From Arthrobacter sp. FW306-07-I (GTDB lineage: Bacteria > Actinomycetota > Actinomycetes > Actinomycetales > Micrococcaceae), in assembly GCF_021800405.1 (NCBI RefSeq), contig NZ_CP084550.1:2542001-2606000 (forward strand): a stretch of 64,000 nucleotides of DNA, written 5' to 3'. Within the stretch, counting starts at the first letter, position 1. The number at the start of each line of letters is the position of its first letter. Shown here piece by piece: positions 1 through 64,000 of this stretch. The translations under genes and the position numbers were made by a program. A model generated the notes under the pieces. That model was not told the origin of the DNA. It made no database searches and worked only from the letters and a program-made list of their open reading frames with translations.

Positions 1-3000
1 TGGCGCGGACCATGTCGCGGGCCAGGCCTTCGGCTTCAAGCTCCGGGGTAACTTCCGTGTTCAGGACCACGAACCCGCCGCCGGGCAGCACGGCGACAGC
101 TGCCGAACCGCCGTCGGACTCCGCCACCACCGTCTCCAGCGTGTACTCCTGGGGCTCCAACTGAAGGCCGCCCGCGGTGACAACACCGCTTTCGTCCACC
201 GACCAGTCGCCGGACTTGGAGCCCTTGATGGCCACCTGGACGTTCTTGCCCAGGCGCGGGCCTGCGGCGCGGGCGTTTACTACCAGCTTCTGCTGGATGC
301 CGAACTCCTCCGGGGAGGCCGTGGCGGCGTCCAGCAGGCGGACGGACCGGAGGTTGAGTTCATCGGCGACGACGGCGGCAAAGCCTTCCAGCGCGTCTGC
401 GCCGGGTGCCACCACGGTGAGTTCCTGCAGCGGCAGCCGGACCCGAAGGTTGGCTGCCTTGCGGAGCGAGGAGCCGGTGGAGCAGATCTGCTGGACCCGG
501 TCCATGGCTTCCACCAGGGACGGGTTCGCCGGGAAGAGGTCCGCATCCGGCCAGTCGGCAAGGTGCACGGACCGGCCGCCGGTCAGGCCGCGCCAGATCT
601 CTTCCGAGACCAGCGGCAGCAGCGATGCCGCGGCGCGGGTAACGGTCTCCAGGGCGGTGAACAGCGCATCGAAGGCGTCCTGGTCCTCGTCGAAGAACCG
701 CTGCCGGCTGCGGCGGACGTACCAGTTGGTCAGCATGTCCAGGTAGCTGCGCAGCGAGTCGCAGGCACCGGAGATGTCGTACGTGTCCAGCTGCGCGGTC
801 ATGCTGCGCACCAGGTCGCCGGTGTTGGCCAACAGGTACTGGTCCAGGGTGTCCCGGTAGCCCTCGTAGCGCAGGTTCGCGTCATAGCCGGCACCGCCGT
901 TCGCGGCGTTCGTGTACAGGGTGAAGAAGCTGTACACGTTCCACAGCGGCAGGATGACCTGGCGGACGCCGTCGCGGATGCCCTGCTCGGTGACGATCAG
1001 GTTGCCGCCGCGGAGGATGGGGCTGGACATGAGGAACCAGCGCATGGCGTCCGAGCCGTCGCGGTCCAGGACTTCGGAAACGTCGGGGTAGTTGCGCAGG
1101 CTCTTGGACATCTTCTGGCCGTCGGAGCCCAGCACAATGCCGTGGCTGATGACGTTCTTGAAGGCGGGACGGTCGAACAGCGCCGTGGACAGGATGTGCA
1201 GCATGTAGAACCAGCCGCGGGTCTGGCCGATGTACTCCACAATGAAGTCAGCCGGGTTGTGCGTGTTGAACCAGGCTTCGTTCTCGAACGGGTAGTGCAC
1301 TTGGCCGTACGGCATGGAGCCGGAGTCGAACCAGACGTCCAGGACGTCCTCCACACGGCGCATTACGGACTGGCCCTCTTCGGGGGTGCGGGGGTCGTCC
1401 GGGTTGGGCCGGGTGAGTTCATCGATGAACGGGCGGTGCAGGTCCACCTGGCCGTCCTTGTTGAGGGGCAGCCGGCCGAAGTCCGCCTCGATCTCCGCAA
1501 GGGAGCCGTAGACGTCGGTGCGCGGGTACTCGGGGTCCGTGGACTGCCACACGGGGATGGGGCTGCCCCAGAACCGGTTGCGGCTGATGGACCAGTCGCG
1601 GGCGTTTTCCAGCCACTTGCCGAACTGGCCGTCCTTGACGTTGCCGGGGATCCAGTTGATCTCCTGGTTCAGTTCGGACATCCGGTCCTTGAACTTGGTG
1701 ACCTCCACATACCAGGAGGACACGGCGCGGTAGATCAGCGGGTTCCGGCAGCGCCAGCAGTGCGGGTAGCTGTGCTCGTAGCTGGCCTGGCGGACCAGGC
1801 GGCCCTGGGCGCGGAGCACCTGGGTGATGGGCTTGTTGGCCTCGAAGACCTGCAGGCCGACGATGTCGTGCAGGTCGCCGTGCTTGAACAGCGGCAGGAA
1901 CTTGGCGCCCTCGTCCACGGAGAGCACCACGGGGATGCCTGCCTCCTCGCACACCTTCTGGTCGTCTTCGCCGTAGGCGGGCGCCTGGTGGACGATGCCG
2001 GTACCGTCGGTGGTGGTCACGTAGTCGGCCACCACGAAGCGCCAGGCGTTCTCCATGCCGTACTTCTCGTTGTCGGCGAAGTCGTCCCAGAGCCGCTGGT
2101 ACTCCAGGCCTTCCAGTTCGGCGCCGGTGTGGGTGGACACGACGGCGGCTTCCGCAGCTTCGAAGCTGTCATAGCCCAGGTCCTTGGCGTAGCTGCCCAG
2201 CAGGTCGGCTGCGAGCAGGAAGCTGCCATTGACGGGGGCGTCGACAGATGCGGCCTTGATGCCGTTGGGCCCCGCGGGCAGCACGGCGTAGGTGATGGAA
2301 GGCCCGACGGCGAGTGCGGCGTTGGTGGGCAGTGTCCAGGGGGTGGTGGTCCAGGCGAGGGCCTGCACGCCGGCAAGCTCCCTGGAAAGCTCCGACTCCC
2401 CCGCAAGGATGGGGAACGTGACGGTGACAGTCTGGTCCTGCCGGTTCTTGTAGACATCGTCATCCATGCGCAGCTCATGGTTGGACAGCGGTGTTTCGTC
2501 CTTCCAGCAGTACGGAAGGACGCGGTAGCCGTTGTAGGTCAGGCCCTTGTCGTGGAGCTGTTTGAAGGCCCAGAGGACCGATTCCATGTACTCGACGTTG
2601 AGCGTCTTGTAGTCGTTGTCGAAGTCCACCCAGCGGGCCTGGCGGGTGACGTAACTGCGCCACTCGTCGGCGTACTTCATGACGGACGCACGGCAGGCGT
2701 CGTTGAACTTGTCGATGCCCATGGCTTCGATCTGGGTCTTGTCCGTCATGCCCAGCTGCTTCATCGCCTCGAGCTCGGCGGGCAGGCCGTGGGTGTCCCA
2801 GCCGAACCGGCGTTCGACGCGCTTGCCGCGCTGGGTCTGGTAGCGGCCCACCAGGTCCTTGGCGTAGCCCGTCAGGAGGTGGCCGTAGTGCGGCAGCCCG
2901 TTGGCGAAGGGCGGCCCGTCGTAGAACACGAACTCGTTGCTGCCCGGCTCGCCGCCGGGAACGTCGGCGCTGCGCTGGTCGATGCTGGCCTGGAAGGTGC

Positions 3001-3130
3001 CGTCCTGGTCCCAGTACTTCAGGATGCGCTCTTCGATCTCCGGAAACTTCACGGAGGCGGATACGCCGGCGCTGCCGTTGGGGGAAGTGCTGGAGGCTGA
3101 GGCCTTGGGGTAAAACGTCATGTTCGACAT
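1..3130 (-). CDS. ileS: Isoleucyl-tRNA synthetase (3' end beyond window)
   Basis: Class I aminoacyl-tRNA synthetase that charges tRNA-Ile in the cytoplasm. The minus-strand frame is open from 3130 through the window edge, so the C-terminus is missing. Near the N-terminus the HIGH signature appears as HYGH, shortly after [12 protein letters not shown]. The KMSKS loop reads KMSKSLRN at about 1095-1118. The N-terminal region and the KMSKSLRN form fit the eukaryote-like IleRS2 class found in many actinobacteria, a class known for natural mupirocin tolerance (family knowledge, not tested here). Two in-frame ATGs lie at 3130 and 3121; I use the upstream one. A T-box leader precedes the gene, so expression should follow tRNA-Ile charging. 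The SDR gene upstream is on the same strand but is separated from it by the leader. Confidence 0.97.
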
Positions 3131-3420
3131 CCTGGGTTGAGCGTGGTGAACCCCCGGCAGGGCCGGACGTTCCGTTCAGGATGCGAGGACGGCTGCCGTG
3201 CCGTCCCGAAGACGTCACGCCCACCGCGGTACCACCTCACTTACCGGCGCTGCGTGTTCCGTGAGGAACACCTGCCGCTCCGGCCTCTCATTACTGCTGT
3301 GACGGGCTTACCCGTCCGGTTCTACTGACGCGGTGCGCCTTGGAGGCAGCGGCCGCGGGTTCTTCCGGAAGCTCACCGGTGATTGCCGGGTCATAGCCAT
3401 TGAAAAGTCTACTATCGCCA
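3131..3420 (-). promoter_or_regulatory. ileS T-box riboswitch leader
   Basis: Read on the minus strand, the leader carries the T-box core GAGGTGGTACCGCGG at 3223-3237, the element that pairs with the uncharged tRNA acceptor end. Upstream (about 3370-3395) is a short stem CCGG...CCGG enclosing an ATC triplet (complement of 3381-3383) followed by ACCGGTGAGC. This looks like the specifier loop of the ultrashort Stem I reported for actinobacterial ileS T-boxes, and ATC is an isoleucine codon. No terminator with a U-tract lies between the T-box and the start codon, so control of translation initiation is more likely than transcription attenuation. The outer boundaries are approximate. Confidence 0.9.
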
Positions 3421-3487
3421 CAGCTCCAGTGCCATTCAGAGGGCCGGGGCGGCACAGGCCTTCCCGCCCGAAGCCCTTCCTGCCCGC

Positions 3488-4246
3488 TCAGCCCTTCCTG
3501 ATGAGCTTGTAGTTGGCGGCCTGTGCCACCGGCCGGATGACGATCTGATCCAGGTTGACGTGGTGCGGGACCGTCACCGCGTACCGGACGACGTCGGCCA
3601 CGTCCTCCGCCGTCAAGGGCTTCTCCACGCCCTGGTACACCTTGCCGGCGGCCTGCGGGTCCCCCAGGCGGTTCAGGGCGAACTCCTCGGTCTGCACCAG
3701 TCCCGGCGCCACCTCGATGACCCGGAGGTTGTGCTCTGCTTCCTCAAGCCGGAGGGCGTTGGTGAGGGCGTGCTGGCCGAACTTGGCGGCGTTGTAGCCA
3801 CCGCCGCCCTCGTAGGCATCCAGACCGGCGGTGGAAGTCAGGTTCAGCACCGTTCCTTCCCCGGTGGCCCGCAGCATCGGCAGGAAGGCCCGGGTGAGCT
3901 TCATGGTGCCCAGGACGTTGACGCGGTACATCCACTCCCAGTCCGCCGTGCTGGCGTCGGCCACCTTGTCGGCGCCGCGGGCGCCGCCGGCGATGTTGAT
4001 CAGTGTGTCGATGCCGCCCGCCTCGGTGACCTGCGCGAGCAGCCGGGACACGTCGTCGTCCTCTGCAATATCTGCGGGAATTGCGATGGCGCCTGTTTCG
4101 CTTTCCAGGGCCGCCAGGCGCTCTGCGCGGCGTGCCACGGCGAAGACCGTCCACCCGTCGGCGCGCAGCGCACGCACTGCTGCCTCCCCGATTCCGCTGC
4201 TCGCTCCGGTTACCAGTGCTGCCTTCTTCTGCAAGTCCTCAGTCAT
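3488..4246 (-). CDS. SDR family NAD(P)-dependent oxidoreductase
   Basis: Classical short-chain dehydrogenase/reductase of 252 residues, the usual length for the family. The N-terminal dinucleotide-binding motif is TGASSGIG (residues about 14-21). The NIAGG segment fits the NNAG motif, and the catalytic Tyr/Lys pair sits in GGGYNAAKFG. The closest functional class appears to be the YdfG/serine-3-dehydrogenase-like group, but the substrate cannot be read from the sequence. The DUF488 gene lies 18 bases upstream on the same strand, so the two probably share a transcript. Confidence 0.9.
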   Translation of the reverse strand: MTEDLQKKAALVTGASSGIGEAAVRALRADGWTVFAVARRAERLAALESETGAIAIPADIAEDDDVSRLLAQVTEAGGIDTLINIAGGARGADKVADASTADWEWMYRVNVLGTMKLTRAFLPMLRATGEGTVLNLTSTAGLDAYEGGGGYNAAKFGQHALTNALRLEEAEHNLRVIEVAPGLVQTEEFALNRLGDPQAAGKVYQGVEKPLTAEDVADVVRYAVTVPHHVNLDQIVIRPVAQAANYKLIRKG

Positions 4247-4264
4247 GGCACCACCCTAGCGGGA

Positions 4265-4636
4265 TCAGCCGGGTGGCCGTCCCAGGAGGTAATCAAGCAG
4301 GACTCTGGCATTGTTTTCCTCTGTGTTGCGGGCAGCGTAGAGGAGGGTAACCCGGGCGCGGCCGGCGGCCACCTCCAGCAGGGTCTCCACTGCCGGATTG
4401 GAGTCCAGTTCCAGCCGGTAGCGTGCGCTGAAATCGGCGAACCGCTCCGGGCGGTGGTTGAACTCCTTGCGCAGTTCCGTGGAGGGCGCAACGTCCTTGA
4501 GCCAGAGGTCGACGGCGGCACTTTCCTTGGGCACCCCACGGGGCCAGAGCCGGTCCACCAGCACCCGGAAGTCGTCGCCGATCTCCGGCTGCTCGTAGAT
4601 GCGCTTCACTCGAAACGTGTCCTGAATATCGCCCAT
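4265..4636 (-). CDS. DUF488 (YeaO-like) family protein
   Basis: A 123-residue protein of the DUF488/YeaO family. The diagnostic stretch is RLWPRGVPKE (residues about 30-39), followed by WLKDVAPS and a C-terminal LLYAARNTEENNA segment. The function of the family is not established. I start at the ATG at 4636; another in-frame ATG at 4645 would add three residues. The same frame stays open far upstream through valS on the other strand, but that extension is a high-GC artefact without family similarity. It is probably cotranscribed with the SDR gene and diverges from valS across 81 bases. Confidence 0.88.
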   Translation of the reverse strand: MGDIQDTFRVKRIYEQPEIGDDFRVLVDRLWPRGVPKESAAVDLWLKDVAPSTELRKEFNHRPERFADFSARYRLELDSNPAVETLLEVAAGRARVTLLYAARNTEENNARVLLDYLLGRPPG

Positions 4637-4717
4637 ACGGCGCATGCTACCCGCGCCCGTGCCCCGCCGGGTCCTGCGGGTTGGGTGGGATGGAAGCCGG
4701 CATGAAAGAATTGCCCA

Positions 4718-7339
4718 ATGGCTGAAGACACGCAGGGTACAGACACGCCCACCACCGCCCCCATCAACGTCCCGGACAAGCCGGCCCTCGAAGGCCTCGA
4801 AACCGCGCTCACCCAGCGCTGGCTGGCCGAGGGAACCTACAAGTTCAACCCCGACACCACCCGGGAGCAGGTCTACTCGATCGACACTCCCCCGCCCACC
4901 GCGTCGGGATCCCTGCATGTGGGGCACATGTTCTCCTTCACCCAGACGGACGTCCAGGCCCGCTACATGCGCATGACCGGCAAGAACGTCTTCTACCCCA
5001 TGGGCTGGGACGACAACGGACTGCCGACGGAACGCCGCGTGCAGAACTACTACGGCGTCCGCTGCGATCCCGCCATCCCCTACAACGCCGACTACCGGCC
5101 CCCGGCACAGCCTGCCAGGAACCAGCGCGATTTCGACGTTGTGTCGCGCCAGAACTTCATCGAACTGTGCGAGGAACTGGCTGTCGAGGACGAGAAAGTC
5201 TTCGAGAACCTGTTCCAGACCCTGGGCCTGTCCGTGGACTGGGACCTGACCTACCGCACCATCGATGACACCTCCCGGGCAGTGTCCCAGCGCGCCTTCC
5301 TGGCCAACCTGGCCGCCGGCGACGCCTACATGGCCGAAGCGCCCACACTGTGGGATGTCACCTTCCGGACGGCCGTCGCGCAGGCCGAGCTGGAGGACCG
5401 CGAAGTTCCCGGCGCCTACTACCGCTACCCCTTCTTTACCGAAGACGGGGACAAGGTCTTCATCGAAACCACCCGCCCGGAACTGCTGGCTGCCTGTGCC
5501 GCGCTGGTGGCAAACCCCGACGACGAGCGGTACCGGCCGCTGTTCGGCAAGACGGTGAAGTCCCCCCTCTTCGGCGTCGAGCTCGAGGTCAAGGCCCACC
5601 CGCTGGCCAAGGCGGACAAGGGTTCCGGCATCGCCATGGTGTGCACCTTCGGTGACCTCACAGACGTCACCTGGTGGCGGGAACTGCAGCTTCCCACGCG
5701 CGCCATCATGGGCCGCGACGGCCGTATCATCGCCGAAACCCCCGACTGGATCACCAGCGAGGCCGGCAAGCAGGCGTACGCGGCGATCGCCGGCAAGACT
5801 GCCTTCTCCGCCAAGGAAGCCGTGGTGGAACTGCTCAAGGAAGCGGACCTCCTGGACGGGGAACCGAAGAAGATCACCCACCCGGTGAATTTCTTCGAGA
5901 AGGGCGACAAGCCCCTGGAAGTGGTCACGTCCCGGCAGTGGTACATCCGCAACGGCGGGCGCGACGAAGAACGCCGCGAACGGCTCATCGGCCGGGGCAA
6001 GGAGATCGACTTCCACCCGTCGTTCATGCGCTCCCGCTACGAAAACTGGATCGCCGGCCTGAACGGTGACTGGCTGGTTTCCCGCCAGCGCTTCTTTGGC
6101 GTCCCCATTCCGGTGTGGTACCCGCTCGATGCACAGGGCAACCCGGACTACGACAACCCCATCCTGCCCTCCGACGACCTGCTGCCCGTGGACCCCGCGG
6201 CCGACGTCGCCCCCGGCTTCGACGAGGCACAGCGCGACCAGCCCAACGGCTTCACGGGTGACGCGGATGTCCTGGACACCTGGGCCACGTCCTCCCTGAC
6301 CCCGCAGATCGTGGGCGGGTGGAGCCGGGACGAGGACCTGTTTGCCAAGGTCTTCCCCTTCGATCTCCGCCCCCAGGGCCACGACATCATCCGCACCTGG
6401 CTGTTCTCCTCCGTGGTCCGCGGTGATGCACTCCAGAAGTGCGCGCCCTGGAAGCACGCGGCCATTTCCGGCTGGATCCTGGACCCGGACCGCAAAAAGA
6501 TGTCCAAGTCCAAAGGCAACGTGGTGGTCCCCACTGATGTCCTGAACGAGTACGGCTCCGACGCAGTCCGCTACTGGGCTGCCTCGGCGCGGCTCGGCGC
6601 CGACACCGCCTACGAGATCGCCCAGATGAAGATCGGGCGCCGCCTGGCCATCAAGCTGCTGAATGCCTCCAAGTTCGTGCTGAACCTCGGCGCCACGGAG
6701 AACTCTGTGCTGTCGGGCGACCTCGGTGTCCTGACCAATCCCTTGGACCGCGCACTGCTGGCCCAGCTGGCCGACGTCGTGGCCCAGTCCACCAAGGCGT
6801 TCGACAACTACGACTACGCCCGCGCCCTGCAGCTCACGGAGTCATTCTTCTGGCAGTTCACGGACGACTATGTGGAGCTGATTAAGGACCGCGCGTACGG
6901 GGCTGCGGGCGAAGCGGAGCAGGCATCCGTGCTTGCCGCCCTGGCCACCACCCTGGACACCCTGCTGCGGCTGTTCGCACCGTTCCTGCCCTTCGCAACG
7001 GAGGAAGTATGGAGCTGGTGGCGCAACGGGTCCGTGCACCGGGCCGCGTGGCCGGCAGCGCTGGAGATCCCCGGTGGGGACACCACCATGCTGGCGACGG
7101 TCGGCGTGGCCCTCAGCGGTGTCCGCAAGGCCAAGTCCGAGGCAAAGGTCAAGCAGCGCACCGAAGTGCTGTCCGCCACCATCACAGCCCCGGAGATGCT
7201 GACTGCACAGCTGCAAGCCGGGCTGGCTGATTTGAAGGCGGCGTCCAACGCCCGGGAAATCACCCTGGTGGTGGGAGAGGGAGACCTCGCCGTGACCGAT
7301 GTTGCCCTCGCTCCGAGCGACGAGCCCGCCAAGGCCTGA
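4718..7339 (+). CDS. valS: Valyl-tRNA synthetase
   Basis: Class I synthetase that charges tRNA-Val, 873 residues. The HIGH signature is HVGH at residues 67-70 within TPPPTASGSLHVGHMF. The KMSKS loop is at residues 594-598, followed by KGN. An editing (CP1) domain lies between them. The C-terminus ends soon after the anticodon-binding helical domain and I see no long coiled-coil arm like that of E. coli ValRS, so this looks like the shorter, archaeal-like form. It diverges from the DUF488 gene. I see no T-box in the short upstream gap. Confidence 0.97.
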   Translation: MAEDTQGTDTPTTAPINVPDKPALEGLETALTQRWLAEGTYKFNPDTTREQVYSIDTPPPTASGSLHVGHMFSFTQTDVQARYMRMTGKNVFYPMGWDDNGLPTERRVQNYYGVRCDPAIPYNADYRPPAQPARNQRDFDVVSRQNFIELCEELAVEDEKVFENLFQTLGLSVDWDLTYRTIDDTSRAVSQRAFLANLAAGDAYMAEAPTLWDVTFRTAVAQAELEDREVPGAYYRYPFFTEDGDKVFIETTRPELLAACAALVANPDDERYRPLFGKTVKSPLFGVELEVKAHPLAKADKGSGIAMVCTFGDLTDVTWWRELQLPTRAIMGRDGRIIAETPDWITSEAGKQAYAAIAGKTAFSAKEAVVELLKEADLLDGEPKKITHPVNFFEKGDKPLEVVTSRQWYIRNGGRDEERRERLIGRGKEIDFHPSFMRSRYENWIAGLNGDWLVSRQRFFGVPIPVWYPLDAQGNPDYDNPILPSDDLLPVDPAADVAPGFDEAQRDQPNGFTGDADVLDTWATSSLTPQIVGGWSRDEDLFAKVFPFDLRPQGHDIIRTWLFSSVVRGDALQKCAPWKHAAISGWILDPDRKKMSKSKGNVVVPTDVLNEYGSDAVRYWAASARLGADTAYEIAQMKIGRRLAIKLLNASKFVLNLGATENSVLSGDLGVLTNPLDRALLAQLADVVAQSTKAFDNYDYARALQLTESFFWQFTDDYVELIKDRAYGAAGEAEQASVLAALATTLDTLLRLFAPFLPFATEEVWSWWRNGSVHRAAWPAALEIPGGDTTMLATVGVALSGVRKAKSEAKVKQRTEVLSATITAPEMLTAQLQAGLADLKAASNAREITLVVGEGDLAVTDVALAPSDEPAKA

Positions 7340-7385
7340 TCCTGATCACGCCTGGTCCCGGACACCCCGGGTTCCAGACACAGGG

Positions 7386-7421
7386 GAAGCCCCATCAGCG
7401 TGTTGCCGTTGGTGGGGCTTC
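7386..7421 (+). terminator. Putative terminator hairpin after valS
   Basis: GAAGCCCCA (from 7386) pairs with TGGGGCTTC (ending 7421) across an 18-base loop, 46 bases after the valS stop. There is no strong U-tract, which is common for actinobacterial terminators. Confidence 0.6.
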
Positions 7422-7621
7422 GACTGTTTCGACCATCCGGTGACGTGCTCTGATGGTCTGGCAGGATCCGCTGATCTTCAGGTCTTACTACACCGTCACT
7501 GGTAGCTGCATTCAACTTTGCCGATGGCTGCGTCAAACTACATATCACTGAATCTTTGGTTCCTGCGTCCCCTTCTTTCGAAGTGGTAAGGACAATTGTT
7601 CTCCCGCCCCGGTCCACGTGC

Positions 7622-7667
7622 AAGGGCCCCGGGAAAACTACATATTGGTAGTTTTCCCGGGGCCCTT
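7622..7667. terminator. Perfect 20-bp stem hairpin, probable bidirectional terminator
   Basis: The 20 bases at 7622-7641 are perfectly complementary to those at 7648-7667, with a 6-base loop. It lies 46 bases beyond the stop of the DsbA-like gene (minus strand) and most likely terminates that gene, and read-through from valS as well. Confidence 0.8.
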
Positions 7668-7713
7668 GGCGTCCCGGTTCGGCGGCCCGAAGCTGGTCAG
7701 GCAGTCCTGGGCG

Positions 7714-8328
7714 TCAGTGGAATTCGGGGCTTTCCGTGCGGCTGCGCTTCAGCTCAAAGAAGTGAGGGTAGGCGGCGATCGTGGTAGTGGCGTCCCAGAT
7801 CCTGCCGGCTTCCTCGCCCCGCGGTATGCGGGTCAGGACCGGGCCAAAGAATGCGGTTCCATTGAAGGCGACTACGGGGGTGCCGACGTCCTGGCCCACC
7901 AGCGAAATGCCTTCCTCGTGGCTGGCCCGGAGCAGCTGGTCGTAAGCGTCGGTGTTGGCTGCGTCAGCAAGGGAGGCCGGGAGACCGCAGTCGGCAAGGG
8001 CCTTGGAAATGACCGCCGTCCGGTCCTTTTCACCCTGGTTGTGGATCAGGGTGCCCATGGCGTCATAGAGCGGTTTGATGAACTGCGGCCCGTGTTCTTC
8101 CCTGGCGGCGATGATCACGCGGACCGTGCCCCAGGCGTTGTCCATGGACTCGCGGTACCCGGGGTCCAGGTCCCGTCCCTCGTTCAGGACGGCCAGGCTC
8201 ATCACGTGCCACTCGGTCTCGATGTCTCGGACGGTTTCGACCTCGCCAATCCACCGGGAGGTGACCCAGGCAAACGGGCACAGGGGGTCAAACCAGAAAT
8301 CGGCCTTGTTCTTGGCAGGTGAAGTCAT
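7714..8328 (-). CDS. DsbA-fold oxidoreductase, mycothiol-dependent nitroreductase (Rv2466c) family
   Basis: A 204-residue thioredoxin-fold protein of the DsbA superfamily. It begins with the hallmark FWFDPLCPFAW (residues about 11-21) and has a cis-Pro segment VGTPVVAF. It resembles M. tuberculosis Rv2466c, a mycothiol-dependent enzyme with a CPWC active site. Here the motif is CPFA: the nucleophilic Cys17 is kept and the resolving Cys is replaced by Ala20. That implies a monothiol mechanism, perhaps using mycothiol for resolution (inference). Only 14 bases separate it from clpX upstream on the same strand. Its mycobacterial relative also sits in the clp/tig/nei/rpiB neighbourhood. Confidence 0.85.
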   Translation of the reverse strand: MTSPAKNKADFWFDPLCPFAWVTSRWIGEVETVRDIETEWHVMSLAVLNEGRDLDPGYRESMDNAWGTVRVIIAAREEHGPQFIKPLYDAMGTLIHNQGEKDRTAVISKALADCGLPASLADAANTDAYDQLLRASHEEGISLVGQDVGTPVVAFNGTAFFGPVLTRIPRGEEAGRIWDATTTIAAYPHFFELKRSRTESPEFH

Positions 8329-8342
8329 GAAGGTCCTCTCGG

Positions 8343-9623
8343 TCAGGCAGATTTACGGCGCTTGGCCACGTGCGGAATCATGGTGGGCTCGGCTCCCCGC
8401 AGGACCACGTCTTCAGTGATTACCACGCTGGCAACGTCCTCGCGGCTGGGAAGATCGAACATCACGGGAAGCAGGACCTCTTCGAGGATGGCCCGGAGGC
8501 CGCGGGCACCGGTGCCGCGCTCCAGGGCCTGGTCCGCGATCGCGTCCAGGGCGGTGTCATCAAAGACCAGTTCCACGCCGTCGATCTGGAACATCTTCTG
8601 GTACTGCTTCACCAAGGCGTTCTTGGGGGTGGAAAGAATCTGGATCAGGGCGTCCCGGTCCAGGTTGGACACGGTGGTGATCACCGGGAGCCTGCCGATG
8701 AATTCGGGGATCAGTCCGAATTTCAGCAGGTCCTCCGGCATGACCTCGCCGTAGGAGTCCACCTTCTTGCTGGCCTCGTTGAGCGGGGCACCAAAACCAA
8801 TGCCCTTGCGGCCGGAACGGGACCCGATGATCTCCTCCAGGCCTGCGAAGGCGCCGGCCACGATGAACAGGACGTTGGTGGTGTCGATCTGGATGAATTC
8901 CTGGTGCGGGTGCTTCCGTCCACCCTGCGGCGGAACGGAGGCCACTGTGCCCTCCAGGATCTTCAGGAGCGCCTGCTGCACACCCTCACCGGAGACGTCA
9001 CGGGTGATGGAGGGGTTCTCGCTCTTGCGCGAGATCTTGTCGATCTCATCGATGTAGATGATGCCCTGTTCGGCCTTCTTGACGTCGTAGTCCGCGGCCT
9101 GGATGAGTTTGAGGAGGATGTTCTCCACGTCCTCACCCACATAGCCGGCCTCAGTCAGTGCGGTGGCGTCCGCCACGGCGAAAGGAACGTTGAGCCGCCG
9201 CGCAAGGGTCTGGGCGAGGTAGGTCTTGCCACAGCCCGTGGGGCCGATGAGGAGGATGTTGGACTTGGCGATTTCGACGTCGTCGTGGTGGCCGCCCTCC
9301 CCCAGGCTCCCGGACTTTGGCGCATGGCCTGCCTGGATCCGCTTGTAGTGGTTGTAGACCGCGACGGCGAGGGAGCGCTTGGCAGGCTCCTGGCCGATGA
9401 CGTATTCCTGGAGGAAGTCGAAGATTTCACGCGGCTTGGGCAATTCGAAGCTGCCCAGATCGGCGACCTCAGCCAGCTCCTCTTCGATGATTTCGTTGCA
9501 CAACTCGATGCATTCATCGCAGATGTAGACACCGGGCCCGGCAATGAGCTTGCGCACCTGCTTCTGGCTCTTTCCACAGAAAGAGCACTTCAGCAGATCC
9601 GTGCTCTCGCCAATCCGAGCCAT
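8343..9623 (-). CDS. clpX: ATP-dependent Clp protease ATPase subunit ClpX
   Basis: AAA+ unfoldase that feeds substrates to the ClpP1P2 chamber, 426 residues. The N-terminal zinc-binding domain has Cys13, Cys16, Cys35 and Cys38. Walker A is GPTGCGKT at residues 127-134 and Walker B is IIYIDEIDK. The IGF-type ClpP-docking segment is replaced by GIGFGAP, as in other actinobacteria. The gene follows clpP2 on the same strand, but a strong terminator lies between them (9750-9788), so it probably has its own promoter in 9624-9745. Confidence 0.98.
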
Positions 9624-9749
9624 ATGTGAACCCCTTAGTATCCTGCTGCCAGGCAGCCCTGCACCATTGCTGAAATCTTCCGGGCCAGCGAGGACCGGTT
9701 TGTGACACCATCCACTCTAGGTCACATTCGGCCCCAAGGGTGGAAAGAA

Positions 9750-9788
9750 AAGGCCGGTGCGGCCAAATGAACTGGCCGCACCGGCTTT
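9750..9788 (-). terminator. Intrinsic terminator of clpP1-clpP2
   Basis: A stem of at least 13 bp (9753-9765 with 9773-9785) extends through a G-T wobble and A-T pairs, with a 7-base loop. Read on the minus strand it is followed by TTTTCTTT, giving a classic intrinsic terminator after clpP2 and before clpX. Confidence 0.9.
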
Positions 9789-9796
9789 CCGTACTG

Positions 9797-10456
9797 CTAC
9801 CTGGTGATCGCCTGGGGCTTGATCTTGCGGGAATCAAGCACCTGGTCGATGAGGCCGTATGCCTGGGCCTCGTCGGCGGTGAGGATCTTGTCGCGTTCGA
9901 TGTCATTGTTGACCTGCTCCGACGTACGGCCGGAGTGCTGTGCCAAGGTGTCCTCAAGCCAGGAGCGCATGCGCATGACCTCGGCTGCCTGGATCTCCAG
10001 GTCGGATGCCTGCCCGCCCTGGCCGCCGGACAGCGCGGGCTGGTGGATCAGGACGCGGGCGTTGGGCAGGGCAAGCCGCTTGCCGGGGGTGCCGGCCGCG
10101 AGCAGGACTGCAGCGGCGCTGGCGGCCTGGCCCAGGCAGACAGTCTGGATCTCCGGGCGGATGTACTGCATGGTGTCGTAGATGGCCGTCATGGCCGTGA
10201 ACGAACCGCCCGGGGAGTTGATGTAGAGGGTGATGTCGCGGTCCGGGTCCGTGGACTCCAGGACCAGCAGCTGCGCCATGATGTCGTCAGCGGAAGCATC
10301 GTCCACCTGCACGCCGAGGAAGATGATGCGGTCCTCGAAGAGTTTGGTGTACGGGTCCTGGCGCTTGAAGCCATAGGGGGTGCGTTCCTCGAACTGCGGC
10401 AGTACGTAGCGGCTGGACGGAAGATTGCCGGCTGACCACCCGAAGTTGTAGTTCAT
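9797..10456 (-). CDS. clpP2: ATP-dependent Clp protease proteolytic subunit 2
   Basis: Serine protease subunit of the mixed actinobacterial ClpP1P2 tetradecamer, 219 residues. The catalytic triad is Ser113 (in QAASAAA), His138 (in ARVLIHQP) and Asp189 (in ERDK). I start at the ATG at 10456, which has an AGGAG ribosome site seven bases upstream. The open frame extends further up, but into clpP1. It lies 37 bases after clpP1, so the pair should be one operon. Confidence 0.97.
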
Positions 10457-10493
10457 TGTTTTTGCTCCTGATCGAAAGGGTTCTGGATGCCGG

Positions 10494-11144
10494 TTAGCTC
10501 TGGGAGGCGGATTCGCCGGAGGAACCGTTCGAGGTTCCGCCGCCGCCTGACACGGAGCCGGCGTGCGCGGCGATCTTGTCGAAGAAGCCGTACTCGAGGG
10601 CCTCGGTGGCGGTGAACCACTTGTCGCGGTCGTTGTCCTTGAGGATGGTTTCAACGGTCTGGCCGGTCTGCTCAGCGGTCAGTTCCGCCATGACCTTCTT
10701 CATGTGCAGGATGAGCTCGGCCTGGATCTTGATGTCCGAAGCCGTGCCGCCGATGCCACCGGAGGGCTGGTGCATCAGGACGCGGGCGTTGGGGGTGGCG
10801 TAGCGCTTGCCCTTGGTGCCCGAGGAGAGCAGGAACTGGCCCATGGACGCGGCCAGGCCGGTGGCGACGGTGACGACGTCGTTGGGGATGAACTGCATCG
10901 TGTCGTAAATGGCCATGCCTGCCGTGACGGAGCCGCCGGGCGAGTTGATGTAGAGGTAGATGTCCTTTTCCGGGTTCTCGGCCGAGAGCAGGAGCAGCTG
11001 CGAGCAGATCGCGTTGGCGTTGTCGTCACGCACCTCCGAGCCCAGCCAGATGATCCGCTCCTTGAGAAGGCGGTTGTAAATGTAGTTGTCCTGGGCTGCA
11101 GGATCGACGGTCGCCATCCGGGGGGCCTCTGAGTGCTGTGACAT
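10494..11144 (-). CDS. clpP1: ATP-dependent Clp protease proteolytic subunit 1
   Basis: First gene of the clpP1-clpP2 operon, 216 residues. The catalytic triad is Ser100 (in GLAASMGQ), His125 (in ARVLMHQP) and Asp174 (in DRDKWF). The C-terminal tail is glycine/serine rich. A GAGAGGT ribosome site precedes the ATG. A ClgR-type operator lies about 100 bases upstream, which suggests induction by misfolded protein stress together with other Clp genes. Confidence 0.97.
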
Positions 11145-11239
11145 GTTTACTTACCTCTCACTGGTGACGGTGACATCACTGAAAATCACTACTTGGACAC
11201 TAACCGGTTTCCCCGGTGTTTTGTTCGCGCACCGACGGC

Positions 11240-11257
11240 TGTTCGCTGACGGCGCAC
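11240..11257. promoter_or_regulatory. ClgR-type operator upstream of clpP1
   Basis: The sequence TGTTCGCTGACGGCGCAC matches the Streptomyces ClgR motif GTTCGC-N5-GCG exactly, and the corynebacterial consensus at all but one position. It sits in the clpP1 promoter region, where ClgR is known to activate clpP1P2 in actinobacteria. The regulator gene is not in this window. Confidence 0.8.
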
Positions 11258-11298
11258 GATCGTCGAATCCGCAGTGTGTTGTTACAGCTCCAACGCGA

Positions 11299-11331
11299 AC
11301 GGCCCCCGGATCGGAACGATCCAGGGGCCGT
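11299..11331 (-). terminator. Terminator hairpin after tig
   Basis: ACGGCCCC (11299-11306) pairs with GGGGCCGT (11324-11331), and GGATCG pairs with CGATCC inside, around a GAA loop. It lies 20 bases past the tig stop. Confidence 0.8.
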
Positions 11332-11350
11332 GCTGCGGGTCCGGTGAGGA

Positions 11351-12751
11351 CTAGGCCTTGGCCTCTGCGGTGGCGTCCTCAGCTTCGACAGCCTCGGTCT
11401 CAGCGGCGTCAGCTTCGATGGCGTCAGCGTCGGCTGCATCGGCTGCGGGAACTTCCTCGCCGCCGGGGCGGACGAAGTCGCTCAGGTCCACTGCCTTGCC
11501 CTCGGTGTCGGTCACCGTGGCCTGGCCGAGGACGACGGCCAGCGCCTTGCGGCGGCGAACCTCGGAGACCATCATGGGCACCTGGCCGCTCTGATCGATG
11601 ATCTGGGCGAACTGGTTGGGGTCCATGCCGTACTGGCTGGCGGTGGTGACGATGTAGTCGATCAGCTCGTTCTGGCTGACGTTGACTTCTTCCTTCTCCG
11701 CGATGGCGTCGAGGATGATTTCGTTCTGGAAGGCGCGGGCCGTGTTGGCGCGGACCTCTTCGCGGTGCTCCTCGGTGTCGTGCTCGCCGTCTCCGTGGCC
11801 GTTGCCCTCCTGGAAGTGCGCTTCGAGCTGCTCTTCGACGACGGAATCCGGAACGGGAACCTCAACGAGCTCCACCAGCTTGTCCAGGACCTTGTCGCGG
11901 GCCTCAACGCCCTGCTCCACGATCTTGGAGTCAGCAGCCTGCTTGGCGAGGTCTTCGCGCAGCTCGGCGAGGGTGTCGAACTCGGAAGCCAGCTGGGCGA
12001 AGTCATCGTTCGCCTCGGGCAGTTCGCGTTCCTTGACGGCCTTGACCACTACCTTGACCTGGGCTGCTTCGCCGGCGTGGTCGCCGCCCACCAGCGTGGT
12101 GTCAAAGATGGCGTCCTCATCGGCGCTCAGGCCGGTAACGGCCTCGTCCATGCCCTCGAGCATGGTGCCGGCGCCAACCTGGTAGGACAGGCCGGCAGCG
12201 GAGTCGACCTCTTCGCCGTCGATGGTGGCGGTGATGTCGATGGTGAGGAAGTCGCCGTCAGCAGCGGGGCGGTCGACGGACTTCAGGGTGCCGAAGCGGC
12301 CGCGAAGTTCGTCGAGGGCCTTGTCCACGTCGGCTTCGGAGGATTCGGCAGCCGCAACCTGGACCTCGATGCCGGAGTAGTCCGGGAGTTCGATTTCGGG
12401 GCGGACGTCAACCTCGGCGGCGAACTTCAGGCCGCCGTCGGTTGCTGAGGGATCGGGCACCTCGGTGATCTCCACCTCGGGACGGCTCAGGGGACGGATG
12501 CCGGACTCCTGCACGGCAGCCTGGTACCAGCCGTTAAGGCCCTCGTTAATCGCGGTCTCCAGGACGTAGCCGCGGCCGACGCGCTGGTCGATAAGCTTGG
12601 CGGGAACCTTGCCCTTGCGGAACCCGGGGACCTGGATCTGCGAGGCAACAGTCTTGTAGGCCGAGTCGATGCTGGGCTTCAGTTCCTCAAAGGGGACCTC
12701 AACATTGAGCTTGACCCGCGTGGGGGTGAGGTTCTCGACAGCGCTCTTCAC
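11351..12751 (-). CDS. tig: Trigger factor (ribosome-associated chaperone and PPIase)
   Basis: A 466-residue trigger factor. The N-terminal ribosome-binding domain contains the signature [12 protein letters not shown] at residues about 44-55. The FKBP-type PPIase domain follows in the middle, then the C-terminal helical chaperone domain. Compared with E. coli (432 residues) it has a low-complexity acidic/alanine-rich tail of about 35 residues, a common actinobacterial feature. It precedes clpP1P2 on the same strand but is separated from it by a hairpin and the ClgR-box promoter region. Confidence 0.97.
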
Positions 12752-12830
12752 GGTCTAAGTACTCCTGGGTTGTGGGATGGGTTTCTGCAAACGCATTGGA
12801 TGTCCAGGCCGACTGGTCCTGGCCGCAGAG

Positions 12831-12905
12831 TCGGGGTGACAGGATTTGAACCTGCGACTTCCTGCTCCCAAAGCAGGCGCTCTAGCCAAGCTGAGCTACA
12901 CCCCG
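12831..12905 (-). tRNA. tRNA-Pro(TGG)
   Basis: Full cloverleaf on the minus strand. The acceptor stem CGGGGTG pairs with CACCCCG, and the anticodon stem CCTGC/GCAGG encloses loop TTTGGGA with anticodon TGG. The 3' CCA is not encoded. Confidence 0.96.
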
Positions 12906-12951
12906 TAAGTGCACAGGCAAGTCTACGGTGATACGCGTCGGGATTGCACAT

Positions 12952-12981
12952 TTGACACGTAGGCCATGGATTAGGTTTAGT
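12952..12981 (+). promoter_or_regulatory. Putative promoter of tRNA-Gly
   Basis: A perfect -35 hexamer TTGACA (12952-12957) is followed after 18 bases by TTTAGT (12976-12981). Initiation near 12988 would leave a leader of about 50 bases before the tRNA. Confidence 0.55.
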
Positions 12982-13036
12982 TGTATCCGGCTTGAACAGC
13001 CAGCCCGGAGTTTCCGCGAAAAACGGATCTTCCTTC

Positions 13037-13110
13037 GGGGACGTAGCTTAATGGTAAAGCCTCAGTCTTCCAAACTGATTACGCGGGTTCGATTCCCGTC
13101 GTCCCCTCCA
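13037..13110 (+). tRNA. tRNA-Gly(TCC)
   Basis: The acceptor stem GGGGACG pairs with CGTCCCC. The anticodon loop CTTCCAA gives TCC. The 3' CCA is encoded at 13108-13110. Confidence 0.96.
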
Positions 13111-13112
13111 CA

Positions 13113-13142
13113 AAAGGGACCCCTCTGCAGAGGGGTCCCTTT
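13113..13142 (+). terminator. Intrinsic terminator of tRNA-Gly
   Basis: A palindrome centred on CTGCAG (13113-13127 against 13128-13142) begins three bases after the CCA end and is followed by GGTTTT. This is a strong terminator for the tRNA transcript. Confidence 0.88.
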
Positions 13143-13265
13143 GGTTTTAAGCCGTGTCGCGAACCGTCGTGGGGCATTTTGACGGCGCATCAGCAGTAAT
13201 TCCCGACGGCGGGAAGCGTGTCCGTGCCAAAGTGCCCCGCGAAGGCGCGGCCCAGGCAGGCTGCC

Positions 13266-14219
13266 CTACTCCTGCGGCTGCTGGCAGAACGGGCACCAGT
13301 AGAGGTTCCGTCCGGCCAGCTCGGCAATCAGCACGACAGTGCGGCACACCCGGCACGGCAGGCCCTGCCGCTTGTAGACGAAATGGACGTCGTCACCGTG
13401 CGGGAAGCCGGCGCTCTTGGCCGGCACGGGCACGCCCGCCGCGGCGGCCTTGGCTGCGGTGGTGCCATCGAGCCTCCAGTACTTGGGCGGGGTGGTGATG
13501 ATCCGCCCGTCCGCCACCCCGTCGGTCATGACGGCGACGATGTCCCGCCAGAGCTTCCGGGCGTCGCCGTCCGGCAGCGCGCTTCCGGGGAGCCACGGGT
13601 CCAGGCGGCGGCGGAACAGGACTTCCGCCCGGTAGACGTTCCCGACGCCGGCAATCACCTTCTGGTCCATGAGCAGGGCTGCGAGCGGGGTCTTCCTGGA
13701 ACGAAGCTTCGCGGCGAACCGGCCGGCGTCACCGCGCAGGTTCCGCAACGGGTCGGGCCCCAGCCGTGCCAGCACCGCATCCGCTTCCGCTGCGGTGATG
13801 GTTTCACAGGTGGTGGCACCGCGAAGGTCCGCCCAGCCGTGCCTTCCGGCGAGCCTGACGCGCACCGCCCCAACGGGCGGCCCGGCGTAAGGTGCGCTGC
13901 CGTCGTCGTCCGGGTCCCCGAAGGCCTCCTGCTCCCCTACCCGCCTGGGGGCGCCGATGCTGGAGGCACCGGTGAAGGTGCTGTCGCCGCCGAAGCTCCA
14001 GGCGCCGTACAGTCCCAGGTGGACGTGCAGCACCAGCGAGTTGTCGAAATGCAGGAACAGGTGCTTGCCGTGTGCCTCGGCGGCGACCATGGTGCGGCCG
14101 TCCAGCAGCGCCGCTCCCCCGCTGAACCTGCCCTGCGGACTGGACACGGCCAGGGCCTCGCCGGTGAAGACATCACCGAACTGCCGGGCGAGCCTGCGGA
14201 CGGAATGGCCTTCAGGCAC
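13266..14219 (-). CDS. nei: Fpg/Nei family DNA glycosylase (endonuclease VIII-like)
   Basis: Base-excision repair glycosylase/AP lyase of 317 residues. After removal of Met the catalytic Pro1-Glu2 pair is exposed (MPEGHS). A conserved Lys52 lies in AHGKHLFLHF, and the C-terminal zinc finger has two CxxC pairs (CRVC and CPFC). It resembles M. tuberculosis Nei1 (Rv2464c), which also sits between tig and rpiB. The start is GTG at 14219, sharing one base with the rpiB stop (TAGTG), so the two are translationally coupled. Confidence 0.92.
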   Translation of the reverse strand: MPEGHSVRRLARQFGDVFTGEALAVSSPQGRFSGGAALLDGRTMVAAEAHGKHLFLHFDNSLVLHVHLGLYGAWSFGGDSTFTGASSIGAPRRVGEQEAFGDPDDDGSAPYAGPPVGAVRVRLAGRHGWADLRGATTCETITAAEADAVLARLGPDPLRNLRGDAGRFAAKLRSRKTPLAALLMDQKVIAGVGNVYRAEVLFRRRLDPWLPGSALPDGDARKLWRDIVAVMTDGVADGRIITTPPKYWRLDGTTAAKAAAAGVPVPAKSAGFPHGDDVHFVYKRQGLPCRVCRTVVLIAELAGRNLYWCPFCQQPQE

Positions 14220-14713
14220 TACTCGATGACCTCGCCGGTTGCCTCGAACACTGCGATCTTTTCGATCCTGCGGATGTGGCGTTCATCGTTGCTGAACGGT
14301 TCGGCCAGGAATGCCTCGACCAGTTCGGTGGCTTCTTCCACCGTGTGCTGGCGGCCGCCCAGGGCCACCACGTTGGCATCGTTGTGCTCGCGGGCCAGGG
14401 TTGCAGTGGAGAGGTTCCAGGCGAGGGCGGCGCGGATGCCCCTGACCTTGTTGGCGGCAATCTGTTCGCCGTTGCCGGAGCCGCCCAGCACGATGCCCAG
14501 GGCGTGGATGCCGGCCTCCCGGTCCGCTACTACGGCAAGGGCCGCGTTGATGCAGAAGGACGGGTAGTCGTCCTGGGCGTCGTAGACCTTGGGCCCGTGG
14601 TCCACCACCTCGTACCCCTTCCCGGTCAGGTGGGACACCAGGTGGGCGCTGAGCTCCATGCCTGCGTGGTCGGTGGCAATGTGGACCCGCGGGAAGGCAG
14701 GGGTTGTGGTCAC
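14219..14713 (-). CDS. rpiB: Ribose-5-phosphate isomerase B
   Basis: Interconverts ribose 5-phosphate and ribulose 5-phosphate in the pentose phosphate pathway, 164 residues. The phosphate-binding start is ATDHAGMEL. The catalytic loop reads GGSGNGEQIAANK with Glu83 where E. coli RpiB has a cysteine, the mycobacterial-type arrangement. GTG start at 14713. It overlaps nei by one base and follows the DUF1648 membrane protein at 86 bases. Confidence 0.95.
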   Translation of the reverse strand: MTTTPAFPRVHIATDHAGMELSAHLVSHLTGKGYEVVDHGPKVYDAQDDYPSFCINAALAVVADREAGIHALGIVLGGSGNGEQIAANKVRGIRAALAWNLSTATLAREHNDANVVALGGRQHTVEEATELVEAFLAEPFSNDERHIRRIEKIAVFEATGEVIE

Positions 14714-14799
14714 GTGCTAAGTCCGTTCATTTCGTGGGGCTGGCAGGCCGCCGGTGGAGGCCGGAACGACACCGATAAGGATACTCGGACTGCCGCGGG

Positions 14800-15819
14800 T
14801 CAGGTCCCGGGGCGTCCGGTGGCGGGTGGCGTGCTTCCGCCGCGCCGGGCCCGGGCGGCCACCCGGGTGAGGACTTCGGCCAGCCGCGCGGCCGAGGCCT
14901 GGCTGCCACCGCTGACGGCGACGCGCTGGCCGTCGGTCTTGCTGACGACGACGGCGGGCCCGCTGCTGACCAGCATGGCCGCGGTTCCGCCGTGGTGCCG
15001 GTAGCCCCACCCGCCGTAATCGGCGGCCTTGACGTCCGCGGCGCTGGCATCCGCAATGGCGCCGGCCGGCACGTCCATGACCGGGACGAGCCCGGCCAGC
15101 ATGACCTTCAGCCCTCGGCGGTCTGCCCGGACGCGGGCGAAGAGGAACGCGGCGCCGATGACGGCCAGGACCACCAGGAGGATCCCCAGCCACGGCACCA
15201 CCACCGCAATCAGGGCTGCCGGGAACAGGGAAGCGATGGCGATCATCACGAAGACTGAACTCTTGGCATGCACCCAGAGCCTGATGCTGTCCCGGGCAAG
15301 GTCTGGATCCAGTTCCCTGGCGATGGCTATCTGCAGTGCGCGGTCGTCATCGGGAGACCATTGCCGGTCGGCCTTGTACACCATGCCCATGGCCACGCCG
15401 AGCGAGACTGCGGCACCGCTGCCGAGGGCGAGGACCGTCATGTCCACGTGCGACTGCCGGGCGTCGGCCAGCCCGGTTTGGCCAATTAAGCCTGCGGCAA
15501 GGGCGGAGGTCATAAAGAGGCTGAGGAAAAGCCCTGCCCCCATCATGATCCGGCGCATCATGACCGGCCGGCCAAGGGGTACTGCCTGCAGCAGGACCAG
15601 CCAGCCTGCCACGACGATTCCCGCCGCACCAACCCCTACGTAGGCGCCGAACGGCGCAAAGGCGGCACCGCCGTCGTCCGTCCACTGGATGGCGAGTGGA
15701 TCCGGAAGGTCCGGACGCAGCAGGAACGCGCAGTAGACGAAGGCGGCGGCCAGCACGACGGGGAACCCGACAGCGAAACGCATTGCCTTGGTATCCACCG
15801 AATCCAGCAGCTTTCCCAT
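14800..15819 (-). CDS. DUF1648-like multi-pass membrane protein
   Basis: A 339-residue membrane protein. Hydrophobic segments include FAVGFPVVLAAAFVYCAFLL (about residues 15-34), GVGAAGIVVAGWLVLL, MGAGLFLSLFMTSALAA, a fourth near ALGSGAAVSLGVAMG and a pair around ASLFPAALIAVVVPWLGILL. A soluble C-terminal domain follows. The first segment, followed by LPDPLAIQW, resembles DUF1648, a domain seen in sdpI-like membrane proteins. The function is unknown. I start at ATG 15819, directly before the hydrophobic N-terminus. Confidence 0.75.
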   Translation of the reverse strand: MGKLLDSVDTKAMRFAVGFPVVLAAAFVYCAFLLRPDLPDPLAIQWTDDGGAAFAPFGAYVGVGAAGIVVAGWLVLLQAVPLGRPVMMRRIMMGAGLFLSLFMTSALAAGLIGQTGLADARQSHVDMTVLALGSGAAVSLGVAMGMVYKADRQWSPDDDRALQIAIARELDPDLARDSIRLWVHAKSSVFVMIAIASLFPAALIAVVVPWLGILLVVLAVIGAAFLFARVRADRRGLKVMLAGLVPVMDVPAGAIADASAADVKAADYGGWGYRHHGGTAAMLVSSGPAVVVSKTDGQRVAVSGGSQASAARLAEVLTRVAARARRGGSTPPATGRPGT

Positions 15820-15983
15820 GTATTTAACGCTACCCCTGGGGCCGCCCCGCCAATCGCCGGACCCTGCGGGGAGCACGCTGTGACCTGCGCAACTTGCCAA
15901 GGCCTGCAGGGATGGAAGAATGCATCACAGTGCCGGAACCGGGACCACCGGCCGGCAGCCGAAACTTCTCTGGAGGACCTCCT

Positions 15984-18566
15984 TTGCCAGGCATGAACCT
16001 GACCCGCGCCGAAGCCCGTGAGCGCGCCGATCTGATCACCGTCGAGTCCTACGATGTCAGCCTCGACCTGACCCGCGGCGGCGAGGTCTTTGGCAGCACC
16101 ACCACCGTGAGATTCACGGCGGCGCCGGGGTCATCCAGTTTCATCGACGCCATTACCCGCACAGTGCACGGCGTGACCTTGAACGGCCGCAGCCTTGATC
16201 CGGCCACCGTCTCAGATGGCGTACGCATCCAGTTGCCGGACCTGGCGGAGCAGAACGAACTGACCGTTGTGGCCGATATGCCGTACATGAATACCGGGGA
16301 AGGTTTGCACCGGTTCGTGGACCCGGTGGACAACGAGGTCTACCTGTACACGCAGTTCGAGGTTCCCGACTCCCGCCGGATGTTCGCCGTCTTCGAGCAG
16401 CCGGATCTGAAGGCAACCTTCGCCTTCACGGTCGCGGCACCGTCGCACTGGGACGTCATCTCCAACTCCCCCACGCCTTCTCCGGCGGAAGCCGCGCCGG
16501 CCGAGGACGGCTCGGCAAGATCCGTGTGGACGTTCGCCCCGACGCCCCGGCTGTCCTCCTACGTCACGGCCCTGATTGCCGGCCCCTACCAGGCCGTCCG
16601 CAGTGAGGTCACCAGCTCCGACGGCCGCGTGATCCCGCTCGGCGTCTTTGCCCGGAAATCACTGATGCAGTACCTGGATGCGGACAACATCTTCGAACTC
16701 ACCCGCCAGGGCTTCGGGTTCTTCGAGGCCCAGTTCGGCTGCCCGTACCCGTTCGAGAAGTACGACCAGCTGTTCGTTCCGGAGTTCAATGCCGGCGCCA
16801 TGGAGAATGCCGGCGCCGTGACCATCCTGGAAGGCTACGTCTTCCGCAGCAAGGTCACCGGCGCCCAGATCGAGCGGCGGGCCATCACGGTCCTGCACGA
16901 ACTGGCCCACATGTGGTTCGGCGACCTGGTGACTATGCGCTGGTGGAACGACCTGTGGCTCAACGAGTCCTTCGCCGAGTACATGTCCCACCTGGCGGCG
17001 GTGGAAGCCACGTCCTTCACCAGCGCCTGGACCACGTTCGCGTCGGTGGAGAAGTCCTGGGCCTACCGGCAGGACCAGCTCCCCACCACGCACCCGATCT
17101 TCGCCGAAATCAACGACCTGCAGGACGTTGAGGTCAACTTCGACGGCATCACCTACGCCAAGGGTGCCTCGGTGCTCCGGCAGCTGGTGGCCTGGGTGGG
17201 GCCCGAACAGTTCATGGCCGGTGTCCGTGAGTACTTCGCCAAGCACTCCTGGCACAACACCGAACTCCAGGACCTGCTGGTGGAATTGGAAAAGGCCAGC
17301 GGCCGCGACCTGGATGACTGGGGCCGGCAGTGGCTGGAGACCGCAGGCGTCAACACCCTGGCCCCCGAGCTGGATGTGGACCCGGACGGGAAGCTGCGCT
17401 CCTTCGCGGTCCTGCAGTCCGCGGTGCCCGAGTGGCCCACGCTCCGCCCGCACCGCCTGGCCGTAGGGTTCTACAACCTGAACGGCGCCGGCAAGCTGGA
17501 GCGGGTGCACCGCGAGGAGCTGGATGTCGACGGCGAACGTACTGAAGTGCCGGCGCTGGCCGGCCTTGCCCAGCCGGACCTGATCCTCATCAACGACGAC
17601 GACCTCGCTTATGCCAAGGTGCGGCTGGATCCCAAATCGCTGGCCACCGCCACCGCCCACCTCAAGGACTTCGCCGGAAGCCTGCCCCGGACCCTGGTCT
17701 GGAACTCGGCGTGGGACGCTGCCCGGGACGGCGAGACGCCGGCCCGGAAGTACGTGGAACTGATCCTGGCCAACGTGGCCGCAGAGACCGACTCGTCCGT
17801 GATCCTGGTCCAGCTCCGCCAGCTCGCCACCACCCTGAACTTCTATGTGGCGGAAGAGCACCGCGAGGCCACGACAGTGGCGGCGGCGGACCGGCTGTGG
17901 GACCTGGCTGCGGAGGTTCCGGCGGGCTCCGACGGACAGCTGCAGTTCATCAAGGCCTTTGCCCTCCTGGCGCGCAGCGGGTCCCAGTTGGACCGGGTGG
18001 CCGGCCTGCTGGATGGGTCGGTGGCTTTGGCGGGACTGAGCCTGGACCAGGACCTCCGGTGGGAACTGGTGGCCTCGCTGGTGGCGGGTGGCCGGATGGG
18101 GCAGGACGGCATCGACGCGGAACTGCAGCGGGACAACACCTCCAGCGGACAGAATGCGGCCGCCCTGGCCAAGGCTGCCATCCCCACCCCGGAGGCGAAG
18201 GCCGCGGCCTGGGAGTCCATCGTGGTCAAGGGCGAACTGTCCAACGCGCTGCAGGGATCGGCGGTGACCGGCTTCATGCGGGTGCTGGACCGCTCGCTGC
18301 TGGAGCCGTACTCCGAAAAGTATTTCGCGGCTGTGCCGGGCATCGTGGCAACCCGCACCCACGCACTGGCCCAGCAGATCGTCGTCGGGCTCTACCCGGC
18401 GCTGCTGACCACCCAGGCCACCATCGACCGGACCGACGGCTTCCTGGCGTCGCTGCCGGCTGAAAGCGCCGCGCTGCGCCGCATGATGCTGGAAAACCGC
18501 GACGGCGTTGCCCGCGCCCTGCGTGCACGCGCCGCCGACGTGGTGGCGGACGGCAGCCTGCAGTGA
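15984..18566 (+). CDS. pepN: Aminopeptidase N (M1 zinc metalloprotease)
   Basis: Cytosolic M1 aminopeptidase of 860 residues. The substrate-recognition motif GAMENAG lies near residue 270. The zinc site is HELAH at 305-309, with the third ligand Glu328 in LNESFAEY. The start is inferred as TTG at 15984, seven bases after GGAGG (15972-15976). It gives MPGMNLTR, matching the usual actinobacterial N-terminus MPGxNLTR; the ATG at 15993 is too far from the ribosome site. The stop overlaps the OsmC start by four bases (GTGA). Confidence 0.95.
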   Translation: MPGMNLTRAEARERADLITVESYDVSLDLTRGGEVFGSTTTVRFTAAPGSSSFIDAITRTVHGVTLNGRSLDPATVSDGVRIQLPDLAEQNELTVVADMPYMNTGEGLHRFVDPVDNEVYLYTQFEVPDSRRMFAVFEQPDLKATFAFTVAAPSHWDVISNSPTPSPAEAAPAEDGSARSVWTFAPTPRLSSYVTALIAGPYQAVRSEVTSSDGRVIPLGVFARKSLMQYLDADNIFELTRQGFGFFEAQFGCPYPFEKYDQLFVPEFNAGAMENAGAVTILEGYVFRSKVTGAQIERRAITVLHELAHMWFGDLVTMRWWNDLWLNESFAEYMSHLAAVEATSFTSAWTTFASVEKSWAYRQDQLPTTHPIFAEINDLQDVEVNFDGITYAKGASVLRQLVAWVGPEQFMAGVREYFAKHSWHNTELQDLLVELEKASGRDLDDWGRQWLETAGVNTLAPELDVDPDGKLRSFAVLQSAVPEWPTLRPHRLAVGFYNLNGAGKLERVHREELDVDGERTEVPALAGLAQPDLILINDDDLAYAKVRLDPKSLATATAHLKDFAGSLPRTLVWNSAWDAARDGETPARKYVELILANVAAETDSSVILVQLRQLATTLNFYVAEEHREATTVAAADRLWDLAAEVPAGSDGQLQFIKAFALLARSGSQLDRVAGLLDGSVALAGLSLDQDLRWELVASLVAGGRMGQDGIDAELQRDNTSSGQNAAALAKAAIPTPEAKAAAWESIVVKGELSNALQGSAVTGFMRVLDRSLLEPYSEKYFAAVPGIVATRTHALAQQIVVGLYPALLTTQATIDRTDGFLASLPAESAALRRMMLENRDGVARALRARAADVVADGSLQ

Positions 18567-19036
18567 GCCTCGATGAACACCGCTACTCCCTGACAGTCCA
18601 GTGGACCGGCAACCGTGGGGACGGCACTTCGTCCTACCGGAGCTACTCGCGCGACCACGATGTGCTCATTCCGGGCCTGCCGCCCCTGAAGGGCTCGGCG
18701 GATCCCACGTTCCATGGGGACCGGGAACGGTACAACCCGGAGCAACTGCTCCTGGCCGCGCTGGCCCAGTGCCACATGCTGTCCTACCTGCACGTGGCCG
18801 TAAAGCACGGTGTGGTGGTCACGGACTACCGGGACGAGGCAACCGGGCTGATGCGGCTGAACCGGGACGGCAGCGGCCAGTTCGAGCGGGTTGTCCTGCA
18901 TCCGCAGGTGACGGTGGCCGACGCCGCGCAGGCCGAACTGGCGGCGTCGCTGCACCACGAGGCCAACCAGGTTTGCTTCATCGCCCGCAGTGTGAACTTT
19001 CCGGTGGAGCACCAGCCGGAGACGGTGGCGGGCTAG
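18563..19036 (+). CDS. OsmC family peroxide-detoxification protein
   Basis: A 157-residue OsmC/Ohr-superfamily protein. Two reactive cysteines are visible, one in ALAQCHML and one in NQVCFIARS, the spacing expected for thiol-dependent hydroperoxide reduction. GTG start within the pepN stop (GTGA), so it is translationally coupled to pepN. Its stop overlaps the stop of the convergent epimerase-like gene by four bases. Confidence 0.9.
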   Translation: MSLDEHRYSLTVQWTGNRGDGTSSYRSYSRDHDVLIPGLPPLKGSADPTFHGDRERYNPEQLLLAALAQCHMLSYLHVAVKHGVVVTDYRDEATGLMRLNRDGSGQFERVVLHPQVTVADAAQAELAASLHHEANQVCFIARSVNFPVEHQPETVAG

Positions 19037-20031
19037 CGTCCGGGGCCGCTGCGGAGCAGGTTCACAAGCCGTTGTTCCGTGGCGGGAGTCAGGCCGGCCT
19101 TCCGGGGCCGGTCCAGCCCGCGGGCGCGTTCGTCACCCAGGGTATCCACCAGGGTTTCCTGCCATGGCCTCAGCGCCATGCCGGCGGCTTTGGCTGCCCG
19201 GTTGCTGCGGGCCATGAAGCCCTCGTGGTGGGGTGGCAGCCAGAGGGGAAGGGACTCCGGCCCGGACCAGTAGTTGACCCCCTGTTCCACCAGCCAGTCC
19301 GCGGAAGCAGTAACGGCGGCGGTGTCCGTGGCGGACGCCGCGCGGCAGGCGCTCACGAGGTCCGCGAAGGGGACCTGGTCCCCCATGGCGTTCAAAGGAC
19401 CCGGTATCCCGCGTTCTGCGGCCAGCAGGATCCAGGCCGCCAGGTCCCGGACGTCGATGACCTGCGTGGGGTGGCCGCCGATGTCCGGGACAAGCACTGG
19501 TCCGGAGTCCCGGGCAAAGCGGCCCGGCCAGTACCCGTAACGGTCGGTGGGGTCGCCGGGGCCGCTGATAAGGCCTGCGCGGCAGAGGTGGGCCTTGCCG
19601 TTCGTGGACTGCACCGTGGCTTCCTCGATGGCCACCTTGGATTCGCCGTAATTGTCCGGGGTGGAAGGCGTCCCGGCGGGCAGGGGCGGCAGCAGCGATG
19701 CGTCCTCCGCCGCACCGGGGACGGAGTTGTCCGCATAGGCCGAACAGCTGGACACGAAGGTCCAGTGGCCGGCCCGGCCTGCCAGGGCCGCCAGGGCTTC
19801 CCGTGCCGGTTTAGGATCCCGTGCCACCTCGACCACGGCATCCCAGACGCCGGCCAGTTCCCCATACGCGGCCTGGCCTGTTGACCGGTCAGCCCTGATC
19901 CACGCTGTGCCGGGTGGTGCCGCGCCCGTTGTTCCGCGCGCCAGGCAGGTGACGTCATGCCCGGCAGCAACCGCCTGCGTGGCAATCTCATTGGAGAGGA
20001 AGGCCGTTCCGCCGAGGATGAGGATGCGCAT
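19033..20031 (-). CDS. NAD-dependent epimerase/dehydratase-like protein
   Basis: An extended-SDR (atypical) protein of 332 residues beginning MRILILGGTAFLSNEIA, a Rossmann GGTxFLG-like nucleotide site. A YGESK segment provides the Tyr/Lys pair at about residues 128-132. It resembles reductases annotated as isoflavone-reductase-like or chloroplast stem-loop-binding-type proteins. The substrate is unknown. It converges tightly on the OsmC gene. Confidence 0.82.
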   Translation of the reverse strand: MRILILGGTAFLSNEIATQAVAAGHDVTCLARGTTGAAPPGTAWIRADRSTGQAAYGELAGVWDAVVEVARDPKPAREALAALAGRAGHWTFVSSCSAYADNSVPGAAEDASLLPPLPAGTPSTPDNYGESKVAIEEATVQSTNGKAHLCRAGLISGPGDPTDRYGYWPGRFARDSGPVLVPDIGGHPTQVIDVRDLAAWILLAAERGIPGPLNAMGDQVPFADLVSACRAASATDTAAVTASADWLVEQGVNYWSGPESLPLWLPPHHEGFMARSNRAAKAAGMALRPWQETLVDTLGDERARGLDRPRKAGLTPATEQRLVNLLRSGPGR

Positions 20032-20097
20032 TGCTCCACGCTACGGCGCTAGGGTTGAAAGAGAACAGAGCAATATCCCAAGGAGCTACTTCCACCA

Positions 20098-20781
20098 ATG
20101 GTCAGCATGTTGTCCCTTCTTCCCCCTGCCACCAACCAGCCAAGCGGCGTGAGCATCCCGGGCATCGTGATCAGCCTCGGCGTTGGCGTGGCCGTCTGGC
20201 TGGTGGCGACCTTCGTCATCTCGCGCATCACCAAGCGCGTCGCGGCGGGAAGCAACTTCTTCAAGACGCCAACCTTCAAATGGGTGGCCCCGGCTTTCCG
20301 CGCCCTGGACCACGAACGGCGGGTCCAGCGCGCGGAGACGATCGGTTCGCTCCTGAACAGCGTGGTGGGCGTGCTGGTGGTCATTATCACCGGCATGTAC
20401 GTGCTGCAGAACCTGGACATCAATATCGCCCCGCTGCTGACCAGCGTGGGCATCCTGGGTGTGGCCATCGGCTTCGGCGCCCAGCAGCTGATCCGGGACT
20501 TCCTGGCCGGAATCTTCATTACCATTGAAGACCAGTACGGGATCGGCGACGTGATCGAAACCAGCGAAGTGGTGGGCGTGGTGGAGTCCATGGGCCTGCG
20601 GATCACCCGTGTCCGCTCCGACGACGGCGCCATCTGGTACCTGCGCAACGGTGAGATCCTGCGCGTGGGCAACCGGTCGCAGGGGCGCTACGTCCCGCTG
20701 CACGAATCCGACGACGGGACCACCGACCAGGGCTCGGCGCACGTTGAGACCAAGAAGACAGACCAGAAAGCCGGGGACTAG
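20098..20781 (+). CDS. Small-conductance mechanosensitive channel (MscS family, short form)
   Basis: A 227-residue MscS-family channel. There are two hydrophobic helices (about 20-43 and 82-105). The pore helix and beta-domain signature is GVAIGFGAQQLIRDFLAGIF, followed by QYGIGDVI. E. coli MscS has 286 residues; here the C-terminal alpha/beta cage domain is largely absent and the protein ends in a polar tail. Short forms of this kind are usual in actinobacteria. The stop is one base before the globin start, so the two should be cotranscribed. Confidence 0.9.
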   Translation: MVSMLSLLPPATNQPSGVSIPGIVISLGVGVAVWLVATFVISRITKRVAAGSNFFKTPTFKWVAPAFRALDHERRVQRAETIGSLLNSVVGVLVVIITGMYVLQNLDINIAPLLTSVGILGVAIGFGAQQLIRDFLAGIFITIEDQYGIGDVIETSEVVGVVESMGLRITRVRSDDGAIWYLRNGEILRVGNRSQGRYVPLHESDDGTTDQGSAHVETKKTDQKAGD

Positions 20782-20782
20782 C

Positions 20783-21250
20783 ATGTCGCTTCCCATCGAG
20801 CCACGCCGCCCTGTCCCAGGGCAGCGGCCCCAGTTGATGCAGAACGATCCCTTCAGCAAGCCGGAGTACACCGACAGCTTCTATGATGCCGTGGGCGGCC
20901 ACGACACCTTCGTAAAGCTCATCGACGTCTTCTACGACGGCGTGGCCACCGATCCGGTGCTGCGGCCGATGTATCCGGAAGAGGACCTGGCCCCGGCGAA
21001 GCGCCGGTTCCTGATGTTCCTGGAGCAGTACTGGGGCGGCCCCACCACATACGGCGAGGAACGCGGCCACCCGCGCTTGCGGATGCGCCACATGCCGTTC
21101 AAGGTCACGCCCGAGGCGAAGGACCGGTGGCTGTTCCACATGCGGACCGCGGTCGATGCGCTGGAACTGCCGCCGCTCTACGAAGGCACACTGTGGGACT
21201 ACATGGAGCGGGCCGCCTTGTCCATGGTGAACAGCCCCTCCGGAGCTTAA
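20783..21250 (+). CDS. glbO: Group II truncated haemoglobin
   Basis: Haem-binding truncated globin of 155 residues, closely similar to M. tuberculosis GlbO. Visible haem-pocket residues are proximal His103 (RMRHMPF), Tyr51 (B10), Tyr64 (CD1, MYPEED) and Trp116 (G8). The FLEQYWGGPTTY block is typical of group II. An N-terminal extension of about 30 residues precedes the globin core. ATG start at 20783, one base after the mscS stop. It may act in oxygen binding or in peroxide/NO detoxification (family knowledge). Confidence 0.94.
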   Translation: MSLPIEPRRPVPGQRPQLMQNDPFSKPEYTDSFYDAVGGHDTFVKLIDVFYDGVATDPVLRPMYPEEDLAPAKRRFLMFLEQYWGGPTTYGEERGHPRLRMRHMPFKVTPEAKDRWLFHMRTAVDALELPPLYEGTLWDYMERAALSMVNSPSGA

Positions 21251-21294
21251 GCCCGATTTTCCCGCCGCCCCAACGCGGCCGCGGCAACCTGGCC

Positions 21295-21957
21295 TTAGAG
21301 CAGGCCGCTGCCGGTCCGCGCCAGGACGTGGCCGCGGGGCCCAGTCAGCCGGAACCAGCGGCCGGCCCGGTAAAGCTTCTGGTCCCCGTCACCCAGGAAC
21401 CCCAGCGCGAAGGCCGCGAAGGCTGCACCGGCGGGCAGGCCGGCGTCGTCCAGTTCCCGCCCCCACACAGCAGCCCGTGCGTTGTTGACGATGAGGGCGC
21501 CAGGCTTGTCCGGCACAATGCCTGCCACTTCGGCGATGCCCGCCTCCGCCGCAGCCCGAAGGCGGGCGTCGCTGACGGACCCCAGCAGCTCCCAACCGCC
21601 CCGCGGTGCGCCGACCCCCGTCCATGATTCGCTGACAGTGGTGGGCGGAACCGGGAATTCGACGTCCTGATCCCCCGCCCGTGCCAGCCGGTCCAGGACC
21701 GATGACAACGCAACGGTGACATCGGTCCCCGACGGTTCCGCCAGGGCCATGGTGCGCAGGCCCAGGATGGTGGGCGTCGATTCGCCCAGGAGCCTGGGCC
21801 GCAGGACGCAAACGTAGGCGGCAAGGACTGTGCCGGCGGCCTGCAGGCGCATCGCTCCGCCGTCGTCTATGGCTTTGGCGCGGGTGGCGAACGTCTTGAG
21901 GTCGGCCAGATCCCGGGGATCGGCGAAACGGAAGGACGAAGTGAGAAGTTCAGACAC
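21295..21957 (-). CDS. Conserved hypothetical protein
   Basis: A 220-residue soluble protein that I cannot assign to a named family. Codon use and composition match the neighbours. It has no signal peptide or membrane segment. The N-terminus (SSFRFADPRDLADLKTF) is followed by an alanine-rich body and a C-terminal segment, KLYRAGRWFRLTGPRGHV, that looks like a small beta domain. It stands alone between glbO and tesB on the opposite strand. Confidence 0.7.
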   Translation of the reverse strand: MSELLTSSFRFADPRDLADLKTFATRAKAIDDGGAMRLQAAGTVLAAYVCVLRPRLLGESTPTILGLRTMALAEPSGTDVTVALSSVLDRLARAGDQDVEFPVPPTTVSESWTGVGAPRGGWELLGSVSDARLRAAAEAGIAEVAGIVPDKPGALIVNNARAAVWGRELDDAGLPAGAAFAAFALGFLGDGDQKLYRAGRWFRLTGPRGHVLARTGSGLL

Positions 21958-22021
21958 ACCTAAGACACTACCGGCTGCACTCCGGTTGAGTGGTTCCCGG
22001 GGCGCCGTCTAGAGTCGGACC

Positions 22022-22942
22022 ATGACTGAAGCCGAAGCCGGACTGCTGGCGCCGCCAAGCGGAGACCCAACCTCATCGCTGATCGAACTGCTGGACCTTG
22101 GTGAGCTTGAGGGCGCACGGACGGATGAGGATATTTTCCTGGGCCCTTCCCAGCAGCAGCCCCACCATAGGGTTTTCGGCGGGCAGGTGCTTGCGCAGTC
22201 ACTGGTCGCGGCCACCAGGACGGTGGATCCGGAGCGGTTCGTCCACTCCATGCATGGCTACTTCCTGAGGCCGGGCGACGCCAACAAGCCCATCACCTTC
22301 GGGGTGCAGCGGTTGCGCGATGGCCGGTCCTTTTCCGCCAGGCGAGTCCACGCCTATCAGGACGGGGTGCCCATCCTGTCAATGATTGCCTCCTTCCAGG
22401 GTGACGATGCAGGCATCGACCACTCCTCCGTCATGCCGGCTGGAATCCCGGACCCCGAGTCGCTGCCCAGCACAGCTGACCTGCTGGGGAAGTTCGACCA
22501 CCCTGTGGCCCGGCATTGGGCGTACGAGCGCCCCTTCGACATCCGGCACGTGGACCCGCCGCTGTATGTCTCCGCAACCGGCCCGCGCGAGGCCCGCAAC
22601 GCCGTCTGGATGAAGACCTTCGGCCCGATGCCGGACGACTCCAACCTGCACCGTGCCGCCCTCGCCTATGCCAGCGACTACACGCTCCTCGAGTCGATTC
22701 TTCGACGCCACGGCCTGAACTGGACCACCCCGGGCATGAACGTCGCAAGCCTGGACCACGCCATGTGGTGGCACCGCCCGGCACGGGTTGATGAATGGCT
22801 TCTCTACGTCCAGGAGTCCCCCAGCGCCCATGGCGCCCGGGGCCTGGCCACGGGCAAGATCTTCAACCGTGAGGGCCACCACGTTGCCTCGGTGGCGCAG
22901 GAGGGCATGGTCCGGATTCCCAGCCTCCCGGAAGACGCCTAG
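22022..22942 (+). CDS. tesB: Acyl-CoA thioesterase II
   Basis: Double hot-dog thioesterase of 306 residues that hydrolyses acyl-CoA. Hallmarks are VFGGQVLAQSLVAA (near residue 55), HSMHGYFLRPG, and the C-terminal SLDHAMWWHRP containing the catalytic Asp, with a Gln near VAQEG completing the site. The stop TAG (22940-22942) lies inside the 6-bp target duplication of the downstream insertion sequence, so the coding region is intact. The insertion separates tesB from the hairpin at 24049-24099, which probably was its terminator. Confidence 0.94.
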   Translation: MTEAEAGLLAPPSGDPTSSLIELLDLGELEGARTDEDIFLGPSQQQPHHRVFGGQVLAQSLVAATRTVDPERFVHSMHGYFLRPGDANKPITFGVQRLRDGRSFSARRVHAYQDGVPILSMIASFQGDDAGIDHSSVMPAGIPDPESLPSTADLLGKFDHPVARHWAYERPFDIRHVDPPLYVSATGPREARNAVWMKTFGPMPDDSNLHRAALAYASDYTLLESILRRHGLNWTTPGMNVASLDHAMWWHRPARVDEWLLYVQESPSAHGARGLATGKIFNREGHHVASVAQEGMVRIPSLPEDA

Positions 22943-22943
22943 A
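22938..22943. repeat. Left target-site duplication of the IS481 element
   Basis: CCTAGA directly abuts the left inverted repeat and recurs exactly at 24016-24021. It fits the NCTAGN target with 6-bp duplication described for IS481-type elements. The TAG within it is the tesB stop codon. Confidence 0.93.
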
Positions 22944-22965
22944 TGTATTGACCACGGAGGTTAGG
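22944..22965 (+). repeat. IS481 left terminal inverted repeat
   Basis: Begins TGTATTGACC and continues with GAGGTT at positions 14-19. It pairs with the right end at 23994-24015. Confidence 0.9.
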
Positions 22966-22993
22966 AACATGCGGCGTGGTTAGGTGACAAAAA

Positions 22994-23050
22994 GAAGACC
23001 TCCAAGTGGAGTGGGGCTTGTCTAAGAGTCCGATCCACAAGGAGGTCTTC
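22994..23050 (+). promoter_or_regulatory. Hairpin sequestering the transposase ribosome binding site
   Basis: GAAGACCTCC (22994-23003) is perfectly complementary to GGAGGTCTTC (23041-23050), which contains the transposase Shine-Dalgarno just before the ATG at 23052. After an AA/AA internal loop, GTGGA (23006-23010) pairs with TCCAC (23034-23038). A transcript entering from outside would bury the ribosome site, whereas one starting after about 23003 would not. Confidence 0.75.
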
Positions 23051-23051
23051 A

Positions 23052-24020
23052 ATGTCCCATGCTAACGCGCTTCTGACGCCGAAGGGACGGCTCCGGCTGG
23101 CCCGGTGCATCGTCGATGACGGGTGGCCGCTGCGCCGTGCTGCTGAGCGGTTCCAGGTGTCGGTGACGACCGCAGCGCGGTGGGCGGCCCGTTACCGGGA
23201 GCACGGGGAGCACGGGACGGGTGATCGTTCCAGCCGGCCCATCAACTCCCCGCGTCGGACCTCCACGCGGCGGGAGCGGCGGATCGTCGCGATCAGAGTC
23301 AACCGGCGCTGGGGCCCGGCACGGATCGGCTATCTGCTGGGCATTCACCCCTCCACGGTGCACCGGGTGCTGTCCCGGTTTGGGCTGGCGAGGCTGGCGT
23401 GGATGGACCGGGCCACGGGCCGGGTGATTCGCCGGTACGAGCACCACAGCCCCGGGGACCTGGTCCACGTCGACATCAAGAAACTTGGACGGATCCCTGA
23501 CGGCGGCGGACACCGCAGTGTCGGCAGGGCCGCCGGAAACCGGAACAAGACCGGTACCGCGGCGAACCGGAGACCGGGTCACGCCTTCTTGCACAACGCC
23601 GTCGATGATCACTCCAGGCTCGCCTACACGGAGATCCTGACCGATGAGAAAAAGGACACTGCGGCCGGATTCTGGGAACGCGCCAATGCCTACTTCGAGT
23701 CCCACGGGATCACTGTCAAACGGGTCCTGACCGATAACGGATCCTGCTACCGCTCCTACGCATTCAAAGACGCTCTGGGCCCGGACATCAAGCACAAACG
23801 CACCCGCCCCTACAGGCCTCAGACAAACGGCAAAGTCGAGCGCTACAACCGCACCATGCTCGACGAATGGGCCTACGCCCGTCCCTACGCCTCCGAGGCC
23901 GAGCGTGTTGCCGCTTTCGCCGACTGGCTCCATCATTACAATCATCATCGAGGCCACACCTCACTCAACGGTCAGCCACCGGCCAGCCGCGTCACCAACC
24001 TCTCAGGTCAATACACCTAG
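23052..24020 (+). CDS. IS481-family transposase
   Basis: A 322-residue transposase. The N-terminal helix-turn-helix (residues about 12-55, with PLRRAAERFQVSVTTAARW) is followed by a second HTH-like segment and an integrase core. The catalytic residues are Asp141 (HVDIKKLG), Asp228 (LTDNGS) and Glu263 (KVERYN), giving the DD35E pattern. The C-terminus carries HHYNHHRGHTSL. A strong AAGGAGG ribosome site lies six bases before the ATG, inside a hairpin stem. The last codon and the stop are built from the right target duplication. Confidence 0.96.
   Translation: MSHANALLTPKGRLRLARCIVDDGWPLRRAAERFQVSVTTAARWAARYREHGEHGTGDRSSRPINSPRRTSTRRERRIVAIRVNRRWGPARIGYLLGIHPSTVHRVLSRFGLARLAWMDRATGRVIRRYEHHSPGDLVHVDIKKLGRIPDGGGHRSVGRAAGNRNKTGTAANRRPGHAFLHNAVDDHSRLAYTEILTDEKKDTAAGFWERANAYFESHGITVKRVLTDNGSCYRSYAFKDALGPDIKHKRTRPYRPQTNGKVERYNRTMLDEWAYARPYASEAERVAAFADWLHHYNHHRGHTSLNGQPPASRVTNLSGQYT
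23994..24015 (-). repeat. IS481 right terminal inverted repeat
   Basis: The reverse complement begins TGTATTGACC and matches the left end at 17 of 22 positions. The final coding residues of the transposase lie within this repeat. Confidence 0.9.
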
Positions 24021-24021
24021 A
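24016..24021. repeat. Right target-site duplication of the IS481 element
   Basis: CCTAGA, identical to 22938-22943. Its TAG (24018-24020) is the in-frame stop codon of the transposase. Confidence 0.93.
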
Positions 24022-24048
24022 CCCTGTCGGGACGACGGGCCGCGCATA

Positions 24049-24099
24049 AAGAAGGCCGGCGTCCGATGTGAAAAGCTCACCTCGGACGCCGGCCTTCTT
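24049..24099. terminator. Bidirectional terminator between tesB/IS and ettA
   Basis: An 18-bp perfect stem (24049-24066 with 24082-24099) surrounds a 15-base loop. It is followed by TTTAT on the minus strand and lies 12 bases after the ettA stop. Before the IS inserted it lay about 30 bases after tesB and so probably served both genes. Confidence 0.88.
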
Positions 24100-24110
24100 C
24101 CTTTGCCCTG

Positions 24111-25793
24111 CTAGTCGCGGGTGAGGCGCCGGTGGGTGACGCGGTGCGGCTTGGCGGCGTCGGGACCCAGCCGCTGGACCTTGTTCTCCTCGTAGGATTC
24201 GAAGTTGCCCTCGAACCAGTACCACTTGGAGGGGTTTTCGTCGTCGCCTTCATAGGCCAGGATGTGGGTGGCCACCCGGTCCAGGAACCAACGGTCGTGC
24301 GAGACCACCACGGCGCAGCCGGGGAACTCGAGCAGCGCGTTTTCCAGGCTGCTGAGGGTTTCGACGTCGAGGTCGTTGGTGGGCTCGTCAAGCAGCAGCA
24401 GGTTGCCGCCCTGCTTCAGGGTGAGCGCGAGGTTCAGCCGGTTCCGCTCACCGCCGGAGAGGACGCCTGCCTTCTTCTGCTGGTCCGGGCCCTTGAAGCC
24501 GAATGCGGCGACGTAGGCGCGGGACGGCATTTCAACGTTGCCCACCTGGATGAAGTCGAGTCCGTCGGACACGACCTCCCACAGCGTCTTGTTGGGGTCG
24601 ATGCCGCCGCGGCTCTGGTCCGCGTAGGAGATCTTGACCGAGTCACCGATCTTCAGGTCGCCGCCGTCGAGCGGTTCCAGGCCGACGATGGTCTTGAACA
24701 GGGTGGTCTTGCCCACGCCGTTGGGGCCGATGACGCCCACGATGCCATTGCGGGGCAGGGTGAAGGACAGCCCGTCAATCAGGACCCGGTCCTCAAAGCC
24801 CTTCTGGAGGTTCTTGGCCTCCAGCACCAGGCCACCCAGTCGGGGTCCCGGTGGGATCTGGATCTCTTCGAAATCAAGCTTGCGGGTGCGGTCTGCCTCT
24901 GCGGCCATTTCCTCGTAACGGGCCAGGCGGGCCTTCGACTTGGTCTGGCGGCCCTTGGCGTTGGAGCGCACCCAATCGAGTTCCTCGGCGAGGCGCTTGG
25001 CCTGCTTGGCGTCCTTCTTACCCTGGATTTCCAGGCGGGCGCGCTTCTTCTCCAGGTAGGTGGAGTAGTTGCCCTCGTAGGGGTACAGGTGGCCGCGGTC
25101 CACTTCGGCAATCCATTCAGCCACGTGGTCGAGGAAGTAGCGGTCGTGGGTCACGGCAAGGACGGCGCCGGGGTAACTGGAGAGGTGCTGCTCGAGCCAG
25201 AGTACGCTCTCGGCGTCCAGGTGGTTGGTGGGCTCATCAAGGAGCAGCAGGTCCGGCTTCTGCAGGAGCAGCTTGCACAGCGCCACGCGGCGGCGTTCAC
25301 CACCGGAAAGGTTGGTGACATCGGCATCGGCCGGCGGGCAGCGCAGCGCGTCCATAGCCTGTTCCAGCTGGGAGTCGAGATCCCAGGCGTCCGCGGCGTC
25401 GATGGCTTCCTGCAGCTTGCCCATCTCTTCAAGGAGGGTGTCGTAGTCAGCGTCGGGGCTGGCCATTTCCTCCGAGATCTCGTTGAAGCGCTGGATCTTT
25501 CCGTAGATCTCGCCAACGCCTTCCTGGACGTTGCCCAGGACGGTCTTTTCCTCGTTAAGGGGCGGTTCCTGGAGCAGGATACCCACGCTGTAGCCGGGGC
25601 TGAGCCTGGCCTCACCGTTGGAGGGCGTGTCCAGCCCGGCCATGATCTTGAGGATGGTGGACTTACCGGCACCGTTGGGGCCCACAACACCAATCTTGGC
25701 GCCCGGGAAGAAGGACATGCTTACGTCATCAAGGATGAGTTTCTCGCCAACGGCCTTGCGGGCCTTGGTCATTGTGTAGATAAATTCCGCCAT
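24111..25793 (-). CDS. ettA: Energy-dependent translational throttle protein EttA (ABC-F ATPase)
   Basis: Twin-ATPase ABC-F protein of 560 residues that binds the ribosomal E site and couples translation to the ATP/ADP ratio. Walker A motifs are GPNGAGKST and GPNGVGKTT, and the ABC signatures are LSGGERRRVAL and LSGGERNRLNL. Each half has an LLLDEPTNxLD Walker B. An arm and PtIM linker lie between the halves. There are no membrane segments. ATG start at 25793, giving the usual EttA length (E. coli 555). The SSB paralogue nearby matches the mycobacterial arrangement. Confidence 0.95.
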   Translation of the reverse strand: MAEFIYTMTKARKAVGEKLILDDVSMSFFPGAKIGVVGPNGAGKSTILKIMAGLDTPSNGEARLSPGYSVGILLQEPPLNEEKTVLGNVQEGVGEIYGKIQRFNEISEEMASPDADYDTLLEEMGKLQEAIDAADAWDLDSQLEQAMDALRCPPADADVTNLSGGERRRVALCKLLLQKPDLLLLDEPTNHLDAESVLWLEQHLSSYPGAVLAVTHDRYFLDHVAEWIAEVDRGHLYPYEGNYSTYLEKKRARLEIQGKKDAKQAKRLAEELDWVRSNAKGRQTKSKARLARYEEMAAEADRTRKLDFEEIQIPPGPRLGGLVLEAKNLQKGFEDRVLIDGLSFTLPRNGIVGVIGPNGVGKTTLFKTIVGLEPLDGGDLKIGDSVKISYADQSRGGIDPNKTLWEVVSDGLDFIQVGNVEMPSRAYVAAFGFKGPDQQKKAGVLSGGERNRLNLALTLKQGGNLLLLDEPTNDLDVETLSSLENALLEFPGCAVVVSHDRWFLDRVATHILAYEGDDENPSKWYWFEGNFESYEENKVQRLGPDAAKPHRVTHRRLTRD

Positions 25794-25854
25794 GGTCTCA
25801 AATCTAGTGGGTTGGCGGGCAGATCTCACATTTGCGGCCGGCAGGCTGACGCGA

Positions 25855-26442
25855 TCAGGATCCGACGAAACATTTACCGCTGGCCAGGACCGGAAGGACC
25901 GTGACGGTTACGGCTCCTTCGCGCACCTGTCCGATGACGCAATCCCTCCCCTGCAGGACAGCCGCCTCGATGGCATCTGCTTCCAGTCCGGTGGGCGTCC
26001 GGCTTTGCGAGACCTGGAGAACGGCGGGCGCTATGCCGGCACCCGTTAAGGCTTCGCTGACCTGGCCAGTCGCAGGCTTTGGAGTTCCGCTTGCCAATTT
26101 GGTCAGGGTGTCCGTAACGGTGCGCTTCACCGTGTCGGTGGCCGCTTCAGCCGCAGCCGCGGAGGCCGCAGCGTATGTGCCTGGGACCCCGCCGGATGTG
26201 CTGGCCAGCGGCTCTCCGCCGGGACGGCTGCTGCCCGGGGCCGAGCCAGCGGCCTGGGCCGGCTCCTGCGTTGCACCGGCGGCTGCCGTCGCCGGCCACG
26301 AACCCTGCCCTTCACTGGATCCAAGTACCGGTTGACTTGCGGAAGGGCCGGCAACACACCCTGACAGGGCAAACGCCAGGACGGCGCATGCCAGCGCTGC
26401 ACCGGCGCGTTTATTCGGCCGTTGGTAAGGGGTGGGACGCAT
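25855..26442 (-). CDS. Putative lipoprotein (DUF6993-like)
   Basis: A 195-residue exported protein. A basic N-terminus is followed by a hydrophobic stretch AGAALACAVLAFALSGC ending in a lipobox (LSGC), so the mature protein should begin at that Cys as a lipoprotein. A low-complexity Ala/Ser/Gly/Pro linker leads to a C-terminal domain of about 85 residues with two cysteines (GRDCVIG and GKCFVGS), which may form a disulfide outside the membrane. I choose ATG 26442 because it places the signal sequence at the N-terminus; the ribosome site is weak. The DUF6993 assignment is from memory and tentative. Confidence 0.72.
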   Translation of the reverse strand: MRPTPYQRPNKRAGAALACAVLAFALSGCVAGPSASQPVLGSSEGQGSWPATAAAGATQEPAQAAGSAPGSSRPGGEPLASTSGGVPGTYAAASAAAAEAATDTVKRTVTDTLTKLASGTPKPATGQVSEALTGAGIAPAVLQVSQSRTPTGLEADAIEAAVLQGRDCVIGQVREGAVTVTVLPVLASGKCFVGS

Positions 26443-26630
26443 GGAGTCATTCTGCCATGGACGCAGGCACGGGCCGGGGTGAGTGAACGGCACCGGGCGT
26501 GGTCGTGCGGGAGACACATCGTGCGGAAGCATCGCCGGCAATAGGCGCCTGGCCAACAGGCATTTGGCGGGCGGACGGAGGGCGGCCGGGGGGTGCCGCC
26601 GTCCATCCGCCCGCGAATGAACGGGGACAC

Positions 26631-26658
26631 TGATACCTGATACCTGATACCTGATACG
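26631..26658. repeat. Tandem heptamer repeat before ssb end
   Basis: Four head-to-tail copies of TGATACC (the last TGATACG) directly precede the end of the ssb gene on the opposite strand, 7 bases from its stop. This is a small minisatellite in noncoding sequence. Confidence 0.9.
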
Positions 26659-26664
26659 TGATTC

Positions 26665-27219
26665 CTAGACTTCGGCGAGTTCCCCCGTTTCCAGGTCCAG
26701 CGAGGCGAGGGCACCATCACTGTCCTCGATGACGACGGCGGGCTGGCCGTGGTCTTCGGGGTGTTCGTCCTCGTGGTCCTCCAGGTCATCCGGAACCTGG
26801 TCCATTCCGGCGGCGTCGTCAGGAACCGGCGGCTGCTCCACCAGGGAGAGTGCCGGCCTGGAAGCGGTACGAATGAAGTTTGCCGATCCAAAGGTGAGAT
26901 CGTGCCCCACGGCCTCAGCATCGATGATGGTGGAGTGGTACACCCGGCCGTCCTTCTCCCAAGTGTGGATCTTCAGCTTGCCCACGACGATGACCGGTTG
27001 TCCCTTCCTGATGCTGCAGCCAAGGGTTCCAGCAAGGTTGCGGTAGCCCTGGACCGTAAACCAGTTGGTGTGTCCGTCACCCCAGGTCCTGGATGCCCGG
27101 TCAAAACGACGGGCGGTGGAGCCGAGCCGGAAGGAGGCCGTTGCCACTCCGCCTGGCGTGGTGGAACTCGTAATCTCCGTGGCCACGAAGCCCCGGATGG
27201 TGATGATCGTTTCGCTCAT
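26665..27219 (-). CDS. ssb: Single-stranded DNA-binding protein paralogue
   Basis: An OB-fold SSB of 184 residues. The OB domain covers residues about 1-115 (ITIRGFVATEI, TNWFTVQGYRNLA, GQPVIVVGKLKIHTWEKDG). The tail is acidic (DQVPDDLEDHEDEHPEDHG) but ends LDLETGELAEV, so the canonical DDDIPF-like tip that recruits repair and replication proteins is absent. It is therefore probably the secondary SsbB-type paralogue rather than the essential replicative SSB. ATG start at 27219. Its neighbour ettA is shared with M. tuberculosis Rv2477c-Rv2478c. Confidence 0.9.
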   Translation of the reverse strand: MSETIITIRGFVATEITSSTTPGGVATASFRLGSTARRFDRASRTWGDGHTNWFTVQGYRNLAGTLGCSIRKGQPVIVVGKLKIHTWEKDGRVYHSTIIDAEAVGHDLTFGSANFIRTASRPALSLVEQPPVPDDAAGMDQVPDDLEDHEDEHPEDHGQPAVVIEDSDGALASLDLETGELAEV

Positions 27220-27426
27220 GTCTACGTCCTGTCTGGATGGTGGCGCCTTTAGCAGGCATGACCAGCATCGCGCCGGACAACACCGGACGGCAGGCATGGA
27301 TATTCCTATGTGGACAACGAGCGCCGACAAGGAACGTGTGGAGGAGGGGTGGCGGCAGAATGCCGCTTCCGGCGCCCCGGGCAATGTAAACTTTTTGAGG
27401 CGCCGGCTTGCAGGTCGGAAGCCGAT

Positions 27427-27499
27427 GCCTCAGTAGCTCAGGGGATAGAGCAGCGGCCTTCTAATCCGCCGGTCGGGGGTTCGATTCCCTCCTGGGGCA
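27427..27499 (+). tRNA. tRNA-Arg(TCT)
   Basis: The acceptor stem GCCTCAG pairs with CTGGGGC. The anticodon loop CTTCTAA gives TCT. The 3' CCA is not encoded. The anticodon stem has one mismatch at its base near the loop. Confidence 0.94.
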
Positions 27500-27508
27500 C
27501 TTTGAGGA

Positions 27509-27538
27509 CAATGCCCCGGTCTTCGGACCGGGGCATTG
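27509..27538. terminator. Bidirectional terminator between tRNA-Arg and xylR
   Basis: A 13-bp perfect stem closed by a TTCG tetraloop (CAATGCCCCGGTC...), 10 bases from both the tRNA end and the xylR stop. Confidence 0.9.
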
Positions 27539-27548
27539 TGCATTCCGG

Positions 27549-28775
27549 TTAAGCGTGCAGCCGGTGCGGCGCCTCCACCAGGGAGCGGATGACGCTGCCG
27601 GCCGCACCCAGCAGGGCTCCCGACTCGCCCACGGCGGAGACAGTGACCTGCTCCGGCGCGTACTTGCCCGGCGCGTACTTCTGCACGCTGTCGAGCAACG
27701 GACCGCGCAGCCAGGGCTCAAGGACCGCGAAATGTCCACCCAGGACCGCCGACTGGATATTGACCACCCGGGCCGTTGACGCGAGCGCTATGCCCAGGCA
27801 GCGGCCCGCCTGTTTGACGGCGGACACCGCGTTGGGGTCTCCGGCCTCCAGCGCCTGCAGGAGCGCGGACATGCTGGCGGACCGTGACGCAGCGTCCGGA
27901 GCCAGGCCGGCTGCAGCGAAAATGGCGTCCTGGCCGGCGACGGTTTCCAGGCAACCGGTCCCCCCACAGGAACAGTGACTGCCGTCCGGGTCCACCACGA
28001 TGTGTCCGACTTCGCCGGCATGGCCTTCCGGGCCCGAGAACAGCTCGGACCCGATGACGATCCCGCCACCGACGCCCACTTCACCGGAAACGAACAGGAA
28101 GTCGGAGGCACCGTCCGGCCGGTACCGCAGTTCTGCCAGGGCAGCTGCGTTGGCCTCATTGAAGAGCGCCACGCCCAGGGGCGTTTCGGGCAGCAACGCA
28201 TCAAGGTCAAGGTGCACATCGACCCAGCCAAGGTTAGGGGCGGTGAGCACCCGCGCCGCAGCAGGGTCAACAAGGCCCGGAACGGCCAGCCCTCCGCCGA
28301 GGACCTCGACGCCCTGCTCCCCCGCCGCGCTCCGTACCCGGGCGGCCAGGACTGTAAGCGCCGCCAGTACCGGGGCGTCCGGGCTGTTGCGGTTGTCCCG
28401 CTCCTTCACCTCCCGGATCAGGACACTGCCGGCCAGGTCAACCACGGCCGCAGAGATGTAGTCCACGTTAATTTCCATCCCCATGACAGCGCGGCCCGGG
28501 TTAAGCTCCAGTCCGACGCCCGGCCGGCCGCGCCCCTGCGGGTTCAGGCCTACTTCCCGGATGATGCCGGCGTCCAGGAGGTCCAGCACCAGGCTGGACA
28601 CCGACGCTTTGGTCAGCCCGGTGGCGCCCGCGATCTGTGCGCGGCTGGGGCAGGTGCCGCGTGGGAATTCCGCGATTGCACCCAGGACCAGGGCAAGGTT
28701 GTTGCGCCGGACGTCCCCCACACTGCCGGGGGCTGCGCCTCCCGGCCCCGCCACTGCAGGCACCGGCATCACCAT
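27549..28775 (-). CDS. xylR: ROK-family transcriptional repressor of xylose genes
   Basis: A 408-residue ROK repressor. The N-terminal winged HTH (residues about 20-80, SRAQIAGATGLTKASVSSLV) is followed by an ASKHA sugar-kinase-like domain with the ROK signature GHAGEVGHIVVDP and the zinc-binding motif HCSCGGTGCLE. Its divergent position next to xylA and the operator in between identify it as XylR (inference from context). I use ATG 28775, seven bases after GAGGAG; GTG 28778 is an alternative. Confidence 0.9.
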   Translation of the reverse strand: MVMPVPAVAGPGGAAPGSVGDVRRNNLALVLGAIAEFPRGTCPSRAQIAGATGLTKASVSSLVLDLLDAGIIREVGLNPQGRGRPGVGLELNPGRAVMGMEINVDYISAAVVDLAGSVLIREVKERDNRNSPDAPVLAALTVLAARVRSAAGEQGVEVLGGGLAVPGLVDPAAARVLTAPNLGWVDVHLDLDALLPETPLGVALFNEANAAALAELRYRPDGASDFLFVSGEVGVGGGIVIGSELFSGPEGHAGEVGHIVVDPDGSHCSCGGTGCLETVAGQDAIFAAAGLAPDAASRSASMSALLQALEAGDPNAVSAVKQAGRCLGIALASTARVVNIQSAVLGGHFAVLEPWLRGPLLDSVQKYAPGKYAPEQVTVSAVGESGALLGAAGSVIRSLVEAPHRLHA

Positions 28776-28834
28776 CACAAAGCTCCTCGGTCTATGGCTC
28801 CGTTAATTTTTCCGGCTGTCGCAAGCTGGACCTC

Positions 28835-28864
28835 TTGACCCCACCCTACGTCGGCTCATATAGT
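28835..28864 (+). promoter_or_regulatory. xylA promoter
   Basis: TTGACC (28835-28840) and TATAGT (28859-28864) are separated by 18 bases, a good match to a housekeeping promoter. The -10 element overlaps the left arm of the operator. Confidence 0.75.
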
Positions 28865-28879
28865 TCAGGCAATGAACTA
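28861..28879. promoter_or_regulatory. XylR operator
   Basis: TAGTTCAGGCAATGAACTA is a perfect 7-bp inverted repeat with a 5-base spacer. It overlaps the xylA -10 box and start site. It resembles Firmicute XylR boxes (AGTTT-N-AAACT with a GGCAA-like centre). Repression by XylR in the absence of xylose is the obvious reading. Confidence 0.82.
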
Positions 28880-28922
28880 ATGCTTCGCAATCCCGCGGAG
28901 CGCTCGATCGCAAGGACGCATC

Positions 28923-30110
28923 ATGACTCTTTCCCCCACCCCCGCCGACAAGTTCACTTTTGGCCTCTGGACGGTCGGCTGGACCGGCGCCGACCCGTTC
29001 GGCGTCGCCACCCGCTCGGCGCTGGACCCCGTCGAAGCCGTTCACCGCCTGGCCGAACTTGGCGCGTACGGCATCACCTTCCATGACAATGACCTCGTCC
29101 CGTTTGGTGCCTCCGCTTCCGAGCGGGAGCTGATCCTGAAGAACTTCCGCGCAGCCCTTTCCGAGACCGGGCTGAAGGTTCCGATGGTTACCACCAACCT
29201 GTTCAGCCACCCCGTTTTCAAGGACGGCGGCTTCACCTCCAACGACCGTTCCATCCGGCGCTTCGCCCTGTCCAAGGTGCTGCGCAACATCGACCTCGCC
29301 GCCGAACTCGGCGCCGAAACATTCGTCATGTGGGGCGGCCGCGAAGGCAGCGAATACGACGGATCCAAGGACCTCGCCGCAGCCCTGGACCGGATGAAGG
29401 AAGGCGTGGACACCGCCGCAGGCTACATCAAGGAGAAGGGCTACAACCTCCGCATCGCCCTCGAACCCAAGCCGAACGAACCGCGCGGCGACATCTTCCT
29501 GCCCACCGTGGGCCACGGCCTGGCCTTCATCGCCCAGCTGGAACACGGCGACATCGTGGGCCTGAACCCCGAGACCGGACACGAGCAGATGGCGGGGCTG
29601 AACTTCACCCACGGCATCGCCCAGGCACTGTGGGCCGGCAAGCTCTTCCACATCGACCTCAACGGCCAGCGCGGGATCAAGTACGACCAGGACCTGGTCT
29701 TCGGCCACGGCGACCTCACCAGCGCCTTCTTCACCGTGGACCTGCTGGAGAACGGCTTCCCGAACGGCGGCCCGAAGTACGACGGCCCGCGCCACTTCGA
29801 CTACAAGCCCTCCCGCACCGACGGCTACGACGGCGTGTGGGAATCCGCCAAGGCCAACATGGCAATGTACCTCCTGCTCAAGGAACGGGCCCTGGCCTTC
29901 CGCGCAGACCCGCAGGTGCAGGAAGCCCTCAAGACCTCCGGCGTCTTCGAACTCGGCGAAAGCACCCTCGCCGCCGGTGAGAGCACCGCGGACCTGCTCG
30001 CTGACGCCGCAGCGTTTGAGGACTTCGACGCCGACAAGGCCGCCGAGCGCTCCTTCGCGTTCGTCCGGCTCAACCAGTTGGCCATCGAGCACCTCCTGGG
30101 CGCCCACTAG
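28923..30110 (+). CDS. xylA: Xylose isomerase
   Basis: Converts D-xylose to D-xylulose, 395 residues, in the actinobacterial (class I, about 390 residues) size range. Metal-site and active-site segments visible are [11 protein letters not shown] (active His), [21 protein letters not shown] and [15 protein letters not shown]. It is the first gene of xylAB, under the XylR operator. Confidence 0.97.
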
Positions 30111-30122
30111 CCACCCGATACC

Positions 30123-30165
30123 CGCTGCGGGGCCTGGGAGACATAACCTCCAGGCCCCGCAGCGT
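30123..30165 (+). terminator. Intercistronic hairpin between xylA and xylB
   Basis: CGCTGCGGGGCCTGG pairs with CCAGGCCCCGCAGCG across a short loop, 13 bases after the xylA stop, followed by TTTCC. It may cause partial termination or stabilise the xylA message. Confidence 0.7.
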
Positions 30166-30168
30166 TTC

Positions 30169-30211
30169 CATTCCTGCACTGAGACATTCCTGCACTCAGA
30201 CATTCCTGCAC
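30169..30211. repeat. Three tandem 16-bp repeats in the xylB leader
   Basis: CATTCCTGCAC occurs at 30169, 30185 and 30201 with an exact period of 16 bases; the intervening bases are nearly the same (TGAGA, TCAGA). It lies between the intercistronic hairpin and the xylB start. Confidence 0.9.
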
Positions 30212-30226
30212 AAAGAAAAGAACCCC

Positions 30227-31651
30227 ATGCCGCTCGTAGCCGGAGTCGACAGCTCCACCCAGTCCTGCAAGGTAGTCATCCGCGACGCGGACACCGGAGC
30301 GCTGGTCCGCCAGGGCCGCGCTGCCCACCCCGAAGGCACCGAGGTCAACCCCGACCACTGGTGGACGGCCCTGCAAAAAGCCATTGCCGACGCCGGCGGG
30401 CTCGACGACGTCAGCGCCGTCTCCATCGGCGGCCAGCAGCACGGCATGATCTGCCTGGACGGCGACGGTGCGGTGATCCGTCCGGCGCTGCTCTGGAACG
30501 ACACCCGCAGCGCAGGCGCAGCGGCGGAACTTATCGAAAGTGCCGGCGGCGGCGATCCCGCCGCCGGAGCGCAGTACTGGGCCAACGCCACCGGTACCGT
30601 CCCGGTGGCATCCCTGACCGTGACCAAGCTGCGCTGGCTGGCAGCCCACGAGCCGGACAACGCCGCAAAGGTGGCCGCCGTCTGCCTTCCGCACGACTGG
30701 CTCACGTGGCGGCTCGCCGGCTACGGCCCCGGCAGCGGAGAAGAGGGATTGGCCGCCCTGGCCACCGACCGCTCCGACGCCTCAGGCACCGGGTACTACT
30801 CGACGGCCGAGGGCAAATACCTTCCTGACGTCCTCACCGCCTCCCTTGGGCACGTGCCCGTCCTCCCCAGGGTCCTTGGGCCTTTGGAAGCGGCGGGAAA
30901 GACGACGGCAGGCGCTCTCCTGGCTGCCGGCGCCGGGGACAACGCGGCCGCGGCCCTTGGCGCGGGGGCGGGGCTGGGCGACGTGGTGGTGTCGCTGGGC
31001 ACCTCCGGCACAGTGTTTGCGGTTTCGGATAAGCCGGCGGCAGACCCCTCGGGACTGGTGGCAGGGTTCGCCGCCGCTGACGGCCACTACCTGCCGCTGG
31101 TATGCACGTTGAATGCCACACGCATCTTCGATGCCACGGCCGCGCTGCTGTATGTGGACCTGCCGGAGTTCAACCGGCTTGCCCTGTCCGCTGGGCCCGG
31201 CGCCGGAGGCCTCACCCTGGTCCCCTACTTCGATGGGGAGCGGACGCCCAACCTGCCCGACGCCACAGGTTCCCTTCATGGAATCACCCGGGCCAACTAC
31301 ACCCCCGCCAACCTGGCGCGCGCCGCCGTCGAAGGCGTGGTTTGCTCCCTGGCCGACGGTTTGGCGGCCCTGCAGGCGCAAGGCGTGCAGCCAAAGCGGA
31401 TCCTGCTGGTGGGCGGGGGCGCCCAGTCGGTTGCCGTGCAGGAAGTCGCCGCAGGCCTTTTGGGAACGGCCGTCACCGTCCCCCAGCCGGGTGAATACGT
31501 TGCCGACGGCGCCGCACGGCAGGCAGCCGCGGCACTCACCGGACAGTTCCCCGCTTGGGCGGCAGACGCCGTCGACCTTCCACACGGAACGGACGACGCC
31601 GGCGTGCTGGCGAGGTACCGCAGGTTCGCCTCGCTGTACGCCCAGGGCTAG
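30227..31651 (+). CDS. xylB: Xylulokinase
   Basis: FGGY-family kinase of 474 residues that phosphorylates D-xylulose to xylulose 5-phosphate, feeding the pentose phosphate pathway. The N-terminal phosphate loop is [12 protein letters not shown]. The xylulose-binding QQHGM (residues about 68-72), the adenosine/phosphate loop [10 protein letters not shown] and the C-terminal LLVGGGAQS are present. The ribosome site is weak (AAAG), and the unusual leader carries a hairpin and repeats. Confidence 0.95.
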
Positions 31652-31685
31652 CAGCAAGGGCGGGCAGCGGGGAACGGGCAGGAAA

Positions 31686-31731
31686 AAGGACCCGGGCCAG
31701 CGGTGGGAAACCACCGCTGGCCCGGGTCCTT
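31686..31731. terminator. Bidirectional terminator between xylB and the sugar cassette
   Basis: A 21-bp perfect stem (31686-31706 with 31711-31731) capped by a GAAA tetraloop. It lies 34 bases after xylB and 58 bases beyond the stop of the convergent isomerase gene. Confidence 0.92.
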
Positions 31732-31789
31732 CCATGTGGGGCGCAGGCTCCTGCCGTGACGTAGCAGGAGCCCGCGGTCTGGTATCAGG

Positions 31790-32629
31790 TCAGGCGTACG
31801 GGAGGACAAGCTCCGCGTACCGCTCCTTGACCGTGGCCAGGACAATGTTGCCGTCCGTGTCCCAGATCTCCTGATTGAAAATTTCCACCTCAATGTCGCC
31901 GGTGTACCCGGCGTCACGCACCCAGGTGCCAATGGTGGCAAAGTCCACCACGCCGTCGCCCATGTACCCGCGGGACAGCAGCGGGTCTGCGGCGATGGGC
32001 ATGTTGAAGTCACACACCTGGTAGGAGGCGATCCGGTTCTCACGTCCGGCACGCTCAATCTGCGTCTTAAGTTCCGGGTCCCACCACACATGGAAGGTGT
32101 CGACGGCGACACCCACCGTCCCGGCATCGAACGGCGCCGCGAGGTCCAAGGCTTGGCCCAGGGTGGAGATGAGCGCCCGGTCAGCGGCGTACATCGGATG
32201 CAGCGGCTCCAGCACCAGGCGGACGCCGTTCTCTTCCGCGAAGGGGACCAGGTCCGCGAGCCGGTCTGCCACGCGCTGCCGGGCCGCCACCACGTCCTTC
32301 TCCCCCGGCGCCAGGCCACCGACCACCAGGAACAGCTCCCTGGTGTCCAGGGCCACGGCCTCGAGGATGGCGGCGCGGTTGTCGGCGAGCGCTGCCGCCT
32401 GCCCCTCGGCGTCGGCGGCGGTAAGGAACCCGCCACGGCACAGGGACGAGACGCGGAGGCCGGCGTCCTTGATCAGGCGTGCCGCTTTGTCCAGCCCGGC
32501 TTCCTCGACGCGGTCGCGCCAGGGGCCGATGGCCGGGATGCCGGCCTTGACGCAGCCCTCGACGACCTGGGCGAGCGTCCACTTCTTGGTGGTGGCGCTG
32601 TTGATGGAGAGGCGCGAAAAGTCGCTCAT
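31790..32629 (-). CDS. Sugar phosphate isomerase/epimerase (AP endonuclease 2-like TIM barrel)
   Basis: A 279-residue TIM-barrel protein of the xylose-isomerase-like superfamily. Likely metal ligands lie in VLEPLHPMY (Glu), VDTFHVWWDP (Asp, His), CDFNMP and VEIFNQEIW (Glu). The family includes epimerases, isomerases and sugar dehydratases; the substrate is not evident. I choose ATG 32629, which overlaps the DUF993 stop (ATGA), rather than upstream in-frame starts inside DUF993. It is the third gene of a tightly packed operon. Confidence 0.88.
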   Translation of the reverse strand: MSDFSRLSINSATTKKWTLAQVVEGCVKAGIPAIGPWRDRVEEAGLDKAARLIKDAGLRVSSLCRGGFLTAADAEGQAAALADNRAAILEAVALDTRELFLVVGGLAPGEKDVVAARQRVADRLADLVPFAEENGVRLVLEPLHPMYAADRALISTLGQALDLAAPFDAGTVGVAVDTFHVWWDPELKTQIERAGRENRIASYQVCDFNMPIAADPLLSRGYMGDGVVDFATIGTWVRDAGYTGDIEVEIFNQEIWDTDGNIVLATVKERYAELVLPYA

Positions 32630-33840
32630 ACGCCCACCCCGTTGATCCGCAGGTAGTCCGACATCCGGAAGGCTGCCAGTGCCGGGTCCTTCAGCAGGCC
32701 GGCCTGGTCGGCCAGTTCGAAGGTCCTGGACAGGTGGCACACCGAGCGCCCGGAATGCAGTCCGCCCACCATCTGGAAGCCGGGCTGCTTGCCGTTGAGC
32801 CAGGACATGAACGCTATGCCGGTCTTGTAGTAGAACGTGGGGGCGCTGAAGATGTGCTTGCCCAAGTCGCGGGTGGAGTCCAGGATTTCGCGTGCCTTGG
32901 CGGCGTTTCCGGCCTCGTAGTTCTGCAGGGCCACCGAGGCGGCCGGGTAGATGGCGGCAAAGATGCCGAGCAGGGCGTCGGAGTGGTGGGTTCCGTCACC
33001 GTCAATCAGTTCGGGGTAGTTAAAGTCGTCGCCGGTGTAGAGGCGGACGCCTTCGGGCAGGGCTGCGCGCAGGCCAACCTCGTGGCTGGCGTCGAGCAGC
33101 GAGACCTTGAGGCCGTCCACCTTGTCCGCGTTGTCCCGGATCAGGCCCAGGAAGGTTTCGGTGGCGGCAGCGACGTCGTCGGAACCCCAATATCCTGCGA
33201 GGGCGGGGTCGAACATGGTGCCCAGCCAGTGCAGGATGACCGGCTGGTCCACTTCCTGCAGCAGCGTGGAGTAGACGCTGAGGTAGTCCTCCGGGCCGCT
33301 GGCCACCTTTGCCAGGGCCCGGGATGCCATGAGGATGACCTTGGGTCCGGCCTCGGTGATGACGGCGATCTGTTCACGGTAGGCCTCCAGGACTGCCTTG
33401 ATCCCGGCCTCACCGGAGGGCAGGGAGTCGATGTCCAGCTGGTCGGTGCCGGCCCCGCAGGACACGAGGTCCCGGACGGACTTGCCAGCCGTTGCGGCGT
33501 TGTTCGCCGTGACGACCGAGGCTGCCTCGACGCCGGTGCGCTTGATGAGCTGCTGCGTGGCGGCCCAGTCAAGGCCCATGCCGCGCTGGGCGGTGTCCAT
33601 GGCATCGGCAACGCCCAGGCCGTAGGACCACAACTCGTGCCGGTAGGCCATGGTGGCGTCCCAGTCGAGGCGCGCGGGGGCGCCCGGGGTGTTGTCGGCG
33701 AGGACCTCGGGAATGACGTGGGCGGCCGCGTAGGCACGGCGTGCCGTCAGGGGGGCTGTGGGCCGGGCCCAGGCACTGCCGCCCTGCAGGCGGTACTCCC
33801 TGGTGCCGCCGTCATCGGAGGGAAGAATGAGTGAAGTCAT
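32626..33840 (-). CDS. DUF993 family protein (dihydrodipicolinate synthase-like TIM barrel)
   Basis: A 404-residue DUF993 protein, distantly related to the DapA/N-acetylneuraminate lyase aldolases. The segment DGLKVSLLD (Lys245) sits where DapA-type enzymes carry the Schiff-base lysine, and SVYSTLLQE may hold the partner Tyr, so a retro-aldol or lyase step is plausible (inference). No function is established for the family to my knowledge. Its stop overlaps the downstream isomerase start (ATGA), and its start overlaps the dehydrogenase stop (TAATG). Confidence 0.85.
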   Translation of the reverse strand: MTSLILPSDDGGTREYRLQGGSAWARPTAPLTARRAYAAAHVIPEVLADNTPGAPARLDWDATMAYRHELWSYGLGVADAMDTAQRGMGLDWAATQQLIKRTGVEAASVVTANNAATAGKSVRDLVSCGAGTDQLDIDSLPSGEAGIKAVLEAYREQIAVITEAGPKVILMASRALAKVASGPEDYLSVYSTLLQEVDQPVILHWLGTMFDPALAGYWGSDDVAAATETFLGLIRDNADKVDGLKVSLLDASHEVGLRAALPEGVRLYTGDDFNYPELIDGDGTHHSDALLGIFAAIYPAASVALQNYEAGNAAKAREILDSTRDLGKHIFSAPTFYYKTGIAFMSWLNGKQPGFQMVGGLHSGRSVCHLSRTFELADQAGLLKDPALAAFRMSDYLRINGVGV

Positions 33841-35009
33841 TAGAGGGTGATCTCCGGGATGTCGATGGTGCGGCGTTCGTCGCTGGAGCGCAGGCCAAGC
33901 TCGGCCAACTGGACGCCGCGCGCTGCGGACAGCAGGCCGAAGCGGTGCTCGCGGCCGGCAACCACATCGCGCAGGAACTCTTCCCACTGCAGCTTGAAGC
34001 CGTTGTCCAGCTCGGCGTTGGCGGGAACTTCCTGCCACTGGTCACGGAAAGACTCGGTGACGGGGAGGTCCGGGTTCCAGACGGGCTTGGGGGTGTGTGC
34101 GCGCTGCTGGGCGACGCACTTGTTCAGGCCCGCAACCGCGGAGCCGTGGGTGCCGTCCACCTGGAATTCCACCAGTTCGTCGCGGTAGACGCGCACGGCC
34201 CAGGAGGAGTTGATCTGGCCGATGACCTCGTCGCCGCCCGGGGTCTCAAGCTCGAAAATGCCGTAGGAGGCATCGTCCGCGGTGGCCTTGTATTCCTTGC
34301 CGGTCTCGTCCCAGCGGGTGGGGATGTGGGTAGCGGTTTTGGCGTTGACGCTCTTGACCTGGCCGATGATGCCTTCCAGGACATAGTTCCAGTGGCAGAA
34401 CATGTCCGTGGTCATTCCGCCGCCGTCTTCCTTTCGGTAGTTCCAGGACGGACGCTGGGCCGCCTGGATGTCACCTTCGAAGACCCAGTAGCCGAACTCG
34501 CCACGGATGGAGAGGATGCGGCCGAAGAAGCCCTCGTCCACCAGGCGGCGGAGCTTGACCAGGCCGGGCAGGTAGAGCTTGTCGTGGACAACGCCGGCGG
34601 TGACGCCTGCTTCCTTGCCGATGCGGGCCAGCTCGATGGCCTCTTCCAGGGTTTCGGCGGTGGGCTTTTCGGTGAAGATGTGCTTGCCGGCCTGCATGGC
34701 CTTCTTCAGGGTGGCGGCGCGGAGGCTGGTCATGGAGGCGTCGAAGATGACGTCAACGGTGGGGTCGTTGATGACCGAGTCGAGGTCGGTGGTCCATTCG
34801 GCGACCTTGTGCTTTTCCGCAAGTTCGCGGATCTTGGCCTCGTTGCGGCCCACCAGGATGGGTTCCACCTGGACCCTGGTGCCGTCCTCGAGGGTGAAGC
34901 CGCCGGCGTCGCGGATCGGGAGGATGGAACGCAGCAGGTGCTGGCGGTAACCCATCCGGCCGGTGATGCCGTTCATGGCGATGCGGATCGTTTTCGTTAC
35001 GAAACCCAT
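33840..35009 (-). CDS. Gfo/Idh/MocA family oxidoreductase
   Basis: NAD(P)-dependent sugar dehydrogenase-like protein of 389 residues. The N-terminal Rossmann domain starts IRIAMNGITGRMG (GxxGxxG). The conserved EKP motif is at residues 114-116. The C-terminal domain has GGGMTTDMFCHW, typical of Gfo members acting on sugars or cyclitols. ATG at 35009 with GGAGG just upstream is the clear start. It is the first gene of the three-gene operon, behind two LacI-like boxes. Confidence 0.9.
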   Translation of the reverse strand: MGFVTKTIRIAMNGITGRMGYRQHLLRSILPIRDAGGFTLEDGTRVQVEPILVGRNEAKIRELAEKHKVAEWTTDLDSVINDPTVDVIFDASMTSLRAATLKKAMQAGKHIFTEKPTAETLEEAIELARIGKEAGVTAGVVHDKLYLPGLVKLRRLVDEGFFGRILSIRGEFGYWVFEGDIQAAQRPSWNYRKEDGGGMTTDMFCHWNYVLEGIIGQVKSVNAKTATHIPTRWDETGKEYKATADDASYGIFELETPGGDEVIGQINSSWAVRVYRDELVEFQVDGTHGSAVAGLNKCVAQQRAHTPKPVWNPDLPVTESFRDQWQEVPANAELDNGFKLQWEEFLRDVVAGREHRFGLLSAARGVQLAELGLRSSDERRTIDIPEITL

Positions 35010-35049
35010 GTGTCCTCCACGGTGAGTGAGCGATGTACTGAAGCTGACT

Positions 35050-35065
35050 GGGAAAGCGCGTTCCC
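35050..35065. promoter_or_regulatory. LacI-type operator, proximal to the dehydrogenase gene
   Basis: GGGAAAGCGCGTTCCC is an almost perfect palindrome with the central CG typical of LacI-family sites. It lies about 10 bases downstream of a candidate -10 (CATCAT at 35075-35080 on the minus strand). Confidence 0.72.
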
Positions 35066-35074
35066 GCTGCTTCA

Positions 35075-35103
35075 ATGATGCACGGCGCGGTTCCTATTGG
35101 CAA
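35075..35103 (-). promoter_or_regulatory. Putative promoter of the DUF993 operon
   Basis: On the minus strand TTGCCA (35103-35098) and CATCAT (35080-35075) are separated by 17 bases. The -35 hexamer overlaps the distal LacI-type box. Confidence 0.5.
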
Positions 35104-35112
35104 GCGCTTTCC
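35099..35112. promoter_or_regulatory. LacI-type operator, distal
   Basis: GGCAAGCGCTTTCC has a perfect AAGCGCTT core. It is centred 48 bases from the first box and located between the divergent dehydrogenase and lacI-type genes, so it can control both. Confidence 0.72.
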
Positions 35113-35177
35113 GGAAGTAGTTTGAACTGCCATAATGTGCTTAGCCTTTGAGCCCCGAACGACGACCAGGAGATGCA

Positions 35178-36257
35178 GTGGCTGCAAGTACCCTTACCGA
35201 GGTGGCACGCCTTGCCGGCGTCTCCCCCGCCACGGCTTCACGCGTCCTGAACGGCTCTGCCCGGAAGCCGGGCAAGGACATCGCCGAGCGGGTCCGGCAG
35301 GCGGCGGACTCGCTCGGCTACATTCCGAATGCGCAGGCCCAGGGGCTGGCGAAATCCAGCTCGGGCCTGATCGGCTTGATTGTCCACGACATCGCGGACC
35401 CCTACTTCGCCGCCATCACACGGGGAGTCCAAGAAGCCGCGAGGGAGCAGCGCAAGATGGTGCTGCTGGCTGCCACCGGGGGTGGCCCGGCCGAGGAGAA
35501 GGAGGCGGTGGCCGCCTTCGCTGCCCGCCGCGCAGATTCGATCGTCATCGCCGGCTCCCGCTCCTGCCGAAAGGAGGACCAGGACGGCAACGCCGAACTG
35601 GCGGCGGAGCTTGACCGGTACTGCCGGAACGGCGGCCAGGTGGCTGTAGTCGGACACCCCGTGGTGGGTGCCACCGTCCAGGAGGGGTACCACGTGGTCA
35701 AAGTCCCCAACCAGGAACTCGCCGGCCAACTGGCCACCAAACTTGCGGCAGGCTGGAACGGCGGCTTCGTCATTGTCGCCGGTCCCGAGGGCCTCCTGAC
35801 CTCCGATGACCGCGTGCGAGGCTTCCAGGAGGGACTGGAGCGGGCAGGGCGGGGGCAGGCCGAAGTGCTCAGGACCGCATTCAACCGGTCCGGCGGATAT
35901 GAGGCCGGGCTTCGACTTGCCGGACGGATCAAGGCCGCCCAGTCCGGCGGGACGGCGGAAGGGAAACTCTGCATTTTCGCCGTCAACGACGTGATGGCCA
36001 TAGGGACGGCGGCTGCCCTCCGCGCTGAGGGGCTGCGTATCCCGAGGGACGCTGCGATCGCCGGCTTCGATGACATCGAAACCCTCCGGGACTTCCGGCC
36101 GGCCCTTTCCACTGTCCGCCTGCCGCTGGAAGACATTGGACGCTTTGCCACCCGGGCCACGGGTCCGCAGCCCAACGGCGAAGACGCGGAGGACGCCCTC
36201 CCCGGTGACGTAACCGGCGAGGTCACGCTGCGGCGCAGCACGGAAGCGGCAGCGTGA
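35178..36257 (+). CDS. LacI-family transcriptional regulator
   Basis: A 359-residue LacI-type repressor. The N-terminal HTH is TLTEVARLAGVSPATASRVL (residues 5-24), followed by the hinge-helix region AQAQGLAKSSSGLIGLIV and a periplasmic-binding-protein-like sensor with FAVNDVMAIGTAAAL and IAGFDDIE. GTG start at 35178, five bases after AGGAG. It is divergent from the DUF993 operon, with two palindromic boxes between. Its stop overlaps the hydrolase start (GTGA). The effector is unknown but is likely a sugar handled by the cassette. Confidence 0.92.
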   Translation: MAASTLTEVARLAGVSPATASRVLNGSARKPGKDIAERVRQAADSLGYIPNAQAQGLAKSSSGLIGLIVHDIADPYFAAITRGVQEAAREQRKMVLLAATGGGPAEEKEAVAAFAARRADSIVIAGSRSCRKEDQDGNAELAAELDRYCRNGGQVAVVGHPVVGATVQEGYHVVKVPNQELAGQLATKLAAGWNGGFVIVAGPEGLLTSDDRVRGFQEGLERAGRGQAEVLRTAFNRSGGYEAGLRLAGRIKAAQSGGTAEGKLCIFAVNDVMAIGTAAALRAEGLRIPRDAAIAGFDDIETLRDFRPALSTVRLPLEDIGRFATRATGPQPNGEDAEDALPGDVTGEVTLRRSTEAAA

Positions 36258-37024
36258 CGGCGCCCCGCGGGCTAACCTCCGTTCCCGCACATGCGGAGGC
36301 TGCGGGACCCCGGCCGGCTATCCTGGTCCTCCCCGGCGGAGGTTATGCCCGGCAGGCGGATCATGAAGCCGAACCAGTGGCGGAGTGGCTCGCTTCCCTT
36401 GGCATCCACGCCTTCATACTCCGCTACCGCGTGGCACCGCACCGGCATCCGGCGCCGCTGGAAGACGCCAAGGAAGCCATGCTCCACATCCGGAGCGGGC
36501 AGCACGGCCTCGCTGTGGACCCAGACCGCGTGGGCGTGCTGGGCTTCTCGGCCGGGGGACATCTGGCCGCCACCCTGAGCACGGCCGCGGCCACGGGGAA
36601 TCCGGAGCTGGACCTTCCCGCCGCGGTGCCGGACCTTTCGGTGCTGTGCTACCCCGTGGCGTCGCTGACCCACGAAACGCACCAGGGTTCGGTAGCGAAC
36701 CTCCTTGGCGACCCACCGCCGTCGAACCTCCTGGCGGCCCTGTCGGCGGAACTGAACGTCACGCCCAGGACTCCCCCGGCGTTCCTCTGGCACACCGCCG
36801 ACGACGAAGCCGTGCCGGTGAGCAACAGCCTGAACTACGCCAGAGCCCTATTCGCTGCCGGTGTTCATGCCGAGCTCCATGTCTTCCCGCACGGATGGCA
36901 CGGACTGGGACTTGCCCCGGGCGAGCCAGGGCCGGAGCAGTGGACTTCGTTGTGCGCCGCGTGGCTGGAACGGGCCGGGTGGGCGGACGCCCGCGCGGGG
37001 GCCGCCCCGGCCGGCCGGCGCTAG
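36254..37024 (+). CDS. Alpha/beta hydrolase (BD-FAE/acetyl-xylan-esterase-like)
   Basis: A 256-residue serine hydrolase. The oxyanion stretch is LPGGGY (residues 26-31). The nucleophile Ser99 is in GFSAGG, the acid Asp184 in TADDEAVPV and the His in FPHGWHGLG (about 216). There is no signal peptide, so it acts in the cytoplasm, perhaps removing acyl groups from imported sugars (inference). It is translationally coupled to the LacI gene and converges, with a 4-base overlap, on the epimerase gene. Confidence 0.85.
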   Translation: MTAPRGLTSVPAHAEAAGPRPAILVLPGGGYARQADHEAEPVAEWLASLGIHAFILRYRVAPHRHPAPLEDAKEAMLHIRSGQHGLAVDPDRVGVLGFSAGGHLAATLSTAAATGNPELDLPAAVPDLSVLCYPVASLTHETHQGSVANLLGDPPPSNLLAALSAELNVTPRTPPAFLWHTADDEAVPVSNSLNYARALFAAGVHAELHVFPHGWHGLGLAPGEPGPEQWTSLCAAWLERAGWADARAGAAPAGRR

Positions 37025-37923
37025 TGCAGGGCCCGGATGGTCCAGGCAGCTGAATGGGACTGGCCGGGCTGCAGGTGTACCAGGTCCGTTCCTGAGTGCA
37101 GGGCGTCCGGCGGGCAGGTCATGGGTTCAACGGCCAGCCCCAGCCGGTCCGGGCCGATGGGCTTGTCGCCGGTGTGCACCTGGACCCAGGGCCACTCGGT
37201 CCCCCATTCCAGCTCCACTCCGGTGCCCGAAGGGTCGTGCACCCGCACGCGCGCCAGCCCGGAAGCGTCCCGCGCAATGTCGGTGAAGGCATGGTCGATC
37301 TTGACCTGTCCCAGGCGCCGGACCGAACGGAAGTCGAAGGCGTCCCCGGCAACCTGGCGCAAGCCTATGGGCAGCAGCCGGTCGGGCGTGACCTCCAGAT
37401 AGGTGCCGGCAGGAAGCTCCAGCGACCAGTCATCCAGCGGGGAGGGCCCGGCCACCAGATAGGGGTGGGGACATACGCCGTACGGCGCCGCAGCGGATCC
37501 GGTGTTGACCGCATGCACCATGCCGTGGAGCCCTCCGTCCGACAGGGAGTACGTGACCGTGAGCTCAAGGTCGCCGGGGTAATCGGGACCGGATGGGATG
37601 TGGCAGCCCAGGACCGCCCGGTCGCCGGCCGCTTCCTTAACCTCCCAGGCCTGGTGGATCGCGAGGCCGTGAAGGGCGGAGCCGCGTTCCGGTTCGTTGA
37701 CCGCCGCAGCATATGCCTTTCCGGCGTAGGTGTAGGTGCCGTCCGCGAGCCGGTTGGGCCAAGGCGCGCAGATGACGCCCCTGTAGTCGGGTACGGCGCC
37801 GTCCGGGCCGAAGCCCACCACCAGGTCCCTGTCCCCATGGCGCAGTTTGCGAAGCGCTCCTCCTCGGACGGTGACGACGGCGGAGTAGGCTCCGTGGGCC
37901 AGGTGGACTTCGGTTCCGGGCAT
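37021..37923 (-). CDS. Aldose 1-epimerase family protein
   Basis: Galactose-mutarotase-like protein of 300 residues. Segments typical of the family are CAPWPNRLADGTY (Asn/Arg substrate site), SALHGLAIHQAW (His), CPHPYLV (His) and AVEPMTCPPDAL (catalytic Glu). It would interconvert sugar anomers. It stands alone on the minus strand at the end of the carbohydrate region, with no obvious partner gene. Confidence 0.9.
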   Translation of the reverse strand: MPGTEVHLAHGAYSAVVTVRGGALRKLRHGDRDLVVGFGPDGAVPDYRGVICAPWPNRLADGTYTYAGKAYAAAVNEPERGSALHGLAIHQAWEVKEAAGDRAVLGCHIPSGPDYPGDLELTVTYSLSDGGLHGMVHAVNTGSAAAPYGVCPHPYLVAGPSPLDDWSLELPAGTYLEVTPDRLLPIGLRQVAGDAFDFRSVRRLGQVKIDHAFTDIARDASGLARVRVHDPSGTGVELEWGTEWPWVQVHTGDKPIGPDRLGLAVEPMTCPPDALHSGTDLVHLQPGQSHSAAWTIRALH

Positions 37924-38002
37924 GGGTTCCCTCTGCTTCCTACGTGTTAGCGCTCACCAGCGTACCGTACGCAGGCCGCCAATACTGGCTAAAGTGGCGC
38001 AC

Positions 38003-38707
38003 ATGGAAACGGCCGCTGACCAGGACCTCGTTGCCGCCGTCAGAGGTGGGCTCCGGGAGCTCGCCGATCCGGAACGGGCGGCAGGCGCCCAAGCGTACAT
38101 GAAGTCCTCACTCCCCTGTTTGGGTGTGCGGGTTCCCGACGTGAGGCGCATCGCCGCACGGGCTGCCCGGGAGTTTCCACCGGCCTCTGCCGGGCAGCTG
38201 CGCACCACAGTCCTGGAGCTGTGGCGCAGCTCCACCTTCAGGGAGGAGCGCTACGCCGCTATTGACCTGACGGCACACCGAATGCTGGTCGCGGACCTGG
38301 CCATGCTGCCGGTCTACGAGGAAATCATCCGCACAGGCGCCTGGTGGGATTTCGCCGACGGGGTGTCCGGCCGGATCTGCACCCTGCTGCTGGCCCACCC
38401 CGCCGAGATGGCCAGGGTGCTCACCCAATGGAGCCGGGATCCGGCCCTGTGGATCCGCAGGGCCGCCATCACTTCACAGTTGAGGGCCAAAGAGGCCACC
38501 GATCCGGAACTGCTCGCCGCCGTCATTGAGCCGAACCTCTCAGACCGGGAGTTCTTCATCCGGAAGGCGATCGGCTGGGCGCTGCGCGAGTACGCCAAGA
38601 CGGCGCCGGAGTGGGTGGAGGGATTCGTCATCCGGCACAGCGCGGATATGAGCCCGCTGTCACGGAAGGAAGCCCTGCGCCGGCTGTCGGCCGGCGTACA
38701 GCAGTAA
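38003..38707 (+). CDS. DNA alkylation repair protein (AlkD-like)
   Basis: A 234-residue all-helical HEAT-repeat protein of the AlkC/AlkD superfamily, which excises alkylated bases without flipping them out. Diagnostic stretches are GVRVPDVRRIA, WDFADGVSGRI (the conserved WD..D element), WIRRAAI and FFIRKAIGWALREY. I use ATG 38003; a longer frame starts at 37922 but has no family similarity. It converges on the mannosyltransferase gene with a gap of 10 bases. Confidence 0.88.
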   Translation: METAADQDLVAAVRGGLRELADPERAAGAQAYMKSSLPCLGVRVPDVRRIAARAAREFPPASAGQLRTTVLELWRSSTFREERYAAIDLTAHRMLVADLAMLPVYEEIIRTGAWWDFADGVSGRICTLLLAHPAEMARVLTQWSRDPALWIRRAAITSQLRAKEATDPELLAAVIEPNLSDREFFIRKAIGWALREYAKTAPEWVEGFVIRHSADMSPLSRKEALRRLSAGVQQ

Positions 38708-38717
38708 GCGGAGGCCG

Positions 38718-40274
38718 CTAGATCACCGGACGTTCGACGACGGGCCCGCGCGTCTTGCGGAACAGCCGGCGGGTGCCGGGGTCCCAGAAGATCAGGTACA
38801 GCGCAAACAGGAGGGCTGTCAGCGCCGCAGCCACGCGGGCCAGGGCCAGCGCGAAGCCCAGATCCTGGGTCTGGAGGTACGGGAAGACGTCCAGCTGATC
38901 GGAGATGGCGTAGATCATGAAGAACGACACCACAAAGTACAGTGCCTTGACCTGCCAGTCGTTGCGGATGCCCGTCACGGCAAAGAGCGGAATCAGCCAC
39001 ACGACGTACCAGGACTGGATGATGGGGGCCAGCAGGACCACGGCGGCAAGGGAAAGCGTCAGGCGGCGCATCAGCCGGTCGTAATCCCCCTTGAAGATCT
39101 GCCAGGCGATGATGCCCACGGCAACCAACTTCCCGGCGTCGAACACCCACCCTGCGGGCACCGACCCGTCAAAGCCAAGCGCACCGGCCAGCGACCCCAC
39201 CACCATGCCGATCAAACCCACCGGGGCGTACCAGATGGAGATGCTGCCCGGGGCGGAAAGCCCGTTGATCCAGCCGAAGCCGAAACCGTTAACCATGCTC
39301 ATCGCGGTCAGCAGGACCAGGCTGAGGCCGGCCGTCATCGCCCAGAACGCCACCTTCCGCAGCCACCCGGCATTCCTGCCCGCCCACAGCAGCCCGATGA
39401 ACGGCAGGAAGACAATGGTGATGGGCTTCACCGCAATGGACAGGGTCACCAGCAGGATGCCTCTGAGCTGCCGCCGGGTGGCTGAGTAGTACAGTCCGGC
39501 CAGGGCCAGCCCGATCATCAGGGAGTCGTTATGGACACTGGCGATGAAGTTGGTCAGGAAGAGTGGGTTGGCTACGGTGAGCCAGAGGGCGCGGTGCGGG
39601 TTGATGCCGTGCAGCTCGGCCAGCCGGGGGACATAAATGACACACAGCACCACGCCGGCCAGTGCCACCAGCCGGAAGAGCATGACGCAGGCCTCCGGCT
39701 GGACATTGGTCACCCAGACGACGAACTGCTCGATCCACAGGAACAGCTGGCCATAGGGAACGGGCGCTTCGGTCCACATCTTGTCTGCGCCGAGCTGGAA
39801 GTAGTTGGACAGTGCGGAGATGCCGTTTTCATAAGGGTTGAACCCCTCCACCATCAGCCGGCCCTGCCCGATATAGGCGTAGACGTCGCGGCTGAACAGC
39901 GGCACGCTGAACATCATGGGCAGGCCCCAGGCCACCACTGCGGCCAGGGTTGCCCTCCGCGCCTCTCCGCCCCACACCCGGACCTTCTGGCCGAGCCGCA
40001 GCCACGCGCGCACCAGAAGCATGCCACCCACAGCCACCAGGATGATGGACAGCGCGACACCGGGGGCTTCGGTGCGCATCCAGATGAAGAGGGGCATGCG
40101 GCGCAGTTCCGAGACGGGGGCCAGCCAGCCCACGCCGAAGGATCCGACCAGCATGAACATGGAGCCCACGAAACCGGCAATCAGGGGTGAGCGCGGATTG
40201 TCCACCTCGGCACTGCCGTCTCCGGCAATGCCGGCCGCCGCCATCTCCCCCGTTGCGGGCACAGGCGCCGTCAT
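38718..40274 (-). CDS. Polyprenol-phosphomannose-dependent alpha-1,6-mannosyltransferase (MptB/MptA-like)
   Basis: Integral membrane GT-C glycosyltransferase of about 518 residues with a dozen hydrophobic segments. The acidic motif of the first extracytoplasmic loop appears as FSRDVYAYIGQG, typical of mycobacterial and corynebacterial MptA/MptB, which extend lipomannan using polyprenyl-phosphate-mannose. This fits the lipomannan-like glycans of Micrococcaceae (inference). I choose ATG 40274; ATG 40325 would add 17 polar residues and lacks a ribosome site. Confidence 0.85.
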   Translation of the reverse strand: MTAPVPATGEMAAAGIAGDGSAEVDNPRSPLIAGFVGSMFMLVGSFGVGWLAPVSELRRMPLFIWMRTEAPGVALSIILVAVGGMLLVRAWLRLGQKVRVWGGEARRATLAAVVAWGLPMMFSVPLFSRDVYAYIGQGRLMVEGFNPYENGISALSNYFQLGADKMWTEAPVPYGQLFLWIEQFVVWVTNVQPEACVMLFRLVALAGVVLCVIYVPRLAELHGINPHRALWLTVANPLFLTNFIASVHNDSLMIGLALAGLYYSATRRQLRGILLVTLSIAVKPITIVFLPFIGLLWAGRNAGWLRKVAFWAMTAGLSLVLLTAMSMVNGFGFGWINGLSAPGSISIWYAPVGLIGMVVGSLAGALGFDGSVPAGWVFDAGKLVAVGIIAWQIFKGDYDRLMRRLTLSLAAVVLLAPIIQSWYVVWLIPLFAVTGIRNDWQVKALYFVVSFFMIYAISDQLDVFPYLQTQDLGFALALARVAAALTALLFALYLIFWDPGTRRLFRKTRGPVVERPVI

Positions 40275-40429
40275 CTCAGGATCGTCCAATCTTCTTGTGT
40301 TTCCGCGGTTCGCCCGGCGGGCCATGCGGGCCGGGCCGGGACATGGTTCAGGGTCGAAGGGCGACCCGCCGCGTACCCGAAATCCTAGCATCGGCCGGGC
40401 GCCGAGAGGTGTAACGGTAGGCTGGTCCG

Positions 40430-41059
40430 GTGCCTATATCTAACGAACGAATCGTCTGGATCGACTGTGAAATGACCGGTCTGGACATCAAGAACGACGC
40501 CCTCATTGAGGTGGCAGCCCTGGTCACCGATTCGGAATTGAACATCCTGGGTGACGGCGTGGACGTGGTGATCAAGCCCGACGATGCCGCGGTGGCCCAG
40601 ATGTCCGATTTTGTCCGGGACATGCACACCAAGTCCGGGCTGCTGGCGGAACTCCCGCACGGCAAGACGATGGCAGAAGCAGAAGCCGCCGTGATGGAGT
40701 ACATCTCTGCCTGGGTTCCGGATCCGCGGAAAGCACCGCTGGGCGGCAACTCCGTGGGCACCGACAGGGTGTTTCTGTCACGTGACATGCCGGCCGTGGT
40801 GGAGCACCTGCACTACCGCGTGATCGACGTCAGCACCATCAAGGAGTTGTCGCGCCGCTGGTACGCCAGGGCCTACTTCCAGTCGCCGGCAAAAAAGGGC
40901 GGCCACCGCGCGCTTGGGGACATTAAGGATTCCATCGACGAACTGCGGTACTACCGCGAAGCGGTCTTCGTGCCCGCGCCCGGACCGGACAGTGCCACGG
41001 CCCAGAAGATCGCCCAGGGAATCGTCAACGGAGACGCCGCCGGGCAGCCCGCGGAGTAA
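40430..41059 (+). CDS. orn: Oligoribonuclease
   Basis: 3'-5' exoribonuclease that degrades 2-5 nt RNAs and linearised cyclic dinucleotides, 209 residues. DEDDh-type catalytic residues are visible: IDCEMTGLD (Asp, Glu), an Asp near GTDRVFLSRDMP, and HRALGDIKDS (His, Asp). GTG start at 40430. The tRNA-His gene lies 128 bases downstream, as in other actinobacteria (orn-hisT). Confidence 0.96.
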   Translation: MPISNERIVWIDCEMTGLDIKNDALIEVAALVTDSELNILGDGVDVVIKPDDAAVAQMSDFVRDMHTKSGLLAELPHGKTMAEAEAAVMEYISAWVPDPRKAPLGGNSVGTDRVFLSRDMPAVVEHLHYRVIDVSTIKELSRRWYARAYFQSPAKKGGHRALGDIKDSIDELRYYREAVFVPAPGPDSATAQKIAQGIVNGDAAGQPAE

Positions 41060-41187
41060 TCTGCGCCACGTTTTAATGATTTTTGCTCCAAATCGCAGAA
41101 AGTGGACAAAGCACCCCTTCCGAGCAGGTAAGCTATTTGAGTTGCGTTTCCGGGGAGCCGCTAAGGCGGAAATCCCCTGAGGCACAT

Positions 41188-41261
41188 GGTGGGCGTAGCT
41201 CAGTTGGCAGAGCGCCTGGTTGTGGTCCAGGAGGTCGCGGGTTCAACCCCCGTCGCTCACC
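41188..41261 (+). tRNA. tRNA-His(GTG)
   Basis: The acceptor stem GTGGGCG pairs with CGCTCAC, with the His-specific extra G(-1) at 41188 opposite C73 at 41261. The anticodon loop TTGTGGT gives GTG. A full CCA is not encoded. Confidence 0.95.
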
Positions 41262-41288
41262 CTCACGGGGCGGCATATGCAGCCGTCA

Positions 41289-41330
41289 ACAAAGGAGGCC
41301 GCACCGGATATCCGGTGCGGCCTCCTTTGT
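41289..41330. terminator. Terminator after tRNA-His
   Basis: A perfect 42-base palindrome (ACAAAGGAGGCC... centred on GGATATCC) lies 27 bases after the tRNA, between it and def. Confidence 0.85.
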
Positions 41331-41392
41331 CGTGCCCCACCGGGGTACGTGCACTGCAGCCGGGGACACCGCGAAGCCGAAGGACGACTGAA

Positions 41393-41965
41393 ATGACTGT
41401 TCTGCCGATCACCATCTGGGGCGAACCTGTCCTGCACCGGCGCGCCAGCGAGGTGGAGGTTTTCGACGACGAACTGCGGAGCCTGATAGCCGACATGTTC
41501 GAAACCAACGACGCCGCCAACGGCGTGGGCCTTGCGGCCCCGCAGATCGGCGTCGGTAAGCGGATCTTCGTGTACAAGTACGCCAACGACGACGGCGCTC
41601 CCCCAACAGGCGTGGTGGTGAATCCCGTCCTGACCCTGTCCAAGGTCTCCGGTGCCGCCCCCGACCCCGACGAGGAGGAAGAGGGCTGCCTGTCCTTCCC
41701 CGGTGAGCAGTATCCGCTCAAACGGGCAGAGTGGGCACGGGTGGAGGGCTTTGACGGGCACGGAAACCCGGTGAAGTTCGAGGCGACAGGCTGGTTCGCC
41801 AGGGTCATCCAGCACGAATACGACCATCTGGACGGCAAGCTCTACGTCAACCGCCTGATGGACCGCTATTCCCGAAAGGCCATGAAGCAGGCCAAGAAGA
41901 ACGGATGGGGCGTGCCCGGACTGACGTGGATGCCGGGCGTTGATCCCGACCCGTTCGGCCACTGA
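41393..41965 (+). CDS. def: Peptide deformylase
   Basis: Removes the formyl group from nascent Met, 190 residues. All three motifs are intact: GVGLAAPQ (residues 44-51), EGCLS (97-101, metal Cys99) and HEYDH (141-145, metal His pair with catalytic Glu). ATG start at 41393; an open frame continues upstream through the tRNA-His region but is not coding. A long acidic loop (DPDEEEE) precedes motif II. Confidence 0.96.
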   Translation: MTVLPITIWGEPVLHRRASEVEVFDDELRSLIADMFETNDAANGVGLAAPQIGVGKRIFVYKYANDDGAPPTGVVVNPVLTLSKVSGAAPDPDEEEEGCLSFPGEQYPLKRAEWARVEGFDGHGNPVKFEATGWFARVIQHEYDHLDGKLYVNRLMDRYSRKAMKQAKKNGWGVPGLTWMPGVDPDPFGH

Positions 41966-42028
41966 GGCTTGAAAGCCCCTTTCCACTGACACGCGCAAAG
42001 GCCCAATGGCCCTTGGACAGCGCGTTGC

Positions 42029-42844
42029 TTAGCGGGCAGTGACGGCCTGCTGCACCCTGATGGTTTGCTGCTGGGGGCAGGATGAGAGGGCACGTTTCAT
42101 GGCGTCCTTTTCAGCTGCCGTCACCCAAAGGCCGTAAGCCGCCTTCACCGAGATTTGTCGTGCAACGTAATGGCATCGGATGGCAGTGTTTTTCGGCAGC
42201 CAGGTGGCTGCATCCCCCGCGCTCTTTTGCTGATTGGCAGCGCCGTCGGCGGCAATGAGGTTGAGGGGGTCGTTCGCCAGGCTTTGGCGTGCCTTCGGCC
42301 CCAGTCCCTGGGCTCCCTTTTGCCAGGCATCGCCGAGGGCCACCACATGGTCGATTTGGACGGCACGGCTGCTGTCGGAGCCGCGGCGGAAGTCCACATC
42401 CTGGCCTGTGTAGGGTTCGCGGAAGTGCCCGGCCGTTACCTTGCACGTGGACCCCTCGGCGAAGACCACATCGGCAAGGTCCCTGCGCAGGATGTCGTTG
42501 CGGGTGTCGCAGCCATTACGGTCAACATCCAGCCAGGCCTGCCCGAAAGCCTCCCGGCTGTAACCGGTGTTGGGCGCCCGGCCCTTCACGGCGAGGCCCT
42601 CCAGCGCGGATGCGGCGGTCCCGGCAGGTACGGGGTTTGGCTCCTGTACCGGTTTCATCCACGCGGCGTCGAAGACCGGTGCCTCAGTTGGTCCCTGCTG
42701 TGCGGGTCCGGCCGCGGCGAACTGGCCGGCGGTGAAGAACCAGAAGAGCGCGGCCAGGATGCCGGCGGCCGCTGTGATGAGCAATCCCCAGGCCTGCCGG
42801 GAACGGCGGCGTGCGCGGCGGTAGGCGGACCAGCTGACGGTCAC
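42029..42844 (-). CDS. Membrane-anchored HNH nuclease (DUF1524/GmrSD C-terminal-like)
   Basis: A 271-residue protein with a basic N-terminus (YRRARRRSRQ), one hydrophobic helix (about 19-40, LLITAAAGILAALFWFFTAG) and an extracellular domain. The core carries VQIDHVVALGDAW and ANDPLNLIAADGAANQQKS, the HNH-like pattern of secreted DUF1524 nucleases. Two Cys pairs could form disulfides. It is probably a cell-surface or secreted nuclease used for DNA scavenging or uptake (inference). GTG start. Confidence 0.85.
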   Translation of the reverse strand: MTVSWSAYRRARRRSRQAWGLLITAAAGILAALFWFFTAGQFAAAGPAQQGPTEAPVFDAAWMKPVQEPNPVPAGTAASALEGLAVKGRAPNTGYSREAFGQAWLDVDRNGCDTRNDILRRDLADVVFAEGSTCKVTAGHFREPYTGQDVDFRRGSDSSRAVQIDHVVALGDAWQKGAQGLGPKARQSLANDPLNLIAADGAANQQKSAGDAATWLPKNTAIRCHYVARQISVKAAYGLWVTAAEKDAMKRALSSCPQQQTIRVQQAVTAR

Positions 42845-42970
42845 GGGGTGGAGGGCGGAAGGGAATAGTCGGGCACCCCAGCGAGCTTAGGACAAAGAGC
42901 CCGTCCCGCCGTTGATATCCACACTGTTGGGGACGAGTGATGGGTCACACGGCGGGCGGTGAGTACTGGG

Positions 42971-43180
42971 CTACTGCTCCTTGGTGACCCTGCGGAGGTC
43001 TTCCTCGGCGATGGCCAGCAGTCCCTCGAGCTGGCGCACCCGCTCGTCGGAGACGTCGCCGGTCTTCTGCGCGGCGCGGGCACGCTCCAGCAGCCGGACG
43101 GCTTCCTTGTGGTTGGCCTTGGCTACGTCCAGGGCGTGTTCGAGGGTGGTTTCGTGCTGAAGTGTCGATTCGTTGTCCAT
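42971..43180 (-). CDS. Small acidic coiled-coil protein, hypothetical
   Basis: A predicted 69-residue protein (MDNESTLQHETTLEHALDV...) consisting of charged helices with heptad-like spacing (KEAVRLLERARAAQ and VRQLEGLLAIAEEDLRR). No family is recognised. It lies 74 bases downstream of gapB on the same strand and could be a read-through gene. I choose ATG 43180; upstream in-frame residues look noncoding. Confidence 0.65.
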   Translation of the reverse strand: MDNESTLQHETTLEHALDVAKANHKEAVRLLERARAAQKTGDVSDERVRQLEGLLAIAEEDLRRVTKEQ

Positions 43181-43254
43181 GCCACCAGTGTGGTCCCGAT
43201 TCCCGGCTGATTCCAGAGAACCAGCCGGGAATTCGCAGGACGACACCTAACTCG

Positions 43255-44733
43255 TTAGACAGCGATCGCGGCCAGGGCGGCGGCGCTTTCCTTGGCAGGG
43301 AACGAGGGCGGGTTGACCCCTGCCATTTCTTCCATGACCCGGACCACCTGGCAGCTATAGCCGAACTCGTTGTCGTACCAGACGTAGAGGACAAGGTTCT
43401 TGTCCGTGGACACGGTGGCCAGGCCGTCCACGATGCCGGCGCGGCGTGAACCAACGAAGTCGGTGGAGACAACCTCGGGCGAGTCGATGTAGTCGATCTG
43501 CTTGCGCAGGTCAGAGTGCAGCGACATCTCGCGCAGGTAGTTGTTGACCTCGTCCTTGGTGGTGCCGTTCTCCAGGGTGAGGTTCAGGATGGCCAGGGAC
43601 ACGTCCGGGGTGGGAACGCGGATGGAACTGCCGGTGAGCTTGCCCAGGAGTTCGGGCAGGGCCTTGGCCACTGCCTTCGCGGCACCGGTTTCGGTGATGA
43701 CCATGTTCAACGCTGCGGAACGGCCGCGGCGGTCGCCCTTGTGGAAGTTGTCGATCAGGTTCTGGTCGTTGGTGAACGAGTGGACGGTTTCGACGTGGCC
43801 ATGGACCACGCCGAACTTGTCGTTGATGGCCTTCAGGACCGGCGTGATGGCGTTGGTGGTGCAGGACGCCGCGGAAACGATCTTGTCCGAATCAGTGATG
43901 TCCCGGTGGTTGATGCCGTGGACGATGTTCTTCAACTCACCCTTGCCGGGGGCCGTCAGCAGGACCCGGGCAACGCCCTTGCTCTGCAGGTGCTGGCCAA
44001 GCCCTTCGGCGTCGCGCCAGCGGCCGGTGTTGTCCACCACCAGGGCGTTGTTGATTCCGTAGGCCGTGTAGTCGATCGTGGCGGGGTCGTTCGAGTAGAT
44101 GACCTGGATTCGGACGCCGTTGGCCGTGATGGTGTTGGCTTCCTCGTCGATCCGGATGGTTCCTTCAAAGGAGCCGTGGACGGAGTCCCGGCGCAGGAGG
44201 CTGGCGCGCTTGGAAAGGTCGTTGTCGGAGCCGCGGCGCACCACGATGGCGCGCAGCCGCAGGCCGTGCCCGCCGCCGGCCTTTTCGATGAGGAGCCGTG
44301 CCAGGAGCCGCCCGATGCGGCCAAAGCCGTAGAGCACGACGTCGGTGCTGGTGCGGTCGTCGGCACCACGCTTGCCTACGATCTCTGCCAGCTCGTCCCG
44401 CAGGAATTCTTCAAGGGTGGCGCCGTTGCCTTCTTCCTTGAACTTCTGGTTCAGCCGCGCGATGTCGATCGCGGCGGCGCCCAGCTCGAGTTCGGCCAGG
44501 GTGTTCAGCAGGGGTGCGGTCTCCTCCAGGAGCAGTTCGTCCTTGGCCATCCGGCGCGCAAAGCGGTGTGCCTTGAGGATGTTCATGGTGGACTTGTTGA
44601 TCAGGCTCCGTCCGTGGATGCTGGTCACCACGTTGTTTTCGCGGTACAGCCTGCCGATGACCGGGATCATGGCCTCGGCAAGGGCCTCCCGGCCCATCCA
44701 CGTATCAAGACAAGAATCAGACGTCTGGCTCAC
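43255..44733 (-). CDS. gapB: Large glyceraldehyde-3-phosphate dehydrogenase (GapB type)
   Basis: GAPDH of 492 residues, about 150 longer than glycolytic GapA. An N-terminal helical extension of about 130 residues precedes the Rossmann motif YGFGRIGR (135-142). The catalytic Cys291 is in SAASCTTNAITPVL. The C-terminal WYDNEFGYSCQVVR is canonical. It resembles corynebacterial GapB (about 480 residues), which works in the gluconeogenic direction with NADP (family knowledge). GTG start at 44733, with GGAAGG upstream. Confidence 0.93.
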   Translation of the reverse strand: MSQTSDSCLDTWMGREALAEAMIPVIGRLYRENNVVTSIHGRSLINKSTMNILKAHRFARRMAKDELLLEETAPLLNTLAELELGAAAIDIARLNQKFKEEGNGATLEEFLRDELAEIVGKRGADDRTSTDVVLYGFGRIGRLLARLLIEKAGGGHGLRLRAIVVRRGSDNDLSKRASLLRRDSVHGSFEGTIRIDEEANTITANGVRIQVIYSNDPATIDYTAYGINNALVVDNTGRWRDAEGLGQHLQSKGVARVLLTAPGKGELKNIVHGINHRDITDSDKIVSAASCTTNAITPVLKAINDKFGVVHGHVETVHSFTNDQNLIDNFHKGDRRGRSAALNMVITETGAAKAVAKALPELLGKLTGSSIRVPTPDVSLAILNLTLENGTTKDEVNNYLREMSLHSDLRKQIDYIDSPEVVSTDFVGSRRAGIVDGLATVSTDKNLVLYVWYDNEFGYSCQVVRVMEEMAGVNPPSFPAKESAAALAAIAV

Positions 44734-44858
44734 AGAAATACCTTCCTCGGTTCAGCCGTGTACGTCCTCGTACACAGATGTTGGCCACCTGATGATGTCC
44801 AGGGGCACCGGCACCTGCAGGGATGACCCCCAGGCGCCTGGATCGCGTGCAAAGAAAA

Positions 44859-44889
44859 ACCGCCGGCTGCGAACGCAACTTTCGGCGGT
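44859..44889 (-). terminator. Intrinsic terminator of tspO
   Basis: Read on the minus strand, ACCGCCG pairs with CGGCGGT (outer stem), a small TGC/GCA stem lies inside, and TTTTTCTTT follows directly. It sits between the tspO stop and the gapB start. Confidence 0.82.
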
Positions 44890-45001
44890 AGAACTCCTGC
44901 GTCCGGGTTCCATTCTAATTTGGCGCGCCCCGGGGAACACGCTTGCACTGCGTGAAATCACTCACACAGGCCCGGCCCGCCCGCAAGGCTGCAGCGGCGC
45001 C

Positions 45002-45535
45002 TCAGTTGTGGATGGCCGAATACAGGTTGAGGCTGGCGGAAAACACCAGCCAGGAAAAGTACGGCAGCACGAGGTATCCGGCGGCGGCGTCCACCGGTCC
45101 GAACCTCAGGACGAGGAACCCCAGGGTTGCGGTGAGGGCACAGATGACCGCGAAGGCAGACCACAGGGCCACCTCTCCGAGCATTGGGTACAGGGCAAAG
45201 AAGGTCACCGGCCACGCGGTGTTGAGCAGCAGCTGAAGTGCGTAGCCGACAAGGACGCCTCCGGTGAGTCCGCCCTTGCGCCAGACCAGCCAGGCGGCAG
45301 CGGCCACACCCGCATACAGCGCCATCCAGGTGGTCCGGAACATCCACGACGGCGGCATCCACGGGGCCTTCAGTGACGTTGCGTACCAGCCGTTGGAGTT
45401 GAGGACGATCGGAAGGGAGGCGAGGACGCAGGCCAGGGCGGAAAGGCCCAGGAAACCGGCGAGCGCCACACCTTGTGAACGGGCGCCGGGAATGCCCGCG
45501 GCAGGTGCGGGGCGGGATTCAGGAATTACGGGCAC
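45002..45535 (-). CDS. TspO/MBR family membrane protein
   Basis: A 177-residue member of the TspO/peripheral benzodiazepine receptor family, which binds porphyrins and related tetrapyrroles. Five hydrophobic helices are visible. Signature residues are WMPPSWMFRTTWMALY (residues about 59-74), AAAAWLVW and LLLNTAWP. A variable N-terminus of about 20 residues precedes the first helix. It lies just downstream of rnpB on the same strand but after a hairpin. Confidence 0.92.
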   Translation of the reverse strand: MPVIPESRPAPAAGIPGARSQGVALAGFLGLSALACVLASLPIVLNSNGWYATSLKAPWMPPSWMFRTTWMALYAGVAAAAWLVWRKGGLTGGVLVGYALQLLLNTAWPVTFFALYPMLGEVALWSAFAVICALTATLGFLVLRFGPVDAAAGYLVLPYFSWLVFSASLNLYSAIHN

Positions 45536-45558
45536 GGTTCAGCATCCCCGACACGTTG

Positions 45559-45576
45559 CCCGTGGTCAAACACGGG
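45559..45576 (-). terminator. Hairpin at the 3' end of rnpB
   Basis: CCCGTG (45559-45564) pairs with CACGGG (45571-45576) around a 6-base loop, five bases past the mature rnpB end. Confidence 0.6.
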
Positions 45577-45581
45577 TTTGC

Positions 45582-45971
45582 GGATGGGACAGCCGGTACG
45601 CCGGGTTCTGTTCTCCCCCTCCGTTACCGGATGTGGGAGCGACGGCCATCCATCTACGAGTGCCGTTGCCGGCACCCTCCAGCGGCCTACCCGGACACTC
45701 GGGCGGGCAGCCCTCGAACGTGTCCTGTCTGGCCTTGCTCCGGGTGGGGTTTACCTAGCCTTCCCGGTCACCCGGGAAGCTGGTGGTCTCTTACACCACC
45801 GTTTCACCCTTACCTGCTCTCCCCGGCCGGAACCGGAAATGCGGGCGGTCTGTTTTCTGTGGCACTGGCCTGCGGGTTACCCCGAGTGGGCGTTACCCAC
45901 CACCCTGCCCTGCGGAGCCCGGACGTTCCTCGAGCCACTTGCGTAGCGCGCGGCCGTCTGGCTGTCCCATC
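45582..45971 (-). ncRNA. rnpB: RNase P RNA
   Basis: Bacterial class A RNase P RNA of about 390 nt on the minus strand. The 5' GGATGGGACAGCC matches the 3' end to close the terminal helix. The universally conserved P4 strand is GAGGAACGTCCGGGCTCC (near 45917-45934), and the second conserved block is ACAGAAAACAGACCGCC. A -10-like TAGACT (45983-45978) sits six to seven bases before the inferred 5' end. Confidence 0.95.
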
Positions 45972-46025
45972 CGCGTCCAGTCTACCGGCGCGGCCGGCCG
46001 CTTTCGTCGCCGGTAGGATCGGACG

Positions 46026-46790
46026 GTGCTGATTCTGCTTCCCCCTTCCGAAGGCAAGACGCCCGCCCTGCGTGGTTCCGCCATCGACTGGTCCGCCCTG
46101 GGTTTCCCGGAGCTCAACCCATACCGCGCCAAGGTCCTTGAGGCATTGGGAACTGTCAGCGCACACCAGGACGCCCTCGCCATGCTGGGCGTGGGTGCGT
46201 CGTTGCGTGGCGACGTCGAACGCAACACGCGCCTGCACGCCGAACCGGCGGCGCCGGCACACAGCATCTACTCCGGCGTCCTCTACGACGCGCTGGGTTA
46301 CCGGACACTGACGTCGGCCCAGCGCCGCAAGGCCGATGAATCGGTCCTGGTGATCTCGGCGCTGTGGGGGGCCCTGCGCTTTTCCGACACCGTTCCCGCC
46401 TACCGCCTGTCCATGGGGACGGCCTTGCCCGACGTCGGCCGGCTCGCTTCGTTCTGGAAGGCGCAGCTCACCGATACTTTGGGCGCCGCAGCCCAGGGGC
46501 ACCTGCTGGTCGACTGCAGGTCCAGCACCTATGCCGCTGCCTGGGCGCCTCCGCCCGAACAAACGGTCTCCGTGAACGTCTTGACCGAGACCGGCGGGGT
46601 CCGCAAGGTGGTAAGCCACTTCGCCAAGCACACCCGCGGCGAACTGGCGCGGCACCTGCTGGTACGCCGCGGAAAAGCCCCCGCCGCGCCGTCGGACCTC
46701 TTGAAGGCCGCCCGCGAAAAGTGGGATGCAGAACTCGTGCCGGGCACCGCCCGCAAGCCGCACGCCCTCAACATCATCCTGACCGGCTGA
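46026..46790 (+). CDS. yaaA: YaaA family peroxide stress protein
   Basis: A 254-residue DUF328/YaaA protein. In E. coli it limits free iron during peroxide stress. The diagnostic N-terminus MLILLPPSEGKT is present, along with YSGVLYDALGY and the C-terminal VSHFAKHTRGELAR. GTG start at 46026. Divergent from rnpB. Confidence 0.92.
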   Translation: MLILLPPSEGKTPALRGSAIDWSALGFPELNPYRAKVLEALGTVSAHQDALAMLGVGASLRGDVERNTRLHAEPAAPAHSIYSGVLYDALGYRTLTSAQRRKADESVLVISALWGALRFSDTVPAYRLSMGTALPDVGRLASFWKAQLTDTLGAAAQGHLLVDCRSSTYAAAWAPPPEQTVSVNVLTETGGVRKVVSHFAKHTRGELARHLLVRRGKAPAAPSDLLKAAREKWDAELVPGTARKPHALNIILTG

Positions 46791-46829
46791 TCTGTCGGGT
46801 TGATGAAGCCGGGCTAGGCCACCGGGCGC

Positions 46830-47567
46830 TCAGGACCACTCGTCGGAGCGGACCAGGATGGCGCCGGAGTCCGGGCAAAAGACGATCTCGTCGGCAGCTG
46901 CAGCCTTGATCTCGGCGAGGTCGCCGGGGCTGAGCTTCATGCCGGAGGCTTCCGAGGTGCCGTGGAAGAGCCGTGCCGCGCCCACTCCGCGCTTCGCCAG
47001 GGTCTTTTCGTAGACCGCGAGCATGGCCGCGTCCAGGCCGGCGGCGAATTCGGCGCGCTGGGAGCGCAGCCCTGCGGCTTCACTTTCCACCTCGGCCAAG
47101 GCGCCATCAAGTTCGGCCCGGATGGTGCCGAAGGAGCCCTTGATGTCATCGACGATCTGCTGCTGGGCCGCCTGGCGTTCCCGCAGCGATTCGAGCCGCT
47201 CCATGACTTCCAGTTCCGCATCTTCCAGGTCCGAGCGGCGCTTGTTCAGGGAAGCGATGTCCTTTTGCAGGGCCACCAGGTCCTTGGAAAGGCCGGTACC
47301 GCTGTTGAGCCGGGCCTCGTCGCGTTCGATGCGCGAGGCAACCTGTTCGACGTCGGCCTCGGCCCTCTTCAGCTCGGCCTCGGCGTCGTGCACGGCCACC
47401 TTGGCCGCGCCCAGTTCACCGTTCGCTACGGACAGCGCGGCCTCAAGGTCTTTGATGCGGGGATCGTTTTCCAGCGTCCGGCGGCGGTTGGCGAGGCCCT
47501 TCAGCCTTGCATCAAGGCCCTGCAGTTCGAGCAACTTCAACTGTTCCGCCGGTGCTGCCTTGGCCAC
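46830..47567 (-). CDS. Coiled-coil protein of the zinc-ribbon (DUF164/CdsZ) family, zinc site degenerate
   Basis: A 245-residue protein, mostly long coiled coil (residues about 5-185, rich in Ala/Glu/Arg heptads), with a short C-terminal domain (MKLSPGDLAEIKAAAADEIVFCPDSGAILVR). In relatives such as M. tuberculosis Rv2229c the C-terminal domain is a C4 zinc ribbon (CxxC...CxxC). Here only one Cys remains (FCPDSG), and the first pair is replaced by SEASGM, so zinc binding is unlikely. It is adjacent to the Nif3-like gene on the same strand, a common pairing, 90 bases apart. Confidence 0.88.
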   Translation of the reverse strand: MAKAAPAEQLKLLELQGLDARLKGLANRRRTLENDPRIKDLEAALSVANGELGAAKVAVHDAEAELKRAEADVEQVASRIERDEARLNSGTGLSKDLVALQKDIASLNKRRSDLEDAELEVMERLESLRERQAAQQQIVDDIKGSFGTIRAELDGALAEVESEAAGLRSQRAEFAAGLDAAMLAVYEKTLAKRGVGAARLFHGTSEASGMKLSPGDLAEIKAAAADEIVFCPDSGAILVRSDEWS

Positions 47568-47657
47568 TGTTACCTCCGCTAGATTCCTTCCGGCCGGGGC
47601 CGGGCACCGTACCGGCGCTTCCTAGACTCTAGCGCCTGCCCTGCTCCCCCGCCTCGC

Positions 47658-48581
47658 TTAGCCGGGAGTCAGGATGAAGTCCCAGGGATCGGTGTTGGTG
47701 GTGCTGACCCGGAGCTCCACCTCATGGCCCTGGTCAGCCAGGACGTTGCCCAAAGCTGCTGCCGCGGCAGGCAGCCAGAGCCACTCACTGGCAAAATGCG
47801 AGACATCCACCAGGTAGGGCCGGCCGTTGAGGGCAGCCTCGCGTGCCTCCGATGCCGGGTGGTGGCGAAGGTCGGCGGTGACGTAGACGTCGGCGTTGCT
47901 GGCCCGTACTTCAGCGAACAGCGAGTCCCCTGCACCTCCGCACACCGCGATGCGCCGCACCAGTCCGTCCTTGTCTCCGGAGACGCGCACTCCCCCGGCA
48001 ACGGACGGAAGAATCCCGTACACGCGCGCCGCGAAGTCACCCAGGCTCATGGCTTCAGCCAGGTCGCCCACCCGCCCAATGCCTTCCTCCGGCAAGCCGT
48101 TGGCGGCAGTGGTGAGCGGGGCCGCGTCCTGGAGCCCCAAGGCGTCGGCCAGGACATCGGAAACACCTCCGACGGCGGAGTCCCCGTTGGTGTGCACGGT
48201 CAGCAGCGCCGTGCCCGATTCGATGAGCCGGTGGACAGCCCGGCCCTTGGCCGACGTGGCGGCCACCGACGTGACGGCCTTCAGCAGCAGCGGGTGGTGG
48301 GTGATCAACAGTTCGGCGCCCCACTCAACGGCTTCCTCGATGACCTCGAGCGTGGGGTCGACCGCGAACATCACTTTGGATACGGGCGCGGACGGGTGCC
48401 CTGCCACCAGCCCAACCTCGTCCCATCCCTCCGCCAGGGACTCCGGCCACAGTTCCTCCACCGCGAGGAGCAGTTCGGCCAGGGTGGGAGCCTCCGCGGA
48501 ACCGGCCGGAGCCGGCGTGTCGGAGGAGGCTTCGCCGTCGTGATCTGCCTTGCCGGTATCGTCGGTGTCCTCAGGTTGCAT
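47658..48581 (-). CDS. Nif3-like dinuclear metal-centre hexameric protein
   Basis: A 307-residue member of the Nif3/YbgI (GTP cyclohydrolase I type 2-like) family. Metal-binding segments are LLITHHPLLL (His pair), VHTNGDSAVGG (His, Asp), a central insert-like region, and SHFASEWLWLP near the C-terminus. The biological function is still unclear. ATG 48581 follows an upstream region that looks noncoding. The first 40 residues are low complexity and acidic. Confidence 0.9.
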   Translation of the reverse strand: MQPEDTDDTGKADHDGEASSDTPAPAGSAEAPTLAELLLAVEELWPESLAEGWDEVGLVAGHPSAPVSKVMFAVDPTLEVIEEAVEWGAELLITHHPLLLKAVTSVAATSAKGRAVHRLIESGTALLTVHTNGDSAVGGVSDVLADALGLQDAAPLTTAANGLPEEGIGRVGDLAEAMSLGDFAARVYGILPSVAGGVRVSGDKDGLVRRIAVCGGAGDSLFAEVRASNADVYVTADLRHHPASEAREAALNGRPYLVDVSHFASEWLWLPAAAAALGNVLADQGHEVELRVSTTNTDPWDFILTPG

Positions 48582-48682
48582 AGTCTTAGTTTTACCCCAT
48601 CGGCTTCGGGCCGCCGCAGTTTGCGCCGGGCGCGCTGCAGGGTGCCGGGAATGATCCGGCGCCGCCAACCATTGAAGAGGTC

Positions 48683-49207
48683 ATGAAAACTTTTGTTCTG
48701 GGCGGAGGCTGCTTCTGGTGCCTTGACGCCGTCTACCAGAAGACCAGGGGCGTGACCTCGGTGGTATCGGGCTACACCGGCGGCCACGATCCCGAGCCCG
48801 ACTATTACTCTGTCTGCAGCGGCACCACCGGGCACGCCGAGGTTGTGGCGGTGACTTTTGATGAGGAGGTCATCCCTGCCGAAGTCGTCCTGGACATGTT
48901 CTTTGCCCTGCATGACCCCACCACCCTGAACCGCCAGGGATACGACGTGGGCACCCAGTACCGTTCCTCGATGTTTTACGAAACCGACGAGGAGAAGGTC
49001 CTGTTCGAGGAAGCGATTGACCGCAACCAGGCTCTGTGGTCCCACCCGATCGTCACGGAAGTCAGCCGCCTGCCCCGTTTCCACGTGGCGGAGGAATTCC
49101 ACCAGGATTACTACGCCAAACACCCGGAACAGGGATACTGCCAGGTGATCATCAACCCTAAGCTGGCCAAGGCGCGGAAATATTACTCTGCATGGCTTAA
49201 CGCTTAG
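48683..49207 (+). CDS. msrA: Peptide methionine sulfoxide reductase A
   Basis: Reduces methionine-S-sulfoxide in proteins, 174 residues. The active site is GCFWC (Cys10 catalytic, Cys13). The GYTGG substrate loop and GHAEVV are present, and HPEQGYCQ near the C-terminus provides another Cys for resolution. Single gene, divergent from the Nif3-like gene. Confidence 0.96.
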   Translation: MKTFVLGGGCFWCLDAVYQKTRGVTSVVSGYTGGHDPEPDYYSVCSGTTGHAEVVAVTFDEEVIPAEVVLDMFFALHDPTTLNRQGYDVGTQYRSSMFYETDEEKVLFEEAIDRNQALWSHPIVTEVSRLPRFHVAEEFHQDYYAKHPEQGYCQVIINPKLAKARKYYSAWLNA

Positions 49208-49271
49208 CCACCGTTACACGGCCTCGTTAGGCTGACCTCAGTATCCACCCCTTAGAGATAGGCGTATGTAC

Positions 49272-50207
49272 ATGGCACGGATCTATGACGATGTGACGCA
49301 ACTGGTCGGCGGGACCCCGCTGGTTCGGTTGAACCGGCTCAGCGAGGGGCTGGACGCCACCGTTGCCGTGAAGCTGGAGTTCTACAACCCGGCCAACAGC
49401 GTCAAGGACCGCATCGGTGTTGCCATCATCGACGCCGCTGAAAAGTCGGGCGCCCTGAAGCCCGGTGGCACCATCGTCGAAGGCACCTCGGGCAACACGG
49501 GCATCGCCCTTGCCATGGTGGGTGCTGCCCGCGGCTACAAGGTCATCCTGACCATGCCAGAGACCATGTCCACCGAACGCCGGGTCATGCTGCGCGCCTT
49601 CGGTGCCGAGATCGTCCTGACCCCGGGTTCCGAGGGCATGCGCGGTGCCGTGGAAAAGGCCCAGGAAATCGTCGCCAACACCGAGAACTCCATCTGGGCG
49701 CAGCAGTTCGCCAACGAAGCCAACCCGGAGATCCACCGCAAGACCACCGCTGAGGAGGTCTGGGCCGATACCGACGGCGCCGTGGACATCTTCGTCGCCG
49801 GCATCGGCACCGGCGGAACCATCACCGGCGTCGGCCAGGTGCTGAAGGAGCGCAAGCCCGGCGTACAGATCGTGGCCGTGGAACCGAAGGACTCCGCCAT
49901 CCTGAACGGCGGCGCCCCCGGCCCGCACAAGATCCAGGGCCTGGGCGCCAACTTCATCCCCGAACTGCTGGACACCAACGTCTACGACGAGGTCCTGGAT
50001 GCCACGCTGGAAGATTCCGTCCGCGTGGCCCGCGACCTGGGCATCAAGGAGGGCATCCTGGGTGGCATCTCCTCCGGCGCCATCGTCTGGGGTGCGCTGG
50101 AACTGGCCAAGCGTCCCGAGAACGCGGGCAAGCTGATCGTGGCGGTCGTATGTGACTTCGGTGAGCGTTACATCTCCACCGCGCTCTATGACGACATCCG
50201 CGGCTGA
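49272..50207 (+). CDS. cysK: O-acetylserine sulfhydrylase (cysteine synthase A)
   Basis: PLP enzyme that makes cysteine from O-acetylserine and sulfide, 311 residues. The PLP lysine is Lys45 in [11 protein letters not shown]. The phosphate/substrate loops are [11 protein letters not shown] and [11 protein letters not shown] prefer ATG 49272 (MARIYDD, the usual N-terminus) over ATG 49266, which adds two residues. cysE follows 39 bases downstream, so the two enzymes of cysteine synthesis form an operon and probably the CysEK complex. Confidence 0.96.
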
Positions 50208-50246
50208 TCAGTCCGCTGTCCGCCCGTTTCCTGTAGAAAGAACTTT

Positions 50247-50831
50247 GTGGGCTTTTTCGCAAGACTGAAGGAAGACCTCGACGCCGCCCGGTCCCATGAC
50301 CCGGCGGCTCGAGGTTCTTTTGAGAACTTTTTCGCCTATTCCGGCCTGCACGCCATCTGGATCCACCGGCTGACCCACCGCATGTGGCAGAACCCCGCCC
50401 TGCGTTTCCCGGCGCGGCTCCTGTCACAGCTGGGGCGCTCCTGGACCGGTATCGAGATCCATCCCGGCGCCACGATCGGCCGGCGGTTCTTCATTGACCA
50501 CGGCATGGGCGTGGTGATTGGCGAGACCGCCGAGATCGGCGAGGACGTGATGATCTACCACGGAGTGACGCTCGGCGGGCGCTCCCTGGCCAGGATCAAG
50601 CGGCACCCCACCATCGGCGACCGGGTCACCATCGGGGCCGGAGCCAAGGTCCTGGGGCCAATCACCATCGGCCGCGACAGTGCCATAGGCGCCAACGCAG
50701 TGGTGGTCAAGGACGCGCCGCCGGAATCAATCGTCACCGGGGTTCCCGCCAAGTGGCGGCACCGGGATGCGCAGCGGGAAACCAAGCCCGCGGTTGATCC
50801 GGCCGAGTATGACATCGAATACCGCATTTGA
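50247..50831 (+). CDS. cysE: Serine O-acetyltransferase
   Basis: Acetylates serine for CysK, 194 residues, the short EpsC-type form. A left-handed beta-helix of hexapeptide repeats runs through [35 protein letters not shown] and [16 protein letters not shown]. Catalytic His/Asp lie in IDHGMG. The C-terminus ends in EYDIEYRI; an Ile-terminated tail of this kind is how CysE inserts into the CysK active site. GTG start at 50247. Confidence 0.96.
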
Positions 50832-50842
50832 TCCAATAGCAG

Positions 50843-50903
50843 GTACAGCAAGAGGCGGGCAGTTCCACCGGGAAACCGGGGAAATGCCCGCCTCTTGCTG
50901 TAC
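50843..50903. terminator. Bidirectional terminator between cysE and gnd
   Basis: A 19-bp perfect stem (50843-50861 with 50885-50903) carries an internal CCGG-GAAA-CCGG mini-hairpin in its loop. It lies between the convergent cysE and gnd stops. Confidence 0.92.
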
Positions 50904-50914
50904 GGCGGCAGTTG

Positions 50915-52351
50915 CTAGTGCGTGTCCACCGCTTCAACTTCGGACTTGTCTTCGCCCCACAGGGTGTGGAAGGTGCCTTCGGTGTCGATGCGTCCGTAGG
51001 TGTGTGCACCGAACAGGTCGCGCTGGCCCTGGATCAGGGCGGCGGCTACGCGCTTGCGGCGCAGGCCGTCGTAGTAGGCCAGCGATGAGGAGAACACCGG
51101 CACCGGAATGCCGAGCTGGACGGCGGTGGCAACGACGCGGCGCCAGGCCGGCAGGGCGTCGGCGATGGCCTTGGTGAACGCCGGGGCGAACAGCAGGTTT
51201 GCAGGCTTCTCGTCAGCGGCATAGGCCTTGGTGATGTCCTTGAGCAGCTCGGCCCGGATGATGCAGCCTGCGCGCCACAGGGAGGCGATTTCGTCAAGCT
51301 TCAGGTCCCAGCCGTATTCCTTGGCAGCGGAGGTCAGCATGTCCAGCCCCTGGGCGTAGGAGACCAGCTTGGAGGCGTAGAGGGCCTGGCGGACGTCCTC
51401 AACGAACGTCTCGGGGATCTCGACGGTTGCCTCGTTGCCGGCCAGTAGTTCCTGGCCCAGCTTGCGCTGTGCGGCCTGGGAGGAGAGGGCGCGGGCGAAA
51501 ACCGATTCGGCGATGCCGGACACCGGCGAGCCAAGTTCCAGCGCGGAGATAACAGTCCAGCGGCCGGTGCCCTTCTGGCCTGCGGCATCAACGACGACGT
51601 CGACGAACGGCTTGCCGGTCTTGGCGTCAACGTGGCCCAGGACCTCGGCAGAGATCTCGATCAGGAAGGAGGACAGCTCGCCCTTGTTCCACTCGGAGAA
51701 GATCTTCGCCTGCTCCGCGGGCTCGATGCCTGCGCCGGAACGGAGCAGGTCGAAGGCTTCGCCGATGACCTGCATGTCGGCGTACTCGATGCCGTTGTGG
51801 ACCATCTTGACGAAGTGCCCCGCACCGTCGGTGCCGATCCAGGCGCAGCAGGGCTCGCCGTCGACCTTTGCGGAGATCTTCTCCAGCAGCGGGCCAAGGG
51901 CCTTGTAGGACTCCTTGGAGCCGCCGGGCATGATGGACGGGCCGTTCAGGGCGCCTTCCTCGCCGCCGGAGACACCGACGCCCACGAAGTGCAGGTCCTT
52001 CTTGGCCAGCGCCGCTTCCCGGCGGCGGGTGTCCTCGTAGTGGGAGTTGCCGGCGTCGATGATGATGTCGCCCGGCTCCAGCAGCGGCTCCAACTGCTCG
52101 ATGACGGAGTCCACGGGCTTGCCGGCCTTCACCATGATGAGCACGCGGCGCGGCTTCTCCAGGGAATCAACCAGTTCCTGCAGGGTTTCAGTCCGGATGA
52201 AGTCACCCTCCGAACCGTGCTTTTCCAGCAGCGCGTCCGTCTTCTCCACGGACCTGTTGTGCAGGGCAACCGTGAATCCGTTGCGGGCCAGGTTGCGCGC
52301 CAGGTTGGCGCCCATGACGGCGAGGCCGGTGACACCGATGTGTGCAGACAT
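50915..52351 (-). CDS. gnd: 6-phosphogluconate dehydrogenase (decarboxylating)
   Basis: Oxidative pentose phosphate enzyme giving ribulose 5-phosphate, CO2 and NADPH, 478 residues (long form). The Rossmann start is IGVTGLAVMGANLARNLA. The 6PGDH signatures VGVSGGEEGALNGPSIMPGG and GHFVKMVHNGIEYADMQ (catalytic Lys, His-Asn) are intact. I use ATG 52351; an upstream in-frame extension exists but is unlikely. It is divergent from a FadR-type regulator with an inverted repeat between them. Confidence 0.97.
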   Translation of the reverse strand: MSAHIGVTGLAVMGANLARNLARNGFTVALHNRSVEKTDALLEKHGSEGDFIRTETLQELVDSLEKPRRVLIMVKAGKPVDSVIEQLEPLLEPGDIIIDAGNSHYEDTRRREAALAKKDLHFVGVGVSGGEEGALNGPSIMPGGSKESYKALGPLLEKISAKVDGEPCCAWIGTDGAGHFVKMVHNGIEYADMQVIGEAFDLLRSGAGIEPAEQAKIFSEWNKGELSSFLIEISAEVLGHVDAKTGKPFVDVVVDAAGQKGTGRWTVISALELGSPVSGIAESVFARALSSQAAQRKLGQELLAGNEATVEIPETFVEDVRQALYASKLVSYAQGLDMLTSAAKEYGWDLKLDEIASLWRAGCIIRAELLKDITKAYAADEKPANLLFAPAFTKAIADALPAWRRVVATAVQLGIPVPVFSSSLAYYDGLRRKRVAAALIQGQRDLFGAHTYGRIDTEGTFHTLWGEDKSEVEAVDTH

Positions 52352-52453
52352 CAATAACTCCAATTCATTGTTCGCCTCGGCTGCCGGCTTCCGCAGGCGG
52401 GAAGTCACCGGGGCAGATCAGGGGGTCGGAATAAAGCATATATATTCTGGCGG

Positions 52454-52478
52454 TGACGCGAAAGTAACGTCCGCGTCA
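52454..52478. promoter_or_regulatory. Inverted repeat over the putative gnd promoter
   Basis: TGACGCG (52454-52460) and CGCGTCA (52472-52478) form a perfect 7-bp inverted repeat with an 11-base spacer. On the minus strand it covers the candidate -35 TTACTT and its downstream flank; a TATATA -10 lies 17 bases away. It could be an operator for the divergent FadR-type regulator. Confidence 0.6.
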
Positions 52479-52608
52479 TGGAACCCATTGTGTGTCGTTG
52501 CCAGTCTAGGACGACTGCCCGGAACCCACCCCGCTCCCTTCCCCAGACGACCGGCCTGCACAGTTCCCGGCTGCAAACGCGGGGTTTCCAACAACTAGGC
52601 TTAGCAGC

Positions 52609-53334
52609 ATGACCAGCAGCCTCCACCACCGTGCCATCGAAAACCTGGGCACCCGGATTATCTCGGGGGACCTCCCTGCCGGCCACGTCATGCTCGCCGA
52701 GCAGCTTGAGGATGAACTGAAGGTTTCCCGTTCGGTAATCCGGGAAGCAGTCAGGGTTTTGCAGTCGCTGGGGCTGGTGGAGACCACCAAGCGGGTGGGC
52801 ATCCGGGTACTGCCGGCAAGCCGTTGGAATCCCTTCGACCCGCAGGTAATCCGGTGGCGGCTGGCCAGCGATGCCCGCGGCGCGCAGCTGCGCTCCCTTG
52901 CCGAACTGCGGGCCGCGGTGGAGCCGGCGGCTGCCGAACTGGCAGCACAGAACGCGCCGGCCCCGTTGCGGATGGAGCTCGTGGATGTTGCCCATGCCAT
53001 GCGGGAGGCCGGCAACAACGGGGAAGTTTCCCGCTTCCTGGAATTGGATATCCGGTTCCACTCGCTGCTGCTCTCGGGTTCGGGTAACGAGATGTTCGCC
53101 AACCTCATGGGCCAGGTGGCCGAAACCCTGACCGGACGTACTGTCCACGGACTGATGCCCGACCACCCGCACAAGGCAGCCCTGCAGTGGCATGAGGACC
53201 TGGCGGAGGCGATCGCCAGGGGTGACGCCGAAGCTGCCCGTGAAGCGTCCGACCGGATCATGCGGCGCACTATGTCCCAAATGGCCGATACCTGGACGGA
53301 GCAGCCACGGGTGTTCATCCCCGTTCGGCAATAA
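52609..53334 (+). CDS. GntR/FadR-family transcriptional regulator
   Basis: A 241-residue regulator. The N-terminal winged HTH (residues about 5-70) contains LAEQLEDELKVSRSVIREAVRVLQSLGLV. The C-terminal all-helical FCD domain has metal-site-like positions DIRFHSLLL and HEDLAEAI. Its location opposite gnd suggests control of gluconate/pentose phosphate genes, as with GntR1/2 of Corynebacterium (inference from context). Confidence 0.9.
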   Translation: MTSSLHHRAIENLGTRIISGDLPAGHVMLAEQLEDELKVSRSVIREAVRVLQSLGLVETTKRVGIRVLPASRWNPFDPQVIRWRLASDARGAQLRSLAELRAAVEPAAAELAAQNAPAPLRMELVDVAHAMREAGNNGEVSRFLELDIRFHSLLLSGSGNEMFANLMGQVAETLTGRTVHGLMPDHPHKAALQWHEDLAEAIARGDAEAAREASDRIMRRTMSQMADTWTEQPRVFIPVRQ

Positions 53335-53546
53335 CCCGTCCGGCAATAAGCGGTACCCACTGTCGCAGCCAAAGCTCCTCCCAAAGCCATGGGCGCCATG
53401 CCCAAGTGACAGTCATGAAATGCGGACAGCTTTTTGTTTCCGGCAGTTCACGGTATATTCATCCCAAGCCCTCCCCCGCGGCATCCCCCAATAGTCGCGG
53501 TGGAGGGTTTTCCAATGCCCGCGACCGGCTGGCAGCGAGCGGCTCC

Positions 53547-53837
53547 TCAGGCCGCCCCTGCTGCGGATTCCCTCAGCCGCCACCCGCCTCCCAGGCCGTC
53601 GCGCTGCAGGTACATGGTGGCCAGGGCCGACTTGGCGTTGTTTCCCAGCCTGACCTGCAGCTGAAGGACCTCCACGTCCACTCCGCCGCTGCCCTTTGGC
53701 ATCCGGCGGCTGGTTTCCCACCAGTTGATGCGCTCGAACCATCTGACTGGCTCGGCACCCACGGCCCATTCCCTGCCCCTGCTCAGCACCGCCGTCGGCA
53801 TCCCGTCGCTGTCTGTGTGCACTATGACGTGTTCCAT
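53547..53837 (-). CDS. Conserved hypothetical protein (DUF6504-like)
   Basis: A 96-residue protein with the pattern PVRWFERINWWETSRRMPKG followed by VDVEVLQLQVRL, which I associate with DUF6504 (memory-based, tentative). That small family is found in actinobacteria near translesion-polymerase genes. No such genes are nearby here. Composition matches the genome, and the gene stands alone. Confidence 0.68.
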   Translation of the reverse strand: MEHVIVHTDSDGMPTAVLSRGREWAVGAEPVRWFERINWWETSRRMPKGSGGVDVEVLQLQVRLGNNAKSALATMYLQRDGLGGGWRLRESAAGAA

Positions 53838-53892
53838 TGCTGCAACCTATGGCAAGGGTCAGACAATCGGCCTACAGGAGGACCGGCAAGAA

Positions 53893-53935
53893 AAAACCCC
53901 GCTGCCTTCGCCGGGTGGGCGGGCAACGGGGTTTT
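53893..53935 (-). terminator. Intrinsic terminator of tRNA-Val
   Basis: On the minus strand AAAACCCCG...TGCC pairs with GGCA...CGGGGTTTT (one mismatch), followed by TTTTTTCTT. It begins two bases after the encoded CCA. Confidence 0.92.
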
Positions 53936-53937
53936 GC

Positions 53938-54013
53938 TGGTGGGTCCTACCGGGATCGAACCGATGACATCCACGGTGTAAACGTGGCGCTCTACCAGCT
54001 GAGCTAAAGACCC
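53938..54013 (-). tRNA. tRNA-Val(TAC)
   Basis: The acceptor stem starts GGGTCTT and closes with GGACCC. The anticodon stem CCACG/CGTGG encloses TTTACAC, giving anticodon TAC. The 3' CCA is encoded (complement of 53938-53940). Confidence 0.95.
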
Positions 54014-54106
54014 AAATCGCGTTGATCCCGGCCGTTCCGCCGCAACCAACGAACATAGACTCTACCGGACTGGAGGCAGGAAACGCGAATCGGCAGGAAA
54101 CGCTTC

Positions 54107-55027
54107 CTAAAGGGAGGGAAGTTCAGCCGCAAGGTATTGCAGCGCCTGGCTGACCCCTGCCTCGAGCTTGATGGTTGCCTTGTCGTCGCCCCGGGTGGCA
54201 CCACGGTTGATGATGACCACGGGCTTGCCCTCCTTGGCGGCGTGCCTGACGAACCGCAGGCCGCTCATGACCGTCAGGGACGAACCGGCAACCAGCAGGG
54301 CAGCTGCCTGGTCCACCATGGCGTATGAGCGTTCAACCCGGTCTTTAGGGACATTTTCCCCAAAGTAGACGAAGTCCGGCTTCAGGGTTCCGCCGCAGGC
54401 AGGACAAACAGCCACCACAAAGCTGTCAATGAGGGCCTGGTCTTCAACGGTGGCGTCAGCGTCCGGCGCCACTTCCACCAGGCCGGTGGCTGCGGCCCGT
54501 TCCAGGAAATCCGGGTTCAGTTCCTCGAAAACACCGGCAAGGAGCCGTCGCGAGTAGGTACGTCCGCAGTCAAGGCAGATGACCTGGTCATACCTGCCAT
54601 GGAGGTCGACGACGTTTGAGCTGCCCGCGTCCTGGTGCAGCCGGTCAACGTTCTGCGTGATAAGCCCGGTGAGGTAGCCGCGCCGTTCCAGTTCGGCGGC
54701 GGAGTAGTGGCCCTGGTTGGGGTCGGCGTGCCGCATGTGCGACCATCCGATGTGGTTCCTGGCCCAGTAACGCTGCCGGTTTGCTGCGTGGCGGACGAAC
54801 TCCTGGTACGTCATGGGCGACCGGGGCGGCGAGTCCGGACCGCGGTAGTCCGGAATGCCGGAGTCGGTACTGAGCCCGGCGCCCGTCAGCAGGGCGAACG
54901 GGGCGCCGGCGAGCAGGTCCCGGATCTGGACCAGAACCGCCAGTTCCTCCCCGGATGGCGGCACAGGGAGCACCGGCGGCCTGCTGGCAAAGCCGGTAAG
55001 GCCCGTCCCCCGCCGCTGCCCGGGCAT
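54107..55027 (-). CDS. Sir2-family NAD-dependent protein deacylase
   Basis: A 306-residue sirtuin. NAD-binding motifs are GAGLSTDSGIPDYRGPD, TQNVDRLH and a catalytic His in DLHGRY. Zinc Cys pairs are CLDC and CPAC, separated by a longer than usual insert with acidic content. GSSLTVMSG completes the NAD site. It resembles the class II/SIRT4-like bacterial group. ahpE lies 6 bases upstream on the same strand, so DUF3052, ahpE and sir2 are probably one operon. Confidence 0.93.
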   Translation of the reverse strand: MPGQRRGTGLTGFASRPPVLPVPPSGEELAVLVQIRDLLAGAPFALLTGAGLSTDSGIPDYRGPDSPPRSPMTYQEFVRHAANRQRYWARNHIGWSHMRHADPNQGHYSAAELERRGYLTGLITQNVDRLHQDAGSSNVVDLHGRYDQVICLDCGRTYSRRLLAGVFEELNPDFLERAAATGLVEVAPDADATVEDQALIDSFVVAVCPACGGTLKPDFVYFGENVPKDRVERSYAMVDQAAALLVAGSSLTVMSGLRFVRHAAKEGKPVVIINRGATRGDDKATIKLEAGVSQALQYLAAELPSL

Positions 55028-55033
55028 GACGGC

Positions 55034-55528
55034 TCAGGCCTGCTTCAGGTCCGCCAAGGCGGTGCGGTACTCGTTGAAGTCGCGCGCCTGGCCCCGTGGA
55101 TTCACCACGCTGTAGCGGACCTTGCCTTGGGAATCGATGATGAAGGTGGCCCGTTTGGCCATGCCGCTGCCGGCGTCGAACACTCCGTAGGCTGTGGCCA
55201 CCGCTCCGTGCGGCCAAAAGTCGGCGAGGAGGTCGAAGTTGTAGCCTTCCTGGGCCGCGTACGCGCGGAGGCTGTACTTGCTGTCCACGGACACGCCCAG
55301 GACCACCGCGTTCGAGTTTTCGAACATGCCCAGGTTGTCCCGTATTTCGCCCAGTTCGCCGGTGCAGATGCCGGAGAACGCAAAGGGATAGAAAACCAAC
55401 GCCACGTTTTGCCCGCGGAAGGATGACAGCCGCACCGGCTCGCCATACTGGTTGGCGAGCTCGAAGTCAGGTGCTGTTGCTCCCAGCGCAGGGACAGCTG
55501 GAGAAGCGGCCTCAACCGCTGCCGTCAC
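55034..55528 (-). CDS. ahpE: 1-Cys peroxiredoxin AhpE
   Basis: Thiol peroxidase of 164 residues that reduces peroxides. The peroxidatic Cys55 lies in FYPFAFSGICTGEL and is the only cysteine, so resolution must come from an external thiol such as mycothiol or mycoredoxin (family knowledge from M. tuberculosis AhpE). GTG start at 55528, six bases after AGGAAG. It overlaps the DUF3052 stop by four bases (GTGA). Confidence 0.93.
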   Translation of the reverse strand: MTAAVEAASPAVPALGATAPDFELANQYGEPVRLSSFRGQNVALVFYPFAFSGICTGELGEIRDNLGMFENSNAVVLGVSVDSKYSLRAYAAQEGYNFDLLADFWPHGAVATAYGVFDAGSGMAKRATFIIDSQGKVRYSVVNPRGQARDFNEYRTALADLKQA

Positions 55529-55944
55529 TTGTTCTTCCTGCTGACCAGGCGGGTGGCGCTCCAGTCCTTCGAAACTCCGGCGGAAGTGGTGACATGCAGG
55601 CCGGCGGTTGGTGCGGCCTCCTGGATGTCTGCGGGTGAGACGTAGCCATCCCTGCCGGATTTGGGGGTGAGGACCCAGACGACGCCGCTTTCGCTCAGGG
55701 TGGTGAGGGAGTCCACCAGGCTGTCCACCAGGTCTCCGTCGCCGTCGCGCCACCACAGGATGACGGCGTCCGCCACTTCATGGTCGTCCTCGTCCAGCAT
55801 CTCGGAACCGGTGAAGTCCTCAATATCGTCACGCAAGTCGAAATCGACATCGTCGTCGTAACCGAACTCCTGAATCAGATCCCCGTTTTTGAAACCCAAT
55901 TTTTCCGCCACATTTACCGAAGTGGCGGCGTCGGCCTCGCTCAC
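55525..55944 (-). CDS. DUF3052 family protein
   Basis: A 139-residue acidic protein of the DUF3052 family (homologue of M. tuberculosis Rv2239c). It opens with VNVAEKLGFKNGDLIQEFGYDDDVD, followed by DAVILWWRDGDGDL and a C-terminal SKDWSATRL. The function is unknown. I choose GTG 55944, five bases after GGAGG. Its pairing with ahpE and the divergent aceE is conserved across actinobacteria. Confidence 0.9.
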   Translation of the reverse strand: MSEADAATSVNVAEKLGFKNGDLIQEFGYDDDVDFDLRDDIEDFTGSEMLDEDDHEVADAVILWWRDGDGDLVDSLVDSLTTLSESGVVWVLTPKSGRDGYVSPADIQEAAPTAGLHVTTSAGVSKDWSATRLVSRKNK

Positions 55945-56077
55945 GTGTTCCTCCAATACCTCATATATGCGGTGTGCATAGTGATTTCCATTACTCCCAA
56001 GCCAACACCCTTTGTGCCTGCGCTTCAAGCTGCCGCCCCCGGGATTGCGCATATTCTGCGTCACATCCCGCGACAAC

Positions 56078-56098
56078 AGCCCCGTCGCAGGGGCTTTT
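56078..56098 (+). terminator. Unassigned plus-strand terminator upstream of aceE
   Basis: AGCCCC (56078-56083) pairs with GGGGCT (56090-56095) around GTCGCA and runs into TTT. No plus-strand gene precedes it; it could end a short RNA or attenuate a long aceE leader. Confidence 0.6.
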
Positions 56099-56297
56099 GG
56101 TCACACAACCAGTATGACGAACGAAATACAACTGGAGCGCCGGGGCCGCAGCTACGCATCGGGTTCGCGTCAGGGCTAGAGTGGCTGGTGACAACTATGC
56201 CTGCGGGACGACAACCGTGTGACTCCGTGCAGACATAGGAGCGCTAGGAAGCTGCCCGGCACACATGACCGGGCTGTTGTAACCGATACGTCGCACA

Positions 56298-56313
56298 CGG
56301 CGTATATACGCCG
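56298..56313. promoter_or_regulatory. 16-bp perfect palindrome in the aceE promoter region
   Basis: CGGCGTATATACGCCG lies 58 bases before the aceE start. A TTGTAA at 56277-56282 lies 18 bases before CGTATA (56301-56306) within the palindrome, so a dimeric regulator could cover the -10 region. Confidence 0.65.
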
Positions 56314-56371
56314 GGCAGTCACCCTGCCTGGCCTGAGTGCGCCGATTCATGCGCGCAAAGAGAGGTTGGAC

Positions 56372-59113
56372 GTGGCTGCAGGAGAAGAGACCTCCCATAT
56401 CCTCAGCGGGTTGACTAACCAGCTGCCTGATCGTGATCCGGAAGAGACTGCCGAGTGGGTTGAGTCCCTGGATGCGTTGATCAGGGAACAGGGTACCGAG
56501 CGTGCCCAATACATCATGCGGAGCCTGCTGCAGCGCGCGGGCGCGCAGAGCGTGGGTGTGCCGATGGTGACCACCACCGATTACGTGAACACGATCCCGG
56601 TGGACCAGGAAGCAGAGTTCCCGGGCAACGAGGAGTACGAACGCCGCTACCGGGCCTACATGCGGTGGAACGCCGCGGTCATGGTGCACCGGGCGCAGCG
56701 GCCCGATATCGGCGTCGGCGGGCACATCTCCACCTACGCCGGCGCGGCGACCCTGTACGAGGTCGGGTTCAACCACTTCTTCCGCGGCAAGGATCACCCC
56801 GGCGGCGGGGACCAGGTCTTCTTCCAGGGCCACGCCTCCCCCGGCATGTACGCCCGGGCATTCATGGAAGGCCGGCTCTCCGAGGAAGACATGGACGGGT
56901 TCCGGCAGGAAAAGTCCCGCCAGGGCCACGCCCTGTCCTCCTACCCGCACCCGCGCCTGATGCCGCACTTCTGGGAATTCCCCACCGTGTCCATGGGCAT
57001 CGGGCCGATGAACGCGATCTACCAGGCCCAGAACAACCGCTACCTGCACAACCGCGGCCTGAAAGACACCTCCGACCAGCAGGTCTGGGCGTTCCTGGGC
57101 GACGGGGAAATGGACGAGCCCGAGTCCCGCGGCCTGCTCCAGCTCGCCGCGAACGAGAACCTGGACAACCTGAACTTCGTGATCAACTGCAACCTCCAGC
57201 GCCTGGACGGGCCGGTCCGGGGCAACGGCAAGATCATGCAGGAACTCGAAGCGTTCTTCCGCGGCGCGGGCTGGAACGTGATCAAGGTCGTCTGGGGCCG
57301 GGAATGGGATGACCTGCTCACCCGCGACACCGACGGCTCCCTGGTGAAGATCATGAACGAAACCGTCGACGGGGACTACCAGACCTACAAGGCCGAATCC
57401 GGCGGGTTCGTCCGCGAACACTTCTTCGGCAAAACCCCGCAAACCAAAGACCTCGTCGCGGACCTGACCGATGACCAGATCTGGAACCTCAAACGCGGCG
57501 GCCACGACTACCGCAAGGTCTACGCCGCCTACAAGGCCGCCACCGAATTCAAGGGCAAACCCACCGTCATCCTCGCCCACACCGTCAAGGGCTACGGCCT
57601 CGGCCCCCACTTCGAAGGCCGCAACGCCACCCACCAGATGAAAAAACTCACTCTGGACGACCTGAAGAAATTCCGCGATCACCTCCGGATCCCCATTACG
57701 GACGAGCAGCTGGAGAACGACTCGTACCGGCCGCCGTACTACCACCCCGGTAACGACGCCCCGGAAATCAAGTACATGATGGAGCGCCGTGCTGCGCTGG
57801 GCGGATCAGTCCCGGAGCGCCGCAACACCCACGCTGAGATCGTGCTGCCCGAGGCGAAGTCCTACGAGGTGGCCAAGCGCGGTTCGGGCAAGCAAATGGC
57901 CGCCACCACCATGGCGTTCGTCCGCCTGCTTAAGGACCTGATGCGGGACAAGAACTTCGGCAAGCACATCGCCCCGATCATCCCCGACGAAGCCCGCACC
58001 TTCGGCATGGACGCGTTCTTCCCCACGGCGAAGATCTACAACCCCAAGGGCCAGAATTACTTGTCGGTGGACCGTGACCTGGTCCTGGCGTACAAGGAGT
58101 CCCCCGCGGGCCAGCTGATCCACCCCGGCATCAACGAAGCCGGCGCCGTGGCAGCGTTCACCGCCGCCGGAACCTCCTACGCCACCCACGGCATCCCCCT
58201 GGTCCCGGTCTACGTGTTCTACTCCATGTTCGGCTTCCAACGCACCGGCGACGCCTTCTGGGCAGCAGCGGACCAAATGACCCGCGGCTTCATCATCGGC
58301 GCCACCGCGGGACGGACCACCCTCACCGGCGAAGGCCTCCAGCACGCCGACGGCCACTCCCCCCTGCTGGCCTCCACCAACCCGGCCGTACTCACCTACG
58401 ACCCCGCCTACGGCTACGAAATCGGACACATCGTCCGCTCCGGCCTGGAACGGATGTACGGGGAAGGCTCGACGGACAAGAACGTCATGTACTACCTCAC
58501 CGTGTACAACGAACCCATCATCCAGCCCGCAGAACCGGAGAACCTCGACGTCGAAGGCGTCATCAAGGGCATCTACCTGCTCGCCCCGGCAAAGATCGAC
58601 GGTCCCCGCACCCAGATCCTCGCCTCCGGCGTCTCCGTACCCTGGGCCCTCGAAGCCCAGCGCGTACTGGCAGATGACTGGAACGTCTCCGCCGACGTCT
58701 GGTCCGTGACCTCCTGGAACGAACTGCGCCGCGACGGCCTCGCCGCCGAAGAAGAAGCCTTCCTCAACCCCGGCCAGCCCGCCCGCGTCCCCTTCGTCGC
58801 CCAGCAACTCGAAGGAGCCACCGGCCCCATCGTCGCCGTGTCCGACTACATGAAGGCAGTCCCGGACCAGATCCGGCAGTTCGTCCCCAACGAATTCGCC
58901 ACCCTCGGCGCCGACGGCTTCGGCTTCTCCGACACCCGCGCAGCAGCCCGCCGCTACTTCAAGAACGACACCCACTCCATCGTGGTCCGTGCCCTTGAAA
59001 TGCTGGCGCGCCGCGGCGAGGTGGATGTCGACGCCCCGGTGAAGGCGATCGAGAAGTACAAGCTGCTCAACGTCAATGCCGGCACCACCGGCAACGCCGG
59101 AGGCGAAGCCTAG
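56372..59113 (+). CDS. aceE: Pyruvate dehydrogenase E1 component (homodimeric)
   Basis: Thiamine-diphosphate enzyme that decarboxylates pyruvate in the PDH complex, 913 residues, the alpha2 type. The ThDP motif GDGEMDEPE...NLNFVINCN is at about residues 245-275. [16 protein letters not shown] and the C-terminal transketolase-like domain ([17 protein letters not shown]) are conserved. I choose GTG 56372, six bases after AAAGAGAGG; longer upstream starts lack a ribosome site. Its neighbours match actinobacteria, where aceE sits beside the fab regulator and genes. Confidence 0.96.
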
Positions 59114-59141
59114 CCTTCGGGCTGGACAGCGGAACCAGCAG

Positions 59142-59189
59142 CGAACGACGGCGGCCCTCACCCCACAAGGTGAGGGCCGCCGTCGTTCG
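59142..59189 (+). terminator. Terminator of aceE
   Basis: A 21-bp perfect stem (59142-59162 with 59169-59189) has a 6-base loop and is followed by TTTC. It lies 28 bases after the aceE stop. Confidence 0.92.
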
Positions 59190-59284
59190 TTTCAAAAGCA
59201 GCAGGAGCGCTGTGACGCAGGGCAAAGCGGATTGTAGCCTTCGCACAAATGGAGCTTGCGGGGCGGTGGCCGTATGCTCAAAGA

Positions 59285-60529
59285 ATGCCAGCACCAGCAA
59301 GCCCGTCTTCGAAGCGGAAACCGCCCGCGCCGAAGGTCACCCCGGAGAAGTCCGAGACCCTCAAGCAGCTCCGTGCCAATGTGGGACAGCTCTCCACCGC
59401 CACCATGCGCAAGCTGGAGCAGTCGCTGCCGTGGTACAGCCGGCTCAGCGCTGACGAGCGGTCGGCCCTGGGCATGGTGGCGCAGAACGGAATCGCGGCC
59501 TTTGTCACCTGGTATGAGCGGCCCAGCTCGCCGTCGTGGATTCTCACCGACGTCTTCGGGACCGCCCCCACTGAGCTGACCCGTTCCATCAGCCTCCAGA
59601 AGGCACTGCAGCTGATCAGGATCGTGGTGGAGGTGGTGGAGGACCAGGTGCCGGTCATCGCACCGGAGGCAGACCAGCCGTCCCTTCGCGAGGCGGTGCT
59701 GCGCTACTCGCGGGAAGTCGCCTTTGCAGCCGCAGATGTTTACGCCAGGGCTGCCGAGTCCCGCGGATCCTGGGACACGCGCCTGGAAGCCTTGATCGTG
59801 GATGCGATCCTGCGCGGCGAAAACACCGACGCACTGCGCTCACGCATTGCAGCGCTTGGCTGGAAGGCGCAGGAACGGTTCACGGTCATGGTGGGCAATT
59901 CGCCGTCCGAACCCAGCGCCAGCTACGTCAGCGAGCTGCGCCGAATGGCTGGGCGGTACGCCGAGGATGCGCTGGTGGGGATCCAGGGCGACCGGCTGAT
60001 CCTCATCCTTGGCGGGGTCCAGGACCGCGAAACCGCGTACGTGAAGCTGAGCGACATGTTCGCCCCCGGGCCCGTGGTCTATGGCCCGGAGGCCAGCTCG
60101 TTGCTGGAGGCCAGCAGCTCCGCCCAATCGGCGTTTGCCGGGCTGACCGCTGCCCGGGCCTGGCCGTCCGCACCCCGTCCGGTGGCCGCCGATGACCTGC
60201 TGCCGGAACGGGTTATTTCCGGCGACGACGCTGCCCGCCGTTCCCTGGTGAAGAACATCTACCGGCCGCTCCTGGCGGCCTCCAACGGCCTGGTGGAAAC
60301 GCTGGGAACGTACTTGGAACTGGGCCACTCGCTGGAGGCCACGGCGCGCGAACTCTTCGTCCACGCGAACACCGTCCGGTACCGGCTGAAGCGGGTCTGC
60401 GACGTCACCGGCTGGGACCCGCTGCTCCCGCGGGAGGCGTTCGTGCTGCAGGCGGCACTGGTCGTGGGCCGTCTTTCAGCCCCGCCGAAGGCCGCCACGG
60501 AGCGGCAGGCTTCCCGGAACCAGGCCTGA
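59285..60529 (+). CDS. fasR: PucR/CdaR-type transcriptional regulator of fatty acid synthesis (FasR-like)
   Basis: A 414-residue regulator. The N-terminal region (about 1-170) is followed by a GGDEF-like/CdaR linker domain (ALRSRIAALGWKAQERFTVMV) and a C-terminal PucR HTH: LELGHSLEATARELFVHANTVRYRLKRVCDVTG. It corresponds by sequence type and position to Streptomyces FasR (SCO2386), the activator of fabD-fabH-acpP-fabF, and to M. tuberculosis Rv2242. ATG 59285 is chosen. An inverted repeat that could be its site lies directly downstream, before fabD. Confidence 0.88.
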   Translation: MPAPASPSSKRKPPAPKVTPEKSETLKQLRANVGQLSTATMRKLEQSLPWYSRLSADERSALGMVAQNGIAAFVTWYERPSSPSWILTDVFGTAPTELTRSISLQKALQLIRIVVEVVEDQVPVIAPEADQPSLREAVLRYSREVAFAAADVYARAAESRGSWDTRLEALIVDAILRGENTDALRSRIAALGWKAQERFTVMVGNSPSEPSASYVSELRRMAGRYAEDALVGIQGDRLILILGGVQDRETAYVKLSDMFAPGPVVYGPEASSLLEASSSAQSAFAGLTAARAWPSAPRPVAADDLLPERVISGDDAARRSLVKNIYRPLLAASNGLVETLGTYLELGHSLEATARELFVHANTVRYRLKRVCDVTGWDPLLPREAFVLQAALVVGRLSAPPKAATERQASRNQA

Positions 60530-60533
60530 GGCA

Positions 60534-60550
60534 TTGTAGACTTCCTACAA
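60534..60550. promoter_or_regulatory. Inverted repeat upstream of fabD, candidate fab operator
   Basis: TTGTAGACTTCCTACAA is a perfect 6-bp inverted repeat with a 5-base spacer, located 5 bases after the fasR stop and 68 bases before fabD. It is a natural candidate binding site for FasR or another fatty-acid regulator. Confidence 0.65.
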
Positions 60551-60617
60551 CCTGACCCCGTGAGCTTGGTGCGGAGAAACACCGCTGGATCACACAGTAA
60601 TTTGGAAAGCTGGTTAC

Positions 60618-61547
60618 GTGCTTGCAATAGTCTGCCCTGGACAGGGCTCACAGACCCCGGGTTTTCTGGCCCCTTGGCTGGAACTACCCTCGGTGGCAGG
60701 CCAACTGGCCTCCCTGAGTGACATCGCAGGGATCGACCTGATCGCCCACGGGACCACCTCCGACGAGGAAACCATCAAGGACACTGCCGTGGCGCAGCCC
60801 CTGATCGTTGCCGCGGGGCTGGTCACCGCCGCCTCCCTCTTCGATGTTGAACTCAACTCCCTTCCGGTCATCCTGGCCGGCCACTCGGTGGGTGAGATCA
60901 CCGCTGCCGCCCTCGCCGGAGTGCTGACGGAGCAGGAAGCCATGACGTTCGTCCGGGAGCGCGCCAACAGCATGGCCGCCGCGGCAGCCGTCACACCCAC
61001 CGGCATGAGCGCTGTCGTGGGCGGTGACCCCGCAGGGGTGCTTGCCGCGATCGAGGCATCCGGTGCCACACCGGCAAATGTCAACGGTGCCGGCCAAACA
61101 GTTGCCGCAGGTACCTTTGAACAGCTCAAAGCGCTTGCTGACAACCCGCCGGCCAAGGCGCGCGTCATTCCGCTCAAGGTTGCCGGCGCATTCCACACCA
61201 GCCATATGGCCCCTGCAGTCACCGCCCTGGAAGCGCTGGCGCCGCAGCTGAACCCGGTGGCCCCGAAGGTGCCCCTCCTGTCGAATTACGACGGCGGGGA
61301 AGTCACCGACGGAGGCGCCGCCGTCGAAAGCCTGATCGCCCAGGTGTCCCGCCCGGTGCGCTGGGACCTGTGCATGGAGACCATGGTGAAGCGCGGCGTT
61401 ACCGGCCTGATCGAGCTGGCTCCTGCAGGCACCTTGGCCGGACTCGCCAAGCGCGGGATGCCCGGCGTCAAGACCGTTGCAGTCAAGACCCCCGACGACC
61501 TCTCCGCCGCGCTGGCGCTCTTCGCAGAACTGGAGGGCAACGCATGA
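60618..61547 (+). CDS. fabD: Malonyl-CoA:ACP transacylase
   Basis: Loads malonate onto ACP, 309 residues. The nucleophile Ser is in GHSVGEI, and the catalytic His in FHTSHM. The N-terminal motif CPGQGSQTPGF is intact. GTG start at 60618, with GGAAAG upstream. It is the first gene of fabD-fabH-acpP-fabF. The stop overlaps the fabH start (ATGA), so the two are translationally coupled. Confidence 0.97.
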   Translation: MLAIVCPGQGSQTPGFLAPWLELPSVAGQLASLSDIAGIDLIAHGTTSDEETIKDTAVAQPLIVAAGLVTAASLFDVELNSLPVILAGHSVGEITAAALAGVLTEQEAMTFVRERANSMAAAAAVTPTGMSAVVGGDPAGVLAAIEASGATPANVNGAGQTVAAGTFEQLKALADNPPAKARVIPLKVAGAFHTSHMAPAVTALEALAPQLNPVAPKVPLLSNYDGGEVTDGGAAVESLIAQVSRPVRWDLCMETMVKRGVTGLIELAPAGTLAGLAKRGMPGVKTVAVKTPDDLSAALALFAELEGNA

Positions 61548-62605
61548 GCGTTCCCACACTGAAGCAGGCTCCCATCCAGGAGCACACCCGGATCGTGGGA
61601 CTGGGGGCTTACCGGCCGGATGTCATCGTCACCAACGAGGACGTATGCCAGTGGATCGATTCCTCTGATGAGTGGATCCGCCAGCGCACGGGCATCATCA
61701 CCCGCCACCGCGCAGCTGCCGACGTCAGCGTGATCGACATGGCTGAGGGAGCGGCCCGCGAAGCCATGGAGAAGGCCGGCATTGATGGCTCGGACCTGGG
61801 TGCCGTGATTGTCTCCACCGTGACCCACCCCTACGCCACGCCCTCCGCCGCAGCCAGCCTGGCCGACAGGATCGGGGCCACTCCGGCTCCTGCCTTTGAC
61901 ATCTCCGCGGCCTGTGCCGGTTACTGCTACGGCATTGCCCAAGCGGACGCCCTGGTCCGCTCCGGCGCCGCCAAGTATGTCCTGGTGGTCGGCGCAGAGA
62001 AGCTGTCGGACGTCATCGACAACCGCGAACGCACCATTTCCTTCCTCCTTGGGGACGGTGCCGGCGCCGTCGTCGTCGGCCCCTCCGACACCCCGGGCAT
62101 CGCCCCATCGGTGTGGGGTTCTGACGGCAGCAAGTGGAATGCCATTGGCATGACCCGCTCCCTGCTGGATGTCCGCGACCTGGGACTCGCCGCCCGCCAG
62201 TCCGACTCCACGGGCGACCTCGCGCTTCTGGAAGAGGCACAGGAGCTGTACCCCACCCTCCGGCAGGACGGCCAGACCGTCTTCCGCTGGGCAGTGTGGG
62301 AGATGGCCAAGGTGGCCCAGCAGGCACTCGACGCCGCCGGCATCGAGGCCGAAGACCTGGTGGCCTTCATCCCCCACCAGGCCAACATGCGCATCATCGA
62401 CGAGATGGTGAAGAAGCTGAAGCTGCCCGAGACGGTTACAGTGGCACGGGACATTGCCGAGGCCGGCAACACATCCGCTGCCTCCATCCCGCTGGCAACG
62501 CACCGGCTCCTTCAGGAGAACCCCGGACTGAGCGGCGGGCTGGCCCTGCAGATCGGTTTCGGTGCCGGCCTGGTGTTCGGCGCACAGGTAGTTGTCCTTC
62601 CCTAG
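61544..62605 (+). CDS. fabH: 3-oxoacyl-ACP synthase III (KAS III)
   Basis: Initiates fatty acid chains by condensing acyl-CoA with malonyl-ACP, 353 residues. The triad is Cys124 (SAACAGYCYG), His in FIPHQANMRI and Asn in EAGNTSAASIP. In Micrococcaceae this enzyme should prefer branched acyl-CoA primers (organism knowledge). ATG at 61544 overlaps fabD. A 77-base gap with a small hairpin (62643-62659) leads to acpP. Confidence 0.97.
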   Translation: MSVPTLKQAPIQEHTRIVGLGAYRPDVIVTNEDVCQWIDSSDEWIRQRTGIITRHRAAADVSVIDMAEGAAREAMEKAGIDGSDLGAVIVSTVTHPYATPSAAASLADRIGATPAPAFDISAACAGYCYGIAQADALVRSGAAKYVLVVGAEKLSDVIDNRERTISFLLGDGAGAVVVGPSDTPGIAPSVWGSDGSKWNAIGMTRSLLDVRDLGLAARQSDSTGDLALLEEAQELYPTLRQDGQTVFRWAVWEMAKVAQQALDAAGIEAEDLVAFIPHQANMRIIDEMVKKLKLPETVTVARDIAEAGNTSAASIPLATHRLLQENPGLSGGLALQIGFGAGLVFGAQVVVLP

Positions 62606-62682
62606 ATACGCCCAAGGGCCGCAACCGCGGCCTGGACCGTTTCCGGCAGCCTCTGCCGGCAATACAAGAAAAGGAGCCACAC

Positions 62683-62928
62683 ATGGCTAGCAACGAAGAG
62701 ATCCTGGCCGGCCTGGCTGAAATCGTCAACGAGGAAACCGGCCTGGCCCCGGAGGCCGTCGAGCTGGACAAGTCCTTCACCGAGGACCTGGACATCGACT
62801 CCATCTCCATGATGACCATCGTGGTCAACGCCGAGGAAAAGTTCGGCGTCCGCATTCCGGACGAAGAGGTCAAGAACCTCAAGACTGTTGGCGACGCTGT
62901 CAGCTTCATTGCCGGAGCACAGGCCTAG
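62683..62928 (+). CDS. acpP: Acyl carrier protein
   Basis: An 81-residue acidic carrier protein. The phosphopantetheine attachment site is Ser40 in DLDIDSISMM. A strong AAGGAG ribosome site lies seven bases upstream of the ATG, in line with the high ACP demand. Hairpins flank the gene on both sides and could set its message level apart from the ketosynthases. Confidence 0.97.
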   Translation: MASNEEILAGLAEIVNEETGLAPEAVELDKSFTEDLDIDSISMMTIVVNAEEKFGVRIPDEEVKNLKTVGDAVSFIAGAQA

Positions 62929-62960
62929 TCACAGGCTTTTCGCCGTCTTACGGCTTGGCA

Positions 62961-62995
62961 GGGCTGCCGGTCCGGATTGACCGGACCGGCAGCCC
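62961..62995 (+). terminator. Hairpin between acpP and fabF
   Basis: A 15-bp perfect stem (62961-62975 with 62981-62995) has a 5-base loop and no U-tract. It lies 32 bases after acpP. It could be a partial terminator or a stabiliser of the acpP message. Confidence 0.75.
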
Positions 62996-63103
62996 GCCGC
63001 ATTTATCCGGCGCAGTACCCCGACCGGGACTGGCCGATCATCAACATGTGCGGGACCCTGCGGCGGACGCAGCCGGATTCCCCACCGACGAAAGAGTGAT
63101 CCC

Positions 63104-64000
63104 ATGACACGCAAAGTAGTCATTACCGGTCTGGGTGCCACCACGCCCATCGGCGGCGATGTTCCCACCATGTGGAACAACGCCCTAAAAGGGGTCTCCG
63201 GTGCCCGCACCCTCGAGGACGACTGGGTAGCCAAGTACGAGCTCCCTGTCCACTTCGCCGCCCGGTGCAGCACGCCGGCCCTCGACGTGTTGAGCCGCGT
63301 TGAAGCCAAGCGGATGGACCCCTCCACGCAGTTCGGCGTCATCGCCGCCCGCGAAGCCTGGGCTGATTCCGGCATCACGGAATTCGACCAGGACCGGCTT
63401 GCCGTGGCCTTTGCCACCGGCATCGGCGGCGTCTGGACCTTGTTGGACGCCTGGGACACGCTCAAGGAAAAAGGCCCGCGCCGCGTCCTGCCCATGACCG
63501 TCCCCATGCTGATGCCCAACGGCGTTGCCGCGGCCGTCAGCCTGGATCTTGGCGCCCGAGCCGGCGCCCACACACCCGTATCTGCCTGCGCCTCGGGCAC
63601 CGAGGCCATGCACCTCGGCCTGGAACTCATCCGCTCCGGCAAGGCAGACGTGGTGATGTGCGGTGGCGCGGAAGCCGCCATCCACCCCATGCCGCTGGCA
63701 GCGTTCGCATCCATGCAGGCCCTGTCCCGCCGGAACGACGAGCCCGAGCGCGCCTCCCGTCCGTACGACACTGCCCGTGACGGCTTCGTCATGGGTGAAG
63801 GCGCCGGCGCCCTGGTCCTCGAAGCAGAGGAACACGCGCTTGCCCGTGGAGCCCGCATCTATGCCGAGCTCGCCGGTACCTCGGTTACGGCGGACGCCTA
63901 CCACATCACGGCCCCGGACCCCGAAGGGCTGGGCGCCACCCGCGCGCTGAAGGCTGCCATGTTCGATGGCCGGATCCACGCTGAAGACGTGGTTCACGTG
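63104..64000 (+). CDS. fabF: Beta-ketoacyl-ACP synthase II (3' end beyond window)
   Basis: Elongating ketosynthase; the first 299 residues are present and the frame runs off the window. The N-terminus MTRKVVITGLGATTPIG is typical. The active-site Cys lies in VSACASGTEAMHLG (about residue 162), and the RPYDTARDGFVMGEGAG block is conserved. The catalytic His residues lie further on. ATG at 63104 with AAAGAG upstream. It follows acpP after 175 bases and a hairpin, so it is in the operon but possibly at a lower level. Confidence 0.97.
   Translation, partial: MTRKVVITGLGATTPIGGDVPTMWNNALKGVSGARTLEDDWVAKYELPVHFAARCSTPALDVLSRVEAKRMDPSTQFGVIAAREAWADSGITEFDQDRLAVAFATGIGGVWTLLDAWDTLKEKGPRRVLPMTVPMLMPNGVAAAVSLDLGARAGAHTPVSACASGTEAMHLGLELIRSGKADVVMCGGAEAAIHPMPLAAFASMQALSRRNDEPERASRPYDTARDGFVMGEGAGALVLEAEEHALARGARIYAELAGTSVTADAYHITAPDPEGLGATRALKAAMFDGRIHAEDVVHV

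Follow-up and report, generated by a model that had tools for sequence, protein, structure and literature searches.

The transposase gene of an IS481-family insertion sequence in the window (the 64,000-nucleotide stretch of the Arthrobacter sp. FW306-07-I genome that was analyzed, 2542001–2606000 of contig 1) runs off the end of the element, and its stop codon is supplied by the target DNA duplicated upon insertion. A stop supplied by the target is also the commonest arrangement among the relatives examined. The explanation considered highly probable as a whole is that of an ordinary IS481-family element that takes its stop from the NCTAGN target, restores the stop codon of the host gene, can dispense with a stop codon of its own and would be shielded by a leader hairpin.

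The element (1072 bp, 22944–24015, plus strand) is delimited by its 10-bp inverted ends and by a target duplication, and five further intact copies are present in the genome (L002–L006). The left terminal inverted repeat, TGTATTGACC (22944–22953, plus strand), and the right one, GGTCAATACA (24006–24015, plus strand), are flanked by the hexamer CCTAGA at 22938–22943 and again at 24016–24021 (no strand), all read directly from the sequence; the left junction is GACG CCTAGA followed by TGTATTGACC, and the right junction is GGTCAATACA followed by CCTAGA CCCTG. The transposase gene (23052–24020, plus strand, 322 codons and a stop) was identified as an open reading frame and by profile matches that include the DDE/rve core. 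Reading of 23052–24020 reveals no in-frame stop inside the element. The right repeat is wholly coding, specifying Gly Gln Tyr and contributing the opening nucleotide of the final codon; the 3' end of the gene is CAA TAC A–CC TAG, that is, the last sense codon combines the A of the element with CC of the target, and the TAG that follows (24018–24020, plus strand) is entirely host DNA. The initial annotation had placed the end of the element at 24015 and had the frame crossing this boundary in exactly this manner, which is correct to the base.

A search with the NF033577 (transpos_IS481) model matches the transposase with 361.9 bits (cut-off 224) up to residue 314 of 322, and Pfam identifies the rve (E 5.8e-12) and LZ_Tnp_IS481 (E 4e-10) domains. 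Candidate catalytic DDE residues, judged from sequence motifs, are the aspartates in HVDIKK and LTDNGS and the glutamate in GKVERY. The above-threshold score, the length of about 1 kb, the single transposase ORF, which takes up most of that length, and the TGT...ACA ends are those of the IS481 family; the 6-bp NCTAGN duplication, found at all six intact copies in this genome, is characteristic of its CTAG-targeting branch; and the open frame with the stop in the right target copy corresponds to the target-supplied stop of the IS870, ISLxc2 and ISRe46 type. A 302-codon antisense ORF within the element is taken as spurious. The Rfam search yielded only three microRNA models, far below threshold, at 24032–24114, outside the element. 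The gene downstream, ettA (24111–25829, minus strand; 928.1 bits on PRK11819.1), is convergent with the transposase gene.

A protein search of the same genome started with this transposase gives 15 matches. The six intact copies of the window element reside in six different places, one of them with a single mismatch, and the expectation that copies of the same element would show an open frame and TAG at positions 3–5 of the duplication is borne out by all six, each with a perfect NCTAGN duplication. Their targets are CCTAGA, CCTAGG (three times), CCTAGC and TCTAGG, and at TCTAGG the last transposase residue is Ile instead of Thr. Six out of six rules out chance as the source of the junction TAG. 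Two partial matches, L007 and L015, appear to be the two parts of a single copy interrupted by about 2.6 kb, with CCTAGG preceding the left piece and following the right one. A second element, about 55% identical (L008–L012), is target-stopped in 5 of 5 copies; a third (L013, L014) has its own TGA within the right repeat and yet sits in NCTAGN.

The survey of relatives covered the own genome, the genus (198 genomes), the family (295), the phylum (296), contigs of GTDB genomes (the best 80 of 556 loci) and plasmids, in each case among the matches listed. Both ends were found in 251 of the 304 loci examined, which represent 248 distinct insertions; among the matches listed, the transposase frame stops at +2 in the target in 198 of these, has its own stop in 42 (26 at −7, 9 at −8 and 7 at −15) and behaves otherwise in 8. 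The expectation of an open frame closed by the duplicated TAG, when extended to relatives, thus stands for 198 of 248 insertions and fails in lineages that carry their own stop inside the right end. Of the other 53 loci, for which the pair of ends was not located, 31 still have ACA-NC-TAG or ACA-NC-TAA at their right terminus; the 22 that lack it include truncated or contig-edge loci (L007, L025, L034, L035, L055, L192, L214, L240, L266, L268, L269, L306, L317), and also L155, L294 and L296, which belong to these 22 in the main count and were read separately.

A perfect 6-bp duplication flanks 209 distinct insertions among the matches listed, namely 166 target-stopped, 38 own-stopped and 5 others. 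The core of the 166 target-stopped duplications is CTAG in 159 cases, TTAG in 5 and CTAA in 2, and the stop codon is TAG in 164 and TAA in 2, CTAA yielding TAA. Of the 163 insertions among the matches listed that have a perfect CTAG duplication and lack an own stop at the usual positions, 159 end on the target TAG, and in the other four (L036, L041, L050, L260) the frame is already shifted or broken before the junction. The prediction that every consensus target gives A-N-C and then TAG accordingly holds, with exceptions only where the frame was damaged earlier. At the junction, the ANC codon, which becomes ANT at TTAG sites, invariably encodes an amino acid (Thr in 70, Ser in 58, Asn in 24 and Ile in 14 of the 166). 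The 248 insertions are not independent because multi-copy genomes contributed more than one copy of the same element, and therefore lineages defined at 90% amino-acid identity are the better unit: 114 of the 132 are target-stopped, 17 have their own stop (10 at −7, 4 at −15, 3 at −8) and one has none.

The same phase of the frame is found in members down to about 40% identity (L295, L322, L324), and in a clade only about 26% identical to the window protein (L385, L407, L408) the stop is also at +2. Outside Actinomycetota, in Rhizobiales plasmid copies that include the group annotated as ISRel2, the annotated transposase stop is at +2 in all ten copies picked, for bearing an annotated transposase, from the 60 hits listed; seven of the ten have a perfect duplication, and L378 uses TAA. 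Three further loci have their own stops: L296, with clear ends and the duplication CGCGCC, 59 bases inside the right end; L386, in which the best end pair is without CTAG and the ends are uncertain, some 50–65 bases inside; and L410, located in CCTAGT, a TGA at −21. L409 from Tritonibacter reads ACA-CC-TAG at the right, and its left end was not found.

The transposase gene runs through the right inverted repeat and off the element, and insertion at NCTAGN with a six-base duplication places N-C-T-A-G-N directly after each new copy; as the junction sequences show, the last base of the element, A, forms a sense codon with NC, and the following TAG ends translation. Fidelity to this target would make an own stop dispensable, and this may be why the borrowed state is kept in most CTAG-targeting lineages examined. 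Single-base changes in the right repeat, e.g., from CAA or CAG to TAA or TAG at −7, would switch an element to its own stop. The own stop at −7 is indeed TAA or TAG, and close relatives 77–84% identical to the window transposase (e.g., L022, L026, L047) have an own TAA there while still inserting into CTAG; the left repeat mirrors the change in L022 and L047 and does not in L042 and L190. The tree of the 132 lineages, a quick one built without a mixture model and carrying a warning of long branches meeting (263 of the 304 loci offered a frame usable for it), implies at least seven changes between the target stop and the own stop.

Why the stop is borrowed can be accounted for in two ways. The first, to which a slight balance of probability is assigned, is that the arrangement is neutral, a by-product of strict CTAG targeting, which always provides a stop and leaves the own stop in the right repeat to be lost and gained by free drift. 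The repeated switches on the tree agree with this account, as does the variation of both repeats at −7, where the right codon equals the left one in 58 of 97 target-type lineages and, in 56 of the 97, is CAA or CAG, a single transition away from a stop. Free switching, however, predicts more own stops than the 17 observed in 131 classified lineages, and in-frame stops within the last seven codons are found in none of the 97 right ends of target-type lineages as opposed to two left ends; both objections are weak, given that repeat and coding constraints are entangled.

The second account is adaptive proof-reading, whereby a copy inserted at a wrong site would make a foreign-tailed, poorly working transposase, so that only well-placed copies would stay active. 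It would fit the frequency of the target-stop state and its spread over the tree (114 of 132 lineages), the retention of CAG at the right end of L008 and L156 where the left end has the TAG equivalent, and the rarity of intact stop-less frames without a junction stop, of which there is one (L175) among the 167 intact stop-less frames at distinct perfect duplications, in addition to L398 from the cargo set described below. The tails of these copies are long. In L175, a true duplication GCTATG (core CTAT) provides no stop at the junction, and the frame extends for 206 codons (junction codon counted), in frame with the last 203 residues of the interrupted gene, which was named from sequence reading as a sodium/glutamate-symporter-like permease; its sisters in that genome (L173, L174, L176, L177) are in CTAG and have the normal stop. 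In L155 and L398, the latter a longer fetch of the former, GCTACG (core CTAC) is present on both sides and the frame extends for 143 codons (junction codon counted). Elements of the two kinds that the initial annotation had anticipated as counter-examples, i.e., those with a stop inside the element (42 of 248) and those at a non-CTAG target without a junction stop (L175, L155/L398), hence exist among the relatives, but the window element is neither. The persistence of L175 and L155/L398, together with the own-stop relatives in CTAG, argues against a needed role of the borrowed stop.

Stop-less elements with perfect non-CTAG duplications have, in the main survey among the matches listed, the cores TTAG (5), CTAA (2) and CTAT (1), and the later set adds L398 (CTAC), L446 (TTAG) and L456 (TTAG), so that overall 9 of 11 keep a stop; owing to the palindrome, a TTAG or CTAA target keeps one in either orientation. 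This bias was considered and rejected as proof of selection: elements with their own stop show the same kinds of off-targets (CTAA and GTAG, 2 of 38 perfect duplications), and therefore the bias looks like a property of the enzyme. The same sharing of off-target kinds, extending to the preference for host-gene stops described below, and the at least seven switches with CTAG targeting unchanged make proof-reading an unlikely explanation. The further possibility that the frame is misread, with the transposase ending earlier at a frameshift or internal stop and the target TAG being irrelevant, is refuted at the sequence level by the frame, which in each of the six intact copies is open between the ATG and the target, by the family-model match through residue 314 of 322 and by the phase shared down to about 40% identity (L295, L322, L324), and can be dismissed as extremely improbable.

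The remaining misfits are heterogeneous (tail lengths include the junction codon). The right flank is CCAGAC in L018 (tail of 10 codons), CCTTAG in L053 (18 codons), TCAGGG in L189/L403 (99 codons) and GTTGTT in L255 (17 codons); L023 has GCTCGC on the right only (35 codons), L311 has an extra base before CTAG (83 codons), and the right end of L158/L400 adjoins the left-end-like sequence TGTGGACTGACC (5 codons). In L036, L041, L050, L260 and L312 the frame is broken or shifted, or stops well inside; L250 has a decayed end; and in L455, L457 and L459 the right target is damaged or different. Most of these are without a matching left copy, so that recombination or decay accounts for them no less well than insertion at an off-target site.

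The left target copy has its own significance. The host gene tesB (acyl-CoA thioesterase II, 22022–22942, plus strand; E 2.6e-85 and 286.2 bits on TIGR00189, just under the model cut-off of 292.85) ends with the TAG at 22940–22942 within this copy. That the left TAG is the stop of tesB, so that CTAG closes two genes, had been proposed from the start and is right; it is also general, with about half of the classified insertions located on a host-gene stop. As the sequence shows at tesB and the statistics below show for the frequency, a host gene that ends in CTAG regains its stop from the duplication with the coding sequence spared; CTAG being its own reverse complement, the duplication restores the host stop on either side.

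Among 25 tesB-like loci in 24 genomes, own genome included, the closest relative, L346 (98% identical), reads AACGCGTAAACCCTGTCGG at the site, and the flanks of the window joined with one hexamer read GACGCCTAGACCCTGTCGG. The two are collinear, the tesB stop of L346 running directly into ACCCTGTCGG as the window does past the right target copy; in the remaining tesB-like loci, no alignment downstream of tesB is apparent by eye. The expectation for an empty site is thus supported as to collinearity and not as to CTAG, since L346 carries TAA instead.

CTAG is scarce in these genomes: 400 kb of the own genome contain 147 occurrences, where base composition predicts 1271 and a Markov estimate 375, and 400 kb drawn from 20 genomes contain 189, where base composition predicts 1263. 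After 8 of 201 eligible sites were dropped (6 with short flanks, 2 duplicates), 91 of 193 insertions coincide with the stop codon of a gene-like ORF, 18 fall within an ORF and 84 do neither, host-gene stops being recognized from ORF length and third-position GC rather than from annotation. The corresponding numbers for 166 background CTAG sites are 43, 29 and 94; this background comes from 20 genomes of the set and the insertions come from more genomes. The excess on stops is significant (odds ratio 2.55, p 3e-5), also when stops are compared with the neither category (2.37, p 3e-4), against the own-genome background of 39 of 130 (ratio 2.08, p 0.003) and for the insertions from the genus only (40 of 87 on host-gene stops, p 0.002). 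Part of the excess may reflect survival because insertions inside genes are lost. Orientation at host stops is even (48 with the gene, 43 against), and the share on host-gene stops is similar for own-stop (18 of 36) and target-stop (72 of 153) elements; the preference is therefore independent of the borrowed stop.

In a branch whose transposases are about 51–55% identical to that of the window, additional genes lie between the left end of the element and the transposase gene. Pfam analysis of ten cargo proteins identifies MarR, Glyoxalase, WYL with HTH (two), NmrA-like, AraC-type HTH with DJ-1/PfpI, AraC-type HTH, ArsP permease and FAD-binding proteins, with one unmatched, and three more are an HxlR protein, a WYL protein with HTH and an MFS transporter. 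Forty loci were fetched, 20 for a missing left end or odd feature and 20 as close matches to one cargo-element transposase; 36 of these have more than 500 bp of cargo space and a usable left end, a number that includes near-copies (e.g., L387–L391) and L405, whose additional DNA resembles a nested transposase. Seven of the 36 have a regulator gene that exits to the left across the inverted repeat and finds its stop at +2, in the left target copy: L396 and L451 (AraC-type with DJ-1), L399 (MarR), L404 (WYL), L443 (HxlR), and L445 and L446 (WYL). Because L396 resembles L451 and L445 resembles L446, the seven cases represent five kinds. The transposases are target-stopped in all seven, five (L399, L404, L445, L446, L451) have a perfect duplication, and the left-running regulators end in NVSGQY or NVPGQY; at the TTAG target of L446, one side provides TAG and the other TAA. 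Minus-strand ORFs stop inside the left end in at least eight other cargo elements (L397, L398, L400, L401, L441, L444, L448, L456); the left ORF of L403 (113 codons) was not counted because it is antisense to a MerR-like ORF. It is probable, then, that some cargo members are stop-less at both ends, the transposase on the right and a divergent regulator of the MarR, WYL, GlxA/AraC or HxlR type on the left each being closed by its own copy of CTAG. The same four bases can at once close an oncoming host gene.

Upstream of the transposase, the ten bases before the start codon, which include the likely ribosome-binding site, pair with an upstream arm across 109 aligned leaders. In the window, the left arm GAAGACCTCC is located at 22994–23003 and the right arm GGAGGTCTTC, which contains the likely ribosome-binding site and ends one base 5' of the start codon, at 23041–23050, both on the plus strand; nothing clear is seen by eye as a promoter in the loop. 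Pairing holds in 90.6% of cells with 126 two-sided changes, compared with at most 83.5% and 64 in 200 partner shuffles, which ignore kinship and use a structure derived from the same alignment. In a simpler test, the longest stem of a leader exceeds that of every one of its 30 shuffled versions in only 34 of the 113 lineages, so that the case for the hairpin rests on its constant place and the compensatory changes. Concealment of the ribosome-binding site on outside transcripts is a known safeguard of other insertion sequences, and the conserved pairing suggests that the hairpin would block transposase synthesis on transcripts reading in from a host gene such as tesB.

The core finding, the target-supplied transposase stop, is already in print for the IS481 family, and the mechanism is known. 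IS870, an IS5-family element of Agrobacterium vitis, resembles the window element in the CTAG-made stop and differs in its transposase family. The title of the 1993 paper on IS870 states that the CTAG target makes the stop codon of the large ORF of the element. Within the IS481 family, the 2008 account of ISLxc2/ISLxx4 from Leifsonia xyli describes a target-supplied stop, but ISLxc2 reportedly has an in-frame stop 111 nucleotides after the start, unlike the window element (PMC2516522). The 2019 account of ISRe46/TnRErm46 from Rhodococcus equi is a close precedent: ISRe46 has NCTAGN direct repeats like the window element, the TAG of the right repeat gives the UAG stop of the transposase, and the left TAG terminates some host genes (parB), reportedly without interrupting their function (PMC6794481). 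The same source notes that IS481 members may carry cargo, which TnRErm46 does, in contrast to the window element; its distal left gene ends on a TGA provided by the left inverted repeat and not by the target, which comes near to borrowing at both ends, and the account, as far as available, covers one element without a survey (PMC6794481). For the family namesake, IS481 of Bordetella pertussis, the available text gives the NCTAGN consensus and a duplicated CCTAAC site, the hexamer also found here at L180 and L197 (PMC3053399). Borrowing from the target at both ends and family-wide switching were not found in the available parts of published IS481 and IS870 accounts, which comprise open-licence literature only and so prove little. 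The extensions beyond print are the prevalence, the switching, the host-stop preference and the both-end borrowing, the last being the most novel of the survey's additions.

For the window, the annotation is settled: the transposase gene ends in host DNA, and the coding sequence of tesB is intact. Gene-finding software that trims an element at its termini would miss or shorten such transposases. The survey suggests that host DNA routinely completes genes in a large part of an insertion sequence family, with the trait switching on and off, and that insertions occur in excess on host stop codons, which they restore. The family thereby offers a testable case of a mobile element whose choice of target both completes its own genes and restricts damage to the host.

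The transposase stop codon of the element (an IS481-family insertion sequence, 22944-24015) lies in the right copy of the duplicated NCTAGN target. In some related elements the left target copy also serves as a source of stop codons, there for regulator genes that are carried as cargo and exit through the left end (loci L396, L399, L404, L443, L445, L446 and L451). Relatives from the same order harbour IS481-type elements (L387-L406 and L441-L458) that measure 1.9-3.8 kb and carry a variety of additional genes; the cargo includes regulators, NmrA-like, glyoxalase, ArsP permease, and FAD-binding or MFS genes. In L405, what looks like a nested transposase takes the place of such cargo.

The genome of Arthrobacter sp. 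FW306-07-I contains further elements of this type. A seventh copy (L007 and L015, contig 1, 1132817-1139427) is apparently interrupted by approximately 2.6 kb of other DNA, and CCTAGG both precedes its left piece and follows its right piece. A third IS481-type element of the same genome (L013 and L014) also has an NCTAGN target, yet possesses its own TGA stop inside the right end, at offset -8. In 400 kb sampled from this genome (L271-L290), CTAG occurs 147 times, against 1271 occurrences expected from base composition (~8.6-fold rarer) and 375 from a Markov estimate (~2.5-fold rarer).

L175 is inserted at GCTATG within a permease-like gene; its transposase frame continues, without a change of phase, into the final 203 residues encoded by that interrupted gene. 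At L158/L400, TGTGGACTGACCAGTGACGTTGG, which resembles a left end, adjoins a right end without a gap, perhaps representing a tandem or circle-like arrangement.

Upstream of the transposase gene, a leader hairpin is located at 22994-23050. An Rfam search found no match inside the element; comparison of 109 leaders reveals compensatory changes that support the hairpin. Such pairing would mask the ribosome-binding site of the transposase gene.
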